A stretch of DNA of 64,000 bases, taken from an uncultured Flavobacteriaceae bacterium (lineage in GTDB: Bacteria; Bacteroidota; Bacteroidia; Flavobacteriales; Flavobacteriaceae). The notes under the pieces are model-generated. The model saw nothing but the letters and a program-made list of their open reading frames with translations, had not been told where the DNA came from and searched no databases. The position numbers were made by a program, and so were the translations under genes. The stretch covers positions 1-64,000 of the forward strand of contig CAJJDI010000006.1 of assembly GCA_905182835.1 (NCBI GenBank), written 5' to 3'. Shown piece by piece: positions 1-64,000 of this stretch. The first letter of the stretch is position 1; every line of letters starts with the position of its first letter.

Positions 1-303
1 TTCTGTTGCACTTGCAACAGCAGCATCTATATTAGATTGTAATGTAGCATCTGCCGAGTCGCTATCCGCCTCATTTTGATCCACATCTGCTTGAGTAGTA
101 GCAATTGCTATTGCATTGTTAGTAATTGCATCAGTTGCATTAGCTACAGCAGTATCGATATTAGTTTGTAATGTAGCATCTGTAGAGTCGCTATCCGCCT
201 CATTTAGATCTACATCTGCTTGAGTAGTAGCTATTGCAATTGCATTGTTAGTGATTGCATCAGTTGCATTAGCTACAGCAGTATCTATATTGGATTGTAA
301 TGC
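1..303 (-). repeat. In-frame tandem repeat, 129-base unit (43 residues)
   Basis: Copies start, on the minus strand, at 303, 174 and 45; the third is cut by the window edge. Each unit encodes 43 residues containing NIDTAVANATDAITNNAIAI. The first two units differ at only a few residues and at several third codon positions, so selection on the protein or recent duplication with drift are both possible. The unit length is a multiple of three and keeps the frame. Confidence 0.9.
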
Positions 304-846
304 AGCATCTGCTTCATCACCAGCAATAGATTCTGCTAAATCAGCTTGTTCATTATCTTCAATAGCAAGTTGATTTTCAATTATAAGATTTAAGTTGTCT
401 TCAATTGCTAAAGAACTAGCATCATTTTGTGCATAATATGCAAATGGTACATAGCTAAACTCTTGATAACTAATTTCTTCAAAATTAACGCAATTTCCTC
501 TATGGTCTAATTCAACTCTCATTGAATTTTGTCCACTATCCCAATTTACATCAGAAACAGAATTTGCAGAACCACCAGTTTGATCACTATTACCTATAAT
601 AATATTTACCATTCCGAACTTATCTGTAGTGGTTTGAACAGTTTCTTCATATTCGAGTCCTTGACCATAAATTGAAAATCGAAGACATATATCAGAATCA
701 ACCATTGGAGATAATTGATCATCATATCCTGGTAATTGTTCTACATTAGGGTTGTAAATAACTGCTTGATAAGTTATACCGTTATTCTGAGAGAAACTCA
801 GTAGAGTAAAAAAGCTGATTATTGTAAAAAGTATAAATTTTTTCAT
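1..846 (-). CDS. Secreted repeat protein, 3' end outside the window
   Basis: The frame is open from an ATG at 846 to the window edge (282 codons, no stop), so the C-terminus is missing. Residues 1-19 form a signal peptide (charged MKK start, hydrophobic core, SFSQ end). A domain of about 120 residues follows, beginning NGITYQAVIYNP, resembling the N-terminal region of many Bacteroidota surface/fibre proteins. From about residue 150 the chain is rich in A, D, N, I and T and looks like an alpha-helical coiled coil. From residue 182 it becomes nearly exact 43-residue repeats. The ORF lies 10 bases after a beta-barrel gene and is the last visible gene of a three-gene minus-strand set with a T9SS-sorted protein. 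A role as a surface stalk or adhesin is inferred; no enzyme motif is visible. Confidence 0.8.
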   Translation of the reverse strand, partial: MKKFILFTIISFFTLLSFSQNNGITYQAVIYNPNVEQLPGYDDQLSPMVDSDICLRFSIYGQGLEYEETVQTTTDKFGMVNIIIGNSDQTGGSANSVSDVNWDSGQNSMRVELDHRGNCVNFEEISYQEFSYVPFAYYAQNDASSLAIEDNLNLIIENQLAIEDNEQADLAESIAGDEADAALQSNIDTAVANATDAITNNAIAIATTQADVDLNEADSDSTDATLQTNIDTAVANATDAITNNAIAIATTQADVDQNEADSDSADATLQSNIDAAVASATE

Positions 847-856
847 TTTTAGTGTA

Positions 857-1507
857 TTAGTTTAATTTGTAAATAAGACTTAGATTAATTCTTGAGTTCT
901 TTAACTTTATTTTATCAATAGCGTCTTCATTATAAAAAACACTAGTTCTTTGAGTAGATTTTCCTGTAATTTTAAAATTTTGAGACATTGAGTATCCAAG
1001 AGCTAAGCTTACATCATCTTTAAAATCATAGGTTAGTTTTAATCCTGCATCAGTCCATCCAGTTAAGCCACAAAACTCGGAATGATCAGAAATATCATAA
1101 ACCATATTGTTTACCTTCTGTTGACCTTTTAGTATAGTACTTAAGCTAACTCCAAATAAAACATCTAATCGAAGACCATTATTCATTACTAGTAATGGAA
1201 CATCTAATCCGTTTCTAATTCCTATATAGCTAGTCTCCCAAGAATATGAACTAGCCATATTCCCATAAGATGCATTATATTGATTTAGATTTAAACTTAG
1301 AGAATACCCTAAGCTTTTTTCTGTTTTAGTTTTACCAATTTTCTTGGTGTATCCTATTTCAAAATGTGATCCCATTCCAGAAGCTTCAAAATCATCGTTT
1401 GCATCGAATGAATAATCAGTGTAGTTAGTTCCAACATTAAATGCAACCTCTTGAGATTGAATGTTTAAAAAGGAAAGAATTGTTAGATAGAAAATTATTT
1501 TTTTCAT
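857..1507 (-). CDS. Small outer-membrane beta-barrel protein
   Basis: The protein has 216 residues with a signal peptide at 1-19 (MKKIIF start, hydrophobic core, IQSQ end). The rest alternates polar and hydrophobic residues in short strands such as YSLSLNLNQYN and VSLALGYSMSQNF, and ends in a strand, INLSLIYKLN. This pattern is typical of an 8-10 stranded porin-like or OmpA-like barrel in the outer membrane. Its start overlaps the stop of the upstream T9SS-sorted gene by four bases (ATGA), so the two are probably translationally coupled. The next gene begins 10 bases downstream. No specific substrate can be named. It may anchor or export the secreted proteins encoded on either side, but that is inference from context. 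Confidence 0.75.
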   Translation of the reverse strand: MKKIIFYLTILSFLNIQSQEVAFNVGTNYTDYSFDANDDFEASGMGSHFEIGYTKKIGKTKTEKSLGYSLSLNLNQYNASYGNMASSYSWETSYIGIRNGLDVPLLVMNNGLRLDVLFGVSLSTILKGQQKVNNMVYDISDHSEFCGLTGWTDAGLKLTYDFKDDVSLALGYSMSQNFKITGKSTQRTSVFYNEDAIDKIKLKNSRINLSLIYKLN

Positions 1508-1995
1508 TTTTTTATGATTTTAGTGTGATAATTAAATTTGTTGGTGTTTAGATAAATTAAGTACGAGCCAGAGGGAAGGCTAGATAAATCAACTTTAGTT
1601 TTGTAGTCTTCAATATTAATTTTTGTAGTAATTAATACCCTTCCAGCATAGTCAAAAACAAGTACATTTAATTCTGAAGATTCTAAATTGGAGAAGTTGA
1701 AATTTACAATGTCTATTGTTGGATTTGGATAAAAATTTATATCTAAACTAAATTCTTCATTAGTGTTAATTAATGAACTCCAAAATGACTGTTGATAACC
1801 TTGTTGAACGGTTAGGTTGTCAATAGAATAACTAGCTATAGAATGCTGCCCAATAGTTTGAGTAACATAAATACCAGAATCTAATTCAACACTTTTACCT
1901 TGACTAGAAATCATCTCATGATGTAACTCTTGAGAAATAAGTAAAAAGGGAAACATTAATACAAAAAATAATATTTTACTTTGACATTTGATCAT
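1504..1995 (-). CDS. Short secreted protein with T9SS type A sorting domain
   Basis: The protein has 163 residues. Residues 1-22 are a signal peptide ending LLISQ. The middle, roughly 23-80, contains IYVTQTIGQHSIAS and VQQGYQQSFW, a layout common in small Bacteroidota T9SS cargo proteins. The last 80 or so residues are a type A C-terminal sorting domain: FYPNPTIDIVNF, then VLVFDYAGRVL, LSSLPSGSYLIYL and a basic KIIKK end. That domain is recognised by the type IX secretion system and is normally removed after crossing the outer membrane. The cargo part is unusually small, so the protein may be mainly structural. It is the first gene of a minus-strand set with the beta-barrel and the repeat protein. 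Confidence 0.85.
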   Translation of the reverse strand: MIKCQSKILFFVLMFPFLLISQELHHEMISSQGKSVELDSGIYVTQTIGQHSIASYSIDNLTVQQGYQQSFWSSLINTNEEFSLDINFYPNPTIDIVNFNFSNLESSELNVLVFDYAGRVLITTKINIEDYKTKVDLSSLPSGSYLIYLNTNKFNYHTKIIKK

Positions 1996-2142
1996 ATTTA
2001 AATTTTTTTGTAGTGATTTTAAATGTATAAAGCTCTAAACTATAATAACTTAGTATTACTATTGAGTAGATTAATATAATAATTGAAGCATTATGTAATA
2101 AATAAAGGATGCAGGTTTGATTTAAAAAAAGATATTAAATTC

Positions 2143-3333
2143 TTAAATAGTGAAGTTGATTTTTTTTGTTTGTATGACTATTAAGTCATCTAAATTATTT
2201 GTTGTGAAAAACAAATAATCATTGCCTCCATCTCTAATTTTATTTATTTTTCTTATGTCTTTAACATCTAAAGGAAAGTTTCTAGTTGTGATATTAGCTT
2301 TTATTACATTCAAACTCTTTAGGTTTTTCTTGTTATAGCTTACAGTTTTTTCTATTTCAAACACTCTTCCTGGAAATTTTTTTAATTCATTAGAAGTATA
2401 CAAATGACTATTAGGGTTAAGTTTATTTACTTTATATCTATCACATATTAAATTAAATGCTCCAGATTTTAATATCATCGAGTTTGGCTCATACAAATAT
2501 TTCTGAGTCTCAGAAGTGAATGTATTTTCTTTATTATTAATTTCATTAAAGTCAAATATGAAATCATTATTTCTATCACTTAAGTCTATACAGTTTATTT
2601 TGAGCTTTATTTTACCTATTCTATCGAGACTAATTAAAACTTCTTTTACTTCGTTGTTAATCCCAATTATATAGACATCTTTGACAATCTCTAGATCATT
2701 AACTATTTTTTTTATATCTATAATTGGTGAGCATTTAATTAATATTGTTTTGAAATTACTTAATGATTTGATTACACTAGAGTTTATTACTGGAGTACAT
2801 TCACTCAAAAAATGCACTTTTTTATTTTTTAGATCTCTACGGGAGGGGTCTACATATAGAAGGTCAAATTCTGTTTTTATATTCTGAGCATATTCTAGAC
2901 CGTCTTCGTTCAGATGAATCGTATTTATAATTCCTAATTTATCTGAGTTTAATTTTGTAATACTACAGAGAGATTCATCCCTTTCTATATAGGTTACACT
3001 TTTAAATTTTCTAGAAAAATAATAGCTATCCACTCCAAAACCACCAGTACAATCAATCATTTTATAACCACTTACTATACTTGATTTAAACTCAGCAGTT
3101 TGTTCAGATGAAGTTTGTTCAATGTTAATTTTATTTGGAAAGTAAATTCCCGAAGTATTATACCAACTTGGAAGTTTATTTTTTGACTTACTCTTAGCTG
3201 TAATTTGCTCTGCAATTTCTTTATTAGACACCTTTGGGAAAAGTTGTTTTTTTAAAATTAATTGGAATACATCTGTTTCTAAATTATTAGAAATAAATTC
3301 TTGTACATCATTATCTAGAATACTCTTATTCAA
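2143..3333 (-). CDS. THUMP-like class I SAM-dependent methyltransferase
   Basis: The protein has 396 residues. The central domain has a SAM-binding glycine motif (MIDCTGGFGVDSYYFS, about residues 92-107), an acidic residue after the second strand (YIERDESL) and a DPSRRD motif in the place of the catalytic loop, all typical of the Bacteroidota family annotated as THUMP-like methyltransferase. The C-terminal part (about 270-396) is the THUMP-like RNA-binding region, containing LKKFPGRVFEIEKT. A nucleic acid substrate, probably RNA, is expected from the family but the modified position is unknown. The start is TTG at 3333; no ATG or GTG lies near it. It is followed 7 bases upstream in the operon by an AI-2E-family permease. 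Confidence 0.8.
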   Translation of the reverse strand: MNKSILDNDVQEFISNNLETDVFQLILKKQLFPKVSNKEIAEQITAKSKSKNKLPSWYNTSGIYFPNKINIEQTSSEQTAEFKSSIVSGYKMIDCTGGFGVDSYYFSRKFKSVTYIERDESLCSITKLNSDKLGIINTIHLNEDGLEYAQNIKTEFDLLYVDPSRRDLKNKKVHFLSECTPVINSSVIKSLSNFKTILIKCSPIIDIKKIVNDLEIVKDVYIIGINNEVKEVLISLDRIGKIKLKINCIDLSDRNNDFIFDFNEINNKENTFTSETQKYLYEPNSMILKSGAFNLICDRYKVNKLNPNSHLYTSNELKKFPGRVFEIEKTVSYNKKNLKSLNVIKANITTRNFPLDVKDIRKINKIRDGGNDYLFFTTNNLDDLIVIQTKKINFTI

Positions 3334-3340
3334 AATTTAA

Positions 3341-4423
3341 TTAATTAAAAAAACTTTTTACAACCAAATTTTTTGAGTATACAGTTCTTAGAATAACTTT
3401 AATTACAGTGTAACATGGAACTGCTAAGATTAAGCCGGTAACACCAAAAATATATCCAAAAATCAGAATGACTAAGAAGATTTCTAACGGATGTGATTTT
3501 ACACTTTTAGAAAAAAGAATTGGCTGAATTAAGAAATTATCAATTGCTTGAACAATAACAAAACCTATAACAACGTATATCACCTTAGAGAGTATAATAG
3601 CCCCAAAATCAATATCTATATAATTCGTAAGTGTAAGAATTGTAAGAAGAAAACCACTTATTAATGGACCTACATAAGGGATTAGGTTCAGTAATGCACA
3701 TAAAAATGCAATTATAAGAACATTGTTAATCCCTACGATTGATAGTAAAATTAAGTAGAGTATAAATAAAATTGTAATTTGAATAATTAAAGCTAAAAAA
3801 TATCTAGAAAGTAGAGCATTAATCTGACTTATTGATTCGTTTACATTGGACTTTATACCCTTAGGGATTAGTAATTTTATTTTATATATTATAATCTCTG
3901 AATCTCTTAAAAAGAAAAATGTAATAAAAATGATTGTAAATATCCCTATGCTAAAACTACCTAAACCAGCTATAATGTTATTTAATAACTCTGTTATATA
4001 ACTCAAGTCTAATTGACTAAAAAGCTTAGAGTTTATGATGGAATTAATAAAATTAGAATCATTAGTAAAATATAGATCACTATATTTTTCAATAATCTTG
4101 TTTACAGATGTCTGTAGCTCTGTAGAATTTAATAAAGAAAGGTTTCTGGCTTGCTCTACTAACAGTGGAATAAAAGACTTTATTAATAGCCCAATTATTA
4201 GTATTAAACCTGACATTGATGTTATCGCAGCTAGAGAGTTATTAAACTTTAACCTTGTTTTTAGAAACAAAATTAAAGGGTTTAAAATGATTGTTATTAT
4301 TAAGGATATAGATAAGTATATTAATATTGGTCTTATCAGATAGAAAAAGTATAAAATGAGTGAAAAAATAATTATTTTTTTTAACGCATTTAAAATACCA
4401 TATGTAATTACTTTTGAAATCAT
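3341..4423 (-). CDS. AI-2E family transporter (PerM/YdiK-type membrane protein)
   Basis: The protein has 360 residues with about eight hydrophobic segments: a pair near the N-terminus, one near 65, then several between about 150 and 345. The loop between the early and late membrane clusters and the motif LNLIPYVGPLISGFLLT are hallmarks of the AI-2E/PerM family. Family members export or exchange varied small solutes and ions; the name comes from E. coli TqsA, and no autoinducer role can be assumed here. It sits between rsmE (14 bases) and the THUMP-like methyltransferase (7 bases) on the minus strand and is probably co-transcribed with them. Confidence 0.85.
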   Translation of the reverse strand: MISKVITYGILNALKKIIIFSLILYFFYLIRPILIYLSISLIITIILNPLILFLKTRLKFNNSLAAITSMSGLILIIGLLIKSFIPLLVEQARNLSLLNSTELQTSVNKIIEKYSDLYFTNDSNFINSIINSKLFSQLDLSYITELLNNIIAGLGSFSIGIFTIIFITFFFLRDSEIIIYKIKLLIPKGIKSNVNESISQINALLSRYFLALIIQITILFILYLILLSIVGINNVLIIAFLCALLNLIPYVGPLISGFLLTILTLTNYIDIDFGAIILSKVIYVVIGFVIVQAIDNFLIQPILFSKSVKSHPLEIFLVILIFGYIFGVTGLILAVPCYTVIKVILRTVYSKNLVVKSFFN

Positions 4424-4437
4424 ATAATGTAAATATA

Positions 4438-5148
4438 TTAAATATCTGTGTTAAATACAGACAGAACTTGTGTTGCCACAACTGCAGCTGTTTCTGTTCT
4501 TAGCCTAGAGTTACCTAGAGTGACTGCTATAAACCCTTTATTCTTTGCATTTTTAATCTCATTATCACTAAATCCACCTTCAGGTCCAATTAAGACTGTT
4601 ACACTTTTTGATTTTAGTTTATAATTTCCAAGATATTGTTTGTTATCATCTTTACAATGAGCTATGAACTTTTCATCAGAATCACAGTTGTTTATAAAAG
4701 TATTTAAGTTAACAAGTTCATCTATATTAGGTTTGAAGTATTTTAATGACTGTTTCATTGCGCTTATTGCAATTTTTTCAAATCTATCTTTTTTTATAGT
4801 TTTTCTTTCACTTTTTTCACACAAAACAGGACTAATAGTGTCAATTCCAATCTCTGTTGATTTCTCTATAAACCATTCTGTACGATCATTCATCTTTGTT
4901 GGTGCTATAGCTATATTGATTTTAACTTTGGACTTAGAATGAACTGTGTTTTTTGTAATTAATAATTCAGTGCTATTTTTATTGATAAAGTTTATTTTTG
5001 TTTCAAACAATACTCCTTGACCATTAGTTATGTAGATTAAATCTCCGATTTTTTTTCTTAAAACTTTAGTTAAGTGCTTGGTTTCTTCTTTATCTAGATT
5101 TACTTTTAAATCAGTTTTAGAAATATTTTTGTTATAAAATAATCGCAT
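4438..5148 (-). CDS. rsmE: 16S rRNA (uracil1498-N3)-methyltransferase
   Basis: The protein has 236 residues, the usual length for RsmE. It has an N-terminal PUA-like domain (about 1-70, with HLTKVLRKKIGD) and a SPOUT methyltransferase domain carrying the diagnostic GPEGGFSDNEI motif and the knot sequence LGNSRLRTETAAV near the C-terminus, which bind S-adenosylmethionine. It methylates N3 of U1498 in 16S rRNA in the assembled small subunit. The start lies 2 bases after the stop of tsaD, so the two are very likely one transcript. Confidence 0.95.
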   Translation of the reverse strand: MRLFYNKNISKTDLKVNLDKEETKHLTKVLRKKIGDLIYITNGQGVLFETKINFINKNSTELLITKNTVHSKSKVKINIAIAPTKMNDRTEWFIEKSTEIGIDTISPVLCEKSERKTIKKDRFEKIAISAMKQSLKYFKPNIDELVNLNTFINNCDSDEKFIAHCKDDNKQYLGNYKLKSKSVTVLIGPEGGFSDNEIKNAKNKGFIAVTLGNSRLRTETAAVVATQVLSVFNTDI

Positions 5149-5150
5149 AA

Positions 5151-6173
5151 TTAAATTTTTAATCTTGGATTAGCAGAAGTTTCAAAATCGGAAAACATAT
5201 TGTTTTGATACTTGAGTTGCCCTGTAATAGCAATCATAGCTGCATTGTCAGTCGTGTAAGATATTTTAGGAATGTGTACATTCCAATTATATTTACCACT
5301 ATTTACTTTAAGTCTATCTCTAATTTCAGAGTTAGCTGAAACTCCTCCACAAATAACTATCGTATTTATACCCGTCTGTTTAGAAGCCATTATTATTTTT
5401 TCCATCAAAATTTCAACAATTACATTCTGTAGAGATGCGCAAATGTCATTCAGATTCTCTTGTATAAAGTTTTCATTTATTCTTACTTGCTTATTAATAA
5501 AGTTTAAAAAATTAGTTTTTAAACCCGAAAAACTAAAATTCAAGCCATTAACTTTTGGTTTTGTGAAACTAAACTTTTTAGGATCTCCTTTTTTTGAAAG
5601 TTTATCAATTTCAGGTCCAGCAGGGTATTTTAAGCCAATTACTTTTCCTGATTTGTCAAAAGCTTCGCCAACGGCATCATCTAATGTTTTTCCTAACTCA
5701 ACCATTTCAAAATAACTATCAACTCTAACTATTTGCGTATGTCCTCCAGAAATTGTCAATGCTAAAAATGGAAAATCTGGATTTTTATTACCAGGATCAT
5801 TTATAAAATGTGCTAATATATGAGCCTGCATATGATTAACAGCGATCAAAGGTATATTTAATGCTAAAGCCATGGATTTAGCAAATGATGTGCCTACCAT
5901 TAATGAGCCAACTAACCCTGGTCCATTTGTAAATGCAATTGCTGATAAATCAGATATGTTTATTTTAGCTTCTTCAAGGGTTTTTTTTACTACTGGGAGT
6001 ATTAATTTTTGATGTTCTCTTGAAGCTAACTCTGGAACAACCCCACCATACAGCTCGTGTATTGACTGGCTGGCAACTACATTGCTTAGTATATCATAGT
6101 CAGAGATAACTGCTGCAGCTGTATCATCACATGAAGATTCAATTCCGAGTATATAAGTTTTTTTCAAGTTCAT
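5151..6173 (-). CDS. tsaD: tRNA N6-adenosine threonylcarbamoyltransferase
   Basis: The protein has 340 residues of the ASKHA fold. It begins with LGIESSCDDTAAAV (about 9-22) and carries the metal-binding HMQAH (H114, H118), the LTISGGHTQIV phosphate loop, VGEAFDKSGK and, near the end, the ICGGVSAN and TTDNAAMIA motifs. TsaD transfers the threonylcarbamoyl group to A37 of ANN-decoding tRNAs, working with TsaB, TsaC and TsaE; TsaE is also in this window, near 51 kb. It is first in a minus-strand run tsaD-rsmE-permease-methyltransferase and is divergent from a large TamB-like gene, with a TAAATTTG box on the minus strand at 6242-6249. Confidence 0.97.
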   Translation of the reverse strand: MNLKKTYILGIESSCDDTAAAVISDYDILSNVVASQSIHELYGGVVPELASREHQKLILPVVKKTLEEAKINISDLSAIAFTNGPGLVGSLMVGTSFAKSMALALNIPLIAVNHMQAHILAHFINDPGNKNPDFPFLALTISGGHTQIVRVDSYFEMVELGKTLDDAVGEAFDKSGKVIGLKYPAGPEIDKLSKKGDPKKFSFTKPKVNGLNFSFSGLKTNFLNFINKQVRINENFIQENLNDICASLQNVIVEILMEKIIMASKQTGINTIVICGGVSANSEIRDRLKVNSGKYNWNVHIPKISYTTDNAAMIAITGQLKYQNNMFSDFETSANPRLKI

Positions 6174-6221
6174 TTTAAATAATAAAATTAAAATTTTATT
6201 AAAACTTACCAGTTAATGTTT

Positions 6222-6229
6222 TAATTTTG
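6222..6229 (+). promoter_or_regulatory. Candidate -7 box for the TamB-like gene
   Basis: The sequence TAATTTTG matches the Bacteroidota -7 consensus TAnnTTTG. No TTG stands at the expected -33 distance, so support is partial. A start of transcription near 6236 would leave room for a protein start upstream of the TTG at 6303. Confidence 0.35.
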
Positions 6230-6241
6230 GTAATTAAGACA

Positions 6242-6249
6242 CAAATTTA
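6242..6249 (-). promoter_or_regulatory. Candidate -7 box for tsaD
   Basis: Read on the minus strand this is TAAATTTG, a full match to TAnnTTTG, about 70 bases before the tsaD ATG. A -33 TTG at standard spacing is not present. It faces the candidate box at 6222-6229, giving overlapping divergent signals. Confidence 0.35.
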
Positions 6250-6302
6250 ATCTTATTATCAAGAAGTATAATATATTTTCTTTTAAAAGTATCGTATTCT
6301 AT

Positions 6303-9300
6303 TTGCTATTGATGGCAATCGTATTTTTTTTCTTCAATAGAGATAGTATAGAAAAAAAGCTACTAGTAAATATTTCTTCTAAAATTTCAACTCTACTAAA
6401 GTCTAGTGTTAAGATTTCTGATGTAGAGTTTAAGTACAATGGGGACTTAGTTATTAATAGCTTAAGCATACTTGACCATAGGAGAGATACACTAATTTAT
6501 ATAGATCGAATAGTTACATCGATTTTAACTCCAACAAACATATTAACATCAAATACAAAACTAAACTCACTGTATTTATCTAACGGGGTAATTAAAATAA
6601 ATAAATACCCAGGCGACTCACTTACAAATTATCAAATTTTCTTTAATAAAATTAAACGTGACAATTCACAAAACATAGAAAATTTTAGTTTAAACCTGAA
6701 AGACTTGAATTTTGAAAATTTCAGAATTGAACTATTGGATAACGAAAAAAAGGTTAATCAATTAGCAGATTTTAAATTAAAGATTTCTGATTTTCTTTAC
6801 TCAAGTTCAAAAATAGATTTAAAGATCAATAATATTAGTTATGTTGATTTATATGGCTTTGATTTGTTGGACTTTGAATCAGAAATCAGTTATAATCAAT
6901 CGAGACTAAACATTGCAGATTTCTCAATACAATCAAGTAATTCCTTCATAAAAGGTGATTTAAAATTATCAAATATTAAAGAAGGTAGTTTTACAAACTC
7001 TTTAGTTGTAGTTGATTTACTAGACTCTCAAGTATCAACTAATGACCTCAAACTTTATTATAATTCTATTGTTCCAAATGAGCTCCTTACGTTCAATAGT
7101 AGTATAAAGGGGTCATTAGATAGCTTACTTACTGGTAGTTTAGACTTTAAATTTGGGTCAAATACAACGGCTAAAATTAAATTCTCTATAAGTGATTTAC
7201 TTAAGAACATTAAAGTCAATACTGTATTGGAAGAGTTTTATACTAATTATGATGATTTAATTAAATTTCCAGATGTAAGTAATTATAATCTTCCTGAATT
7301 TTTAGATTCAACAGAATTTATTTCTATAACTGGATTATGTGACTATAGTAACAATCTGTTAAATAATAAATACGTTGTAAATACAAATTTTGGTAGAATT
7401 TCTGTAGATCTTAATTTAATGGATTTTTTAGCTACATCAAAAGAATCTAGTCTTTATGGCACTATTAAACTTAATGACTTTATTTTCAATGACTTTTCTT
7501 TGTTTAACGCTAGTGTTAGAACTTCAGCTGACTTTATACTTGACGGCTCCGTTCTACCCAACATGACCCTTAATACATCTTTAAGCGGTGTGATTAAAGA
7601 GTTGTATGTTGATGATACTTTATTTAGCAATATATTAATTAACGGCACTACTAATAACGATGTATTCACAGCTAAAATCTCGTCTGAGAACAAAGATCTA
7701 AACTTTGATTTAAATAGTATTATTGATTACTCAGAAAATATAAAAAACCTAAACATAAAGCTTGATTTAATTAATTTTGATTTAGGTTCTCACAACTATT
7801 TTAATGGTGGGTTAAATTTAAATATCAAAGGTAGTAATATTAAAGACTTGATTGTTGATGCGCATCTTACGGATTCATATTATACAAATAAAGAAAGAAA
7901 TTATTTTATTGAGAGTTTAAGACTTTCAAGTATGTTTAAAAATGGCAAAAGAATATTTAATGTTAATTCACCAGAATTACTTACAGGTTTTATAGAAGGT
8001 GGTTTTGATATTAAAAAACTAAGTAATTATTTCGAAGAATCTATTAAGTATAATATATATGAAAATGATTTTTCATTTGTTAATGATTCTAAACTGTGTA
8101 CAATATTTAAATTTGACATTCATAATGATTTTATAAATATTTTATACCCTAATCTGACTTTTGGTAAAAACACATTAATTAATGGAGTAATTGATGAAGA
8201 TCCAGCTAATTTTAAGCTAAATATTTCATCTCCAACAATTCAATTAAATAATTTTACAGCTAACAATGTTTCTATTGCTATAGACAATTCAAAAGAGGTG
8301 AATAACTTTAGTCTTCAAGCAGACAATGTTATTCTGTCAGATAATAACACACTTAAATACATACATATTAAGAAGTCAATTATTAACGACTCCACGATTG
8401 TTAAATTAGATTTTAAAAATAATAATCAATATAGTGACGAGTTTCAGGCAGATGTATACTATTCTTCAGTTAATCAGAAATTAAAATTTGGTTTAATTAA
8501 TTCCCTTATAAAATATAGAGATAAAGATTGGGGTTTGTCATTAGATTCAACTAGCACTTTTGATGCTAAAAATTATTCTTTAGAATTTAACAAAGTAAAG
8601 ATATTTAACAACTCAGAAAAGATTTTCATTGATGTTAAATACGTGAAAAATTCTTTCAGTCAGTTAAAATTATTATTTGATAATTTATCTCTCGAAAGTC
8701 TACCTTTAAATAATGACAAATTTAAGCTAACAGGTAACATAGATGGTGAATTAATATATGATACAGAATCTAATGCAGAATCTAAGTTAATTGTAGATAA
8801 TTTGTATTTAAACAATTACAAGTTTGGTGTATTAGATATTTCACTTAATTATGATAGTGTATTAAAAAAATACAATGTTGAATCTACTCTAAAAAATAAT
8901 TTAAAAGAAACAATGAATAGCTTTGGTTTTTTGTTTTATGATGGAAATAATACAAGTATTAATATAATTACAAATTTTAATAAATTTCCAATTAATTCAT
9001 TGAATATTATTGGAAAAAACAATGTAAATAAAATCAGAGGAGATATCAGTGGTTTTTTTAAAATTAAAAACAATTTATTTAGCCCCAATATTACTGGAAG
9101 TTTAGTAGTAAACAACTCTGGCTTGACAGTTCCTTACACGAAGGTAGATTACAGGTTTGCAAATAATAGTATGGTAAAGTTAACTGATACTGAGTTTATC
9201 TTTGATAATATTGCTGTTGATGAATCCAAGTATAATAGTAAAGGGTTGCTTAATGGAAAAGTAAGTCATAATAAGTTTAAAGACTGGTTCTTAGACCTTC

Positions 9301-10526
9301 AAATTAGCTCGGATAGGTTGTTAGTGTTAGACACAAAAGATATCAATAATCCAGTTTATTACGGCACAGCTTTTGTTTCTGGTGATATAATGATAAATGG
9401 TCCAGGAGAAAGATTATCATTTGACGCAAACATTTCAAGTGAAAAAGGGACTGTCTTTAATATACCCTTAAATGATTCTAAGAATTTTACTGAAAACATT
9501 TCATACATAAAATTTGTAAGTAGTACAGATAAAACTGATAATGAAAAGGATTATAAATTTAATAACATTAAAGGAATTGAATTAGACTTCAATCTTAACA
9601 TTAACGAAAATGCAGAAATTGAAATTTTAATAGACAGAACTTCTGGGAGTACTATTAGAGGCTATGGAAATGGAAATTTAATAATGGAAATAAATAACAA
9701 AGGAAAGTTTAATATGTTTGGTGATTTTGTTGTAGATAATGGAAAATATAACTTTGTTTATGCTGGTATTTTAAAAAAAGAATTTGATTTAAAAAGTGGA
9801 GGTAGTCTTTCATGGACTGGAGACCCAATGAAAGCATTTATTAACTTAGAAACATCCTACAGCAAAATTGAAGCTAATCCATCAATCCTGTTAGATAACC
9901 CTGTCAATTTGAGTATTCCAGTTAATGTAAATGTAAATCTTATTGGAGAATTGTTAAATCCATCACCTGAATTTAAATTAGAATTCCCTAATGTTGATTC
10001 TTCTATCAATAATGAATTACAATACCGCTTAAATGACAAAGAAAGCAATCAATTTCAAGCCCTATCGTTGTTAGCAACAGGTTCTTTTCAAAATGACATA
10101 AATTTTAACCAGCAAGCATTGTTTGGAAATCTTGCGGAAAGTGCTGCATCTATTATAAATAATATCTTATTTGATGAAAATGATAAGTTAAAATTTGGGT
10201 TAGATTATCAAATAGGGGAGAATACACCTGATTATCAATCAAATGATGAGTTTGGTGTTACACTATCCACTAGGTTAAGTGAAAATATTTTAATAAATGG
10301 TAAATTAGGTGTGCCTATTGGTGGAGTTAGTGAGACTGTTATTGCAGGAGATTTTGAAATAGAACTAAAACTTAATTCCGATCGAACTTTAACTATGAAA
10401 ATTTTTAATCGCGAGAATACTATTAGAAACTTTGGTGAACAAATTGGTTACACTCAGGGAGTTGGAGTTTCCTATAATGTTGAATTTACAGATTTTAAGA
10501 AATTAATTAAAAAATTATTTAAATAA
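6303..10526 (+). CDS. TamB-like translocation and assembly module protein
   Basis: The protein has 1407 residues: a hydrophobic N-terminal anchor, then a very long run of amphipathic beta-strands (asparagine-, serine- and aspartate-rich), and a C-terminal DUF490/TamB domain with motifs such as GYGNGNLIMEI, GKYNFVYAGIL and LSENILINGKLGVPIGG. TamB-like proteins bridge the periplasm as beta-taco structures and are linked to outer membrane lipid transport or barrel assembly; the exact role in Bacteroidota is unsettled. The only TTG/ATG starts (6303, 6312) leave a short anchor without positive residues. The frame is open from 6234, and the upstream codons would add a lysine-containing N-terminus (KKYNIFSFKS), so the true start may be an upstream AUU or AUC. 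Divergent from tsaD. Confidence 0.88.
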   Translation: MLLMAIVFFFFNRDSIEKKLLVNISSKISTLLKSSVKISDVEFKYNGDLVINSLSILDHRRDTLIYIDRIVTSILTPTNILTSNTKLNSLYLSNGVIKINKYPGDSLTNYQIFFNKIKRDNSQNIENFSLNLKDLNFENFRIELLDNEKKVNQLADFKLKISDFLYSSSKIDLKINNISYVDLYGFDLLDFESEISYNQSRLNIADFSIQSSNSFIKGDLKLSNIKEGSFTNSLVVVDLLDSQVSTNDLKLYYNSIVPNELLTFNSSIKGSLDSLLTGSLDFKFGSNTTAKIKFSISDLLKNIKVNTVLEEFYTNYDDLIKFPDVSNYNLPEFLDSTEFISITGLCDYSNNLLNNKYVVNTNFGRISVDLNLMDFLATSKESSLYGTIKLNDFIFNDFSLFNASVRTSADFILDGSVLPNMTLNTSLSGVIKELYVDDTLFSNILINGTTNNDVFTAKISSENKDLNFDLNSIIDYSENIKNLNIKLDLINFDLGSHNYFNGGLNLNIKGSNIKDLIVDAHLTDSYYTNKERNYFIESLRLSSMFKNGKRIFNVNSPELLTGFIEGGFDIKKLSNYFEESIKYNIYENDFSFVNDSKLCTIFKFDIHNDFINILYPNLTFGKNTLINGVIDEDPANFKLNISSPTIQLNNFTANNVSIAIDNSKEVNNFSLQADNVILSDNNTLKYIHIKKSIINDSTIVKLDFKNNNQYSDEFQADVYYSSVNQKLKFGLINSLIKYRDKDWGLSLDSTSTFDAKNYSLEFNKVKIFNNSEKIFIDVKYVKNSFSQLKLLFDNLSLESLPLNNDKFKLTGNIDGELIYDTESNAESKLIVDNLYLNNYKFGVLDISLNYDSVLKKYNVESTLKNNLKETMNSFGFLFYDGNNTSINIITNFNKFPINSLNIIGKNNVNKIRGDISGFFKIKNNLFSPNITGSLVVNNSGLTVPYTKVDYRFANNSMVKLTDTEFIFDNIAVDESKYNSKGLLNGKVSHNKFKDWFLDLQISSDRLLVLDTKDINNPVYYGTAFVSGDIMINGPGERLSFDANISSEKGTVFNIPLNDSKNFTENISYIKFVSSTDKTDNEKDYKFNNIKGIELDFNLNINENAEIEILIDRTSGSTIRGYGNGNLIMEINNKGKFNMFGDFVVDNGKYNFVYAGILKKEFDLKSGGSLSWTGDPMKAFINLETSYSKIEANPSILLDNPVNLSIPVNVNVNLIGELLNPSPEFKLEFPNVDSSINNELQYRLNDKESNQFQALSLLATGSFQNDINFNQQALFGNLAESAASIINNILFDENDKLKFGLDYQIGENTPDYQSNDEFGVTLSTRLSENILINGKLGVPIGGVSETVIAGDFEIELKLNSDRTLTMKIFNRENTIRNFGEQIGYTQGVGVSYNVEFTDFKKLIKKLFK

Positions 10527-10647
10527 TATTTCCGCAAACGTAATAGTTTCTAAATTATCTCATTTGTTCAGTTATTTTAGCATTTTGACGTATTTATTTC
10601 TTTATTTTCATGAAATGTTTATGTAAATTCACAAATTAATAAATTAA

Positions 10648-11622
10648 ATGAAAAAAATAGCTTTTTTAACTTCAGGAGGTGATGCGCCAGGAATGAATGC
10701 AGTCATTCGTTCAGTTGTGAGATCATGTGCATACCATAATATTATACCAGTAGGTATATATAACGGTTTTGATGGACTTATAAAAGGTGACTTTATTGAA
10801 ATGAATGCAAGAAGTGTAAAAGGCATTTTAAACAAGGGAGGTACAATCCTAAAAACAGCTCGATCAGAAGAATTCAGAACTAAAGATGGTCGAAAAAAAG
10901 CTTATGAAAATGTCAAAAAACAAGATATTGATGGTTTAATTGTAATTGGTGGTGATGGAACATTTACCGGAGGGCTTGTTTTTCACAATGAATTTAAAAT
11001 TCCAATCATTGGTATTCCTGTGACTATAGATAACGATATATTTGGTACATCACATACAATTGGTTACGACACAGCACTAAATACTGTTGTTGAAGTAATT
11101 GACAAAATTAGAGACACTGCTAGTTCCCACAATAGGTTATTCTTTATAGAAGTAATGGGTAGAGATGCCGGGCATATTGCTCTTAATACGGGGATTGGTG
11201 CTGGAGCTGAAGAGATTTTAATTCCAGAAGAAGATTTAGGTCTTGAAAGATTAATTGAATCATTAAAAAGAAGTAAAGCAACTGGAAAATCATCAAGTAT
11301 AGTAGTCGTAGCAGAAGGTGATAAAAGTGGAAAGAGTGTTTTTGAACTTAAGGATTATGTAGAGGAACACTTACCTGGCTATGAAGCTAGAGTATCTGTT
11401 TTAGGCCATTTGCAGCGAGGTGGTTCTCCTTCATGTTTTGATAGAGTGTTAGCTAGTAGAATGGGGGTGAAGGCTGTTGATTCATTATTGGAAAACAAAA
11501 CTAACCTAATGGTAGGTTTAAGTGATGGGTTAATAAAACTAACTCCACTAGACAAAGCTATAAAAGGAAATACAAATATAAACAAGGAACTCTTAAGAGT
11601 TTCAGATATAATGTCAATTTAA
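10648..11622 (+). CDS. pfkA: ATP-dependent 6-phosphofructokinase
   Basis: The protein has 324 residues and phosphorylates fructose 6-phosphate to fructose 1,6-bisphosphate in glycolysis. It shows TSGGDAPGMNA at the N-terminus, GGDGT at 101-105 (G104 points to ATP rather than pyrophosphate as donor), PVTIDND with catalytic D128, MGRDAGHIAL and LGHLQRGGSPS. It stands 9 bases before gapA and is followed by a sugar kinase, so a glycolytic operon is likely. The preceding gap of 121 bases has no clear promoter match. Confidence 0.96.
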   Translation: MKKIAFLTSGGDAPGMNAVIRSVVRSCAYHNIIPVGIYNGFDGLIKGDFIEMNARSVKGILNKGGTILKTARSEEFRTKDGRKKAYENVKKQDIDGLIVIGGDGTFTGGLVFHNEFKIPIIGIPVTIDNDIFGTSHTIGYDTALNTVVEVIDKIRDTASSHNRLFFIEVMGRDAGHIALNTGIGAGAEEILIPEEDLGLERLIESLKRSKATGKSSSIVVVAEGDKSGKSVFELKDYVEEHLPGYEARVSVLGHLQRGGSPSCFDRVLASRMGVKAVDSLLENKTNLMVGLSDGLIKLTPLDKAIKGNTNINKELLRVSDIMSI

Positions 11623-12630
<1,008 letters not shown>

Positions 12631-12643
12631 TACCTATTATTTT

Positions 12644-13498
12644 ATGATTTTAATTGTTGATAGCGGTTCAACTAAAACTGATTGGATTGCAATAAATGAT
12701 AAAGGGGAAATATTATTCCAAACTCAAACTCTTGGATTAAATCCTCAAGTTCTTACTGATTATATTATAGAAGAAAGAATAGTTAATAATTTTGATTTAT
12801 ATCAAAACAGAAAATCTGTCACTAAATTATATTTTTATGGAGCTGGATGTGGTACAGAGCCACCAAGAGTAATGATAAAAGGTGTTTTTCAAAACATATT
12901 CAAGTCATCTGAAATATTAGTTAAAGAAGATACTTTTGCAGCAGTTTATGCTACAGCTGAAATAAATAAAGAATCTATAGTATGTATATTAGGTACGGGT
13001 TCAAATTGCAGTTATTTTGATGGTGTTAATGTAATACAGAAAATCACATCTTTAGGCTATATACTTATGGATGATGGTAGTGGTAATTATTTTGGAAGAC
13101 AACTTTTGAGAGATTATTATTTCAATAGAATTCCTGAGTTAACAGCTAAGAAATTTGAAGAAGATTTTGATCTAGAGGCTGAAACTATAAAGAATCATTT
13201 ATACAAAAAGCCTAATCCAAACACCTATTTAGCTAAATTCGCTAGGTTTCTTATTGAAAACAAGGAAAATAAATATGCCCAGAAACTTATAAAAAAAGGA
13301 ATGAAACTATTTGTTAAACGACAAATATTGCAATTTCCAAATGCAAAGGATTTACCAATTCATTTCACAGGATCTATCGCTTATTATCTAAGAGATGAGT
13401 TAACGCAAGTTCTTAAGAAACATGGTTTAAAGGCAGGTAACATTGTTAAAAGACCTATCGACGGCCTTTTAAAGTACCATATTAACCTTCTTGATTAA
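12644..13498 (+). CDS. BadF/BadG/BcrA-type ATPase, probable N-acetylglucosamine kinase
   Basis: The protein has 284 residues with the ASKHA ATPase motifs of the BadF/BadG family: DSGSTKTDWI at 6-15, ILGTGSNCSYFDG near 115-127, a glycine-rich MDDGSGNYFGRQLL and FTGSIAYYL near the end. Bacteroidota members of this size are usually annotated as N-acetylglucosamine kinases, which phosphorylate GlcNAc from peptidoglycan or chitin. Position directly after pfkA and gapA supports feeding a sugar into glycolysis. The exact sugar cannot be read from the sequence. Its last four bases overlap the convergent RidA gene. Confidence 0.8.
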   Translation: MILIVDSGSTKTDWIAINDKGEILFQTQTLGLNPQVLTDYIIEERIVNNFDLYQNRKSVTKLYFYGAGCGTEPPRVMIKGVFQNIFKSSEILVKEDTFAAVYATAEINKESIVCILGTGSNCSYFDGVNVIQKITSLGYILMDDGSGNYFGRQLLRDYYFNRIPELTAKKFEEDFDLEAETIKNHLYKKPNPNTYLAKFARFLIENKENKYAQKLIKKGMKLFVKRQILQFPNAKDLPIHFTGSIAYYLRDELTQVLKKHGLKAGNIVKRPIDGLLKYHINLLD

Positions 13499-13875
13499 AC
13501 AATTGCTATCATAGATATTTCAACGTTCACTCCTTTAGGGAGCTTAGCTACTTGGACCGTCTCTCTTGCTGGAGCATTATCTGTATTAAAGTAGGAACCG
13601 TAAACATCGTTTATATCATTAAAATCTTCCATTGAAGAAATGAATATCGAACTTTTAACAACATTTTCAAAATCTATATTTGCTGAATTGAGAACTGCTT
13701 TAAGATTAATCATTACCTGATGTGTTTCATCTTTAATGTTATCTAAAATTAACATGCCATTTTTTGGGTTTATTGCAATTTGACCTGAGGTAAAAAACAT
13801 ATTACCTGCCATTACAGCTTGATTGTAAGGCCCTAGTGGTTCAGGTGCATTTGTTGTATTATAGATTTTTTTCAT
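13495..13875 (-). CDS. ridA: RidA family enamine/imine deaminase
   Basis: The protein has 126 residues, the standard size of the trimeric RidA/YjgF fold. Diagnostic segments are PLGPYNQAV at the N-terminus, FTSGQIAINP, VKSSIFISSMEDF, PARETVQVAKLP (the substrate-binding arginine) and VEISMIA at the end. RidA hydrolyses reactive 2-aminoacrylate and related enamines released by PLP enzymes. It ends inside the last codons of the convergent sugar kinase (4-base overlap) and starts 10 bases after the LptD stop, so it may be co-transcribed with LptD. Confidence 0.93.
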   Translation of the reverse strand: MKKIYNTTNAPEPLGPYNQAVMAGNMFFTSGQIAINPKNGMLILDNIKDETHQVMINLKAVLNSANIDFENVVKSSIFISSMEDFNDINDVYGSYFNTDNAPARETVQVAKLPKGVNVEISMIAIV

Positions 13876-13885
13876 TATGTATATA

Positions 13886-16525
13886 TTAAAGTTGTTTATC
13901 CCTTTGTCTTCTTTTATCGTATTTAATATCGCTAAGCATCCCAGATTTTATCCCAACAAAGAAATTCCACTGAGCGTTGGAACTAAAAGGTATCCAACTA
14001 AAATTCATTCTCCAGCTAAGTAAATCTCTTTCAAACCTCAGCTGTGTATACGTAATACCATTATTTTTTAAATCATAACCTGAAGAAGCTCCAACACTCC
14101 ATTTAGGTGAAATATCTAAATCCCCTGAAAACATTATAGAATGTGATGATATTTCTTTTTGATTTCTACTATTATTATAATTCACAGCATACGCAACTCT
14201 TAAGCTCCATGGGATTGTATAATTAAATAATTCACTAGGCACCTCATCTTTGTCAGGCTCATCCTCATCTAAGAATGAACTGTCTGCATAATCTAATGAC
14301 TGGCCAAATAAATCATCATCTCTTCCACCACTTCTTAAAGATTCATTTACAGACCTACTATTTTCCTTTGATTCATTTTTTTCCCCCTTATTAGAAAGAG
14401 AATAATTAAAAGTTAAATTAGCACTTGTTAGCCTAAACAGACTTCCTCCATTAGATACATTAAACTCATTTATTTTATTATTATTGTCATCTAAAGCATA
14501 TGGATCTAAAGTTGCTCCGAAATTTACTGACATTTTGTTATCAAACAATTGAGTCCCGCCAGACAATCTCACAGGACTCCAGTTTAGTGAATCACTAGCC
14601 ATATTGTAGGATGTTGAAAAATTTAAATTATTTAAAATAGTTACTTTTTTAGCTTCTGTATTTGTACTATCTCTATCAGTAATTTTAGCTTCAACATTAT
14701 TACTAACAGACATTCCAATTGAACTAGAGAAGTTGTTATTGGGAGATCCAAATATAGACCCCTCAAATCTTGTATATTCTAATTCTGAAGTAGTTAATCC
14801 ATCTGCATCAATTACTTCGTAAGTTTCATAGTAATTATCAAATGCTGGATTAATGGTGTAGCTAATTGAAGGTCTCATCACATGTCTAATAGCTTGAAGC
14901 TTACTTTCGCTACCAAAATCATACATACCGTAAACCGTTGTTCCAACACTCGATGAAAAATTATATGTTCTAAATGAATCAAACCCATTTAATTCTTGTG
15001 TAATTACTTCATTAGCTTCGTTATCGAATGATTTTGTTATAGTATTAAAGGTCCAAGTTTCTTTGTAATTGGCACTTGTAGATAAGCTTAAGTATTTAAA
15101 TAATTTAAAATTTGTACTTAATGGGACTGAATGCTGAAAACCTGATTTAGCAGATTCAAACATCTCTTTTTTGAAAAATAAGGAATCCGTCGTTTGGATC
15201 CTGTTTTCCCCTCTAACACTATACTGTAAATTCATATTTTGTATGATACCTTTTTTTGTTCCATTTTTAGGAGCAAAAGGAAAAACCCTACTAACACTAC
15301 CCTGAAATGTTGGCAAGGTCATATTAATTGTTTGAGTATTTGTATTTTGAGAGTGTGTTGCAGTTAAACTCATGTTTACTTGGGGTTCACCAATAAATGT
15401 TTTTGAATAAGAGACTGAAGAGGACAGTGTATTATTTAAAAAACTAGACGCATTTAATTGATTAATTGATTGCTGAAAATATTTACTACTACCTAAATTA
15501 ACAGATGCTGAAAATCTAGAATTAGGATTTGATTTCGCATCTTGATTGTGGGACCACCTTAAATTATAAATTGCGCTTTTTGAATAATCTGGAAAACCTC
15601 TTTCACTTTTAATTAAATTCTCATACCTAAAGCTTAAGTTTCCTCTAAACTTATACCTATATGCGTAATTATTTTCTAACCTAAACCCATAACTTCCATT
15701 AGTATAGTAATCTCCTAATATTGCTAAATCAGCATTGTCACTTATAGCCAAATAGTAACCTCCGTTTTGCAGAAAATAACCTCTATCATTTTGTTCGCCA
15801 AAAGAGGGAAAAATCACTCCTGATGTTCTTTTTTTAGTAAGTGGGAAATATCCAAAAGGTAAACCAATAGGTGTAGGAACATTGGCTATATACATATTAG
15901 TAAACCCTGTAATTATTTTTTTACCAGGAACAACTTTTGCGTTTCTTAATAAAAAATAGTACTCTGGGTTTTCAACGTCAACTGATGTTGTAAATTTAGC
16001 CCTATCCATAAAATAAACAGAATCATTCTCTTTTTTAGTTTTTTCTGAAATAATATTCATTCCAGACTGTTCTGTCTTTGAGTTGAAGATTAAAGCTTTT
16101 TTAGTATCTAAATTGAATCGAATTGAGTCAGGTTCAATAATATCGCTACCTTGTTTAAATATTGGAGATTGTGTTAAGGCACCACTAGAATCCTTTATTC
16201 TTCCAGCATATATTTCATTTTTCGAATAATCAATAACTATTTTACCAGATGTGATTTCCATATCTCCATAAACTAACTTAGCATTATTGTATAATGTGAT
16301 TTTTTTTTGGTTAGGGTTTATTGAAACTGTATCTGAGGCTTTGTATACAGCACCACTGTTAAAAAAGTTTTTTTTAACTTGAGTTGTATCAGAACTTACG
16401 CTATCCTTAATTGTTGTATTGGCAGTTTCTATGTTTAAAGAACCATTTTCTTGAGCCATAGAAGAGCTGTTTATAAACATTGTATAACTTAAAGCTAAAA
16501 CTATATTAAGAATAAATTTATGCAA
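13886..16525 (-). CDS. lptD: LptD-like LPS assembly outer-membrane protein
   Basis: The protein has 879 residues: signal peptide (1-24, ending SSMAQ), a periplasmic OstA/LptA-like domain (about 45-200, with LVYGDMEITSGKIVIDY) and a long C-terminal beta-barrel with LptD landmarks such as VPTPIGLPFGYFPLTKKRTS and GVIFPSFGEQNDRGYFLQNG. LptD inserts lipopolysaccharide into the outer leaflet. A low-complexity acidic loop lies near 740-770 (SFLDEDEPDKDEVPS). The start is TTG at 16525: an in-frame TAA lies two codons upstream, and the next ATG would destroy the signal peptide. It is divergent from an amidase gene 90 bases away and ends 10 bases before ridA. Confidence 0.9.
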   Translation of the reverse strand: MHKFILNIVLALSYTMFINSSSMAQENGSLNIETANTTIKDSVSSDTTQVKKNFFNSGAVYKASDTVSINPNQKKITLYNNAKLVYGDMEITSGKIVIDYSKNEIYAGRIKDSSGALTQSPIFKQGSDIIEPDSIRFNLDTKKALIFNSKTEQSGMNIISEKTKKENDSVYFMDRAKFTTSVDVENPEYYFLLRNAKVVPGKKIITGFTNMYIANVPTPIGLPFGYFPLTKKRTSGVIFPSFGEQNDRGYFLQNGGYYLAISDNADLAILGDYYTNGSYGFRLENNYAYRYKFRGNLSFRYENLIKSERGFPDYSKSAIYNLRWSHNQDAKSNPNSRFSASVNLGSSKYFQQSINQLNASSFLNNTLSSSVSYSKTFIGEPQVNMSLTATHSQNTNTQTINMTLPTFQGSVSRVFPFAPKNGTKKGIIQNMNLQYSVRGENRIQTTDSLFFKKEMFESAKSGFQHSVPLSTNFKLFKYLSLSTSANYKETWTFNTITKSFDNEANEVITQELNGFDSFRTYNFSSSVGTTVYGMYDFGSESKLQAIRHVMRPSISYTINPAFDNYYETYEVIDADGLTTSELEYTRFEGSIFGSPNNNFSSSIGMSVSNNVEAKITDRDSTNTEAKKVTILNNLNFSTSYNMASDSLNWSPVRLSGGTQLFDNKMSVNFGATLDPYALDDNNNKINEFNVSNGGSLFRLTSANLTFNYSLSNKGEKNESKENSRSVNESLRSGGRDDDLFGQSLDYADSSFLDEDEPDKDEVPSELFNYTIPWSLRVAYAVNYNNSRNQKEISSHSIMFSGDLDISPKWSVGASSGYDLKNNGITYTQLRFERDLLSWRMNFSWIPFSSNAQWNFFVGIKSGMLSDIKYDKRRQRDKQL

Positions 16526-16536
16526 TGTTTATAATG

Positions 16537-16544
16537 TATTTTTG
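16537..16544 (+). promoter_or_regulatory. Candidate -7 box for the amidase-led operon
   Basis: TATTTTTG matches TAnnTTTG, about 70 bases before the amidase ATG. No TTG at the -33 spacing was found, so this is a half-supported site in the lptD/amidase divergent gap. Confidence 0.35.
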
Positions 16545-16615
16545 AAATGGATTATTATCATAATAATATTTGATAAAGTTACGTATATTTTTTTCAAAAA
16601 TTAATATATAAAAAT

Positions 16616-17686
16616 ATGTCATACTCATATAAATATAATAGAATTTTTAACCCGAGTTTAACAAAATATCTTTTTTTTGTTATTCTTTTATTTAGTATAA
16701 CCGAATTTTACTCTCAAGAGAAATTTAAAATTGTTATTGATGCTGGCCATGGAGGTAAAGATCCAGGAAAACCAACCAAACTTGGTTTTACTGAAAAAGA
16801 AATTGCATTAAAAATCGCATTAAATCTCGGAAAATTACTTGAGAAAGATATATCAAATAAAGTGATATACACCAGAAAAAAAGATGTCTATTTAGGTCTT
16901 AGACAAAGAGCAAAAATTGCGAACTCTGCAGATGCAGATCTATTTATATCAATACATTGTAACTCATTTCATGATTCATCCGTTTCTGGAAGTGAAACTT
17001 TTGTTTTAGGATTACATGCAAATGAGAGAAATTTTAATATAGCTAAGCAAGAGAATGAGGTTATTTTTCTAGAAGAAGACTTTGAAGATAATTATGAAGG
17101 TTACGATCCAAACTCTTCAGAAAGCCTTATCGGACTTACTTTAATGCAGGAAGATTATCTAGATCAAAGCATATTATTAGCCACTAATATTCAAAATAAT
17201 TTTAAAAATAATTTAAATTTAAAAAACAGAGGAGTTAAACAATCCGGATTTTGGGTTTTACATAATACATATATGCCAAGTGTCTTGGTAGAAACAGGGT
17301 TTATAAGTAATCCCAAAGAAGCAGCTTATTTAAACTCTTCTAAAGCTCAGAGAGATATTGCGAATAACATTAATACTGCTGTAATCGAATATAAAGAAGC
17401 TTTAAATATTGGTAATTTAATTTCAGGATTAGAATATGCTAACTCTAATATTACATATAAAGTGCAGATTGCAGCTAGTAAAACAAAAATTGAACTTAAA
17501 TCATATAATTTTAAAGGATTAAGCAACATTTCAAGGTTAAAATCCGTAAAATTATATAAATACTATTATAGTTCATCTAACAGTTTAGAAGAAATGAAAA
17601 GGAAACAAAACTTTGCAATTTCTAAGGGTTTTAAAAATGCGTTTATTGTTGGTTTCGAAAATGGAATTCAAATTAGTATAGATTAA
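16616..17686 (+). CDS. N-acetylmuramoyl-L-alanine amidase (Amidase_3)
   Basis: The protein has 356 residues. A membrane or signal segment spans about 18-35 (LFFVILLFSITEFYSQ). The amidase domain follows with VIDAGHGGKDPG (zinc ligand H45), GFTEKEIAL (E60), FISIHCNSF (zinc histidine) and VLVETGFISN (catalytic glutamate). It cleaves the amide bond between muramic acid and the peptide in peptidoglycan, in the periplasm. A C-terminal segment (about 280-356) with YKVQIAASK and a C-terminal strand resembles a SPOR domain, which binds denuded glycan at division sites. An acidic insert near 145-165 could be a regulatory helix. It is first in a long plus-strand run. Confidence 0.92.
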   Translation: MSYSYKYNRIFNPSLTKYLFFVILLFSITEFYSQEKFKIVIDAGHGGKDPGKPTKLGFTEKEIALKIALNLGKLLEKDISNKVIYTRKKDVYLGLRQRAKIANSADADLFISIHCNSFHDSSVSGSETFVLGLHANERNFNIAKQENEVIFLEEDFEDNYEGYDPNSSESLIGLTLMQEDYLDQSILLATNIQNNFKNNLNLKNRGVKQSGFWVLHNTYMPSVLVETGFISNPKEAAYLNSSKAQRDIANNINTAVIEYKEALNIGNLISGLEYANSNITYKVQIAASKTKIELKSYNFKGLSNISRLKSVKLYKYYYSSSNSLEEMKRKQNFAISKGFKNAFIVGFENGIQISID

Positions 17687-17755
17687 TACATTATAATTTA
17701 ATATTATAAAAAAATTGATTTATTATTTATTAATTTAGAGTCTTAATAAAAAATC

Positions 17756-18685
17756 TTGAAAATCACAAAAGAAATAAGAACAGGAGTATTGGTAATTACG
17801 GGACTAGTAATGACTATTTTTTCATTTAATTATTTAAAGGGAATAAATCTTTTTGAAAAGTCAAGAACTTTTACTGTAGTATATCAAAATGTAGAAGGAT
17901 TAGAACCTTCAAACCCAGTTACAATAAGTGGTTACAAAATTGGTAAAGTTCAGAATATTAATATCAGTAATGATGGGACTAATAAACTTGAAATTAAACT
18001 GTTAATTGATAATGACGTGAAATTTTCTAAAAGTAGTAAAGCAGAGCTATATGAGACTGGATTAATTGGTGGTAAAGCAATAGCTATTATTCCAAATTAT
18101 GATGATAAATCTATTGCATTAGACGGAGATTACTTAATAGGCACAATTAAGCCTGGATTTACCGAATTAGTTAATCAACGACTTTCTCCATTACAAGAGA
18201 AACTAGAGAGTGCAATTAAGAACGCAGATAATGTTATGCTAACTATCAATAGTGTGTTTGATAATGAAACTAAAAATTCTATACAAGAAAGTATTAGAAA
18301 CTTCAAGAATCTCTCAATGTCTCTTAATGAGACAACTGAAAATCTACATTCATTAATATCTGACAATTCTAATTCCATAGATAAATCTTTAAAAAACATT
18401 GAATTAACTTCTGAGAACCTTAGTGTTATAACTGAAAATATTTCAGAAGCTAATATCAAAGATTTAATTAATAATATTAATTCAACAGTTACTGGTTTTA
18501 ATTCAATAATTAATAAAGTAAATGATGGAGAGGGGAGTGTTTCAAAATTTCTAGAAAACGATGCTGTGTTTAATAATTTGGAAAATGCTACCTTAGAATT
18601 AGAAGTATTGATTAACGACATCAAAACTAATCCAAATAGATATGTTCACTTTTCTATATTTGGAAAAAAACCTAAAAAAAATTAA
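17756..18685 (+). CDS. MCE/MlaD family protein
   Basis: The protein has 309 residues: an N-terminal transmembrane anchor (GVLVITGLVMTIFSFNYLKG, about 11-30), an MCE domain (about 35-125, with VEGLEPSNPVTISGYKIGKV and TGLIGGKAIAI) and a long helical tail rich in asparagine and serine to residue 300. MCE proteins form hexameric rings that shuttle phospholipids between membranes, usually with an ABC transporter; no permease or ATPase gene is next to it. The start is TTG at 17756, which places MKITKEIRTG at the N-terminus as expected for the family. The gene follows the amidase by 69 bases and precedes the Fe-S gene by 10. Confidence 0.9.
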   Translation: MKITKEIRTGVLVITGLVMTIFSFNYLKGINLFEKSRTFTVVYQNVEGLEPSNPVTISGYKIGKVQNINISNDGTNKLEIKLLIDNDVKFSKSSKAELYETGLIGGKAIAIIPNYDDKSIALDGDYLIGTIKPGFTELVNQRLSPLQEKLESAIKNADNVMLTINSVFDNETKNSIQESIRNFKNLSMSLNETTENLHSLISDNSNSIDKSLKNIELTSENLSVITENISEANIKDLINNINSTVTGFNSIINKVNDGEGSVSKFLENDAVFNNLENATLELEVLINDIKTNPNRYVHFSIFGKKPKKN

Positions 18686-18695
18686 TTAACAAAGC

Positions 18696-19997
18696 ATGTC
18701 TGAATATTTACCTAATATAATTTTTGTCAGCATTTTGTTTTTTGGTTTATATTTCTTTGTAAGAAATTTAAATCGTCTTTACCGAAATATAAATCTTGGA
18801 AAAGAAATTAATACTAGAGATAATAAAAAGCAAAGGCTTTTAAACATGTGCAAAATTGCCTTAGGTCAAGGTAAAATAATTAAGCGTCCAGTTTCTGGAA
18901 TATTACACGTGATTGTTTATATAGGATTTATAGTTATTAACATTGAGCTATTAGAAATTGTATTAGACGGCCTATTAGGTACGCATAGATTGTTTTCTAA
19001 TTACTTAGGGTCTTTGTATGGTTATTTAATTGCCACATTTGAATTATTAGCTGTTTTAGTTATTATATCTGTTTCTATTTTTTGGATTAGAAGAAATGTA
19101 ATCAAAATAAAAAGATTCTTTGGTGATAACATGAAAGGATGGCCTAAGAATGATGCTAACTTTATTCTTTATTTTGAAGTTATATTAATGACACTTTTCA
19201 TTACTATGAATGCTGCAGATTTGAGGTTCCAAGAGATGAATTCTGGAAATTTAATTAGTAGCTATGTTGCAGATTTTTTTAAAGGTTATTCTAATGATTC
19301 TTTACATATAATTGAAAGAGTTTGTTGGTGGGCTCATATTATAGGGATATTGATTTTTATGAATTACTTATATTTTTCAAAACATTTACATATTCTTTTA
19401 GCTTTCCCAAACACATATTTCGCTAAACTTAACAACTTAGGTGAAATCAATAATTTAAACAGTGTAACAAAAGAAGTTAAATTGATGATGGATCCTGACA
19501 TGGCATTTTCCAATGATGGTACTGATTCTGAAGAGATAGAAAAATTTGGTGCTTCTGATGTTATGGATTTAAATAAATTACAATTATTAAATTCGTATTC
19601 ATGTACTGAATGTGGAAGATGCACTAGTGTTTGTCCTGCTAATATAACTGGTAAGAAACTCTCTCCTAGAAAAATAATGATGGATACTAGAGATCGAATT
19701 GAAGAAGTCGGGAAGAATATAGACATGAATAAGGATGTGTTTGTTCCTGATGGAAAATCCTTGCTTAACGATTATATATCTAAAGAGGAATTATGGGCTT
19801 GTACATCTTGTAACGCATGTGTTGAAGAATGTCCAATTAGTATTGACCCTCTTTCTATTATATTAGACATGAGAAGGTATTTAGTAATGGAAGAATCATC
19901 AGCTCCATTAGAATTAAATAACATGATGTCAAATATTGAAAACAATGGTGCTCCATGGCCTTACAATCAAATGGATAGATTAAACTGGAAAGAATAA
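18696..19997 (+). CDS. Membrane cytochrome b-like protein with two [4Fe-4S] motifs (HdrC/EMO-like)
   Basis: The protein has 433 residues. About five membrane segments occupy 5-240, with histidines in or beside them (ILHVIVYIG, WWAHIIGIL, KHLHIL) that could bind heme b as in NarI-like subunits. The soluble C-terminal half has two ferredoxin motifs: C303-x2-C306-x2-C309-x3-C313 and C369-x2-C372-x2-C375-x3-C379. This layout resembles the membrane and HdrC-like parts of HdrDE, DsrMK and ETF:menaquinone oxidoreductase (EMO). The missing CCG domain is encoded separately two genes downstream. A role passing electrons between a soluble partner and menaquinone is inferred; the partner is unknown. Confidence 0.85.
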   Translation: MSEYLPNIIFVSILFFGLYFFVRNLNRLYRNINLGKEINTRDNKKQRLLNMCKIALGQGKIIKRPVSGILHVIVYIGFIVINIELLEIVLDGLLGTHRLFSNYLGSLYGYLIATFELLAVLVIISVSIFWIRRNVIKIKRFFGDNMKGWPKNDANFILYFEVILMTLFITMNAADLRFQEMNSGNLISSYVADFFKGYSNDSLHIIERVCWWAHIIGILIFMNYLYFSKHLHILLAFPNTYFAKLNNLGEINNLNSVTKEVKLMMDPDMAFSNDGTDSEEIEKFGASDVMDLNKLQLLNSYSCTECGRCTSVCPANITGKKLSPRKIMMDTRDRIEEVGKNIDMNKDVFVPDGKSLLNDYISKEELWACTSCNACVEECPISIDPLSIILDMRRYLVMEESSAPLELNNMMSNIENNGAPWPYNQMDRLNWKE

Positions 19998-20024
19998 AAT
20001 TAAAATATAAATTAACAAAATAGA

Positions 20025-20465
20025 ATGAAAAGAGAAGATATAGATAAAATACTTCATGATAAAGTTGAAGCTGGTGAAAAAGTTAGTCCAATTTTACCTA
20101 ATGGTATAAAAAATTATTTAATTGATATTGATGGGACCATTACAGATGATGTTCCAAATGAAGAACCTGAAAGAATGGGGACTTGTGAGCCTTTTTATGA
20201 TGCTCTTGAGACGTGTAATAAATGGTATGATGAAGGTCATATGATATGTTTTTTCACTTCTAGAATAGAAGAAAACAGAGTTGTTACTGAAACCTGGTTA
20301 AAAAAACATGGTTTTAAATACCATTCATTACTAATGGGTAAACCTAGGGGAGGAAATTATCATTGGATTGACAATCATTTAGTAAGAGCTACTAGATATA
20401 AAGGTAAATTCACAGATTTAGTAGAAAAAAAAGTTAAAGTGCAAGTTTTTGATGACGAAATATAA
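20025..20465 (+). CDS. HAD-fold hydrolase-like protein
   Basis: The protein has 146 residues. It has HAD motif I (YLIDIDGTITDD), a motif II threonine in CFFTSRIEEN, a motif III lysine in LLMGKPRGGNYHW and a following aspartate in WIDNHLVRATR. Conserved flavobacterial relatives are sometimes labelled phosphoheptose isomerase, which the motifs here do not support; small phosphatase or phosphotransferase activity is more likely. It stands between the two genes of the Fe-S complex (28 and 5 bases) and is surely co-transcribed with them, so a role in modifying or regulating that complex is possible but unproven. Confidence 0.75.
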   Translation: MKREDIDKILHDKVEAGEKVSPILPNGIKNYLIDIDGTITDDVPNEEPERMGTCEPFYDALETCNKWYDEGHMICFFTSRIEENRVVTETWLKKHGFKYHSLLMGKPRGGNYHWIDNHLVRATRYKGKFTDLVEKKVKVQVFDDEI

Positions 20466-20470
20466 TTAAA

Positions 20471-21262
20471 ATGGAGAATAATTTACATATTAAAACAATG
20501 TCTGAATATGCCGCCGAAGGAAAAGAACCAGAAATTTTGTTTTGGGTTGGGTGTGCTGGAAGTTTTGATGATAGAGCTAAAAAGATAACTAAGGCTTTTG
20601 TTAAAATATTAAATTCAATTAATTTAGAGTTTGCAGTTCTTGGAACTGAAGAGTCTTGTACAGGCGATCCAGCTAAGCGTTCAGGAAATGAATTTTTATT
20701 TCAAATGCAAGCGATGTCAAACATCGAAGTGTTAAACTCATACAGTGTTAAAACTATTGTTACTACATGTCCTCATTGCTTTAATACAATTAAAAATGAA
20801 TATCCTTCTCTTGGAGGAGAGTATAAAGTACTACATCACACTCAATTTTTAAATAATTTATTAAAAGATGGTAGGTTGAAAATTGAAGGTGGGGAATACA
20901 AAGGAAAAAAAATAACTTATCATGACCCATGCTACTTAGGTAGAGCAAACAATGAATACCAAGCGCCTAGAGAGCTAATTCAGAAATTAGAGTTAGAATT
21001 GATTGAAATGAAAAGGTGTAAGTCAAAAGGGTTATGTTGTGGTGCTGGTGGTGCTCAAATGTTTAAAGATGCTGAAAAAGGTAACAAAGAAATAAATATT
21101 GAAAGGACCGAAGAAGCACTTAATACCAAGACAAGTATTATCGCCGCAGGATGTCCATTTTGCAACACTATGATTAGCGATGGAGTTAAGGCGAAAGAAA
21201 AAGAAAATGATGTTAAAGTTTTAGATATAGTAGAATTAATAGTAACAGCTCAAGATTTGTAA
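20471..21262 (+). CDS. CCG-domain Fe-S protein (HdrB/HdrD-like subunit)
   Basis: The protein has 263 residues with two cysteine-rich halves. The second is complete: C154, C189-C190 in LCCGAGG, and C228-x2-C231. The first has C28, then ESCTGDPAKRSGNEFLFQ with a single cysteine (C63) and C100-x2-C103, the form found in DsrK, FadF and EMO-type proteins. CCG domains hold a noncubane [4Fe-4S] cluster that handles disulfides or passes electrons. There is no membrane segment; it probably docks on the membrane protein at 18696-19997. The ORF follows the HAD gene by 5 bases and precedes a conserved unknown by 3. Confidence 0.87.
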   Translation: MENNLHIKTMSEYAAEGKEPEILFWVGCAGSFDDRAKKITKAFVKILNSINLEFAVLGTEESCTGDPAKRSGNEFLFQMQAMSNIEVLNSYSVKTIVTTCPHCFNTIKNEYPSLGGEYKVLHHTQFLNNLLKDGRLKIEGGEYKGKKITYHDPCYLGRANNEYQAPRELIQKLELELIEMKRCKSKGLCCGAGGAQMFKDAEKGNKEINIERTEEALNTKTSIIAAGCPFCNTMISDGVKAKEKENDVKVLDIVELIVTAQDL

Positions 21263-21265
21263 AGT

Positions 21266-21748
21266 ATGATTGTCGACTTTGATGTAATAAGTGAAGAATC
21301 TAGAATATGGATATATCAATCAAACAGAACTTTTTCTATAACAGAGATTAATGAAATTGAATTTAAAATTAAAGATTTTTTGATTTCTTGGACTGCTCAC
21401 GGTAGTGATCTCCAGGCTAGTTTTATAATTAAATACAGTAGGTTCATTGTTATTTCTTTGAATGAATCATTTAATCTTGCAACTGGCTGTTCTATTGATT
21501 CATCAGTGAGGTTTATTCAAGATCTTGAAGAAGAGTATGATGTTAGTTTATTAGACAAAATGAATGTTTCCTACAGACACGGTGAATTTATTGCATACAA
21601 ACCATTAATCGAATTTAAGAAGATGATTAAAAACAGATCTATTTCGAAAAAAACTATTGTTTTCAATAACCTAATAAATAGTAAGTCTGAGTTTTTAAAT
21701 AACTGGGAAGTGCCTATAGAAGAAAGTTGGCATAATAGATTCTTTTAA
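21266..21748 (+). CDS. Conserved flavobacterial protein of unknown function
   Basis: The protein has 160 residues, is soluble, and has no signal peptide. Relatives are often named ABC transporter ATPase in databases, as far as I recall, but there is no Walker A, Walker B or ABC signature here. Recognisable conserved-looking blocks are SRIWIYQSNRTFS, WTAHGSDLQASF, ATGCSIDSSVRFIQ and a C-terminal WEVPIEESWHNRFF. The cysteine in ATGCSID and the surrounding polar residues could be functional. It lies 3 bases after the CCG Fe-S gene and 21 before the GH3 fusion, so it may serve the same pathway. Confidence 0.7.
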   Translation: MIVDFDVISEESRIWIYQSNRTFSITEINEIEFKIKDFLISWTAHGSDLQASFIIKYSRFIVISLNESFNLATGCSIDSSVRFIQDLEEEYDVSLLDKMNVSYRHGEFIAYKPLIEFKKMIKNRSISKKTIVFNNLINSKSEFLNNWEVPIEESWHNRFF

Positions 21749-21769
21749 TCTAATACTAAATGTTAAATT

Positions 21770-24679
21770 ATGATAATAAGATCTTTTCTTATCTTATCAC
21801 TATTATTTAATGAAGTTACAAGTCAAACTTCTGCTGACCCCCTTTTAGTCTTCGGGGATGAGTATCAGATGAAATGGGTTGACAGTGTATACTCTTCCAT
21901 GACATTAAATCAAAAAGTAGGACAGCTATTTGTAGTACAAGCAGTCTCTAATAAGGGTATAAGTCATAAAACTAAAATTTTAGATGAAATAACTAGCAAT
22001 AGAGTTGGTGGAATTATATTCTCAAATGGATCTGCTGTAAAGCAAGTTAAATTAACCAACTTATATCAAGAGATGTCTGATATACCTCTCTTAATAGGTA
22101 TGGATGCTGAATGGGGTCTTAGTATGCGTCTAGACTCAACTTTTTCATTCCCTTGGAATATGACATTGGGTGCTATAAGCGATAATGAACTTATCAAACA
22201 TGTCGGTAATAGAATTGCAGCTCATTGTAAAAGAATCGGAGTAAACTTTAATTTTGCTCCTGTTGTAGATATTAATACAAACCCTAAAAATCCTATTATA
22301 GGGAATAGGTCCTTTGGTGAAAGTATGCAAAACGTATCTTCTAAATCATTAAGTTATATGAATGGCCAACAACAGATGAATATCTTATCTAGTGCAAAAC
22401 ACTTCCCTGGACATGGAGATACAAGTACAGATTCTCATAAGAGTTTACCAATTATTAATCATAAAAAAGAAAGGATTTTAAACGTTGAGTTAAAACCTTT
22501 TAAAAATTTAATTAACAATGGTCTTGAAAGTGTTATGATAGCACATTTAGAAGTCCCAAGTCTAGAAAAAACAAGAGGTCTACCTTCAACTTTATCTTTT
22601 GCAATAGTAACGGAACTTTTAAGATACAGATTAGGTTTTAAAGGCCTAATTATTACGGATGCCTTAGAAATGAAGGGTCTTTCTAGCTTTAAGTCTAAAG
22701 GTAATCTAGACATGTTAGCGTTTAAAGCAGGAAATGATATTTTATTAATGTCAGAAAATGTTTCAAAAGGTATTAGCTCCATAATCAATGAATATAATAC
22801 TGGTTCAATTACTGAAGAAAGATTGTCCTATTCTGTAAAAAAAATATTGAAAGCTAAATATAAAGTTGGATTAAACAAATTCTCACCTATTTCTACTTAT
22901 GATCTAGATAACGATTTGAATAGTGTTTCAGATGAAATATTAAATGAAAAGTTGGTTGAAAACTCTCTAACAGTAATAAAAAATAAAGAAAATATAATTC
23001 CAATAAAAGATTTAAGTGAAAGAGTTGGTTATTTAAGTTTTGGTAATGATTCTAATACTTCCTTTTTCTCTTATTTAAATAAATATTCAAAAGTTAATTA
23101 CTTATCAAATCTTGATTTTACAAATGTAGATGACTTAATAAGCAAATACAATACGATTATAATTGGAATTCACGCTAACAGTAATACTCCATGGAAAAGT
23201 TATAAAATTAAGAAAGAAGAGATTAATTTGATTAATCATATATCAAAAAAAGTCAATGTTATTCTAAATGTATTTGGAAGTCCTTATAGTTTAAATTCCT
23301 TTAAAAATATAAAACATATTAAAGGAGTTATAATATCATATCAAAACTCAGTAGTATTTCAGCAGAAATCAGCGCAACTTATCTTTGGAGCTATTGATTC
23401 GAAAGGTATTCTTCCTGTTAGTATTGGTAAATTATTTTCTGTAGGTGAAGGTATTCAAATAGATCATATTAACAGATTTTCTTATGGAATTCCAGAATCT
23501 GTTTCACTTAACTCTAATAAGTTAAAAAAAGTTGACTCCTTGGCTAATATAGCTATTGACTCAACCATGACACCAGGATTACAGTTGTTAGTCGCTAAGA
23601 ATGGTAAAATTATATATGAAAAAAGCTTTGGTTATTTGACTTATGATAAAAAAATAAAAGTCAAAAACAATACAATCTATGACTTAGCTTCATTAACCAA
23701 AATACTGGTTACTTTACCGATTATCATGAAACTTGTTGAAAACGGCACAATTACATTAGATACAAAATTAAAAGAATTAATACCTAGATACATAGATTCA
23801 AACAAATCAGATAAAACTATTAAAGAAATGTTATCTCATTATTCAAATCTAAAATCTTGGATACCATTTTATAAATCAACGTTAGACAGTCTAACTAAAA
23901 AACCCAATTCACTATATTATAATAGTTTTTATAGCAATAAATTTAACATCAAGGTAACAGATAGCTTATACTTATTATCTACATATAGAGATAGTATAAA
24001 TACCCAAATTAAAGATAGCGAATTAAATGATGAAAAATATAAATACAGTGATCTGCCATATTATATATTTAAAGAATATATTGAAAATTACTACTCTAAA
24101 GATTTGTCCGATATAATTAATGCACAATTATTTAATAAACTAGGGTTAGCTAATACATCCTATTTTCCAAAAGAGATTACTTCAATCAATAATATAGCAC
24201 CTACAGAAATTGATGATTATTTTAGATATCAAGAAATTAAAGGAACGGTTCATGATATGGGAGCTGCCATGCAAGGAGGGGTTGGAGGACATGCTGGTTT
24301 ATTTAGCAATGCAAGAGATGTTGCTGAAATTATGCAAATGTATTTGCAAGAAGGTCTTTATGGAAACAAAAAATATTTTGACAAATCAACTATAAATTTA
24401 TTTAATAATTGTTACTATTGTGATGATGACAATAGGCGAGGGGTTGGATTTGATAAACCACAAATTGAAGGTGATGGTCCAACATGTGGATGTATTTCTA
24501 TGGATAGTTTTGGTCATTCTGGTTGGACTGGAACTTATACATGGGCTGATCCTGAAGAAAAAATAGTTTACGTTTTCTTGTCTAATAGATCATATCCGGA
24601 CTCTAAGGAAAATAAATTATTAAATAGCAATATTAGAACGGATATCCAGAACCTGATTTATGAATCAATAATAAAATAA
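21770..24679 (+). CDS. GH3 beta-N-acetylhexosaminidase fused to a beta-lactamase-like serine hydrolase
   Basis: The protein has 969 residues with a signal peptide ending near residue 19. Residues about 40-560 form a glycoside hydrolase family 3 unit: the NagZ-type motif KHFPGHGDTSTDSHKSLP (K210, H211, H215, D217) and the nucleophile D297 in IITDALEMKGL. Residues about 585-969 form a class C beta-lactamase/esterase-like domain with S641 and K644 (SLTK) and a late FGHSGWTGT motif. The pair could remove GlcNAc from muropeptides and then act on an ester or peptide bond, in the periplasm. Such fusions are known in Bacteroidota; the second activity is not established. Next to bshA by 5 bases. Confidence 0.88.
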   Translation: MIIRSFLILSLLFNEVTSQTSADPLLVFGDEYQMKWVDSVYSSMTLNQKVGQLFVVQAVSNKGISHKTKILDEITSNRVGGIIFSNGSAVKQVKLTNLYQEMSDIPLLIGMDAEWGLSMRLDSTFSFPWNMTLGAISDNELIKHVGNRIAAHCKRIGVNFNFAPVVDINTNPKNPIIGNRSFGESMQNVSSKSLSYMNGQQQMNILSSAKHFPGHGDTSTDSHKSLPIINHKKERILNVELKPFKNLINNGLESVMIAHLEVPSLEKTRGLPSTLSFAIVTELLRYRLGFKGLIITDALEMKGLSSFKSKGNLDMLAFKAGNDILLMSENVSKGISSIINEYNTGSITEERLSYSVKKILKAKYKVGLNKFSPISTYDLDNDLNSVSDEILNEKLVENSLTVIKNKENIIPIKDLSERVGYLSFGNDSNTSFFSYLNKYSKVNYLSNLDFTNVDDLISKYNTIIIGIHANSNTPWKSYKIKKEEINLINHISKKVNVILNVFGSPYSLNSFKNIKHIKGVIISYQNSVVFQQKSAQLIFGAIDSKGILPVSIGKLFSVGEGIQIDHINRFSYGIPESVSLNSNKLKKVDSLANIAIDSTMTPGLQLLVAKNGKIIYEKSFGYLTYDKKIKVKNNTIYDLASLTKILVTLPIIMKLVENGTITLDTKLKELIPRYIDSNKSDKTIKEMLSHYSNLKSWIPFYKSTLDSLTKKPNSLYYNSFYSNKFNIKVTDSLYLLSTYRDSINTQIKDSELNDEKYKYSDLPYYIFKEYIENYYSKDLSDIINAQLFNKLGLANTSYFPKEITSINNIAPTEIDDYFRYQEIKGTVHDMGAAMQGGVGGHAGLFSNARDVAEIMQMYLQEGLYGNKKYFDKSTINLFNNCYYCDDDNRRGVGFDKPQIEGDGPTCGCISMDSFGHSGWTGTYTWADPEEKIVYVFLSNRSYPDSKENKLLNSNIRTDIQNLIYESIIK

Positions 24680-24684
24680 ACATT

Positions 24685-25809
24685 ATGATTATAGGAATTG
24701 TATGTTATCCTACATATGGAGGTAGTGGAGTAGTAGCTACTGAACTTGGATTAGAATTAAGTAAAAGAGGTCATGAGGTTCATTTTATAACTTATAATCA
24801 GCCTGTTAAATTAGATTTATTTAATAATAACATTCATTACCATGAAGTGATAGTCCCTGACTATCCTTTATTTCATTACCAGCCATATGAATTAGCACTA
24901 TCTAGCAAGATTGTAGATATGGTTCAGTTGCATAAAATAGATATTCTTCATGTACATTATGCTATACCTCATGCTTATGCAGCATATATGTCTAAACAGA
25001 TGTTAAAGACTAGAGGAATCGATTTACCTATAGTTACTACTTTGCATGGGACAGATATAACTTTAGTAGGTAGTCACCCTTATTATAAAACTGCTGTAGA
25101 GTTTAGTATAAATAATTCTGATGCAGTTACTTCAGTTTCTGAAGATCTAAAGAATGACACTCTTAGTTTGTTTAATATTGATAAGGATATAGAAGTAATA
25201 CCAAACTTTGTAGATTTAGAAAAATATAATCATTTACATGAAAATTGTGATAGAGGGATTTTAGCTAATGATGATGAAAAGATAATTACACATATAAGTA
25301 ATTTTAGAAAAGTTAAGAGAATTGATGATGTTATAAATTCATTTAATCTAATTAATAATAAAATTAGCTCAAAATTAATATTGTTAGGTGATGGGCCTGA
25401 AAGGATAAAAGCAGAAAAATTATGTGATGAGTTAAATCTAAATGATAAAGTTTTGTTTTTAGGTGCATCTAATGAAACCGCAAAAATATTATGTTTAAGT
25501 GATGTATTTATATTAGCATCAACTACAGAAAGCTTCGGATTAGTTGCCTTGGAAGCTATGGCTTCATCTGTCCCTGTTGTATCTACCAACTCAGGTGGGC
25601 TGCCTGAAGTAAATTTAAATGGGTTTTCAGGTTTTCTTTCAAACGTTGGAGATATAAATCAGATGGCTGAAAATGCTATCAAAATTTTAGAAGATTCAGA
25701 TAATTTGATTAAATTTAAAAAGAATGCAAAAATTCAAGCTAATAAATTCGATGTTCACAACATAGTGCCTAGTTATGAGAATATATATAGAATGACTTTA
25801 GAAAAATAA
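24685..25809 (+). CDS. bshA: N-acetyl-alpha-D-glucosaminyl L-malate synthase
   Basis: The protein has 374 residues, a GT4 (GT-B fold) glycosyltransferase. It makes GlcNAc-malate from UDP-GlcNAc and L-malate, the first step of bacillithiol synthesis. The N-terminal YPTYGGSGVVATELGLELS motif and HYAIPHAYAAYMS are diagnostic of BshA, and the ESFGLVALEAMAS motif of the donor site is intact. BshB and BshC are not in the window. The gene is within 5 bases of the GH3 fusion and about 3.4 kb from the Hdr-like CCG gene in the same collinear run. Confidence 0.95.
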   Translation: MIIGIVCYPTYGGSGVVATELGLELSKRGHEVHFITYNQPVKLDLFNNNIHYHEVIVPDYPLFHYQPYELALSSKIVDMVQLHKIDILHVHYAIPHAYAAYMSKQMLKTRGIDLPIVTTLHGTDITLVGSHPYYKTAVEFSINNSDAVTSVSEDLKNDTLSLFNIDKDIEVIPNFVDLEKYNHLHENCDRGILANDDEKIITHISNFRKVKRIDDVINSFNLINNKISSKLILLGDGPERIKAEKLCDELNLNDKVLFLGASNETAKILCLSDVFILASTTESFGLVALEAMASSVPVVSTNSGGLPEVNLNGFSGFLSNVGDINQMAENAIKILEDSDNLIKFKKNAKIQANKFDVHNIVPSYENIYRMTLEK

Positions 25810-25829
25810 TAATCCTCAAATGATTTATT

Positions 25830-27212
25830 ATGAAAAGAAAAGATTTTTTAAAAATTTCCGCAAGTGCTGCGATATTTTTAGGTATTTCACCAAAAGCAAT
25901 GGCTAACCCTGATAATAATCTTGACTATTTAAATAACGATTATAAAAATGACGGATCTTGTTTTGGTTTAAAACATGAGTCAATTAGCAAAGTTAAAGTT
26001 GGTATAATAGGTCTAGGAAATAGAGGTAGTGTTTTAATTCAAATGTTTGATTATTTAATCAAACATAATTTGTCTGAGATAGTTGCATTATGTGATTTAA
26101 ATGATGACAGTATAAATAAAAACTTAAAGTATTTAAAAACAATTCAAGAACACACTCCAGAAGTATACAGAGGAAGTGTAGATTCCTGGAAAGAATTAGT
26201 AAAAAGAGATGATATAGATTTAGTAATCGTCGCTACACCATGGGACACACACACAGAGATGTGTATTTCTTCTATGCAGAATGATAAACATGTTGCTTGC
26301 GAAGTTCCTATAGCTAATAATTTAGAAGATTGTTGGAAGATAATTGAGGTTGCAGAGTCTACTAAAAAGCATTGTATGATGATGGAAAACTGTTGTTTTA
26401 ACAACGAAGAACTATGGCTGTTGAGCATGATAGATAAGGGAGTTTTCGGAAATGTTAATCATGCAGAAGGTGCCTATATTCATGATTTAAGAAAACACAT
26501 GTTAGATGATAGTTATTATCATAACCAATGGCGAATAAAGCATCATCAAACAAGAAATGGTAACCTTTATCCTACTCATGGTCTTGGGCCAGTTTGTTCA
26601 TATATGGATATTGGGAGAGGTGATAATTTTAACCACTTAGTTTCTATGAGTTCTAATGAAGAATCACTAAGCATAGCATCAAAATCTATAGATAGTGATT
26701 TTAAAAAGTTTTCTTGTGGAGATATGAACACTACTTTAATTAAAACTAACTTAGGTAAAACAATTAAACTTCAATTTGATGTTCATACTGGAAGACCATA
26801 CACAAGGTTAAATAATGTAAACGGAACAAAAGCCTCTCATCAAGGATACCCATCAAAATTATTTATCAATAACCCTGAATTGCAGTGGGGCCACAGTTGG
26901 TTAAATAAAGAGGAATACAAGAAATACAGAGATTTATATAATCACCCTCTTTGGGATAAAATGGAAAATGAAATATCTAAAAATCAAGTAGGGCATGGCG
27001 GTATGGATTTTGTAATGATATATAGAATTATTAGATGTTTAAATAAAGGTTTGCCCCTAGATATTAATGTATACGATAGTGTTATGTGGAGTTCCATAAT
27101 ACCTTTTTCAGAAATGTCTGTACTAAATCAAAGTAAAACTATTAAAATTCCAGATTTCACAGGTGGTAGTTGGAAAAATTCAAGAAAATCTGAACTTTTA
27201 AGAGTTATTTAA
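25830..27212 (+). CDS. Gfo/Idh/MocA oxidoreductase, GH109-like
   Basis: The protein has 460 residues. The N-terminus (MKRKDFLKISASAAIFLG) resembles a Tat-type signal with KR in place of RR. The NAD-binding motif VGIIGLGNRGSVLI starts near 56. The C-terminal half has GHGGMDFVMIYRIIRCLNK and YDSVMWSSIIPFSEMSV, which recall GH109 enzymes that cleave alpha-GalNAc by an NAD-dependent redox mechanism. GH109 assignment is by resemblance; a plain sugar dehydrogenase is the alternative. It is the last gene of the plus-strand run and stops 16 bases before the convergent dld gene. Confidence 0.82.
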   Translation: MKRKDFLKISASAAIFLGISPKAMANPDNNLDYLNNDYKNDGSCFGLKHESISKVKVGIIGLGNRGSVLIQMFDYLIKHNLSEIVALCDLNDDSINKNLKYLKTIQEHTPEVYRGSVDSWKELVKRDDIDLVIVATPWDTHTEMCISSMQNDKHVACEVPIANNLEDCWKIIEVAESTKKHCMMMENCCFNNEELWLLSMIDKGVFGNVNHAEGAYIHDLRKHMLDDSYYHNQWRIKHHQTRNGNLYPTHGLGPVCSYMDIGRGDNFNHLVSMSSNEESLSIASKSIDSDFKKFSCGDMNTTLIKTNLGKTIKLQFDVHTGRPYTRLNNVNGTKASHQGYPSKLFINNPELQWGHSWLNKEEYKKYRDLYNHPLWDKMENEISKNQVGHGGMDFVMIYRIIRCLNKGLPLDINVYDSVMWSSIIPFSEMSVLNQSKTIKIPDFTGGSWKNSRKSELLRVI

Positions 27213-27228
27213 ACTTTTTATTTACACT

Positions 27229-28920
27229 CTATTTCCAATACTTACGCTTACTAGTTTGTCCAATACCCGGATTAAATCCATTAATTGGATCTAACTCCTT
27301 ATAGAATCTTGAAAGTGAAGGTTTTGCTATATACTCATGACCAACATTATGTTCAGCTGGATATTCAGCTCCTCTAGCATCATATGTTTTTAATAATTTT
27401 TTTTTCAAGTCAGCTGCATTTACTCCCTTTTTTACAACATAATTTTGATGTAAGACGTGACAAAATAAATGACCATAATACAATTTCAACTCTATTAAAT
27501 CATCAATTTCAGGTGGCAATTTTTCAAACCATTCTTTTTCATTTCTTGGAAAAGCTATATCCATAGACATCATTGCTCCTAATTTGTCATTATTAATAGC
27601 ATGATATCGCCCTAAAGCACTAGCAGCAACAAATCGATGTAATATTGCTTTTTTCGCCTCTTTTTTAGAGCATTCGAAAAAGTCTCCCTCATTCATATTA
27701 AAGAATTTTTTAAAGTATTTTTTTGCTTCATCAATCCCATCATCAGACATTTCAATAACCCAATGATGTTCGTATTTATCTCTATATTGCTCCATTCGCT
27801 TAGGGAGATGATTAGGCCAGAAATTACTTAAGAACTGCATTAATTTATCAGAAAACTTATTAGGAAGATATTTAAGGTTATTAGAGATACGGTCAACCTT
27901 TCTCTTGAATTCAAATAATTTCGGAATAAAGCTGGGCCCCATTTTATCAATAGCAATAAAAGTATCTTTACTATATTTTTTTGCAGCATCATAACAGTCT
28001 CTGTGGATATATTCACCCGATTTAGGTAGATTTTCAAACTTAGATAGTATATCTCTACGAATTTCACCTAGTACGTATGGACTGTTAGTCCCTACATAAA
28101 AAACCTGTTGTCGTCTAGGTATAGGGTAAGTATCTAAACGAACTGCAAAAACCGCAATTTTACCCGCACACCCTGAAGCTCCATGTAGTCTTCGGCCATC
28201 TGCATTATAACGTGCAGGCGTATGAGCATCTACATCTCTTACTATTTCTTGATATTCATTATCTGATGCTAATTTGTCAGAGAATTGTATTTGATCATTA
28301 GTGTAATTATGAGTTTGTAAATTGGTTAATATATCTTCAGGTTTATCACCAAGGTCAATTCCTAAATCATTTACTAAAATTAATTTTCCTTGTAAATTAA
28401 TTTGTGCATAAATTGAAAGCTCGGTGTAGGCTGGACCTCTTTTAACTAATGCTCCACCTGAATTATTACAAACACCACCAACAATTGAAGCACCTATGCA
28501 AGACGAACCAATGACTGAATGTGGTTCCCTTCCATATGGTGCTAACTTGTTTTCAAGCCCAAATAATGTGCTCCCTGAAAATCCTACAATTTGTTTACCT
28601 TCATTAATGATTTGTATGTTATCTATACGCATAGTATTTATAATTACAATTGGACGATCATAATCATTACCATTAGGTGTAGACCCACCAGTTAAACCTG
28701 TGTTGGCGGCTTGCATAATAACAATAATATCTCTTTCAACACAAATCTGTAAAATTTTCCAGATCTCCAACAGTGTGCTTGGTCTAGCTACTGCTAAAGC
28801 CTCTCCGGAACCATATCTCCAACCTTTGCTATACTGTTGTTTTTTCCAATTAGCGGTAATTATATATTTATCACCAGTAATTGCTTTTAAATCTAAAACA
28901 AGCGTGCCTTTGTAATCCAT
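27229..28920 (-). CDS. dld: Quinone-dependent D-lactate dehydrogenase
   Basis: The protein has 563 residues, close to E. coli Dld. It contains an FAD-binding PCMH-type domain with ARPSTLLEIWKIL, MQAANTGLTGGSTPNG and NNSGGALVKRGPAY, then the Dld-specific membrane-binding and C-terminal regions (HHWVIEMSDDG, GAEYPAEHNVGHEY). It oxidises D-lactate to pyruvate and gives electrons to the quinone pool as a peripheral membrane protein. The gene is single on the minus strand, convergent with the GH109-like gene and divergent from aroC. The 105-base gap upstream contains an (AT)n stretch and no clear promoter. Confidence 0.93.
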   Translation of the reverse strand: MDYKGTLVLDLKAITGDKYIITANWKKQQYSKGWRYGSGEALAVARPSTLLEIWKILQICVERDIIVIMQAANTGLTGGSTPNGNDYDRPIVIINTMRIDNIQIINEGKQIVGFSGSTLFGLENKLAPYGREPHSVIGSSCIGASIVGGVCNNSGGALVKRGPAYTELSIYAQINLQGKLILVNDLGIDLGDKPEDILTNLQTHNYTNDQIQFSDKLASDNEYQEIVRDVDAHTPARYNADGRRLHGASGCAGKIAVFAVRLDTYPIPRRQQVFYVGTNSPYVLGEIRRDILSKFENLPKSGEYIHRDCYDAAKKYSKDTFIAIDKMGPSFIPKLFEFKRKVDRISNNLKYLPNKFSDKLMQFLSNFWPNHLPKRMEQYRDKYEHHWVIEMSDDGIDEAKKYFKKFFNMNEGDFFECSKKEAKKAILHRFVAASALGRYHAINNDKLGAMMSMDIAFPRNEKEWFEKLPPEIDDLIELKLYYGHLFCHVLHQNYVVKKGVNAADLKKKLLKTYDARGAEYPAEHNVGHEYIAKPSLSRFYKELDPINGFNPGIGQTSKRKYWK

Positions 28921-29025
28921 TATATTAAATTAAATAAATTAATAATAAAATAAATATATATATATTATTGCATTATTTTTTGTTTTAATCTTAATAATCT
29001 ATTTTTACTTCTCAATCTGAAACTT

Positions 29026-30090
29026 ATGTCTGCGAACACATTTGGTAACATATTTAAATTAACTTCATTTGGTGAGTCTCATGGATTAGCTTTAGGTGGC
29101 ATAATTGATGGTTGTCCAGCCGGATTAAAAATTGATTTTGACAAAATTAATTATGAATTACAAAGAAGAAAGCCAGGTCAGTCAAAAATTGTTACGCAAA
29201 GAAAGGAAGAAGATGAAGTAGAGTTTTTATCAGGAATTTTTGAAGGTACTACTACAGGAACTTCAATTGGGTTTATTATTAAAAACTCAAATCAAAAATC
29301 TAGAGATTATGATCATATAAAAAATGTATTTAGACCTAGTCATGCTGACTTTACTTACGAAAAAAAATATGGCTTAAGAGATTATAGAGGAGGGGGAAGA
29401 AGTTCTGCACGTGAAACTGTTTGTAGAGTTGTTGCCGGTGCTATAGCAAAACAATTAATCAATGATATTAAAATCATTGCTTATACTTCTTCTGTTGGTG
29501 ATATTAAACTGAATAAGGATTATTCTGAATTAGATTTAAACAATATAGAAAACAACTCTATAAGATGTCCAGAAGAATCTACAGCAAGCCTTATGATTGA
29601 AAAAATTAAGGACATTAAAAAAAATGGTGACACTATAGGAGGGGTTATAACATGTGTAATTAAAAATGTACCTATTGGCCTTGGTGAACCAGTTTTTAAT
29701 AAACTGCATTCAGAATTAGGAAGAGCTATGTTAACTATTAATGCTGTAAAAGGATTTGAGTTCGGTAGTGGTTTTAAAGGAACATTACTTAAGGGTAGTG
29801 AACATAACGATTTATTTAATGAAGATAATACTACTGTTACAAATAATTCGGGTGGTATTCAAGGAGGTATAAGTAATGGTATGGATATTTATTTTAATGT
29901 TGCTTTCAAACCTGTAGCAACAATTATGCAAAAGCAAACCACTATTAATTCAGATAATAAAGAGGTGACTATGATGGGTAAAGGTAGACATGATCCGTGT
30001 GTTTTGCCAAGAGCTATACCTATCGTTGAGTCAATGGCAGCATTAGTTATTGCAGACTATATGCTTCTCTCTAGATTAAATAAATTATAA
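29026..30090 (+). CDS. aroC: Chorismate synthase
   Basis: The protein has 354 residues. It converts 5-enolpyruvylshikimate 3-phosphate to chorismate with reduced FMN. Conserved blocks are [15 protein letters not shown] at the N-terminus, [47 protein letters not shown] and [18 protein letters not shown] near the end. The gene is first of a plus-strand set with a symporter (2 bases) and ung. Another shikimate gene, aroB, is at 54269-55354, so the pathway is dispersed. Confidence 0.97.
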
Positions 30091-30092
30091 AT

Positions 30093-31382
30093 ATGAAAAA
30101 AATGGCTTTACATTGGAAAATTTTAATTGGAATGCTTACTGGAGTTTTATTTGGTATTATAATGCTAAATATAAATGGTGGAGATTTGTTTGTAAATAAC
30201 TGGATAAAACCTCTTGGTACAATCTTTGTTAAACTTTTGAAATTAATTGCCATCCCTTTAATCCTAGCTTCTTTAATAAAAGGTATTTCTGATCTTAAAG
30301 ATATATCAAAGTTTAAAACTATTGGTTCCAAGACAATTGTCACATATATTATAACAACAGTTATAGCAATATCAATTGGTTTAATTTTAGTTAATGTAAT
30401 TAATCCTGGCGCTGGTATTTCTAGTGAAACTGTAGAAAGATTAACCACTACTTATTCTGAAAGTAGTGGAGTGCAATCAAAATTAGCAGAAGCTACGAAT
30501 CAAATACAAAGCAGTCCTCTACAATTCCTTGTGGATACAGTACCTGACAATGCATTTAAAGCAATGTCAAATAACTCATTAATGTTACAGGTTATCTTTT
30601 TTACAATATTTTTAGGGATTAGTATGCTTTTAATTGGTGAAGAAAAATCTAAGCCTCTTAAATCTTTTTTCGATTCACTTAACTTTGTTGTATTAAAGAT
30701 GGTTGATTTAATCATGAAAACAGCTCCTTATGCTGTATTTGCGCTTCTTGCTAGTGTTATAACTTCATCAAACGATCCAGACCTTTTACTCGCACTCTTA
30801 AAATATAGTGGAGTGGTTTGTCTAGGACTATTTATTATGATACTATTTTACTGTGCAGCAGTTTATTTTTTCACTAATTCAAATCCTTTAGTGTTTTTAA
30901 AAAAAATTAGCCCTGCTCAGCTTTTAGCATTTTCAACTAGTAGTAGTGCTGCAACTTTACCATTAACTATGGATAGGGTTGAAAACCATATAGGGGTTGA
31001 TAAAGAAGTTTCTAGTTTTGTTTTACCAGTAGGAGCTACAATTAATATGGATGGTACAAGTTTATATCAGGCAGTTGCTGCTGTATTTATAGCCCAAGCA
31101 TTAGAATTTGATTTAACATTAGCAGATCAACTTACAATTGTATTAACAGCATTACTAGCTTCAATAGGTAGTGCTGCAGTTCCTGGAGCTGGGATGGTAA
31201 TGCTAGTGATTGTATTAGAATCAATTGGATTCCCTTCTGATAAACTAGCTATAGGTCTAGCTTTAATCTTCGCTGTAGATAGACCTTTAGATATGTGCAG
31301 AACTGTTGTTAATGTGACTGGTGATGCAGCTGTATCTATGATAGTCGGACGCTCAGTCGGTAAGTTTAAGGGAATTAAATAA
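30093..31382 (+). CDS. Dicarboxylate/amino acid:cation symporter (DAACS)
   Basis: The protein has 429 residues with eight transmembrane segments and two re-entrant loops as in GltP/GltPh. The motifs AFSTSSSAATLPLT (hairpin HP1) and PVGATINMDGTSLYQ (TM7) and the C-terminal DRPLDMCRTVVNVTGDA (TM8, with the carboxylate-binding arginine) are intact. It takes up glutamate, aspartate or C4-dicarboxylates with Na+ or H+; the choice is not readable here. The gene starts 2 bases after the aroC stop and ends 7 bases before ung. Confidence 0.93.
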   Translation: MKKMALHWKILIGMLTGVLFGIIMLNINGGDLFVNNWIKPLGTIFVKLLKLIAIPLILASLIKGISDLKDISKFKTIGSKTIVTYIITTVIAISIGLILVNVINPGAGISSETVERLTTTYSESSGVQSKLAEATNQIQSSPLQFLVDTVPDNAFKAMSNNSLMLQVIFFTIFLGISMLLIGEEKSKPLKSFFDSLNFVVLKMVDLIMKTAPYAVFALLASVITSSNDPDLLLALLKYSGVVCLGLFIMILFYCAAVYFFTNSNPLVFLKKISPAQLLAFSTSSSAATLPLTMDRVENHIGVDKEVSSFVLPVGATINMDGTSLYQAVAAVFIAQALEFDLTLADQLTIVLTALLASIGSAAVPGAGMVMLVIVLESIGFPSDKLAIGLALIFAVDRPLDMCRTVVNVTGDAAVSMIVGRSVGKFKGIK

Positions 31383-31389
31383 TTTAATT

Positions 31390-32055
31390 TTGATATCTAA
31401 TTTAAACCAAGAGTGGAGGGGTATATTACATGAAGAATTAAACAAAGATTACTTCCAGGAATTATCTAATACTGTAAAAAACGAGTATATAAAATATTCT
31501 TGTTATCCTGAAATCAAAAATATTTTTGATTCTTTAAACTTGTGTTCCTTTTCAAAATTAAAGGTTGTAATTATAGGGCAGGACCCTTACCATCAGCCAA
31601 ATCAAGCCAATGGAATGTCCTTTTCAGTGAATAAAAATGTTAAAGTACCACCATCTTTAAAAAATATATTTAAAGAATTACAGGATGACTTAAATAAATC
31701 AATTCCTAAAAACGGTGATCTTACTTATTTAGCTAATCAAGGTGTTTTGTTACTAAACTCTTGCTTATCGGTAAGGGACAGCTCTCCTGGAAGTCATTAT
31801 AACTTAGGGTGGGAAACATTTACAGATAGTATTATATCCTACATTTCTGAAAATAAAAATAATATAGTTTTTTTATTATGGGGAAATAAATCAATATTAA
31901 AAAGTAATTTAATAGACAATAGCAAACATTTATTGTTGAATTCAGGCCATCCATCTCCACTTAGTGCCAATAGAGGTTACTGGTTTGGAAACAAACATTT
32001 TAGTAAAACAAATACCTATTTAATTGCCAAAAGTAAAGATCAGATAAATTGGTAA
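31390..32055 (+). CDS. ung: Uracil-DNA glycosylase family 1
   Basis: The protein has 221 residues. It removes uracil from DNA. The catalytic water-activating motif is GQDPYH with D65, and the second motif GHPSPLSANRGYWFG has H187, the same numbering as E. coli Ung. The pinch and uracil-binding segments PSLKNIFKELQ and VLLLNSCLSV are present. The start is TTG at 31390, 7 bases after the symporter stop. The end is 5 bases from the end of a convergent membrane-protein gene. Confidence 0.96.
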   Translation: MISNLNQEWRGILHEELNKDYFQELSNTVKNEYIKYSCYPEIKNIFDSLNLCSFSKLKVVIIGQDPYHQPNQANGMSFSVNKNVKVPPSLKNIFKELQDDLNKSIPKNGDLTYLANQGVLLLNSCLSVRDSSPGSHYNLGWETFTDSIISYISENKNNIVFLLWGNKSILKSNLIDNSKHLLLNSGHPSPLSANRGYWFGNKHFSKTNTYLIAKSKDQINW

Positions 32056-32060
32056 AAATT

Positions 32061-32552
32061 TTATTTTTTCAAAGAAATAGGATTAACTAACTCTGTAGTA
32101 ATGTATGCTTTCGGGTTATTGTCATTTATAATTTTCAAAACTTTTTTTAATTTTTTTCTAGAAACTATACACCAATAAATTTTAACTGCCCCATCTCTAC
32201 CTTCTCCATTAATAACAGTAACAGCATATCCATTTTCTCTTAACACATCAGCTAAGTTATTAGATTCTATTGCAGTAAATACCTTAATGACCATACTGCC
32301 GACTCCAATTACACCCTCTAGATATGAACCAAGTATAGTGCCAGCAGCAAAACCTGAAGCATACCCAGCAATTAAAACAGGGTCAGCAACGTTTTGTATT
32401 ACTTTTGAAACTGCAATAATCCATATAGCAGACTCAACTAAACCAATTAAAGCAGCATGAAATGGTTTATTTCTTGAAACTAATAATGCTCTTAAGGTAC
32501 CTAAACTCTGATCTGCCAGTCTAAGTATGAAAATGAAAAGTGTTGAAATTAT
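32061..32552 (-). CDS. UPF0316/DUF2179 membrane protein with a non-standard start codon
   Basis: From the only ATG (32294) the frame gives just 77 residues of a DUF2179 domain. The same frame stays open up to 32564 and encodes the missing N-terminal membrane part: ELIISTLFIFILRLADQSLG, an RALLVSRNKPFHAAL stretch and a hydrophobic GLVESAIWIIAVSKVI, then IAGYASGFAAGTILGSYLEG. This matches UPF0316 proteins (three membrane helices plus cytoplasmic DUF2179). No ATG, GTG or TTG exists in that part. The likely start is AUA (32552-32550) or AUU (32549-32547), each overlapping the UAA stop of the upstream phosphorylase gene. Length is then 163 or 162 residues. Function of the family is unknown. Confidence 0.8.
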   Translation of the reverse strand: MISTLFIFILRLADQSLGTLRALLVSRNKPFHAALIGLVESAIWIIAVSKVIQNVADPVLIAGYASGFAAGTILGSYLEGVIGVGSMVIKVFTAIESNNLADVLRENGYAVTVINGEGRDGAVKIYWCIVSRKKLKKVLKIINDNNPKAYITTELVNPISLKK

Positions 32553-33424
32553 AAGTTCGATAAGCTATTTAGTGTTAACAGAATTAATTTATTTATTGTT
32601 TTACTAGGATTTTCACTGTAAGTGCCATTTTCTCTATTTGCTAAAATTGCATTTAATGAAATCGCTTCATGACCTAATATTTTTGACATACCATAGATAA
32701 TTGCTGTTTCCATTTCTAGATTAGTTACTCTATCATTGATAAATTGAATTTTATTAAGTTCTTTAATAAAATCATTATTAGAAGACTGCATTCTTATTGA
32801 TCTACCCTGACTACCGTAAAACCCATTACAAGTTACTGTAACACCACTAAAGTCAGCTATATCCTTTAATTTCTTCATTAAATTATCAGAACATTTAAAG
32901 CATAAAGGTGAAGTTTTATTGTTGTTTTCTTTATAATTATCTAAAAATTGGTCCACAGAGTTATCTGTATGCTCCTTGCTTATTTTATAATTATTTAGAA
33001 ATCCATCTATATCAATTGCCTTAGAGCTAATTAGTAAGGAGTCTACAGGTATATCATCTTGGATTGAACCAGATGTGCCGATTCTGACTAAATTTAGCTT
33101 AGATAGTGAAGTTTTAACATTTCTAGTGTTGAAATCTATATTAACCAAGGTATCTAATTCATTTAATACTATGTCAATATTACCTGAACCTATTCCGGTT
33201 GATAAAACTGAAAGTCTAGTGCTTTTATATATACCAGTAACAGTTTTAAATTCTCTATTTTGGATAGTAAATTCAATTGAGCTAAAATACTGAGTAATCA
33301 AATCTACTCTTGCTGGATCACCGACTAGTATAATTGTATTAGATATATTTTCAGGCTTTAATTTTAAATGGTAAACACTACCATCTTCATTAAATATTAA
33401 TTCGGATTCTTTTTGCTTTAACAT
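32549..33424 (-). CDS. Nucleoside phosphorylase (PNP/UDP family)
   Basis: The protein has 291 residues. The phosphate-binding block ILVGDPARVDLI (about 31-42), STGIGSGNIDIVLNEL, VRIGTSGSIQDD and the ribose/base segment VTNLEMETAIIYGMSKILG mark the uridine/purine nucleoside phosphorylase family, most like uridine phosphorylases. It would split nucleosides with phosphate for salvage. Which base it prefers cannot be told. It follows the SUI1 gene by 9 bases and overlaps the start of the UPF0316-type gene. Confidence 0.87.
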   Translation of the reverse strand: MLKQKESELIFNEDGSVYHLKLKPENISNTIILVGDPARVDLITQYFSSIEFTIQNREFKTVTGIYKSTRLSVLSTGIGSGNIDIVLNELDTLVNIDFNTRNVKTSLSKLNLVRIGTSGSIQDDIPVDSLLISSKAIDIDGFLNNYKISKEHTDNSVDQFLDNYKENNNKTSPLCFKCSDNLMKKLKDIADFSGVTVTCNGFYGSQGRSIRMQSSNNDFIKELNKIQFINDRVTNLEMETAIIYGMSKILGHEAISLNAILANRENGTYSENPSKTINKLILLTLNSLSNL

Positions 33425-33433
33425 ATTTTGATT

Positions 33434-33757
33434 TTACCCTCCAACTCTCTTTGTTTCAAAGCCTTTAGAATTTAATATTTTCATAATTTTATCCCTATAA
33501 TCACCTTGAATTATAATATAATTTTCTTTTACAGTTCCACCAACACTAAGAAATTTTTTCAAATCTTTTGCAATAATTTTTAGTTCACTATTATTAATCT
33601 TGAAATTTTCTAAAATAGTTATAGGCTTGCCCTTTCTTTTCTCATACTTACAGATAATGGGTTCATCTTGAGATTGTTTAACCTCATCTGTAGAATAATT
33701 ATTGTCAGTTAACTTATGATCTGGGAAGAAATTTTTTAATTGATCTTGTAAATCCAT
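33434..33757 (-). CDS. Translation initiation factor SUI1/eIF1-like (YciH)
   Basis: The protein has 107 residues. The C-terminal 70 residues form the SUI1 fold, with YEKRKGKPITILENF, LKKFLSVGGTVKEN and IIQGDYRDKIMKILNSKGF. The N-terminal 35 residues are polar and probably flexible. Bacterial YciH binds the small ribosomal subunit and can influence start-codon fidelity in E. coli tests. Its ATG overlaps the stop of the dioxygenase gene by one base. Its presence near a gene with a possible AUA/AUU start is a coincidence worth noting only. Confidence 0.88.
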   Translation of the reverse strand: MDLQDQLKNFFPDHKLTDNNYSTDEVKQSQDEPIICKYEKRKGKPITILENFKINNSELKIIAKDLKKFLSVGGTVKENYIIIQGDYRDKIMKILNSKGFETKRVGG

Positions 33758-34713
33758 TACTTTTTCAATAAACCTAGTTCAACTAACCTTTGATTTAAAA
33801 ATTCCCCTGCAGTTATATCTTCAAATGATTTAGGGTTTTTTTTATCAATACATGATTCAAGAACATTTAATTTCATATCACTTATAGGGTGCATAAAAAA
33901 CGGAATAGAATACCTAGATTTCTTCATTAAGTCTTTAGACGGGTTAATAACTCGATGTACTGTAGATTTTAATTTATTATTAGTATGTCTAGATAACATG
34001 TCCCCAACGTTTATCATTAACTGATCTTCTGAAGCAATAGCGTCAATCCATTCACCATTATTATTTTTAACCTGTAATCCTCTTCCTTGAGCTCCCATTA
34101 ATAAAGTAATTAAATTTATATCCCCGTGTGCAGCAGCCCTAACAGCATCTTTAGGTTTATCTAAGATAGGAGGGTAGTGAATAGGTCTAAGTATAGAGTT
34201 GCCGTTAGTTAAATATTTATCAAAATAAAACTCATCTAGATTTAAATATAAAGCTAAAGCCCTTAGTACATATTTAGCTGTTTTCTCTAGTAATTTATAT
34301 GTTTCCTTCCCTACTATGTTAAACTCGTTATTCTCAGAAATCTCAACATTCAAAGGGTATTCTTGTAAAAGTTTTTCATCTCCTTCTACGTATTGACCAA
34401 AATGCCAAAATTCTTTTAAATCTCCATGCTTACTACCTTTAGCTGATTCTTTTCCAAAGGAAACATATCCTCTTTGACCTGAAATACCAGGTATCTCATA
34501 TTTGTTTTTAGTTTCTTGGGGTAGGTCAAAAAATGATTTTATTTCTCTATATAATTTTTCGTTAAATTCAGAATTAAGAAAATGTCCATTTAAGGCTACA
34601 AAGCCAATTTCTTCAAAAGCTCTACCAATTGACTGAACAAACTCATTCTTTTTATCAACATTTGCAGAAAGGAAATCTGCTAAATTTACACTGGGGATTT
34701 TATTTGTAGTCAT
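33757..34713 (-). CDS. 2-oxoglutarate/Fe(II) oxygenase, isopenicillin N synthase-like
   Basis: The protein has 318 residues from the ATG at 34713; a GTG three codons upstream (34722) is the alternative. The N-terminal DIOX_N part begins IPSVNLADFL. The iron triad is visible: H and D in AAHGDINLITLL and the distal H in STVHRVINPS, followed by the 2-oxoglutarate-binding RYSIPFFMHP. The enzyme would hydroxylate or cyclise a small molecule; the substrate is not readable. In Bacteroidota such genes are common and need not mean antibiotic synthesis. It is divergent from the ketoacid dehydrogenase E1 gene; a 15-base-arm inverted repeat lies in the gap. Confidence 0.87.
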   Translation of the reverse strand: MTTNKIPSVNLADFLSANVDKKNEFVQSIGRAFEEIGFVALNGHFLNSEFNEKLYREIKSFFDLPQETKNKYEIPGISGQRGYVSFGKESAKGSKHGDLKEFWHFGQYVEGDEKLLQEYPLNVEISENNEFNIVGKETYKLLEKTAKYVLRALALYLNLDEFYFDKYLTNGNSILRPIHYPPILDKPKDAVRAAAHGDINLITLLMGAQGRGLQVKNNNGEWIDAIASEDQLMINVGDMLSRHTNNKLKSTVHRVINPSKDLMKKSRYSIPFFMHPISDMKLNVLESCIDKKNPKSFEDITAGEFLNQRLVELGLLKK

Positions 34714-34757
34714 ATTTTTCACTAATATTATAATTATTATGTAATAGTTAATAAAGT

Positions 34758-34788
34758 TAATAAACTTAATTAATAATTAAGCTTATTA
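34758..34788. repeat. Near-perfect inverted repeat between divergent genes
   Basis: Left arm 34758-34772 and right arm 34774-34788 are 15 bases each and complementary at 14 positions around one central base. It lies 45 bases from the oxygenase ATG and 43 from the E1 ATG. It could be an operator for a dimeric regulator, but the region is almost pure A and T, so chance is a real alternative. Confidence 0.4.
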
Positions 34789-34830
34789 GAATTATATATT
34801 TTATATTTTTAATGAAAATTTTTATTTTTT

Positions 34831-36807
34831 ATGTTGTATAAAACAGGCGGTATTAAAACGTTAAAATTAGTCGAGTTATATACCGCTATGATGAAGTCTA
34901 GGCTTATTGAAGAAAAAATGTTAATTCTTCTTAGACAAGGAAAAATATCCAAGTGGTTTTCTGGAATTGGACAAGAAGCAATTTCGATAGGATTAACAAA
35001 TGCTTTAAATGATGATGAGTTTATTTTACCTATGCATCGTAATCTAGGTGTATTCACTTCTAGAAACATCCCCCTTTCAAAATTATTTAGCCAATGGCAA
35101 GGCAAAGCATCAGGATTTACAAAAGGTAGAGACAGGTCTTTTCATTTTGGAACAAAAGAATTTCATATAGTTGGGATGATATCTCATTTAGGCCCTCAAA
35201 TGGGTGTTGCTGATGGTATTGCGTTACACCAACTAATTAATAAAACTAATAAAGTTACAGCTGTATTTACTGGAGATGGCGGTACTAGTGAGGGAGATTT
35301 TCATGAAGCCTTAAATGTTGCTTCAGTATGGAATTTACCTGTGCTTTTTTGTATCGAAAATAACGGTTATGGTTTATCAACTTCTACTAAAGAACAATAT
35401 AATTGCGAAAACTTAGCGGATAAAGGAGTAGGGTATGGGATGGAATCACATATTATAGATGGAAATAATGTTATTGAAGTATACAGTAAAATATCTAAAA
35501 TATCAAAAGATATTAGAAAAAACCCTAGACCTGTATTAATAGAGTTTAAAACTTTTAGAATTAGAGGTCATGAAGAAGCTAGTGGAGTTAAATATGTTCC
35601 AAAAGAACTTATAGACACTTGGGCTAAAAAAGATCCGATTTCAAACTTTGAATATTTTCTATTAGAAAATGAATTAATTAATGACGGAGATATTAAATCT
35701 ATAAAAGAAATATTAAACAAAGAGATTAACGATAATTTAGAAATTGCATACAATGAAGATTATCCAATTGCAAATGTGGAATTTGAATTATCAGATGTTT
35801 TCAAAAAGTTTGAAGTTAAACTTATTTCTCCTTCAATAGAAACAAAACACATAAGGTTAGTAGATGCTATTTCTGAAGGCTTAGATGAAGCTATGAAAAA
35901 GAATGACTCATTAGTTATAATGGGACAAGATATTGCAGAATATGGTGGTGTCTTTAAAATTACAGAAGGTTTTGTTGAGAAGTATGGTAAAGATAGAGTA
36001 AGAAACACTCCTATATGCGAATCTTCTATAATTGAAGTAGCAATGGGTTTATCTATCTGTGATACAAAATCTGTAGTAGAATTACAATTTGGAGACTTTA
36101 TAACTTCTGGTTTTAATCCAGTAGTTAATTATCTCGCTAAATCTTATTATAGATGGGGGCAAAACGCAGATGTTGTATTAAGAATGCCTTGTGGAGCAGG
36201 AGTAGGAGCAGGTCCTTTTCATTCTCAAACAAACGAAGCTTGGTTTACTAAAACGCCAGGTTTAAAGGTTGTTTACCCTGCTTTTCCGGCAGATGCAAAA
36301 GGTCTGTTAACAGCATCTATTGAAGATCCAAACCCTGTTTTATTTTTTGAGCATAAAGCATTGTATAGAAGTATTCGACAAGATGTGCCTGTCGGTTATT
36401 ACAATATACCTATTGGAAAAGCTTGCAGTTTAATGACCGGTAGTGATTTAACTATAATTACCTACGGAGCACCAGTACATAAAGCTTTAGAGATAGTAAA
36501 AAATAGAGATAAATACTCTTTTGATTTAATTGATTTAAGAACGTTGTGCCCTTTAGATAAAGAGTCTATAATCAGTTCTGTTAAAAAAACTGGAAAGGCA
36601 ATAATACTACAAGAAGATTCCATGTTTGGAGGGTTAGCCTCTGAGATCTCTTCAATTATAATGGAAAATTGCTTTGAACACTTAGATGCACCTGTTATAA
36701 GAGTTGCAAGTTTAGATACTCCTATTCCATTTGAAAAAAGTCTAGAAGATCAGTACCTACCATACAATAGATTTGAAATAGAACTGGATAAATTACTTAA
36801 TTATTAA
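34831..36807 (+). CDS. Branched-chain 2-oxoacid dehydrogenase E1, fused alpha and beta
   Basis: The protein has 658 residues. The alpha half (about 1-320) has GQEAISIGLTNAL, MHRNLG and the thiamine diphosphate motif GDGGTSEGDFHEALN ... ENNGYG. The beta half (about 340-658) has AISEGLDEAM, MGQDIAEYGGVFK, FGDFITSGFNP and LRMPCGAGVGAGPFHSQ. Together they decarboxylate a branched-chain 2-oxoacid and acylate the lipoyl group of an E2 not encoded here. Products prime branched-chain fatty acids and feed energy metabolism. The fused form is usual in Bacteroidota. A DUF3820 gene starts 11 bases downstream. Confidence 0.93.
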   Translation: MLYKTGGIKTLKLVELYTAMMKSRLIEEKMLILLRQGKISKWFSGIGQEAISIGLTNALNDDEFILPMHRNLGVFTSRNIPLSKLFSQWQGKASGFTKGRDRSFHFGTKEFHIVGMISHLGPQMGVADGIALHQLINKTNKVTAVFTGDGGTSEGDFHEALNVASVWNLPVLFCIENNGYGLSTSTKEQYNCENLADKGVGYGMESHIIDGNNVIEVYSKISKISKDIRKNPRPVLIEFKTFRIRGHEEASGVKYVPKELIDTWAKKDPISNFEYFLLENELINDGDIKSIKEILNKEINDNLEIAYNEDYPIANVEFELSDVFKKFEVKLISPSIETKHIRLVDAISEGLDEAMKKNDSLVIMGQDIAEYGGVFKITEGFVEKYGKDRVRNTPICESSIIEVAMGLSICDTKSVVELQFGDFITSGFNPVVNYLAKSYYRWGQNADVVLRMPCGAGVGAGPFHSQTNEAWFTKTPGLKVVYPAFPADAKGLLTASIEDPNPVLFFEHKALYRSIRQDVPVGYYNIPIGKACSLMTGSDLTIITYGAPVHKALEIVKNRDKYSFDLIDLRTLCPLDKESIISSVKKTGKAIILQEDSMFGGLASEISSIIMENCFEHLDAPVIRVASLDTPIPFEKSLEDQYLPYNRFEIELDKLLNY

Positions 36808-36818
36808 GCTATATTTAA

Positions 36819-37040
36819 ATGTTTCAAGACAAACAAATCCTCATAGACATAGCTAAAATGAAAATGCCTTTTGGTAAATACAAGGGGAGGTACCTAATAG
36901 ATCTACCCGAGCATTATATAGTATGGTATAAAAACAAGGGTTTTCCAGCTGGAAAAATAGGAAAACAATTAGAGCTCGTCTATGAATTACAATTAAACGG
37001 ATTAGAAGATATTGTAAGAGAGGTTAAAAGAAGGTATTAA
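36819..37040 (+). CDS. DUF3820 family protein
   Basis: The protein has 73 residues, soluble, with the family core KMPFGKYKGRYLIDLPEHYI followed by WYKNKGFP and a helical C-terminus ending VKRRY. The basic, glycine-containing loop suggests nucleic acid or ligand binding, but no function is known to me. Encoded between the E1 gene and a small membrane protein. Confidence 0.8.
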   Translation: MFQDKQILIDIAKMKMPFGKYKGRYLIDLPEHYIVWYKNKGFPAGKIGKQLELVYELQLNGLEDIVREVKRRY

Positions 37041-37088
37041 TATTTAATTTAAGTATTAGATTTGATTACATTTAAAAAAAAATATCAA

Positions 37089-37322
37089 ATGGACACATTA
37101 TTTTTAGGTATAGAGTTAACTGAGTGGGTAGGTTATTTAGCAATGACTGTTTTACTTGTTTCATTTATGATGAAAAACGTAATTAAACTTAGAATAATTA
37201 ACAGTATTGGATGTCTATTTTTCGTAATATATGGTTCATTAATTACTCAATACCCTATAGTTATTACTAACCTTGCTATTATTTTAATTAACCTATATTA
37301 TTTATTTCTTAAAAAAGATTAG
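37089..37322 (+). CDS. Small YgjV-like membrane protein
   Basis: The protein has 77 residues from the ATG at 37089; a TTG at 37062 would add nine residues and is less likely. Three hydrophobic helices are visible: WVGYLAMTVLLVSFMM, LRIINSIGCLFFVIYG and IVITNLAIILINLYYLFL. The middle pattern RIINSIGCLFFVIYG is typical of YgjV-type inner membrane proteins. Function is unknown. Its end abuts a convergent dipeptidase gene, 23 bases away, across a possible shared terminator hairpin. Confidence 0.7.
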   Translation: MDTLFLGIELTEWVGYLAMTVLLVSFMMKNVIKLRIINSIGCLFFVIYGSLITQYPIVITNLAIILINLYYLFLKKD

Positions 37323-37358
37323 TTTTATACTAATAATAATAAAAACTACAAATCTTTT
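37313..37358. terminator. Possible bidirectional terminator hairpin
   Basis: Arms AAAAGATT (37313-37320) and AATCTTTT (37351-37358) pair fully, and an inner GTTTT (37322-37326) pairs with AAAAC (37342-37346). The hairpin spans the stop codons of both convergent genes. On the minus strand it runs into six T residues. It is AT-rich, so stability is low. Confidence 0.3.
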
Positions 37359-38473
37359 AACTTATCTGAAATTACAGAAACCTCGTCCAAAACTCTAAGT
37401 AAATTTCCTGACCATATCTTTTCAATTTCCGTCTCAGTATAACCTCTTTCAACTAACTCTAATGTTACGTTAAAGGTCTCTGAGGCATCTTTCCACCCTT
37501 CAATACCACCACCACCATCAAAATCACTACTTATGCCTACATGATTTATTCCTATTTTTTTTACTAAATAATCAATATGGTCAACAAAATCTGAAACATC
37601 TACTTTGTTATTACTACTTGGTTTAGATTTTTCAGAGTTTAAATACGATTTAAATGCAACAGTTTGTACAACACCACCATTTTCTTTTATCCAACCTAGC
37701 TGCTCATCATCTAAATTTCTACTATGATTACATAATGTTCTTGCTGAAGAGTGGGATGCAATAACAGGAGCTTTGCTTATCTCAATCATTTGTCTAATAG
37801 CTTCTTTAGATGGATGAGAAACATCTATCATTATACCAAGCCTATTCATTTCTTTAATCACTTCAATGCCTAGTTCACTAAGCCCATTGTGAAGATATAC
37901 TCCGTCGGACTCCCCAGTGTTGCTATCACTTAATTGGCTATGTCCATTATGAGCTAATGACATGTAGCGTGCTCCCATGTCATAAAATTTTTCTACGTTT
38001 TTAATGTCTAGTCCAATTGGATAACTGTTTTCAATACCAATCATTGCAACTTTTTTACCACTTCTATGAATTTTTTTAACATCTGCTGAAGTAAGTGCTA
38101 ATCCAATTTTTTCTGGCGCATAGATGTTAACTAAATTTTGAATAGCATTAAATTTAGATATCGCATTATTATAAGCTTTTTCATAGCCCTCATCACTTAA
38201 CTCACCTTGACCAGTATATACTACAAACCAAGCAACATCTAAGCCACCAGATTCCATTTTTGGAATATTACATTGTGTATTTAAATTTTGAGAATAATTA
38301 ATTGAGTCAGTAAAATTTCGAACATCAATATCACAATGTGTGTCGAGAGTTATAATATTATTGTGTATTGATTTCGCTTTCTCTATAAGAGTGTTTTTGT
38401 CATTATTAATCTTTAAAAGATAAATAACAGCAATAATTATAAGTAAAAAAATGGTTTTGAGGTAAGAGTTCAT
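37346..38473 (-). CDS. Membrane dipeptidase (peptidase family M19)
   Basis: The protein has 375 residues with an N-terminal membrane/signal segment (IFLLIIIAVIYLL). The zinc site begins with TLDTHCDIDVR; GLDIKNVEKFYDMGARYMSL, VSHPSKEAIRQM, VIASHSSARTLCNHSRNLDD and GISSDFDGGGG follow in the order of renal-type dipeptidases. It cleaves dipeptides, probably outside the cytoplasm. The gene is alone on the minus strand, between a convergent membrane protein and a divergent helicase. Confidence 0.93.
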   Translation of the reverse strand: MNSYLKTIFLLIIIAVIYLLKINNDKNTLIEKAKSIHNNIITLDTHCDIDVRNFTDSINYSQNLNTQCNIPKMESGGLDVAWFVVYTGQGELSDEGYEKAYNNAISKFNAIQNLVNIYAPEKIGLALTSADVKKIHRSGKKVAMIGIENSYPIGLDIKNVEKFYDMGARYMSLAHNGHSQLSDSNTGESDGVYLHNGLSELGIEVIKEMNRLGIMIDVSHPSKEAIRQMIEISKAPVIASHSSARTLCNHSRNLDDEQLGWIKENGGVVQTVAFKSYLNSEKSKPSSNNKVDVSDFVDHIDYLVKKIGINHVGISSDFDGGGGIEGWKDASETFNVTLELVERGYTETEIEKIWSGNLLRVLDEVSVISDKLKDL

Positions 38474-38542
38474 CAGTAAGTGTTTAAGTATAAAAATATA
38501 AAATAAATAATGTTTTATAGTAGAAAAACTAACTAAAGTTGG

Positions 38543-38550
38543 TATTTTTG
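38543..38550 (+). promoter_or_regulatory. Candidate -7 box for the helicase gene
   Basis: TATTTTTG matches TAnnTTTG. A transcription start near 38557 would exclude the TTG at 38539 as translation start and favour the ATG at 38569. No -33 TTG is seen at the expected spacing. Confidence 0.35.
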
Positions 38551-38568
38551 CCCACCAACATTTTTCAA

Positions 38569-40110
38569 ATGATAATTACCCTAAACGAGAAAGAAGAAAG
38601 AAAAGCTGACAAAAGCTTATATAGCTATCAAAAAGGTGCTATTGATAAGATTTTTGATAGTTTTGAGAACTCTAGAGAAGATTATCATCTGTTGTATCAA
38701 TTACCTACAGGTGGTGGAAAGACTGTAATTTTTTCAGAAATTGTTAGACAGTACTTGTCAAATCACAATAAAAAAGTATTAGTCATGACTCATAGAATAG
38801 AGTTGTGTAAACAAACTTCAAAAGTATTATCTGAGTTTGGAGTAGTTAATAAAATTATTGATAGTAAAGCTAATCTAGATGATCAGTCCAAGTATAGCTG
38901 TTTTGTAGCTATGGTGGAGACTCTAAACAATAGACTTAATGATGGTAAGTTAGATATTTCTGGAATTGGATTAGTTATAATTGATGAAGCTCACTATAAT
39001 TCCTTCACTAAGCTATTTAAATTTTTTAGTAATTCATTTATATTAGGAGTAACGGCTACTCCTTTAAGCTCTAATATTGAGCTGCCTATGACTGACAACT
39101 ATGATGAATTAATAGTAGGGGAGTCTATCCAAGATTTAATAAAAAACGAATTTTTAGCCAGTGCTAATATGTATTCATTTAATGTTGGCCTAACCTCTTT
39201 AATTATAGGTGCTAATGGTGACTACACTGTAAAGTCTTCTGAGGACCTGTACACTAACAACGACATGTTATCTAAGTTGTTAATGTCATATGAAGAAAAA
39301 TGTAAAGGATTAAAAACATTGATTTTTAACAATGGAATAAACACATCACTTATTGTTTACGATATGTTTAAGACTGCAGGTTATGATGTAGCTCATTTAG
39401 ATAACACAGCATCTAAAAAAGAAAGGGCTAGAATTTTACATTGGTTTAAAGTCACGCCTGGCGCAATCTTAACTTCAGTTAGTATATTAACAACTGGATT
39501 TGATGAACCAACTGTTGAATCAATAATACTTAATAGAGCAACAAAATCATTAACATTATACTACCAAATGATTGGTAGGGGGTCTAGAATACTAAAAAAC
39601 AAACCTCACTTTAATGTTATAGATTTAGGTAATAATTTCCACAGGTTTGGTGAATGGGGAATTGATTTAGATTGGCAAAGAATATTTAAATCACCAAATT
39701 ATTACCTAGACAGTATAATTACCGATGAAGAAATCGAGGGTAATTTTAGATATGAAATGCCAGATGAATTAAGGCAAGAATTTTTGAATTCTAAAGAAGT
39801 TTATTTCGATATTAATAAAACTTATGTTGAATCCATAAGAAAAGGTGAGTCCTCAAAAGTTGTTTTAGAGAGATCTATAATTCAACATGCTGAAATATGT
39901 ATTGAAAACAGTGAAGATATTTTTGATGCGCTTATTTTATCAAAAAAACTTAATGATGATATAGATTTTAGAATAAATAGATACTCAAAATGTATCAGTA
40001 AGAGTACACATAATTTTTTAGATTGGCTGACCGATGATTACAAGAAACGATTAAGATCTTATTTAAGGGAAAACTTTGATAAAATTAAAGAGACAGTAAC
40101 AGTTAGTTAA
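38569..40110 (+). CDS. DEAD/DEAH box helicase (SF2, SSL2-like)
   Basis: The protein has 513 residues from the ATG at 38569; a TTG 30 bases upstream is the alternative. The Q-like region is SLYSYQKGAIDKIF, Walker A LPTGGGKTVIF, motif II VIIDEAHYNSF, motif III GVTATPL and motif VI QMIGRGSRI. The C-terminal 110 residues or so have no family I recognise. It would unwind nucleic acid with ATP. It is not beside methyltransferase or nuclease genes, so a role in restriction is not supported; repair or RNA work is equally possible. Confidence 0.88.
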   Translation: MIITLNEKEERKADKSLYSYQKGAIDKIFDSFENSREDYHLLYQLPTGGGKTVIFSEIVRQYLSNHNKKVLVMTHRIELCKQTSKVLSEFGVVNKIIDSKANLDDQSKYSCFVAMVETLNNRLNDGKLDISGIGLVIIDEAHYNSFTKLFKFFSNSFILGVTATPLSSNIELPMTDNYDELIVGESIQDLIKNEFLASANMYSFNVGLTSLIIGANGDYTVKSSEDLYTNNDMLSKLLMSYEEKCKGLKTLIFNNGINTSLIVYDMFKTAGYDVAHLDNTASKKERARILHWFKVTPGAILTSVSILTTGFDEPTVESIILNRATKSLTLYYQMIGRGSRILKNKPHFNVIDLGNNFHRFGEWGIDLDWQRIFKSPNYYLDSIITDEEIEGNFRYEMPDELRQEFLNSKEVYFDINKTYVESIRKGESSKVVLERSIIQHAEICIENSEDIFDALILSKKLNDDIDFRINRYSKCISKSTHNFLDWLTDDYKKRLRSYLRENFDKIKETVTVS

Positions 40111-40157
40111 TTTTTAATTATATTTATTTCTCAAACTAATTAATAAAACAATATTTC

Positions 40158-40511
40158 ATGGATTCTTATAAGGCAAACATAATTAACTCTGTTGCGCTAA
40201 TTTCTATTGGTGTTTGGAGTTACTTAGAAGTTTTATCTCTAACAGCTCTTATTCCTGTAGTGTTTGGATTTATTCTATTGTTATGTAGTAAAGGGGTGAA
40301 AAATAAAAATAAACTTATAGCTCATATTGCAGTTTTGCTAACTTTAATAATTTTACTAGCTTTAGTAATAATGAGGTTACCAAAATCTTTTGATACTGGA
40401 GGTCTAGGTTTAATACGTATTTTAGTTATGATATCTACTTCTTTAGTATCGATGTTATATTTTATAAGAAGTTTTAAAGCAAATAGAGAAAAAACCAATA
40501 TTAATATCTAA
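40158..40511 (+). CDS. Four-helix membrane protein of unknown function
   Basis: The protein has 117 residues. Four hydrophobic segments are visible near 10-28, 30-46, 54-72 and 83-103, separated by short basic loops such as KGVKNKNK. The pattern resembles small Bacteroidota integral membrane proteins and, loosely, TMEM14-type proteins. No catalytic residue is apparent. It lies 11 bases before the heavy-metal lipoprotein gene. Confidence 0.65.
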   Translation: MDSYKANIINSVALISIGVWSYLEVLSLTALIPVVFGFILLLCSKGVKNKNKLIAHIAVLLTLIILLALVIMRLPKSFDTGGLGLIRILVMISTSLVSMLYFIRSFKANREKTNINI

Positions 40512-40522
40512 ATTTTTAAATT

Positions 40523-40933
40523 ATGAATAAAATATATCTGATTACAAGTGTTATTTTTTTAGTTTCTTGTTTAAACAAGAAAACTCCTGAGGTTATAGAA
40601 ATTGTAAACACACCAGAAATACAACTTACAAGCGAAATACAAAGTGATATATCTTTCGGAGTTCGAGGTAATTGTGGTATGTGTAAATCTACTATCGAAG
40701 CAGCAGCTATGTCTATCAAAGGTGTAGACAATGCTTCTTGGTCTACAGAATCAAAAATAATTAACATTAATATCAATTCTGATGTTAACGATGAGTTACT
40801 TTCTGATATTCATAATGCTATATCTAAATCTGGTTACGATACCGAAATTAGTTTAGCGGTTGCTGAAAATTATGATAAACTACCAATGTGTTGTAAGTAT
40901 GATAGGGAAATGGTTATTACTTCCAACGACTAA
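40523..40933 (+). CDS. Lipoprotein with heavy-metal-associated (HMA) domain
   Basis: The protein has 136 residues. The N-terminus carries a lipobox LVSC with C16 as lipidation site. The HMA domain (about 43-112) has the metal-binding pair C51-x2-C54 in RGNCGMCKSTIEAAAM, and GVDNASWSTESK and AISKSGYDTE complete the ferredoxin-like fold. A further cysteine pair stands near the end (PMCCKYD). It probably binds Cu+ or Zn2+ outside the cytoplasm as a chaperone or sensor. A hairpin follows the stop codon. Confidence 0.85.
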   Translation: MNKIYLITSVIFLVSCLNKKTPEVIEIVNTPEIQLTSEIQSDISFGVRGNCGMCKSTIEAAAMSIKGVDNASWSTESKIINININSDVNDELLSDIHNAISKSGYDTEISLAVAENYDKLPMCCKYDREMVITSND

Positions 40934-40940
40934 TAATATA

Positions 40941-40962
40941 TCTCAATAGTTATTTATTGAGA
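40941..40962 (+). terminator. Hairpin after the HMA lipoprotein gene
   Basis: Arms TCTCAATA (40941-40948) and TATTGAGA (40955-40962) pair perfectly around a six-base loop, 8 bases after the stop. The following AAATTTT is a weak U-tract, so termination is plausible but not certain. Confidence 0.45.
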
Positions 40963-41040
40963 AAATTTTAACACACACCTATTTGTCCTATAATTTATAT
41001 TATGTAAAATAGGATTCACAACTATGATAAACCGTAAAAA

Positions 41041-42294
41041 ATGAAAGAGCTATCTCAGATACTACATGAATATCTAATGGAAATTGGTATGACTGATGAA
41101 AATACATTAATATTATATGTTTTAATACTAAGTTTGATTAGTCTTGTTGGGCTATACGTAATTGATTTTATATGTAAAAAGATAATAAGAGTTGTATTTA
41201 TAAGATTCGCAAAGAAATCAAAGTCTAGATTTGATGATATATTAATAACAAATAGAACTCCAAGATATATAGCTCATCTAATTCCATTCTCTATTAGTTT
41301 ATTTATTATCCCTTTCATATTTAATGAATTTACAGCTATTTCTGATTTGTTGATAAGGGTCAATAAAATGATACTAGTACTAGTAATTGTGTTTATATTG
41401 AGAAGTTTAATTTATACTGTACGAGATTACTTCAAGACACTTCCTAAGCTAAAAGATAAACCTATAGATAGTTATATTCAGGTGATAATGATGTTTATTT
41501 GGGCTTTCTCTGTAGTTAGTCTACTAGCTCTTATAACAGGAAGAAGCTTTATGGAGTTCATCACTACAATTGGTGCTGCGTCTGCAATAATCATTTTAGT
41601 ATTTAAGGACACTATTATGGGATTTGTTGCTAGTATCCAGGTCTCTGTAAACGATATGGTTAGGATTGGAGATTGGATTACATTTCAAAAGTATGGTGCT
41701 GATGGAGATGTTATTGAAATTAATTTAGCTACGGTTAAAGTTCAAAATTTTGACATGACTATAACTACTATCCCAACTTATGCACTTATTTCAGATTCTT
41801 TTAAAAACTGGAGAGGTATGGTAAGTTCAGAAGGTCGAAGGATTAAAAGATCTATAAATATTAATTTTGATAGTATTAAATTTCTTAATAAAGAGGATAT
41901 ACAAAAACTATCAAAAATTGAGATTATTTCATCATATGTTAATGACAGGAGGAATGATATTGACGGTTTTAATTTAAAAAACAATGTTGATAAAGACCTT
42001 CTTCTTAACGGAAGGAATTTAACTAATATTGGGGTTTTTAGAAAGTACTTGCAAACTTACATTGAAACGCACTCGGCAATAAATAAAGATATGACTATAA
42101 TGGTCAGACAATTAGATCCGACAATACATGGTGTTCCTCTAGAGGTTTACGCTTTTAGTTCAGATAAAGAATGGCAAAATTACGAATACATAATTTCAGA
42201 TATATTCGATCATATCATTTCATCAGTTAAGTATTTCGATTTACATATATTTGAAATGCCTTCTAGTGTGAGTATTAAAAATCTTAAGTTGTAA
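41041..42294 (+). CDS. MscS family mechanosensitive channel (YbdG-like)
   Basis: The protein has 417 residues. Membrane segments occur near 22-45, 78-100, 105-125 and 145-190. The pore-lining helix and following beta-domain are recognisable in ITTIGAASAIIILVFKDTIMGF, then VNDMVRIGDWITF and FDMTITTIPTYALIS. Residues from about 260 form the long soluble part typical of YbdG-type channels. It releases solutes on hypo-osmotic shock. Its last 11 bases overlap the convergent pseudouridine synthase gene. Confidence 0.92.
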   Translation: MKELSQILHEYLMEIGMTDENTLILYVLILSLISLVGLYVIDFICKKIIRVVFIRFAKKSKSRFDDILITNRTPRYIAHLIPFSISLFIIPFIFNEFTAISDLLIRVNKMILVLVIVFILRSLIYTVRDYFKTLPKLKDKPIDSYIQVIMMFIWAFSVVSLLALITGRSFMEFITTIGAASAIIILVFKDTIMGFVASIQVSVNDMVRIGDWITFQKYGADGDVIEINLATVKVQNFDMTITTIPTYALISDSFKNWRGMVSSEGRRIKRSININFDSIKFLNKEDIQKLSKIEIISSYVNDRRNDIDGFNLKNNVDKDLLLNGRNLTNIGVFRKYLQTYIETHSAINKDMTIMVRQLDPTIHGVPLEVYAFSSDKEWQNYEYIISDIFDHIISSVKYFDLHIFEMPSSVSIKNLKL

Positions 42295-43066
42295 ATGTCA
42301 CTTTATTAAGCCTTAATCCTGAAGCAGGTGCTATGTAATTTATTGTAGGGTTATATTCAATTAAGGAGTCTTCTATATATTTAAGGTCTACCTCCCCTCT
42401 ACCTAGTTCAACAAGAACCCCCATCATTAATCGGATTTGATTCCTCATGAATCCTTTGCCAACAACTGTTAAATCATAACTAATTTTTGGAAAAAAACTT
42501 GCTTTTAGAGTTTCATTTGTAGAAATTCTACAATAGTTTATTTCTCTTTCAAATAATCCATTGTCATTTGGTTTATAGCAGTAGGACTTTAAGTTATGCT
42601 TGCCCTCAAACAATTTAGCGCCATCTTTCATTATATTAATATCTAGATCATCTAAAAATGTTGTAATGAATGGTGCGCAATAAGGATGATTTTTTATCCC
42701 TTCAGAAAACAAATACTTATACTCCTTTAGTTTTGGACTATTAATGATATTAAACTCTTTACTGACCTTTTCTATAGATAAGGCTCTAATGTCTTGTGGA
42801 AAATTTTTATTTATTAAATCTTGGAACTCTAACAAGTTGATTAGTGGTTTGTCTGTAAATAACTCGAACGCTGTATCGGTGGCTGAGACCATTGCATCTG
42901 TTCTGCCTGTTCCTAATGTTTTAAATTTGTTGTCGCCATCAAATACATAATTAATAGTTCTATCAATCATTAAGTGCACAGTTTTTAGATTAGGCTGTTT
43001 TTGCCAACCATGAAACCTATACCCTAAAAACTGAATATGTATTAGATAATAATTATTTAAATTCAT
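42284..43066 (-). CDS. TruA-family tRNA pseudouridine synthase paralogue
   Basis: The protein has 260 residues. The family motif at the N-terminus is FLGYRFHGWQKQP, and the catalytic aspartate is D57 in GTGRTDAMVSA, where canonical TruA has GRTDAGVHA. LMMGVLVELGRGE near the end is also TruA-like. The changed residues around the active site fit the second, Flavobacteria-type paralogue rather than the standard tRNA 38-40 enzyme, so the target position is uncertain. It overlaps the MscS gene at its 3' end and lies downstream of a strong terminator. Confidence 0.85.
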   Translation of the reverse strand: MNLNNYYLIHIQFLGYRFHGWQKQPNLKTVHLMIDRTINYVFDGDNKFKTLGTGRTDAMVSATDTAFELFTDKPLINLLEFQDLINKNFPQDIRALSIEKVSKEFNIINSPKLKEYKYLFSEGIKNHPYCAPFITTFLDDLDINIMKDGAKLFEGKHNLKSYCYKPNDNGLFEREINYCRISTNETLKASFFPKISYDLTVVGKGFMRNQIRLMMGVLVELGRGEVDLKYIEDSLIEYNPTINYIAPASGLRLNKVTFTT

Positions 43067-43095
43067 TTATTTACTGATTTTTTTTATAAAAAAAA

Positions 43096-43124
43096 CCCCA
43101 TAAGTACTTTATGAGGTTTTTTTT
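43096..43124 (-). terminator. Intrinsic terminator of the lpx-SPFH operon
   Basis: The stem 43096-43103 (CCCCATAA) pairs with 43109-43116 (TTATGAGG) at seven of eight positions around a five-base loop. It is flanked by runs of A on the left and eight T on the right, so it can end transcription on either strand. It is 18 bases after the SPFH stop on the minus strand. Confidence 0.8.
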
Positions 43125-43141
43125 AATTTTAAAAGTAGAAA

Positions 43142-43957
43142 TTAATTATTCCCTAAGATAAGAGGTAATCCATCTTTTCCGCTTCCTATAACAACCACTT
43201 TAGAGTTGTTTGAAGAAGCTAACTTTATAGTAGCCTCAATTCCTTTATCTCTTAAAATATTAGTTGTAAGAGAAGAGTTTAGTATTCTATTCGCATCAGC
43301 TTTACCCTGTGCATCAATTCTAACTTTATCCGCTTCTTTTCTAGCACTTTCAAGTCTAAATTCATATTCCAAAGACTCTTGTTCTTGCTTCAATTTTCTT
43401 TCTATCGCTTCTTTAATTGTTGGAGGCAATGTCACATCTCTAACAAGTATTTCGTTAAGTTGTATGTATTGATCAGCTACAATTTTCTTTGTTTCATCAT
43501 AAATCTCTAATTGAATAGCATCTCTCTTACTAGAATATAGTTGTTCTGGCGTATATCTTCCTACAACACTTCTTGCTGCAGATCTAATTGCGGGCAATAA
43601 TATTCTACTTTTATAATTTACTCCTTTCTCCTGGTGTAATTTACCTAAGTTTTCTATTGTAGGTTGAAACCATGCAGAAGCTTCTAGTTTAATTTCTAGA
43701 CCATTAGAAGATAATACATTCATCTTTTCAAAAACCTCTTGTTGTCTAACTTCATATACAACTACTGAATTCCAAGGCATTATGAATTGTAAACCTTCAC
43801 TTAATGGTGGCTTATCCGTTACGACACCTCCATCAAAGGTTTTAAATACAACTCCAGCTTCACCAGCGTTAATTGTTACTAAAGTCTTTCCTCCTATCAA
43901 TAAGATAAAAGAAAATATTAAAATTAAGGGTAATCCAATTTTCGGTAATTTGTCCAT
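43142..43957 (-). CDS. Prohibitin/SPFH family membrane protein
   Basis: The protein has 271 residues. One N-terminal membrane helix (about 8-30, LPLILIFSFILLIGGKTLVT) is followed by the SPFH/band 7 domain (INAGEAGVVFKTFDG, EVRQQEVFEKMNVLSSNGLE, AARSVVGRYTPEQLYSSKRD) and a helical tail (QEQESLEYEFRLESARKEAD). Such proteins form ring assemblies that organise membranes and regulate proteases like FtsH. It is the last gene before a strong terminator, 32 bases after fabG. Confidence 0.9.
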   Translation of the reverse strand: MDKLPKIGLPLILIFSFILLIGGKTLVTINAGEAGVVFKTFDGGVVTDKPPLSEGLQFIMPWNSVVVYEVRQQEVFEKMNVLSSNGLEIKLEASAWFQPTIENLGKLHQEKGVNYKSRILLPAIRSAARSVVGRYTPEQLYSSKRDAIQLEIYDETKKIVADQYIQLNEILVRDVTLPPTIKEAIERKLKQEQESLEYEFRLESARKEADKVRIDAQGKADANRILNSSLTTNILRDKGIEATIKLASSNNSKVVVIGSGKDGLPLILGNN

Positions 43958-43989
43958 GTTTTTTGTTTTTATGTTATTAAAATTATTAT

Positions 43990-44733
43990 TTATGTTAGCA
44001 TTCCGCCATCCACATTAATTACTTGACCTGTTACGTATGAAGAAAGCTCGCTAGCTAACCAAACGCAGGTGTTGGCAATATCAAGTGGAGTTCCTCCTCT
44101 TTTAAGAGGTATGTTTTTTCTCCATTCATTTACTGTATTTTCATCTAACTTTGCAGTCATTTCAGTTTCTATAAACCCTGGAGCTACAACGTTACATCTG
44201 ATATTTCTTGATCCCAGCTCTAATGCCACAGATTTTGAAAAACCGATGATACCTGCCTTTGAAGCAGCGTAATTAGTCTGTCCTGCATTCCCTTTTACAC
44301 CAACGACAGAACTCATATTAATTATTGATCCATGTCTTTGTTTAAGCATTGTTCTTTGTACAGCCTTAGTCATATTAAATACAGACTTTAAGTTAACATC
44401 TATAACTGTATCAAAATCAGATTCTTGCATTCTCATCAATAAGTTATCCTTAGTTATTCCAGCATTGTTTATTAATACGTCAATTGTGTCAAAATCTAAT
44501 AATACTTTATCTATTAAGCTATGTGCATCATCAAATTTCGAAGCGTCACTTTGGAATGATATAGCTTTAACTCCGAGATTGTTTAGTTCATCTTCAAGTT
44601 TTTTTGCTTCATCATGAGATCTACTATATGTGAATATTATATTTGCTCCTTGTTTTGCAAATTCTAAAGCAATGCCCTTACCTATACCTCTGGTAGCACC
44701 AGTTATAATTACATTTTTGTTTTTTAGTAACAT
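43990..44733 (-). CDS. fabG: 3-oxoacyl-[acyl-carrier-protein] reductase
   Basis: The protein has 247 residues. It is a short-chain dehydrogenase with the NADPH motif TGATRGIGKGIA, NNAGITKDNLL, the catalytic serine in NMSSVVGVKG and Y/K in NYAASKAG, and the C-terminal ASELSSYVTGQVINVDGG. It reduces 3-oxoacyl-ACP in fatty acid elongation, which fits neighbours that use ACP (LpxA, LpxD, FabZ). The ORF starts 4 bases after sucD. Confidence 0.95.
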   Translation of the reverse strand: MLLKNKNVIITGATRGIGKGIALEFAKQGANIIFTYSRSHDEAKKLEDELNNLGVKAISFQSDASKFDDAHSLIDKVLLDFDTIDVLINNAGITKDNLLMRMQESDFDTVIDVNLKSVFNMTKAVQRTMLKQRHGSIINMSSVVGVKGNAGQTNYAASKAGIIGFSKSVALELGSRNIRCNVVAPGFIETEMTAKLDENTVNEWRKNIPLKRGGTPLDIANTCVWLASELSSYVTGQVINVDGGMLT

Positions 44734-44737
44734 ATAT

Positions 44738-45610
44738 TTAATTAAGAATTAGTTTAACTTCCTTACCTATATCAGCAGGTGAATTCACTACATTAATTCC
44801 ACATTTACTTAATATCATTTTTTTTGCTTGTGCAGTATCATCACTTCCACCAACGATCGCTCCTGCATGACCCATTGTTCTACCAGCCGGCGCGGTCTCT
44901 CCTGCTATAAAACCAACTACTGGTTTTGTGCTCCCGCTTGACTTATACCAGTTTGCTGCATCTGCCTCTAGCTGCCCTCCTATTTCTCCAATCATCACTA
45001 CACAATCGGTTTCATCATCATTTATAAGCATTTCTAAAGCTTGTTTTGTTGTAGTCCCTATTATAGGATCTCCTCCAATACCAATAGCGGTACTTATTCC
45101 ATAACCTTGTTTCACGACTTGATCAGCAGCCTCATATGTTAGAGTTCCTGATTTGGACACAATCCCTACATTCCCTTTCTTAAAAACAAATCCAGGCATT
45201 ATACCAACCTTTGCCTCACCTGGAGTAATAACACCTGGACAATTAGGGCCTATTAATACACAGTCTTTACCATTTAAGTAGTTTTTTACTTTAATCATAT
45301 CTGAAGTTGGAATACCTTCAGTTATAGTTATTATTGTTTTAATGTCTGCATCTGCTGCTTCCATTATTGCATCTGCCGCAAATGCAGGTGGCACAAATAT
45401 TATTGAAGTATCAGCATTTAACTTCTTTACAGCTTCTTCTACAGTATTGTATACTGGTTTTTCAAGGTGTAAAGAACCTCCTTTTCCAGGTGTAACACCA
45501 CCGACAACGTTTGTTCCGTATTCAATCATTTGAGTTGCATGAAATGTACCTTCACTACCTGTGAACCCTTGTACTATAATTTTAGAATCTTTATTAACTA
45601 ATACGCTCAT
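44738..45610 (-). CDS. sucD: Succinyl-CoA ligase alpha subunit
   Basis: The protein has 290 residues. The CoA-binding region begins VQGFTGSEGTFHATQMI; GPNCPGVITPGEAKVGIMPG, SKSGTLTYEAADQ and GIGGDPIIGTT follow, and the phospho-histidine loop is MGHAGAIVGG. The beta subunit SucC is not in the window. The complex makes ATP or GTP from succinyl-CoA in the citric acid cycle. It lies in the lipid A operon, 3 bases after efp. Confidence 0.96.
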   Translation of the reverse strand: MSVLVNKDSKIIVQGFTGSEGTFHATQMIEYGTNVVGGVTPGKGGSLHLEKPVYNTVEEAVKKLNADTSIIFVPPAFAADAIMEAADADIKTIITITEGIPTSDMIKVKNYLNGKDCVLIGPNCPGVITPGEAKVGIMPGFVFKKGNVGIVSKSGTLTYEAADQVVKQGYGISTAIGIGGDPIIGTTTKQALEMLINDDETDCVVMIGEIGGQLEADAANWYKSSGSTKPVVGFIAGETAPAGRTMGHAGAIVGGSDDTAQAKKMILSKCGINVVNSPADIGKEVKLILN

Positions 45611-45613
45611 ATT

Positions 45614-46180
45614 TTATTCTTTATATCTTTCTTTATAGGTTCCTTTTTCCGTTTCTATTTTTATCTTATCTCCTTCGTTTATAAAAAGAGGGACATTGAT
45701 TATTGCTCCAGTTTCTACTGTTGCTGGTTTTGTTGCATTTGTAGCCGTATTACCCTTCACTCCTGGTTCAGATGAAATAACCTCTAAGACAACACTAGCA
45801 GGCATTTCCACTGATAATGGCAATCCATCTTCTGAGTTAATTATTACAGTGACCAAAACTCCTTCTTTTAAAAGATTAGAATTATCAATAAGCTCTTTAC
45901 TTAAAGATATTTGGTCGTAATCAGCTGTATTCATAAAATGAAAATCATCACCATCTTTATATAGAAATTGAAATTTATGAGTCTCTACCCTTACTTCATC
46001 TATCTTGTGTCCAGAAGAAAAAGTATTATCTATAACTTTACCATTAGTAACACTTTTTAATTTTGTCCTAACGAATGCAGGCCCTTTTCCTGGCTTAACA
46101 TGTAAGAACTCAATTACCTTATAAATGTCATGATTATAATTAATGCATAATCCGTTCCTTATATCACTTGTATTTGCCAT
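45614..46180 (-). CDS. efp: Translation elongation factor P
   Basis: The protein has 188 residues with the three OB-like domains of EF-P. The tip loop that reaches the peptidyl-transferase site is HVKPGKGPAFVRTKL; its central lysine is the usual site for modification, though no modifying gene is nearby. MPASVVLEV and GATVxxPLFI-type residues (GAIINVPLFINEGDKIKI) complete the family signature. It rescues ribosomes stalled on proline runs. It starts 1 base after lpxA. Confidence 0.95.
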   Translation of the reverse strand: MANTSDIRNGLCINYNHDIYKVIEFLHVKPGKGPAFVRTKLKSVTNGKVIDNTFSSGHKIDEVRVETHKFQFLYKDGDDFHFMNTADYDQISLSKELIDNSNLLKEGVLVTVIINSEDGLPLSVEMPASVVLEVISSEPGVKGNTATNATKPATVETGAIINVPLFINEGDKIKIETEKGTYKERYKE

Positions 46181-46181
46181 A

Positions 46182-46967
46182 TTAGTTTGATTTAAAGTAT
46201 CCTTTCATAATACCTCTATGTGAATTTCGTATAAATTGTAATATTTTATCTCTTTCTGGAGAAGCTTCCATTTCAGCTTCAATTATATCACAAGCTTGTG
46301 AATTATTATAATTTTTTTGGTATAAGTATCTATATATATTCTGTACCTCAGATATTTTTTTTGAATCAAACCCTCTTCTTCTTAATCCTACAGAATTAAT
46401 TCCTACATAAGATAAAGGCTCTCTAGCAGCTTTTACATATGGAGGAACATCTTTTCTAACAAGTGATCCACCAGTAACAAAAGCATGATCTCCAATTGAA
46501 CAAAACTGATGAACTGCGGTTAATCCAGAAATAATAACATAATCACCAACTGTTACATGTCCAGCTAAAGTTGAGTTATTTGAAAATATACAATTATCTC
46601 CTACTATACAGTCATGAGCTACGTGACAATAAGCCATTATTAAACAATTATTACCAATAACAGTTTTCATTCTATCTGTAGTGCCTTTATTTATAGTTAC
46701 GCACTCTCTAATTGTTACATTATCACCAATTTCTACTGTCGTCTCTTCGTTATTGTATTTTAAATCTTGAGGAGTACCTGAAATCACAGAACCTGGAAAT
46801 ATACTACAGTTTTTTCCAATTCGTGCACCATCCATAATAGTAACATTAGGACCAACCCATGTTCCTTCACCAATAACGACATTTCCATCAATTGTTGTAA
46901 AAGGCTCTATGACTACATTCTTTGCTATTTTTGCACTTGGATGTATATATGATAAAGGTTGTTTCAT
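46182..46967 (-). CDS. lpxA: UDP-N-acetylglucosamine O-acyltransferase
   Basis: The protein has 261 residues. It has a left-handed beta-helix of hexapeptide repeats (for example VVIGEGTWVGPNVTIMDGAR) and a C-terminal helical domain with NSVGLRRRGFD. The catalytic histidine is in MAYCHVAHDCIVGD. LpxA transfers a 3-hydroxyacyl chain from ACP to UDP-GlcNAc, the first step of lipid A synthesis. It abuts the lpxC-fabZ fusion with no gap. Confidence 0.97.
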   Translation of the reverse strand: MKQPLSYIHPSAKIAKNVVIEPFTTIDGNVVIGEGTWVGPNVTIMDGARIGKNCSIFPGSVISGTPQDLKYNNEETTVEIGDNVTIRECVTINKGTTDRMKTVIGNNCLIMAYCHVAHDCIVGDNCIFSNNSTLAGHVTVGDYVIISGLTAVHQFCSIGDHAFVTGGSLVRKDVPPYVKAAREPLSYVGINSVGLRRRGFDSKKISEVQNIYRYLYQKNYNNSQACDIIEAEMEASPERDKILQFIRNSHRGIMKGYFKSN

Positions 46968-48371
46968 TTATTTGACTTTAGTTATTTGAGCCATTAATTC
47001 AGCTTCGGCACATAGTTTTCCATTCACATAAGCATATCCTTGCATATGACAAATCCCCCTTCTTATTGGAGTAATTAGTGTGCATTTAAAAATTATTGTA
47101 TCCCCTGGAAAAACTTTATTTTTAAATCTAACTTTATCAATTTTCGCGAAAAAAGTTAAATAATTTTCTGGGTTTTCCAAGGTGTTCAGTACAAGAATAC
47201 CACCAATTTGAGCCATTGCTTCTACAATAAGAACACCAGGCATAACTGGGAATCCAGGGAAGTGACCTTGAAAAAATGATTCATTTATAGTAACGTTCTT
47301 AATTCCAATCACTTTTGAACTTGATAATTCATGTATTTTATCTACAAACAAGAACGGTGGCCTGTGTGGTAATACTTCCATTATCTTATTGGTATCCATT
47401 ACTGGCTCTTTACTGAAGTCTATGATTGGAACATTGTTTTTTCTTTCAATTTTAATAATATCACTCAATTTTTTTGCAAACTTAGTATTTACAAAATGAC
47501 CTGGTTTATTCGCAATTACCTTACCCCTTAGTCTAATACCTGATAGTGCTAAATCTCCAATGACATCAAGTAATTTATGTCTTGCAGCTTCGTTAGGGTA
47601 ATGTAATGTCAAGTTATTTAAAATACCATTTGACTTAACCTTAATGTCATCTTTATTAAAAGCAATTTTTAATTTTGCCATTGTAGACTCTGAAAGTTCC
47701 TTATCAACATACACTATTGCATTGTTTAAGTCCCCTCCTTTAATCAAACCTTCGTTTAATAACATTTCAATCTCATGTAAAAAACTAAAAGTTCTTGAAT
47801 TTGAAATGTTTGTTTTAAAATCTTTTAAATTATTTAGAGTTGCATTCTGAGTTCCTAATATTTTGGTTCCAAAATCCACCATTGTAGTTACCTCATAATG
47901 ATCACTAGGTATAATTGTAATCTCACTTCCTGACTTATCATCCTTGTAGGTAATAACCTCTTTAACAACGTATTCCTTTCTGAAATGTTGAAGATTTGCT
48001 AGTCCAGCATTCTCTAAAGCTTCAACAAAATATTTGGAAGAACCATCCATAATTGGAGGTTCAGATGAGTTTAACTCAATATTAATATTGTCAATTTCTA
48101 ATCCAACTAGTGCAGCTAAAACATGTTCGCATGTTTGTATTGCAACTCCATTTTTTTCAAGTACAGTACCTCTTTGAGTACTGGTTACAAAATTTATATT
48201 AGCTTCTATTATTGGGCTACCATCTAAATCAACCCTTGTGAATGTGTAACCATTATCTGCAATAGCAGGCTTAAATGTTAACTTTACATCTTTACCAGTA
48301 TGCAAGCCAACTCCACTTAAGGAGATAGCTTTAGATATTGTAGTTTGTTTAATTTTAGTAGTAGTAATCAT
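46968..48371 (-). CDS. lpxC/fabZ: Bifunctional LpxC deacetylase / FabZ dehydratase
   Basis: The protein has 467 residues. The LpxC half (about 1-310) has ISLSGVGLHTGKDVKLTF, the zinc histidine H83 in TCEHVLAAL and the later HKLLDVIGDLAL. The FabZ half (about 325-467) has LPHRPPFLFVDKI and GHFPGFPVMPGVLIVEAMAQ, with the catalytic histidine and glutamate. LpxC removes acetate from the LpxA product; FabZ dehydrates 3-hydroxyacyl-ACP, which competes for the same acyl pool. The fusion is characteristic of Bacteroidota. Its ATG overlaps the lpxD stop by 4 bases. Confidence 0.97.
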   Translation of the reverse strand: MITTTKIKQTTISKAISLSGVGLHTGKDVKLTFKPAIADNGYTFTRVDLDGSPIIEANINFVTSTQRGTVLEKNGVAIQTCEHVLAALVGLEIDNINIELNSSEPPIMDGSSKYFVEALENAGLANLQHFRKEYVVKEVITYKDDKSGSEITIIPSDHYEVTTMVDFGTKILGTQNATLNNLKDFKTNISNSRTFSFLHEIEMLLNEGLIKGGDLNNAIVYVDKELSESTMAKLKIAFNKDDIKVKSNGILNNLTLHYPNEAARHKLLDVIGDLALSGIRLRGKVIANKPGHFVNTKFAKKLSDIIKIERKNNVPIIDFSKEPVMDTNKIMEVLPHRPPFLFVDKIHELSSSKVIGIKNVTINESFFQGHFPGFPVMPGVLIVEAMAQIGGILVLNTLENPENYLTFFAKIDKVRFKNKVFPGDTIIFKCTLITPIRRGICHMQGYAYVNGKLCAEAELMAQITKVK

Positions 48372-49363
48372 TTTGAATTGTTTAAATTTTTAAAATGCAC
48401 ATACGATTTGTTAAAATCCAACGCATTAAATGCAGGAGAACCTTTTACAGTAGTATTACTTTTAACATTATTAGTTACGGCAGATTTACCTAAGATAATA
48501 ACATTATCGCCAATTTTTAAATGACCACTAACACCAGACTGTCCGCCAATTTGACAATTCTCTCCAATAGTTGAAGATCCTGCTATTCCACACTGAGCCG
48601 CAATAACTGTATTTTTACCTATCACAACATTGTGTGCAACTTGAATTTGATTATCAAGTTTTACACCTTCGTTTATAATAGTTGAACCTAATGTTGCTCT
48701 ATCAATTGTAGTAGATGCTCCTACGCTTACAGAGTTTTTAATTATCACATTCCCAATCTGTGGTATTTTTATATAAACACCGTTTTTATTAGGTGCAAAC
48801 CCAAAACCATCAGAACCTATAACAGCATTTGAGTTAATGATACAGTTTTCACCAATAAGAGTGTCTTTTAAAATCTTAACACCTGAGTAAACAATAGTGT
48901 TCTTACCAATATTTACATTTTCTCCAATAAAAACATTTTCATGTATTTGAACCTTTTCTGAAATCACTGATCCTGGGCTAACTGTTGTAAAGGCACCAAT
49001 AAAAACATCTTTAGAAAGATCTGAATCTTTTGAAATTTGAGATAAATCACTAACCCCTACTCTAATTTCATTTGATTTATTAAAAAGGTGTAATAGTTTA
49101 ACAAAACTAACATAAGCATTGTCAACTCTAATTAATAAGGGAGTAATTTCCTTTTCAGTTTTGAAGTCTTTATTTACAACTAATATCGCTGCCTTTGTTT
49201 TATAAGCCAAAGAAGTATATTTTTTGTTTGACAGAAATGTAACAGAATCCATTTCAGCTTCTTCAATTTTAGTAATTTTAGAAACAATCACCTCAGGATC
49301 GCCTTCAAGATCTCCATTTAAATATTCTGCTAGTTTTAAAGCACTATAGTTCATACTATGCAA
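48368..49363 (-). CDS. lpxD: UDP-3-O-(3-hydroxyacyl)glucosamine N-acyltransferase
   Basis: The protein has 331 residues from 49363, or 328 from a second ATG at 49354 that fits family N-termini (MNYSALKLAEYLNGDLEGD) better. The N-terminal uridine-binding domain is followed by hexapeptide repeats including GSDGFGFAPNKNGVYIKIPQ, DNQIQVAHNVVIGKN with the catalytic histidine and QSGVSGHLKIGDN. LpxD adds the N-linked acyl chain in lipid A. It heads the seven-gene minus-strand operon. A TATTTTTG box lies just upstream and supports the later start. Confidence 0.95.
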   Translation of the reverse strand: MHSMNYSALKLAEYLNGDLEGDPEVIVSKITKIEEAEMDSVTFLSNKKYTSLAYKTKAAILVVNKDFKTEKEITPLLIRVDNAYVSFVKLLHLFNKSNEIRVGVSDLSQISKDSDLSKDVFIGAFTTVSPGSVISEKVQIHENVFIGENVNIGKNTIVYSGVKILKDTLIGENCIINSNAVIGSDGFGFAPNKNGVYIKIPQIGNVIIKNSVSVGASTTIDRATLGSTIINEGVKLDNQIQVAHNVVIGKNTVIAAQCGIAGSSTIGENCQIGGQSGVSGHLKIGDNVIILGKSAVTNNVKSNTTVKGSPAFNALDFNKSYVHFKNLNNSK

Positions 49364-49370
49364 AAATATG

Positions 49371-49378
49371 AAAAATAT
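49371..49378 (-). promoter_or_regulatory. Candidate -7 box for the lpx operon
   Basis: On the minus strand this reads TATTTTTG, a full TAnnTTTG match. Transcription would begin near 49364, so the first ATG (49363) would be nearly leaderless and the ATG at 49354 would have about ten leader bases. No -33 TTG at standard spacing. Confidence 0.35.
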
Positions 49379-49494
49379 GATAAAAGATGCACTATTTCAT
49401 AATGTATGATTATATAATAGACATATATTTATTTGGTTGTAATAATTGTGTAAATTTATACGTTTTAAATTATATTAATAATAATTAATTAAAT

Positions 49495-51039
49495 ATGAAA
49501 ATTCTTTGGATAGATGATGAAATTGAATTATTAAAACCACATGTTATATTTCTAGAGAACAAGGGTTATTCGCTAGACACATCAAACAATGGTATTGAAG
49601 GAGTGGAAATGTTTAAAAAGAACAAATACTCTGCGGTATTATTAGACGAAAACATGCCCGGATTAACTGGCTTAGAGGTGTTAAATCTAATTAATGAATT
49701 AGATTTTAATATTCCAATTATCATGATTACCAAAAGTGAAGAAGAAAATATAATGGAAGATGCTATTGGTAATAAAATTTCTGATTATTTAATCAAACCA
49801 GTTAATCCAAATCAGATCTTACTAAGTTTGAAAAAATCCATTTCAAAGACTCAGTTAGTTTCCGAGAAGACATTAAGTAATTACCAACAGGAGTTTAGGA
49901 AAATATCAAATGAATTAACGGATGCAAACAGCTATAGTGATTGGGTTAATTTATATTTAAAGCTTATTTACTGGGAATTACAATTAAATAACACGGATGA
50001 ATCGACAATGCAGGGAATATTAATTTCTCAAAAGACAGAATGTAATACTGCTTTTGGAAAATTTATAGAAAATAACTACAAAAACTGGATTAACAATACA
50101 GATGATAAGCCGCTACTTTCTAATAGACTAATATCTGAAAGGTTAGTTAAGGATATCTCTCCAAACCAAAAAACACTATTTATAGTTATAGATAACCTCA
50201 GATATGATCAGTGGAAAACAATCGAGCCCAGTATTTTGAAGTATTACAATAAAATTTTAGAAGAACCCTATTTTAGTATCCTGCCAACAGCAACTCAGTA
50301 TGCTAGAAATTCTTTGTTTTCTGGTTTAATGCCATTAGATATCCAAAAGAGATTTCCTCAATATTGGAAATTTGATCACGAAGAAGGTGGTAAGAATCTT
50401 TATGAAAAAGAATTACTGCTAGAGAATCTAAAAAATTTAGGCTTATCTAATTTAAAAACAGAGTATATAAAAATCACTAATCTAAAAAATGGAAAAAAAC
50501 TAGAAGAAGATTTTAGTTCAAAATCAGAAAATGATTTAATAGCTTTAGTATACAATTTTGTTGATATGCTTTCTCATTCTAAAACAGAGATGGAGATGAT
50601 CAAAGAATTAGCCTCGGATGACAAAAGTTATAGATCACTAACCGCAAGTTGGTTTAACAACTCCTCTCTTATGAGTGTTATTAAACAGGCCGGTGATTTA
50701 AATTACAAATTGATCATTACAACAGATCACGGGACTATAAACGTAAAAAACCCTACTAAAGTAATAGGAAATAAAGATTTAAGTTCAAATTTAAGATACA
50801 AAACAGGTAGAAGCCTATCCTATAATGAGAAGGATGTTGTTTCATTTTTAAATCCAAATAAAATAGGCTTACCATCTGTATCTATTAATAGCCCATATAT
50901 TTTTGCAAAAGATGATAAATTCTTTGCTTATCCAAACAATTTTAATCATTACGTTTCTTATTTCAAAGAAACATATCAGCATGGTGGTGTATCTATGGAA
51001 GAAATTATAATTCCTTATGTTGTATTAGATCCAAAATAG
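49495..51039 (+). CDS. porX: PorX response regulator with PglZ phosphatase domain
   Basis: The protein has 514 residues. The receiver domain (1-115) has acidic pocket D7 D8, phospho-acceptor D51, T79 and K101. A helical linker leads to a PglZ/alkaline phosphatase-like domain (about 210-514) with DNLRYDQWKTIEP, TATQYARNSLFSG and TTDHGTINVKN, residues that bind zinc and substrate in known PorX. PorX regulates type IX secretion genes and hydrolyses oligonucleotide signals. Its partner kinase PorY is not in the window. T9SS cargo is encoded at 1504-1995. tsaE starts 2 bases downstream. Confidence 0.93.
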   Translation: MKILWIDDEIELLKPHVIFLENKGYSLDTSNNGIEGVEMFKKNKYSAVLLDENMPGLTGLEVLNLINELDFNIPIIMITKSEEENIMEDAIGNKISDYLIKPVNPNQILLSLKKSISKTQLVSEKTLSNYQQEFRKISNELTDANSYSDWVNLYLKLIYWELQLNNTDESTMQGILISQKTECNTAFGKFIENNYKNWINNTDDKPLLSNRLISERLVKDISPNQKTLFIVIDNLRYDQWKTIEPSILKYYNKILEEPYFSILPTATQYARNSLFSGLMPLDIQKRFPQYWKFDHEEGGKNLYEKELLLENLKNLGLSNLKTEYIKITNLKNGKKLEEDFSSKSENDLIALVYNFVDMLSHSKTEMEMIKELASDDKSYRSLTASWFNNSSLMSVIKQAGDLNYKLIITTDHGTINVKNPTKVIGNKDLSSNLRYKTGRSLSYNEKDVVSFLNPNKIGLPSVSINSPYIFAKDDKFFAYPNNFNHYVSYFKETYQHGGVSMEEIIIPYVVLDPK

Positions 51040-51041
51040 TT

Positions 51042-51461
51042 ATGGTTAGAAAAATTAAATATAAATTGGAGAATATTGAATTGGCTGTAAATTTTATTTT
51101 AAGTAATATAAATACTAGGTTTTTGCTATTTAACGGTACAATGGGATCAGGTAAGACAACATTAATCAAAGCTATAGTTAGTAAATTAGGTAGTACTGAT
51201 TCTGTATCAAGCCCAACTTTCTCACTAGTTAACGAGTATAAAATAAACAACTCTATTGCTTATCATTTTGATTTTTACAGGATTGAAAATGAAACAGAAG
51301 TGCTTGATATTGGAATTGAGGATTATTTCTTAAAAGATAGTTGGTGTTTTATGGAATGGTCAGAAAAAATACCAAATTTAATACCAGATAATGTAAATTA
51401 TATTAATTTTAAGGTATTAGATGATGACAACAGAACAATCGAAATTGATTTAAATGAATAA
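51042..51461 (+). CDS. tsaE: tRNA threonylcarbamoyladenosine biosynthesis ATPase
   Basis: The protein has 139 residues. Walker A is GTMGSGKTTLIKAI; SSPTFSLVNEY, YHFDFYRIE and MEWSEKIPNLIP are the other family blocks. TsaE is the ATPase that keeps the TsaB-TsaD complex turning over in t6A synthesis. tsaD is 45 kb away. Its 3' end overlaps ald by 8 bases, and it is 2 bases after porX. Confidence 0.95.
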   Translation: MVRKIKYKLENIELAVNFILSNINTRFLLFNGTMGSGKTTLIKAIVSKLGSTDSVSSPTFSLVNEYKINNSIAYHFDFYRIENETEVLDIGIEDYFLKDSWCFMEWSEKIPNLIPDNVNYINFKVLDDDNRTIEIDLNE

Positions 51462-52653
51462 AATTAATTATCCATTTAGTAAAGAGGAATTAATCCCTCA
51501 GGAAGAAAGGCTAGAACTTACTCAAATTAAAAAGGAATTCCTTATTGGAGTTCCGAAAGAATCATCTATAAATGAAAAAAGAGTTTGTCTAACTCCTGAC
51601 TCGGTAAGTTTTCTTGTTTCTAACGATTTTAAAATTAGTATTGAAGCAGGTGCTGGTCTTGGTTCTAACTTCACTGATTTTGATTATTCTGAAGCTGGAG
51701 CAACAATTGTGAAAAATAAAGAAGACATCTACAAATGTCCAATCATTTTAAAGATAGCTCCACCAACTGAGAATGAAATTAACTTAATTAAGTCTAATTC
51801 AATATTAATATCTGCATTAGATTTAAATAAGAATTCTTTAAATATTTTGGATAAATTAATAAGTAAAAAAATCACCTGTATTGCTTTTGAATATATTAAA
51901 GAGGATGATGGTTCTTTCCCTGTCTTAAGTCAATTAAGTGAAATCGCAGGTCAAGCTTCTATTTTAATCTCATCAGAATTATTATCCAACACAACTAAAA
52001 GTGGAAAAGGTTTGTTTTTCGGTAATTTAAGCGGAGTTCCTCCGACCGAAATTGTGATTATTGGATCTGGAAATGTAGCTAAATCTGCTGCTATTACAGC
52101 TACAAAACTTGGGTCAAGAGTGAAATTGTTTAGCAACTCTATTTTTAGATTAAATCAAATTAAAGTATTAATTGACAGTTCTATATATACTTCAACAATA
52201 CAAAGTAAACAACTAACTAAAGCTTTAATGAGATGTGATGTGGCTATAGGCGCAATAAAAGGAAATGAAACAACTTCTTTTGTAGTTAGTGAAGAGATGG
52301 TGATGAAAATGAAAAAAGGAGCAGTTATTGTAGACGTTAGTATTGACTCTCAAGGCACTTTCGAAACCAGTAATCTAACTAGTCACGATAAACCCACTTT
52401 TGAAAAATATGGTGTCACGCATTACTGCGTGCCAAATATTCCTTCTAGATACTCAAGAACTTCATCATTATGTATAAGTAATATTATTACTCCATATTTA
52501 GTTAAGTCAAAAAAATATGGGAGTTTTGAAAACTTTATTAGAAATAATAATTCTCTGAAAAATGGAGTTTATTTATTCAATGGCTTAAACACAAACAAAA
52601 TGATCTACGAATTATTCGAGATTGATTATAAAAATATTAATACTATTATATGA
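51454..52653 (+). CDS. ald: Alanine dehydrogenase
   Basis: The protein has 399 residues. An N-terminal extension with SKEELIPQEERLEL precedes the standard IGVPKESSINEKRVCLTPDS start, as in Bacteroidota homologues. ILKIAPPTENEINLI, ISALDLNKN and the NAD motif IIGSGNVAKSAAI are intact. It interconverts L-alanine and pyruvate plus ammonia. It overlaps both neighbours (8 bases with tsaE, 4 with the DUF4258 gene). Confidence 0.92.
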   Translation: MNKINYPFSKEELIPQEERLELTQIKKEFLIGVPKESSINEKRVCLTPDSVSFLVSNDFKISIEAGAGLGSNFTDFDYSEAGATIVKNKEDIYKCPIILKIAPPTENEINLIKSNSILISALDLNKNSLNILDKLISKKITCIAFEYIKEDDGSFPVLSQLSEIAGQASILISSELLSNTTKSGKGLFFGNLSGVPPTEIVIIGSGNVAKSAAITATKLGSRVKLFSNSIFRLNQIKVLIDSSIYTSTIQSKQLTKALMRCDVAIGAIKGNETTSFVVSEEMVMKMKKGAVIVDVSIDSQGTFETSNLTSHDKPTFEKYGVTHYCVPNIPSRYSRTSSLCISNIITPYLVKSKKYGSFENFIRNNNSLKNGVYLFNGLNTNKMIYELFEIDYKNINTII

Positions 52654-53021
52654 AGTTAATTAACAGGTTTATTTATTTTTTTGGTGGATTTTCTATAGGA
52701 CTAATATTGCTAATGTTCTTCTTGTCAGGAAAAAAAACTAGCTGCGATTACGCTCCTAATTCTAGAGTAATAAAAAATATTAACAGTAAAAATATACATT
52801 ACTCAAGTGAATTACATTCTGCTTTTTTAAAAAATGAAATAACTGCATTAAGAATTCAAAATATAATAAAATATGGTGATGTAAATTTCACGAAAAGTGA
52901 GACTAAATTAGATAGCTGTAAAATTTATGTTATTGAAAGAAGCATCGACGAAATAAATTATTCTGTACAATTAGAAAATTGCACTAATGTAGTAAAAATA
53001 TTGACCTACACTTTAGAGTAG
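52650..53021 (+). CDS. DUF4258-like membrane-anchored protein
   Basis: The protein has 123 residues. A single hydrophobic helix lies near 8-27 (FFGGFSIGLILLMFFLSG). The remainder has DYAPNSRVIKNINSK, SELHSAFLKNEIT and a strand-rich C-terminus with CKIYVIERSID and NCTNVVKILTYTL, resembling the DUF4258 family. No function is known. It overlaps ald by four bases and the convergent proline dehydrogenase gene by nine. Confidence 0.7.
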   Translation: MKLINRFIYFFGGFSIGLILLMFFLSGKKTSCDYAPNSRVIKNINSKNIHYSSELHSAFLKNEITALRIQNIIKYGDVNFTKSETKLDSCKIYVIERSIDEINYSVQLENCTNVVKILTYTLE

Positions 53022-54185
53022 GCTTTTTCTTCTCTTAAATTCTTTCTTAAATAATAATAATTCTCTTGATGTTTGACCTTCAATTGAAGTGTTCTCATCT
53101 GCTCTTCTTAATAAATAAGGTATAACATCCTTAACTGGCCCAAAAGGCAAGTATTTAGCAACTCTATAACCATTAAAAGAAAGGTTATAACTAATATGGT
53201 CACTCATTCCGTACAATTGACTAAACCAAACTTTTCCATCTTTGATGTTTACGTTATGATTCTTAATGTTCTTTATAGCTAACGCATTACTTTCTTCATT
53301 ATGAGTTCCTATAAAGATCGAAAACAAATTAATATGCTCAAACATATAATTAATACAATCATTAAAACACACATCTGTATCGTTTTTACTATTATGAATT
53401 GGAGATGCATAGTTGAGCTTATAAGATCTTTCCCTTTCTTTCTCCATATATGCTCCCCTAACAAGTTTAATTCCAATATAAACCTTTTTAGATTCAAACT
53501 TATTCTGTAGATATTTTATGTAGTTTAATCTATCAACTCTATACGCTTGAACAGTATTATAAACTGTGGTACGTTCACTATTGTATTTAACTATTAAGTT
53601 TTCAAATATCTCATCTACACTGGCTTGTATCCAGCTCTCTTCAGCATCTATTAATACAGATACATTATTTTTCAAGGCACTCTCACAAATTAAGTTGAAT
53701 CTATTTATAACACTACCCCATTCTATTGCTTCCTTGTTAGATAATTTTTTATTACTAGAAACTTTTTCATATAATTTAAACTCTCCAATTGCAGTAGGCT
53801 TAAAAACTATGAAAGGAAAGTTATTACTTGTGTTTAATTTAATAAGGTTTAAAGTTCTCAAAACTGTATTGTCAAAACTTTTATTACTTACTAACCCTTC
53901 AACTGAATAGTCTAGGATGGAATAAATACCACTAGTCCTTAAGTTGTCGATTGTCTTTTTACATTCATCCTCATTCTCGCCTCCACAAAATTGTTTAAAA
54001 ATAGAGGATTTTATTAAAAATTTTATAGGAAATTTAGCTTTCAAAAGTAATAACAATACATATTTACCAATTGTAACTAAAACTGGAAAGGAAATAATTT
54101 TAAAAATTAAATAAGCTCTTAACAAGTCCAAAAAAGACTTATTCTTAAAAGCTATTTCAGTATTATTAAATATTTTGTTTTGCAT
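53013..54185 (-). CDS. Proline dehydrogenase
   Basis: The protein has 390 residues with the ProDH barrel. KLVRGAYMEKERER is the FAD/substrate-binding strand motif, and IGTHNEESNALAI, KVWFSQLYGMSDHIS and VAKYLPFGPVKDVIPYLLRR are the C-terminal family blocks with the paired arginines that grip the carboxylate. It oxidises proline to pyrroline-5-carboxylate and passes electrons to quinone. The P5C dehydrogenase is not in the window. A TATATTTG box lies upstream. Confidence 0.93.
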   Translation of the reverse strand: MQNKIFNNTEIAFKNKSFLDLLRAYLIFKIISFPVLVTIGKYVLLLLLKAKFPIKFLIKSSIFKQFCGGENEDECKKTIDNLRTSGIYSILDYSVEGLVSNKSFDNTVLRTLNLIKLNTSNNFPFIVFKPTAIGEFKLYEKVSSNKKLSNKEAIEWGSVINRFNLICESALKNNVSVLIDAEESWIQASVDEIFENLIVKYNSERTTVYNTVQAYRVDRLNYIKYLQNKFESKKVYIGIKLVRGAYMEKERERSYKLNYASPIHNSKNDTDVCFNDCINYMFEHINLFSIFIGTHNEESNALAIKNIKNHNVNIKDGKVWFSQLYGMSDHISYNLSFNGYRVAKYLPFGPVKDVIPYLLRRADENTSIEGQTSRELLLFKKEFKRRKSLL

Positions 54186-54201
54186 GATTTAAAAAACTAA
54201 A

Positions 54202-54209
54202 CAAATATA
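54202..54209 (-). promoter_or_regulatory. Candidate -7 box for proline dehydrogenase
   Basis: On the minus strand this is TATATTTG, matching TAnnTTTG, 17 bases before the ATG. No matching -33 TTG is seen. Confidence 0.35.
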
Positions 54210-54268
54210 TTTATATACATCGTACTTTTTAAATAATAAACTATTATTTTTAATTTTAATTATATCCT

Positions 54269-55354
54269 ATGAATTCAATTTTAACAAAAAACTATCCAAT
54301 TTATTTTGATAAAGTAGCTTATTCTGAGCTAAATTCTTATCTAGAAAATAATAGTTTTTCAAAAATAATAGTATTAACAGACAGTAATACTAATTTATAT
54401 TGTTTTGAAATATTTAATTCAAAATTAAGCAAACTGAACACAGGTGCTATTTCTAATATTACGTTTCCTTATGGAGAAAAAAATAAGAACATATCGACTT
54501 GCGAATCTATATGGAATCAGCTTTCAAAATTAGGAGCTGACAGAAATTCATTAATAATAAATTTAGGTGGTGGAGTTGTCTCTGACTTAGGAGGGTTCAT
54601 TGCATCGACTTTTATGAGAGGCATAAAGTTTATTAATATACCCACAACACTTTTGTCTATGGTAGATGCTTCTATTGGTGGTAAAACTGGAGTAGATTTA
54701 AATAACTTAAAAAATCAAATTGGGGTAATTAATAATCCGTCAATGATAGTAGTTGACCCAGTTTTCTTAAAAACTCTTCCACAAGACGAAATAAAATCTG
54801 GCTTTAGTGAAATGATTAAACATGCTTTGATTTCAGGTTTAGATTATTGGAATTCAATTAGATCGATTGAACTTAAAAATCTATACGCTGAGAATGTTTT
54901 TTATAATTCAATAGTAATTAAAACTGAAATTGTCGATAAAGATCCTTATGAAAAAAAAATAAGAAAAATTTTAAATTATGGTCATACAATTGGTCATGCT
55001 ATAGAGTCTTTTTGTTTAACTTCTGATAATCACAAGGAGTTAACACATGGGCATAGTATAGCTATTGGCATGATATTAGAAGGTTATATTTCAACTGTAA
55101 AATTGAATTTTGATAAGCATCAGAATAATGCAATAAAAAATCTTCTTTTAAGTAATTTTGAAATAATCAAATTCTCTAGTAATGATATAGAAGAGATCAT
55201 AAAACTCATGAGATTTGATAAAAAAAATAACAAAGGAGAATTGAATTTTATTTTATTAAAAGAGATCGGCAAAGCTGTTATTGATCAAAAAGTTGATATA
55301 GATTTGATAAAAAAATCCTTTTTATATCTAAATGATATTAGACCAATTCGTTGA
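54269..55354 (+). CDS. aroB: 3-dehydroquinate synthase
   Basis: The protein has 361 residues. The NAD and metal motifs are present: FPYGEKNKNISTCESIW, LGGGVVSDLGGFIASTFMRG, PTTLLSMVDASIGGKTGVDL and LNYGHTIGHAIES with two zinc histidines, then THGHSIAIGM. It makes 3-dehydroquinate from DAHP at the start of the shikimate pathway. The 3' end overlaps the convergent Lrp-type gene by 17 bases. Confidence 0.96.
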   Translation: MNSILTKNYPIYFDKVAYSELNSYLENNSFSKIIVLTDSNTNLYCFEIFNSKLSKLNTGAISNITFPYGEKNKNISTCESIWNQLSKLGADRNSLIINLGGGVVSDLGGFIASTFMRGIKFINIPTTLLSMVDASIGGKTGVDLNNLKNQIGVINNPSMIVVDPVFLKTLPQDEIKSGFSEMIKHALISGLDYWNSIRSIELKNLYAENVFYNSIVIKTEIVDKDPYEKKIRKILNYGHTIGHAIESFCLTSDNHKELTHGHSIAIGMILEGYISTVKLNFDKHQNNAIKNLLLSNFEIIKFSSNDIEEIIKLMRFDKKNNKGELNFILLKEIGKAVIDQKVDIDLIKKSFLYLNDIRPIR

Positions 55355-55823
55355 AAATCGCGTGCATTAATCTTTTCTTGTCATTGATACTCTCTTCTAA
55401 AGAAATCATTGACTCTGTACGGTAAACACCTTCAATATCATCTAATTTAAAAATAATGTCCTTAGCATCGTTAGTACTTTTAGCTCTTATTTTAGCATAT
55501 ATATTAAATTTTCCAGTTGTTATATGAGCTACTGTAACATTAGGTATTTCATTAATTCTTTCAATAACAAATTTTATCTGAGAGGTGTTCTCAATATATA
55601 TTCCAACATAAGCTATAAATGAATAACCTAATTTATTATAATCTAATATAAGTGACGAGCCTTTAATTAGTCCAGCATCTTCCATTTTTTTAACTCTTAC
55701 ATGTACAGTCCCTGCTGATATTAATAGTTTTTTTGCTATATCCGTAAAAGGAATTCTAGTGTTGTCAATTAACATATCTAAAATTTGATGATCAATTTCA
55801 TCTAACTTAAATTTACTTTGCAT
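55338..55823 (-). CDS. Lrp/AsnC family transcriptional regulator
   Basis: The protein has 161 residues. The N-terminal winged helix-turn-helix spans about 8-65 (LDEIDHQILDMLIDNTRIPF, GTVHVRVKKMEDAGLI) and the C-terminal RAM domain binds effector amino acids (FIAYVGIYIENTSQI, VTVAHITTGKFNIYAKI). Such proteins form octamers that sense amino acids. Nearby ald and proline dehydrogenase are plausible targets, but no operator was found. It overlaps aroB at the 3' end. Confidence 0.93.
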   Translation of the reverse strand: MQSKFKLDEIDHQILDMLIDNTRIPFTDIAKKLLISAGTVHVRVKKMEDAGLIKGSSLILDYNKLGYSFIAYVGIYIENTSQIKFVIERINEIPNVTVAHITTGKFNIYAKIRAKSTNDAKDIIFKLDDIEGVYRTESMISLEESINDKKRLMHAIFNELV

Positions 55824-55891
55824 AAGGTTTTATTTGAATTAATTGCTAATTTATAAAAAACTTTAAACTATTCTCATTAAAAGTGTGTATT

Positions 55892-57013
55892 TTATAAATT
55901 TAACTTGATATTAAGCTCATTTACCAAGGATTTATTCAATTTAACATCTATTATAAGAGCCCCTTTAGCTATCTTTCTGTTATGCATGTCAATTTCTTTG
56001 TGCCCTGAGTACTTAGAAAGATCTTCTCTAGCAAATACATATGGGGTAAACTCAACATCTCCACCTTTAAGGGTTTCTATAAAATTTATACCGATATCAA
56101 CGTTCATGCTATCTACGTTAACATTTTTTAAAATGATATCATAAAATATAACCTTGTTTGTAGGAATCGAAAGATACTCTGTAGTAATAATAGATTTTGA
56201 TTTATCTGAAATTAAATTTAAGGCCGTTACAATTGAGATAAACATGTATTTTCTTGTTATTTCTCTATTATAATCTAGCTCAAAAAATCCTGATTCAAAT
56301 AGAATAGTTGCTGCTCCTTTTTTCTGAAAATGATCCCCAAAACAATCTTCGTTATAATCATCATCATATAAGCGAATTCTATCTTTAATAACAAGTGATA
56401 GATCATTATATATATGTTCAATTACACACATTGACTTTCTTCTATTCACATTGATTGAACTTTGAATATCATAGCAAGGTGCCAGGAAACTTAACCCTGA
56501 AGGGCTTATACCCTTCTCACCTCCGTATATAGTTCTTTGATCGTGAAGATTAAAACAATAATCAGGTTTTATTTTTTCATAATAATCATTTAACAATTTA
56601 GATTCTGGTTGTGAGTTGTTTTTAGCATCTCTATTTAAATCAACTTTATTATAATTTACTCTAGTGTATTCTCTTGCGCCATCTGGATTTAAGATAGGAA
56701 TAATAAACAAAGTGCAATTTTCTAAAACATCTAAGAATTCATTATTATTGAAAGCATTCATTAAATCAAGTAAACTTTTAGTAGAAGTAGACTCATTACC
56801 ATGCATTTGAGACCACAAGAGAACTTTAGTTCTACCTTTCCCAATATTAATACAATAAATAGTTTCTTGATTAACACTATAACCTAACTCACTAACTTTA
56901 AATAAAGGCTTAAGTTCATCTAATCTTAAATGATCATTATTTAAGTACTTAGAGGATAAACCACTTAATCTACAGTTTATAAATATGTCAGTTAAATCTT
57001 TAATTTTATTCAT
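55892..57013 (-). CDS. M14 family zinc carboxypeptidase
   Basis: The protein has 373 residues without a signal peptide. Zinc ligands are H71 and E74 in WSQMHGNESTSTKSLLDL and a later histidine in FNLHDQRT; the arginines in NPDGAREYTRVNYNKVDLNR and the catalytic glutamate in ILFESGFFELD complete the site. It would trim amino acids from the C-terminus of peptides, possibly cell-wall peptides. The C-terminal 90 residues are an added domain I cannot name. It is 68 bases from the Lrp-type gene. Confidence 0.87.
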   Translation of the reverse strand: MNKIKDLTDIFINCRLSGLSSKYLNNDHLRLDELKPLFKVSELGYSVNQETIYCINIGKGRTKVLLWSQMHGNESTSTKSLLDLMNAFNNNEFLDVLENCTLFIIPILNPDGAREYTRVNYNKVDLNRDAKNNSQPESKLLNDYYEKIKPDYCFNLHDQRTIYGGEKGISPSGLSFLAPCYDIQSSINVNRRKSMCVIEHIYNDLSLVIKDRIRLYDDDYNEDCFGDHFQKKGAATILFESGFFELDYNREITRKYMFISIVTALNLISDKSKSIITTEYLSIPTNKVIFYDIILKNVNVDSMNVDIGINFIETLKGGDVEFTPYVFAREDLSKYSGHKEIDMHNRKIAKGALIIDVKLNKSLVNELNIKLNL

Positions 57014-57077
57014 GATATAAGAATGAAAGCTAAGTTATAATTTTTAATTAAATTGCATCAATAACAACACTTCAAGT

Positions 57078-57449
57078 ATGAGATATTTTTACACATCAAT
57101 GCTAATATTATTATTCAACTGTAATCTTAATCAAAAAAGATTATGTGAAGATTTTAAAACAGGTAAATATAAAAGTGTAGTTAAAATCGACAACATAGAA
57201 TATACTTCAATTTTCACTAGAAATGATAGTATTCAAGTTGAAATTTTTAACAATGTCGTAGACTCTACTAATGTAAGATGGATAAACAATTGTGAAGTTG
57301 TTTTTACTACAATCAATCCAAAAAATATTCAACAAAAAAAACCAATTCTTGTTAAGATATTACGCACTTATGAAAAGTCTTATGACTTTGAATACTCATA
57401 TGTTGGCGAAACCAAAAAACAGCAGGGAAAAGCTGAAATCTTAGAATAA
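57078..57449 (+). CDS. Small lipoprotein-like protein of unknown function
   Basis: The protein has 123 residues. The N-terminus is a hydrophobic signal ending in LFNC (C15), a possible lipobox, although asparagine at -1 is less usual. The rest holds CEDFKTGKYKSVVKID, SIFTRNDSIQVEIF and VRWINNCEVVFTTINPK, a beta-rich pattern seen in Flavobacteriales next to topoisomerase genes and sometimes mislabelled DNA topoisomerase IV. There is no topoisomerase motif. Its 3' end overlaps the convergent parC gene by nine bases. Confidence 0.7.
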   Translation: MRYFYTSMLILLFNCNLNQKRLCEDFKTGKYKSVVKIDNIEYTSIFTRNDSIQVEIFNNVVDSTNVRWINNCEVVFTTINPKNIQQKKPILVKILRTYEKSYDFEYSYVGETKKQQGKAEILE

Positions 57450-60053
57450 TGTAATTTGACCTTTATCTAAATCAGTATCATCATGGTCTTCTTTTTCTTC
57501 ATTAACCTCGCTTACATCAACTACCTCAATCTCGTTAGCAGAAAGCTCAACAGGCGGTGTATACTCTATTGAATCCAATAAGTTAATTTGCTTTATTTTT
57601 GAGCTAGTCAACTGATTACCTTGGGCTTTGATTCCTTTTACAGATATAAATTCATCAATATTAATATTGTTATTCTCTTTTTTGTCTTTATTTCGTTCTT
57701 TATTATAAACTAGTTCTATTACTGGTTTCCAATCAGTTGAAATAAGTTCTAAAAATGAATTCTTGTTTTCTGATATAAACAATTCCTCTTTATTCTCATT
57801 CTCAATTAAAAATCTTTTTAAGAAATACTTCTCCTTAACCCCATCAAAATATACTGCTGAGATAGGTTTCTTTGGAACCCACTTCTCTAATACAATCATA
57901 TCTTCTGTAAAATGAGTAGTGATTTCTGGAGAAATAGTTTTAAGAATTCCGTTTTGTCTAACAACTAACAACTTGTCTTCACCACTAAATTCTCCAAGTA
58001 ACTCCCCTCTTGCGTCAACATTCAATCTTTGCACTGCATCATCAAACCAAATTTTTCTTGGTTTTAATGTAGATACTCCTTTTTCTTTTAGTTCAATTTT
58101 ATTAACACTATGCTTTGTTACTACATTACCCTTAGACGACCTGCCTTTGATTAAATAATCTGAAAAATCTAAATCCCATTTAATTTTTTTTAATTTTGAT
58201 GATTGTCTTAAGAGAATTGAAACAATTTCTGCTTCCCCATTAGGATTAGCTGAAAAGTAGGCAACATTAGATTCGTTTTTAGAAGAAGATAAACTATAAG
58301 ATTTATCTCTGGTAACCCCAGAAACAGCAAATCTTTTTAGGTAGTAAAAATTTTTATCACCGTCTTTATATATCATGTTATATATAGTCCTAGTGTCTTT
58401 CTTTTTAAATACAGCTGCGTGAATAATATTTTTACCAATGAAAGTCTTAGCCCCTACTTTGGTGATAACTACTTTACAATCTTTAGTGAATACTATTAAA
58501 TCATCTATATCGCTACAATCACCAACATATTCATCTTTCCTTAGAGAAGTACCTATAAAACCTTCATCTCTATTTATATAAAGTTTAGTGTTTCTTATAA
58601 CTACTTTAGTAGCATCTACATCATCAAATAATCTAATTTCAGTTTTTCTTTCTCTATTTCCAGAATAGTCACTTTTTAATTTTTTAAAATAAGAGATGGA
58701 GAAATTAATAATATCATCAAGATTATTTTTCACGTCTTTAATTTGATTTTCTAAATCAATAATTTTATCACTAGCCTTATCAATATCAAACTTTGAGATT
58801 CTTTTAATCTTAATTTCTGTTAACCTTATAATATCATCTTCAACGACACCTCTTTTTAAATGCGATGTGAATGGACTTAATCCAAGTTCAATAGCCTTAA
58901 TTACACCAGTCCAAGTCTCCTGATTTTCTATATCACGATAGATTTTGTTTTCTATAAATATTCTCTCTAGTGATGAATAATGCCATTGATTTTCTAGCTC
59001 CCCTAGTTTTATTAATAATTCTTGCTTTAATAAATCAACAGTGTTATCAGTTGATATTTTTAAAATTTCTGAGACACCTATAAAAAGAGGTCTGTTATTT
59101 TCAATAACACAACCTAGGGGTGAAATAGAAGTTTCACAATTTGTAAAAGCATAAAGTGCATCAATTGTTTTATCTGGCGATATTCCATTAGGTAGGTAAA
59201 CAAGTATTTCTACTTTTGATGCAGTATTGTCATCAATTTTCTTAACTCTAATTTTACCTCTATCATTAGCTTTTAAAATAGAATCTATAAGAGATGTAGT
59301 GGTCGTTCCGTGTGGAATTTCAGAAATTAGTAATGTTGATTTGTCAACTGTGGAGATTTTAGCTCTAAGTCTTACTTTACCACCTCTTAAACCATCATTA
59401 TAATTTGAAAAATCCGCAATTCCACCAGTTATGAAATCTGGAAGTATGTTTATGTTTTTTCCTTTTAAATGCTTAATCGAGGAATCAATTAGTTCAATAA
59501 AATTATGTGACAATATCTTAGTAGATAAGCCCACAGCAATACCTTCTGCACCTTGCGCTAGTAATAATGGAAATTTTACTGGTAGATTAATAGGTTCTTT
59601 TCTTCTCCCATCATAGGATGCTTGCCATTTTGTAATTTTTGGATTAAAAATAACATCTAAACCAAATTTTGATATTCTAGCTTCAATATACCTTGCAGCA
59701 GCAGCCCTATCACCAGTTAAGGTATTTCCCCAATTACCCTGCGTGTCGATTAATAAATCTTTTTGTCCGATTTGAACCATAGCATCTGCAATACTTGCAT
59801 CTCCATGAGGGTGGTATTGCATGGTATGACCAACTATGTTAGCTACCTTATTATATCTCCCATCATCCAAGTCTTTCATGGACTGCATAATCCTTCGCTG
59901 AACAGGTTTGAATCCATCTTCAATTGCTGGAACTGCTCTTTCCAAAATAACATAAGATGCATAATCTAAAAACCAATCTTTATACATACCAGTAATTCTG
60001 GTAATAGACTCATTGCCTTCTAAATTATTATTAACACCTTTATCCTCTGTCAT
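57441..60053 (-). CDS. parC: DNA topoisomerase IV (type IIA) subunit A
   Basis: The protein has 870 residues. The winged helix and breakage-reunion domain are at the N-terminus, with DGFKPVQRRIMQ and the catalytic R121-Y122 in AAAARYIEAR. The tower and coiled coil follow, then a beta-propeller C-terminal domain and a strongly acidic tail (VDVSEVNEEKEDHDDTDLDK). It decatenates chromosomes with ParE. No GyrA-box is obvious, which favours ParC over GyrA. It starts 2 bases after parE. Confidence 0.93.
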   Translation of the reverse strand: MTEDKGVNNNLEGNESITRITGMYKDWFLDYASYVILERAVPAIEDGFKPVQRRIMQSMKDLDDGRYNKVANIVGHTMQYHPHGDASIADAMVQIGQKDLLIDTQGNWGNTLTGDRAAAARYIEARISKFGLDVIFNPKITKWQASYDGRRKEPINLPVKFPLLLAQGAEGIAVGLSTKILSHNFIELIDSSIKHLKGKNINILPDFITGGIADFSNYNDGLRGGKVRLRAKISTVDKSTLLISEIPHGTTTTSLIDSILKANDRGKIRVKKIDDNTASKVEILVYLPNGISPDKTIDALYAFTNCETSISPLGCVIENNRPLFIGVSEILKISTDNTVDLLKQELLIKLGELENQWHYSSLERIFIENKIYRDIENQETWTGVIKAIELGLSPFTSHLKRGVVEDDIIRLTEIKIKRISKFDIDKASDKIIDLENQIKDVKNNLDDIINFSISYFKKLKSDYSGNRERKTEIRLFDDVDATKVVIRNTKLYINRDEGFIGTSLRKDEYVGDCSDIDDLIVFTKDCKVVITKVGAKTFIGKNIIHAAVFKKKDTRTIYNMIYKDGDKNFYYLKRFAVSGVTRDKSYSLSSSKNESNVAYFSANPNGEAEIVSILLRQSSKLKKIKWDLDFSDYLIKGRSSKGNVVTKHSVNKIELKEKGVSTLKPRKIWFDDAVQRLNVDARGELLGEFSGEDKLLVVRQNGILKTISPEITTHFTEDMIVLEKWVPKKPISAVYFDGVKEKYFLKRFLIENENKEELFISENKNSFLELISTDWKPVIELVYNKERNKDKKENNNINIDEFISVKGIKAQGNQLTSSKIKQINLLDSIEYTPPVELSANEIEVVDVSEVNEEKEDHDDTDLDKGQITLF

Positions 60054-60055
60054 TA

Positions 60056-61915
60056 TTATTTTTTATTTTCAATCAAATCTAATTCAACCTTTAAATTATT
60101 TATGATAAATTCTTGTCTATCAGGAGTATTTTTACCCATATAAAAACTTAATAGGTCTTCAATAGACATTCCTTCATCCAGCATTATAGGATCTAGTCTA
60201 ATATTGTCACCAATGAAGTGTTTGAATTCGTTAGGAGAAATTTCGCCTAAACCCTTGAATCTTGTTATTTCAGGATTAGGTTTTAATTTTGCTATAGCAT
60301 CTACTCTTTCGCTTTCAGAATAGCAATAAATAGTTTCTTTTTTATTTCTTACTCTAAATAGTGGCGTTTGAAGAATATAAATATGTCCTTCTTTTATAAG
60401 TTCTGGGAAAAATTGAAGAAAAAAAGTAATTAATAATAATCTAATATGCATGCCGTCGACATCCGCATCCGTAGCTATAACAACATTGTTATATCTTAAA
60501 TACTCGATTGACTCTTCAATATTTAAAGCAGCTTGTAGCAGGTTGAATTCTTCATTTTCATACACGATTTTTTTTGTTAAACCATAAGAGTTTAACGGCT
60601 TACCTTTTAAACTAAACACAGCTTGAGTATTTACATCACGTGATTTAGTAATACTACCAGAAGCCGAGTCACCTTCTGTTATAAACAAAGTTGATTCTAA
60701 TCTTTTATCACTTTTAAGATCTCCAAGATGTATCCTACAATCTCTAAGTTTTTTATTATGAATACTTGCTTTTTTAGCTCTATCCCTTGCTAATTTTCTT
60801 ATACCCGAAAGCTCTTTCCTTTCTTTTTCAGCTTGTAAAATCTTTCTTTGAATAGATTCTGCAATCTTAGGGTTTTTATGAAGATAATTATCTAAACTAT
60901 TTTTCAAAAAATCATTAACATATGTTCTGACCGTTGGTAAGTTACCACCCATATCAGTAGATCCAAGTTTTGTTTTTGTCTGACTTTCAAATACTGGTTC
61001 CATAACCTTTATTGAAACTGCAGATACAATAGATTTTCTAATGTCTGAAGCGTCATAACTTTTTCCGTAAAACTCCCTAATAGTTCGTACCAAGCCTTCT
61101 CTAAAAGCTAATAAATGCGTACCTCCTTGAGTAGTGTTTTGGCCATTGACAAAAGAATGATACTCTTCACTGTACTGTGTTTTACTATGTGTAATTGCAA
61201 CTTCAATATCTTCACCCTTTATATGAATTATTGGATAAAGCATATCGCTTTCATTAATTCTCTCACTTAATAAGTCTTTTAACCCGTTTTCACTAAAAAA
61301 CTTTTCTCCATTAAAAACTATAGTTAAACCAGGGTTTAAATAAACATAATTCTTAAGCATTCTAGAGATATATTCATTTCTGTATTTGAAATTTTTAAAA
61401 ATAGTTTGATCTGGAATAAAGGTAACTTTAGTACCTTTACGCCTTGTAGATTCAGATCTATCCTCATGATTTGTAAGTGAACCTTTATTAAATTCTGCTG
61501 CAACTGAAAAACCATCCCTTGTCGACTCAACTCTAAAGAACTCTGAAAGAGCATTAACTGCTTTAGTACCTACTCCGTTTAATCCGACTGCTTTTTTAAA
61601 TGCTTTAGAATCATATTTTCCACCAGTATTCATTTTTGAAACAACATCGACAACCTTACCTAAGGGAATACCACGTCCAAAATCCCTAACGGTTACTTTA
61701 GTCTGATTTATAGAAACATCAATAGTTTTTCCAGCACCCATTACAAACTCATCAATAGAGTTGTCTAAAACTTCTTTTAATAAAATATAAATACCATCAT
61801 CTTGAGAAGAGCCGTCCCCAAGCTTACCTATATACATGCCAGGTCGCATTCTGATGTGTTCTTTCCAATCTAAAGAACGAATATTATCTTCTGTATAATT
61901 ATTATTTGATGACAT
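60056..61915 (-). CDS. parE: DNA topoisomerase IV (type IIA) subunit B
   Basis: The protein has 619 residues, the ParE rather than GyrB size. The GHKL ATPase domain has [37 protein letters not shown] and [14 protein letters not shown]; the TOPRIM domain has [13 protein letters not shown] and [12 protein letters not shown]; the C-terminal block is [17 protein letters not shown]. It binds ATP and, with ParC, passes DNA duplexes. The gap of 144 bases upstream to ychF contains no clear promoter match. Confidence 0.94.
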
Positions 61916-62059
61916 CTGAATTAATCTATATATGCAAGATGCTAATATAGTATATCATAATAAAAAAAGAAATCAAGAATCAACAAAGTAATTAACAAAT
62001 ATCTAATGTTTGTTGAGAACATCAACTTTAATTTTAGATCTAAAAATTTTTAAAGATTT

Positions 62060-63154
62060 TTAAACATTAAATAAGAAATGCATTACATCACCATCATTAA
62101 CAATGTAGTTTTTTCCTTCAATGTTCATTTTACCAGCTTCCTTTACTTTGGCTTCATTTTTATATGTTAAGTAATTTTCATATGATATGACTTCGGCTCT
62201 AATAAAACCTTTTTCAAAGTCGGTATGTATTACTCCAGCAGCTTGAGGTGCGGTTGATCCTATTGGAATTGTCCAAGCTCTAACTTCTTTAACCCCTGCG
62301 GTAAAATAAGTTTGTAAACTTAATAATTGATAAGTAGATTTTAACAATTTTGAAGAGCCTGGCTCTTTTAAACCTAAATCTTCTAAGAATATCTTTCTCT
62401 CTTCAAAATCATCTAATTCATTTATGTCAGCTTCTATCCCGACAGCTAAAGTGATAACTTCAGCATTTTCAGTTGATACAAGTTTTTTAATTGTATCAAC
62501 ATAATGATTGCCGGTGTTTGCACTATTTTCATCAACATTACAAACATATAAAACAGGTTTATCTGTTATTAGCTGCAATGGAGCCACAAAAATTAAATAA
62601 CTTTCCTTGTCAAAGTCAATAGATCGAACTGAATTAAAAGACTCTAAATGAAATTTGATTTGATTTAAAATAATTAATTCTTTTTGAGCTTCTTTATTAC
62701 CTGTTTTAGCAGTCCTTACTGTCTTTTCTAATTTCTTGGTTACAGTTTCTAGATCTTTTAATTGTAACTCTAAATCTATTATTTCTTTATCTCTAACGGG
62801 ATCAACAGAACCATCTACATGAATAATATTATCATCATCAAAACATCTTAAAACATGAATAATCGCATCAGTTTCTCTAATGTTACCTAAAAATTGATTA
62901 CCAAGCCCTTCACCCTTGCTAGCACCTTTGACTAACCCAGCAATATCTACAATTTCAACAGTAGCTGGTATAACTTTTTCTGGATTAACTAAGCTCTCTA
63001 ATACTAAAAGTCTATCATCCGGAACATTGACCACTCCGATATTTGGTTCAATTGTACAAAAAGGAAAATTTGCACTTTGAGCTTTTGAGTTTGATAAACA
63101 ATTAAATAAAGTTGATTTTCCTACGTTTGGTAATCCTACTATTCCTGCTTTCAT
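62060..63154 (-). CDS. ychF: Redox-regulated ATPase YchF (OBG-like)
   Basis: The protein has 364 residues. G1 is VGLPNVGKSTLFNCLS, followed by FPFCTIEPNIGVVNVPDDR, VDIAGLVKGASKGEGLGNQF and a TGS-like C-terminus (RAWTIPIGSTAPQAAGVIHT, YIVNDGDVMHFLFNV). YchF proteins hydrolyse ATP rather than GTP, bind ribosomes and affect stress responses. Its ATG overlaps the last base of the ferredoxin gene, so both are one transcript. Confidence 0.96.
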   Translation of the reverse strand: MKAGIVGLPNVGKSTLFNCLSNSKAQSANFPFCTIEPNIGVVNVPDDRLLVLESLVNPEKVIPATVEIVDIAGLVKGASKGEGLGNQFLGNIRETDAIIHVLRCFDDDNIIHVDGSVDPVRDKEIIDLELQLKDLETVTKKLEKTVRTAKTGNKEAQKELIILNQIKFHLESFNSVRSIDFDKESYLIFVAPLQLITDKPVLYVCNVDENSANTGNHYVDTIKKLVSTENAEVITLAVGIEADINELDDFEERKIFLEDLGLKEPGSSKLLKSTYQLLSLQTYFTAGVKEVRAWTIPIGSTAPQAAGVIHTDFEKGFIRAEVISYENYLTYKNEAKVKEAGKMNIEGKNYIVNDGDVMHFLFNV

Positions 63155-63507
63155 TAATTTTTGGGGTGCATAAACTGTTGCTTTCTATTTAAAATATCTT
63201 CAGTTTCAACATTATTATCATCTGGAACACAGCAATCTACTGGACATACAGCTGCACATTGAGGCTCCTCATGGAAACCAACACACTCAGTACACTTACT
63301 TGGAACTATATAATAAATCTCATCACTGACAGGCTCTTGGTTAACATCAGCGTTAACTGTTTCTCCACTTGTCAAAAGCACATCTCCTTCTAAACTTGTT
63401 CCATCAGAGTACCTCCAGTCATCACTAGCTTCATAGATAGCTGTGTTAGGGCATTCTGGTTCACAAGCACCACAATTAATACACTCATCAGTAATTATGA
63501 TTGCCAT
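63154..63507 (-). CDS. Ferredoxin with two [4Fe-4S] motifs
   Basis: The protein has 117 residues. Cysteines C11-x2-C14-x2-C17-x3-C21 in [16 protein letters not shown] form one cluster, and [22 protein letters not shown] forms the second with an insertion of the kind found in Allochromatium-type ferredoxins. An acidic loop with aspartates and glutamates separates them. It carries low-potential electrons. It is divergent from an acyl-CoA reductase gene, and clear promoters for both lie in the gap. Confidence 0.93.
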
Positions 63508-63530
63508 ATGATTAATGTTTTATAAATTTG
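63501..63530 (+). promoter_or_regulatory. Bacteroidota-type promoter for the acyl-CoA reductase gene
   Basis: TTG at 63501-63503, a spacer of 19 bases and TAAATTTG at 63523-63530 match the -33 TTG / -7 TAnnTTTG consensus in both boxes and in spacing. The start codon follows 42 bases later. Confidence 0.7.
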
Positions 63531-63533
63531 TTA

Positions 63534-63564
63534 CAAAAGTAATTCCAAAAGAATTTAAAACCAA
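63534..63564 (-). promoter_or_regulatory. Bacteroidota-type promoter for the ferredoxin gene
   Basis: On the minus strand, TTG at 63564-63562, a spacer of 20 bases and TACTTTTG at 63541-63534 match both consensus boxes. The ferredoxin ATG is 27 bases further on. The -7 boxes of this and the opposing promoter lie only three bases apart. Confidence 0.68.
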
Positions 63565-63572
63565 GAAGTTAA

Positions 63573-64000
63573 ATGAATTTAAATGATAGAATAGAATTAG
63601 TATCTGAACTAGGCCAGTTTTTTAAAAAATATTTAGACACAAATTATGATAATACTAATGATGATAAGTTAATTGCTTTTGAGAAAACAATTCAACAGGG
63701 TAAATTAAACAACCCATGGTTTACTGATCAAAACATGAAAGTGAACTTATCTTATTGGGCGGAAAAGTTAAATAAATATGATTTGACCCAATGGATGAAT
63801 AATTACGACACCATGAATGTTTCTTCTAAAAGTGTAGCTATAATTATGGCTGGAAATATCCCTCTTGTTGGTTTTCATGATTTTCTTTCTGTATTTCTGT
63901 GTGGACATAATTCAATTATCAAGTTGTCTTCCAATGATAAGCACATTCTTCCTTTTTTAACCAATCTTATGATATCAATAAACAATGAACTATCAAAAAA
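63573..64000 (+). CDS. Acyl-CoA reductase (LuxC-like), 5' part only
   Basis: The frame runs from ATG at 63573 to the window edge (142 codons, no stop). The part seen includes NNPWFTDQNMKVNLSYWAE, a VAIIMAGNIPLVGFHDFLS block and FLCGHNSIIKLSSNDKHILP, which match the N-terminal and nucleotide-binding region of Bacteroidota acyl-CoA reductase-like proteins (aldehyde dehydrogenase superfamily). The catalytic cysteine is beyond the window. It would reduce an acyl-CoA to aldehyde or alcohol with NADPH. It pairs divergently with a ferredoxin gene, a common neighbourhood in the phylum. Confidence 0.82.
   Translation, partial: MNLNDRIELVSELGQFFKKYLDTNYDNTNDDKLIAFEKTIQQGKLNNPWFTDQNMKVNLSYWAEKLNKYDLTQWMNNYDTMNVSSKSVAIIMAGNIPLVGFHDFLSVFLCGHNSIIKLSSNDKHILPFLTNLMISINNELSK

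Follow-up and report, generated by a model that had tools for sequence, protein, structure and literature searches.

An AUC codon inside the upstream phosphorylase gene is the probable translation start of a UPF0316-type membrane protein gene in a flavobacterial genus

Where does translation begin in a conserved reading frame that offers none of the usual start codons over its first 89 codons? The question is raised by a minus-strand frame at 32564..32061 of the 64,000-nucleotide stretch of DNA analyzed here (the window), which comes from an uncultured Flavobacteriaceae bacterium. The frame runs for 167 open codons directly after the TAG at 32567-32565, and its first ATG lies at 32294-32292 (codon 90), with no ATG, GTG, or TTG before it. 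A preliminary description of the window had given the segment upstream of this ATG as 86 codons; the count is 90 from the opening of the frame and 89 from the ATC at which we place the start. Codon use predicts a run of 89 codons free of ATG, GTG, and TTG with a frequency of ∼5%, and the missing canonical start is, taken alone, mildly unusual and weak evidence; the real evidence is conservation.

The same description had noted coherent helices and a conserved block upstream of the only ATG, and both were confirmed by domain searches. The encoded protein matches Pfam DUF5698 (32328..32498, minus strand; residues 23-79 of the 167-codon frame; E=1e-17, 64.8 bits against a cut-off of 27.5) and then Pfam DUF2179 (32085..32225, minus strand; residues 114-160; E=4e-9, 36.6 bits against a cut-off of 22.8), which is the domain order of UPF0316 proteins. 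It also matches the NCBIfam PRK04164 group (E=1.5e-50), where its 171.5 bits fall below the curated cut-off of 179 for PRK04164.1-2, and we therefore do not claim the narrow subfamily name. In the structural model (mean pLDDT 86), helices at residues 2-29, 33-56, and 61-85 are followed by a PII-like alpha/beta domain, so that the N-terminal membrane helices and C-terminal PII-like domain of the family are both predicted. The modeled alpha/beta domain matches PstA/DarA and the DUF2179 structure 3HLU by fold only, with no solved relative found by sequence at E<=0.1. PstA/DarA proteins are c-di-AMP receptors. Together, the gene at 32061..32561 (minus strand, 166 aa) is predicted to encode a functional, full-length UPF0316-type membrane protein with three helices and a PII-like domain. 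It shares domains, length, and start position with other DUF5698-DUF2179 proteins, and in this genus only the start codon and the gene neighbors differ.

The segment 5' of the first ATG (32295..32561, minus strand) holds the three helices, and we compared its codons 6-89 pairwise among the three marine species of the genus that carry the gene. Here, dN/dS was 0.031, 0.037, and 0.047, and the differences at codon positions 1/2/3 numbered 3/1/24, 9/3/43, and 8/2/39, placing 24/28, 43/55, and 39/49 of them at third positions. Across codons 90-166, dN/dS was higher (0.083-0.119). The low dN/dS of 0.03-0.05 upstream of the first ATG indicates that this part is translated and functional. It is hardly credible, then, that only the soluble DUF2179 part, of 77 aa, is made from the ATG at 32292..32294 (minus strand): although this is the first ATG, GTG, or TTG of the frame in the window, purifying selection is stronger on the codons upstream of it than on the rest, and the start in close relatives lies 89 codons earlier. 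A start at the aligned position in relatives, which the preliminary description had named as an outcome that would overturn its own reading, was not seen, and the ATG at codon 90 is best taken as an internal Met. The expectation that gene callers limited to ATG, GTG, and TTG would truncate the protein and lose its membrane domain is likewise supported.

The position of the start was examined by alignment with relatives. The window's ATC at 32561-32559 (minus strand) aligns exactly with an ATG in one Bacilli locus and in 29 distinct loci from Flavobacteriales of other genera; the typical start in these relatives reads ATG GAA/GAG TTA/CTA ATA, against ATC GAA CTT ATA in the window. In the protein alignment, which is gap-free there, column 1 holds the Met of nine relatives against an Ile in each of the three genus members. 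Each of the three genus members in which the gene was found has the ATC, namely the window, G001 (JAPKAF010000009.1), and G003 (CABXVR010000004.1), which are separate assemblies of three species. Thus, an AUH codon (AUA, AUU, or AUC) occupies the homologous start in place of ATG, GTG, or TTG, it is conserved across three species, and the frame behind it is under selection. We consider it probable that translation of the DUF5698-DUF2179 gene starts at AUC 32561-32559, aided by reinitiation.

Comparing the 5' codon of close relatives had been proposed as a check, and it did return an ATG, though opposite ATC rather than opposite the ATA or ATT that had been favored. A non-canonical AUH start was therefore upheld, and its placement was not. 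A start at AUA 32552 or AUU 32549, at the upstream stop, would shorten the protein by three or four residues, and we regard it as unlikely. The two codons (ATA ATT, 32547..32552, minus strand) lie where ATAA and TAATT resemble the ATGA and TAATG coupling motifs, and the ATA at codon 4 is kept in all three genus members; however, the ATG of relatives lies three codons upstream of the ATA, relatives commonly have ATA as an internal codon at the same position, and codon 5 is ACC in G003. The supposed coupling-site mimics thus fall on internal codons 4 and 5. A CTG at codon 15 was also considered as a start and rejected, as it occurs in the window only and is replaced by CTA and CTT in the other two species.

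An ATC that is one base off ATG in a metagenome-assembled sequence could also stem from a mistake in sequencing or assembly, or from gene decay in which the start was lost. An assembly error, which the preliminary description had raised, is very unlikely because the identical ATC occurs in three independent assemblies of three species, none with an ATG at the start, and decay is opposed by the dN/dS of 0.03-0.05; we give the two together very little credence.

The gene was found in the two further genus species at 93% and 86% identity. Many members of other Flavobacteriales families have it too, with identities mostly of 55-68% and with different upstream neighbors. No match to it was found among the sampled family members outside the genus, and G002 and G004, two incomplete genomes of the same genus, had no match to the membrane gene, the phosphorylase, or the UDG neighbor and are thus uninformative. 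Given that no sampled family member outside the genus has a match and that the upstream neighbors differ elsewhere, another Flavobacteriales family probably donated the gene, whose ATG would then have become ATC. Separately, one homolog (G336:C1:329818-330316; L041/L043) is spread over two frames with internal TAA codons, a pattern that could stem from a frameshift, from decay, or from an error in the sequence.

Upstream of the membrane gene lies a PNP/UDP-type nucleoside phosphorylase gene (32549..33424, minus strand; 291 aa; Pfam PNP_UDP_1, E=4e-22) that ends with the TAA at 32551-32549, and the same gene order is found in G001 and G003. In all three species, the last 13 nt of the phosphorylase gene, ATCGAACTTATAA (32549..32561, minus strand), also belong to the membrane gene: the AUC start opens this overlap, which contains the phosphorylase tail and stop as well. 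The overlap with the phosphorylase, proposed earlier as the natural place for coupling, was accordingly borne out. The 15-nt junction TTATCGAACTTATAA is invariant in the three species despite a dS of 0.5-1.7. Its bases read TTA TCG AAC TTA TAA for the phosphorylase and ATC GAA CTT ATA for the membrane gene; in this genome, TCG makes up 3.5% of serine codons and ATC 9.5% of isoleucine codons. Such invariance would be expected if both overlapping readings matter.

The same invariance, with two frames overlapping inside it, might instead reflect ribosomes slipping into the -1 frame close to the 3' end of the phosphorylase gene, so that DUF5698 would be made as a fusion to the phosphorylase and would need no start of its own. 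This is quite improbable, however, as TTATCGAACTTATAA contains no classical slippery heptamer, relatives have a separate ATG-started gene next to other neighbors, and two overlapping readings also account for the invariance. The last residues and the stop of the phosphorylase seem to have been supplied by the 5' end of the membrane gene, since phosphorylases of other genera end differently (in KLTE or KIAD before the stop). An ATG in place of the ATC would turn a phosphorylase Ser into Trp, and it can be speculated that selection on the phosphorylase tail drove the loss of the ATG. A SUI1 (eIF1/YciH-like) gene is located just upstream of the phosphorylase gene (33434-33757, minus strand). In eukaryotes, eIF1 acts in start-codon choice.

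How might a ribosome select this AUC? No Shine-Dalgarno (SD)-like motif was detected in the 25 nt upstream of it, and all frames are free of ATG within 60 nt in both the window and G003. An alternative promoter with a leaderless start was considered and rejected, as neither Bacteroidetes promoter motif (TANNTTTG or TTTG) occurs in the 300 nt upstream; so was a strong RNA structure at the junction, structure at the start region and junction being weak (z +0.7 and +0.8). SD sequences are absent from mRNAs of F. johnsoniae and other Bacteroidetes (PMC6847099). In E. coli and Haloferax, reinitiation depends on genes that overlap or lie very close together (PMC10666635), and the present genes are on the same strand and overlap by 13 nt in three species, the UAA (32551-32549) beginning 10 nt 3' of where the AUC begins. 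AUC initiation aided by termination-reinitiation is therefore the best candidate mechanism: (i) ribosomes finishing the phosphorylase at the UAA would most likely be those that re-initiate at the AUC; (ii) the AUC would be decoded as formyl-Met, presumably by the initiator tRNA; (iii) reinitiation would compensate for a weak codon where, as in this lineage, SD signals are lacking; and (iv) expression would be kept low and tied to that of the phosphorylase. Initiation at the AUC, the coupling, and the low expression are all inferred from sequence.

Low expression would be expected because initiation factor IF3 guards against weak codon-anticodon pairs, for which it is a known gatekeeper (PMC10158994). 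In vitro, weakly paired AUC starts gave little or no product at normal IF3, in tests that lay outside the AUC/CAU pair itself (PMC10158994), and in E. coli, overexpression of IF3 lowers reinitiation (PMC2268962). Coupling in E. coli was unchanged on depletion of the ribosome recycling factor RRF, and reinitiation as its main route is disputed (PMC7538156); moreover, a 13-nt overlap lies outside the commonest overlaps (-4, -1, and -8), which, like the IF3 and RRF results, counts against the proposed model.

To place this gene among others of its kind, a codon-usage scan for coding frames without ATG, GTG, or TTG near their beginning was carried out over 751 kb (∼half of the genome; 596 scored frames). 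Besides the membrane gene, it returned prfB, infC, a DEDD exonuclease, an RsmI-like methyltransferase, and an ArgD-like aminotransferase, of which the last four appear to be started by AUA, AUU, or AUC. Two matches served as controls. The prfB (RF2) frame (G000:C6:95753-96808; L096:11753-12808) opens without a start codon, which is consistent with the known classical programmed +1 frameshift and makes it a positive control; infC (G000:C4:97171-97743; L092:17171-17743), the second control, has an ATA or ATT start, of the type already known for IF3 genes, in all five genus members.

For the DEDD exonuclease, which carries a GIY-YIG part (G000:C4:37918-39294; L089:17918-19294), alignment of relatives places the start at an ATA preceded by an ATC or ATT codon. 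Across 30 Flavobacteriaceae genera, the aligned start is TTG in 13, GTG in 1, ATT in 14, ATC in 1, and ATA in 1, and never ATG; the 16 genera with an AUH codon there have no ATG, GTG, or TTG before codon 32, which suggests a conserved weak start. The RsmI-like 16S rRNA methyltransferase (G000:C4:85443-86162; L092:5443-6162) has no ATG, GTG, or TTG near its start in five genus members and begins with ATC or ATT followed by AAA GGT, 12 nt past the upstream stop, its exact start codon being less certain because starts vary among relatives. In the ArgD-like aminotransferase (G000:C10:76413-77606; L152:16413-17606), the ATT overlaps the upstream TAA (ATTAA); the start is ATA in G003 and, among 30 genera, ATG in 21, ATT in 4, ATC in 2, and another codon in 3.

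Relative to the upstream stop, the starts of all five AUH genes range from a 13-nt overlap to ∼12 nt beyond it. Among ATG genes, 28% lie within -20 to +15 of an upstream stop, giving 0.28^5 = 0.002 for five of five, a post hoc value from five genes and a scan partly biased toward late-opening frames. The same scan over 400 kb each of G018 and G046 returned no clear AUH start, a difference too small numerically for us to claim a genus effect. Only a single tRNA-Met, of unclassed type, was present in the part scanned.

AUH starts, AUC and AUU among them, have been described before in bacteria, in infC, cvfC1, ccpN, and Borrelia pncA. The closest parallel is infC, which starts with AUU in E. coli, ATC in Streptomyces (PMC5472188), and AUA in S. 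aureus, and shares with the present gene a conserved AUH start, expected weak initiation, and expected IF3 sensitivity; however, infC is autoregulated by its own product, whereas here the product is a membrane protein and the start, unaided by an SD, lies inside an upstream gene. S. aureus cvfC1 (AUU) and ccpN (AUA) also have conserved non-canonical starts outside infC, which gave ∼10-30% of AUG expression in reporters, but they rely on extended SD motifs (PMC13009471), while the present gene belongs to an SD-less lineage and overlaps its upstream neighbor. Streptomyces sigR likewise has an unusual start in an operon, shown there to hold the protein dose low, though its codon is GTC, repressed by IF3, and sigR comes first in its coupled pair (PMC5472188). 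The annotated PncA (BBE22) of Borrelia burgdorferi was truncated owing to its AUU start, which is experimentally supported (PMC13398362), whereas the evidence here is comparative. Finally, described termination-reinitiation pairs share the same-strand overlap of stop and start but have canonical starts and mostly -4 or -1 nt overlaps (PMC6728339, PMC10666635), in contrast to the 13 nt and AUC observed here. Our literature search returned no on-point paper linking Bacteroidetes or Flavobacteria to AUU or AUC starts, and none of the papers searched described such a start in an overlapping gene that lacks an SD. That setting, like the repeated occurrence of AUH starts in this family, looks under-recognized.

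In summary, an ordinary protein family is paired here with an unusual start, an AUC that is well supported by comparison with relatives. It is a conserved one, in a gene other than infC and in SD-less bacteria, where the usual explanation for weak starts, a strong SD, does not apply; if it is confirmed, how the ribosome picks the AUC, and whether finishing the overlapping gene supplies the missing signal, would become testable. Proteins of AUH-start genes risk truncation or omission in annotations, and in the present case the whole membrane part would be lost. For the family at large, the balance tips slightly toward SD-less Flavobacteriaceae regularly using AUU, AUC, and AUA starts at or just after upstream stops, with the weak start of at least one gene, the exonuclease, acting as a conserved, family-wide dose control and callers restricted to ATG, GTG, and TTG truncating or missing the proteins concerned.
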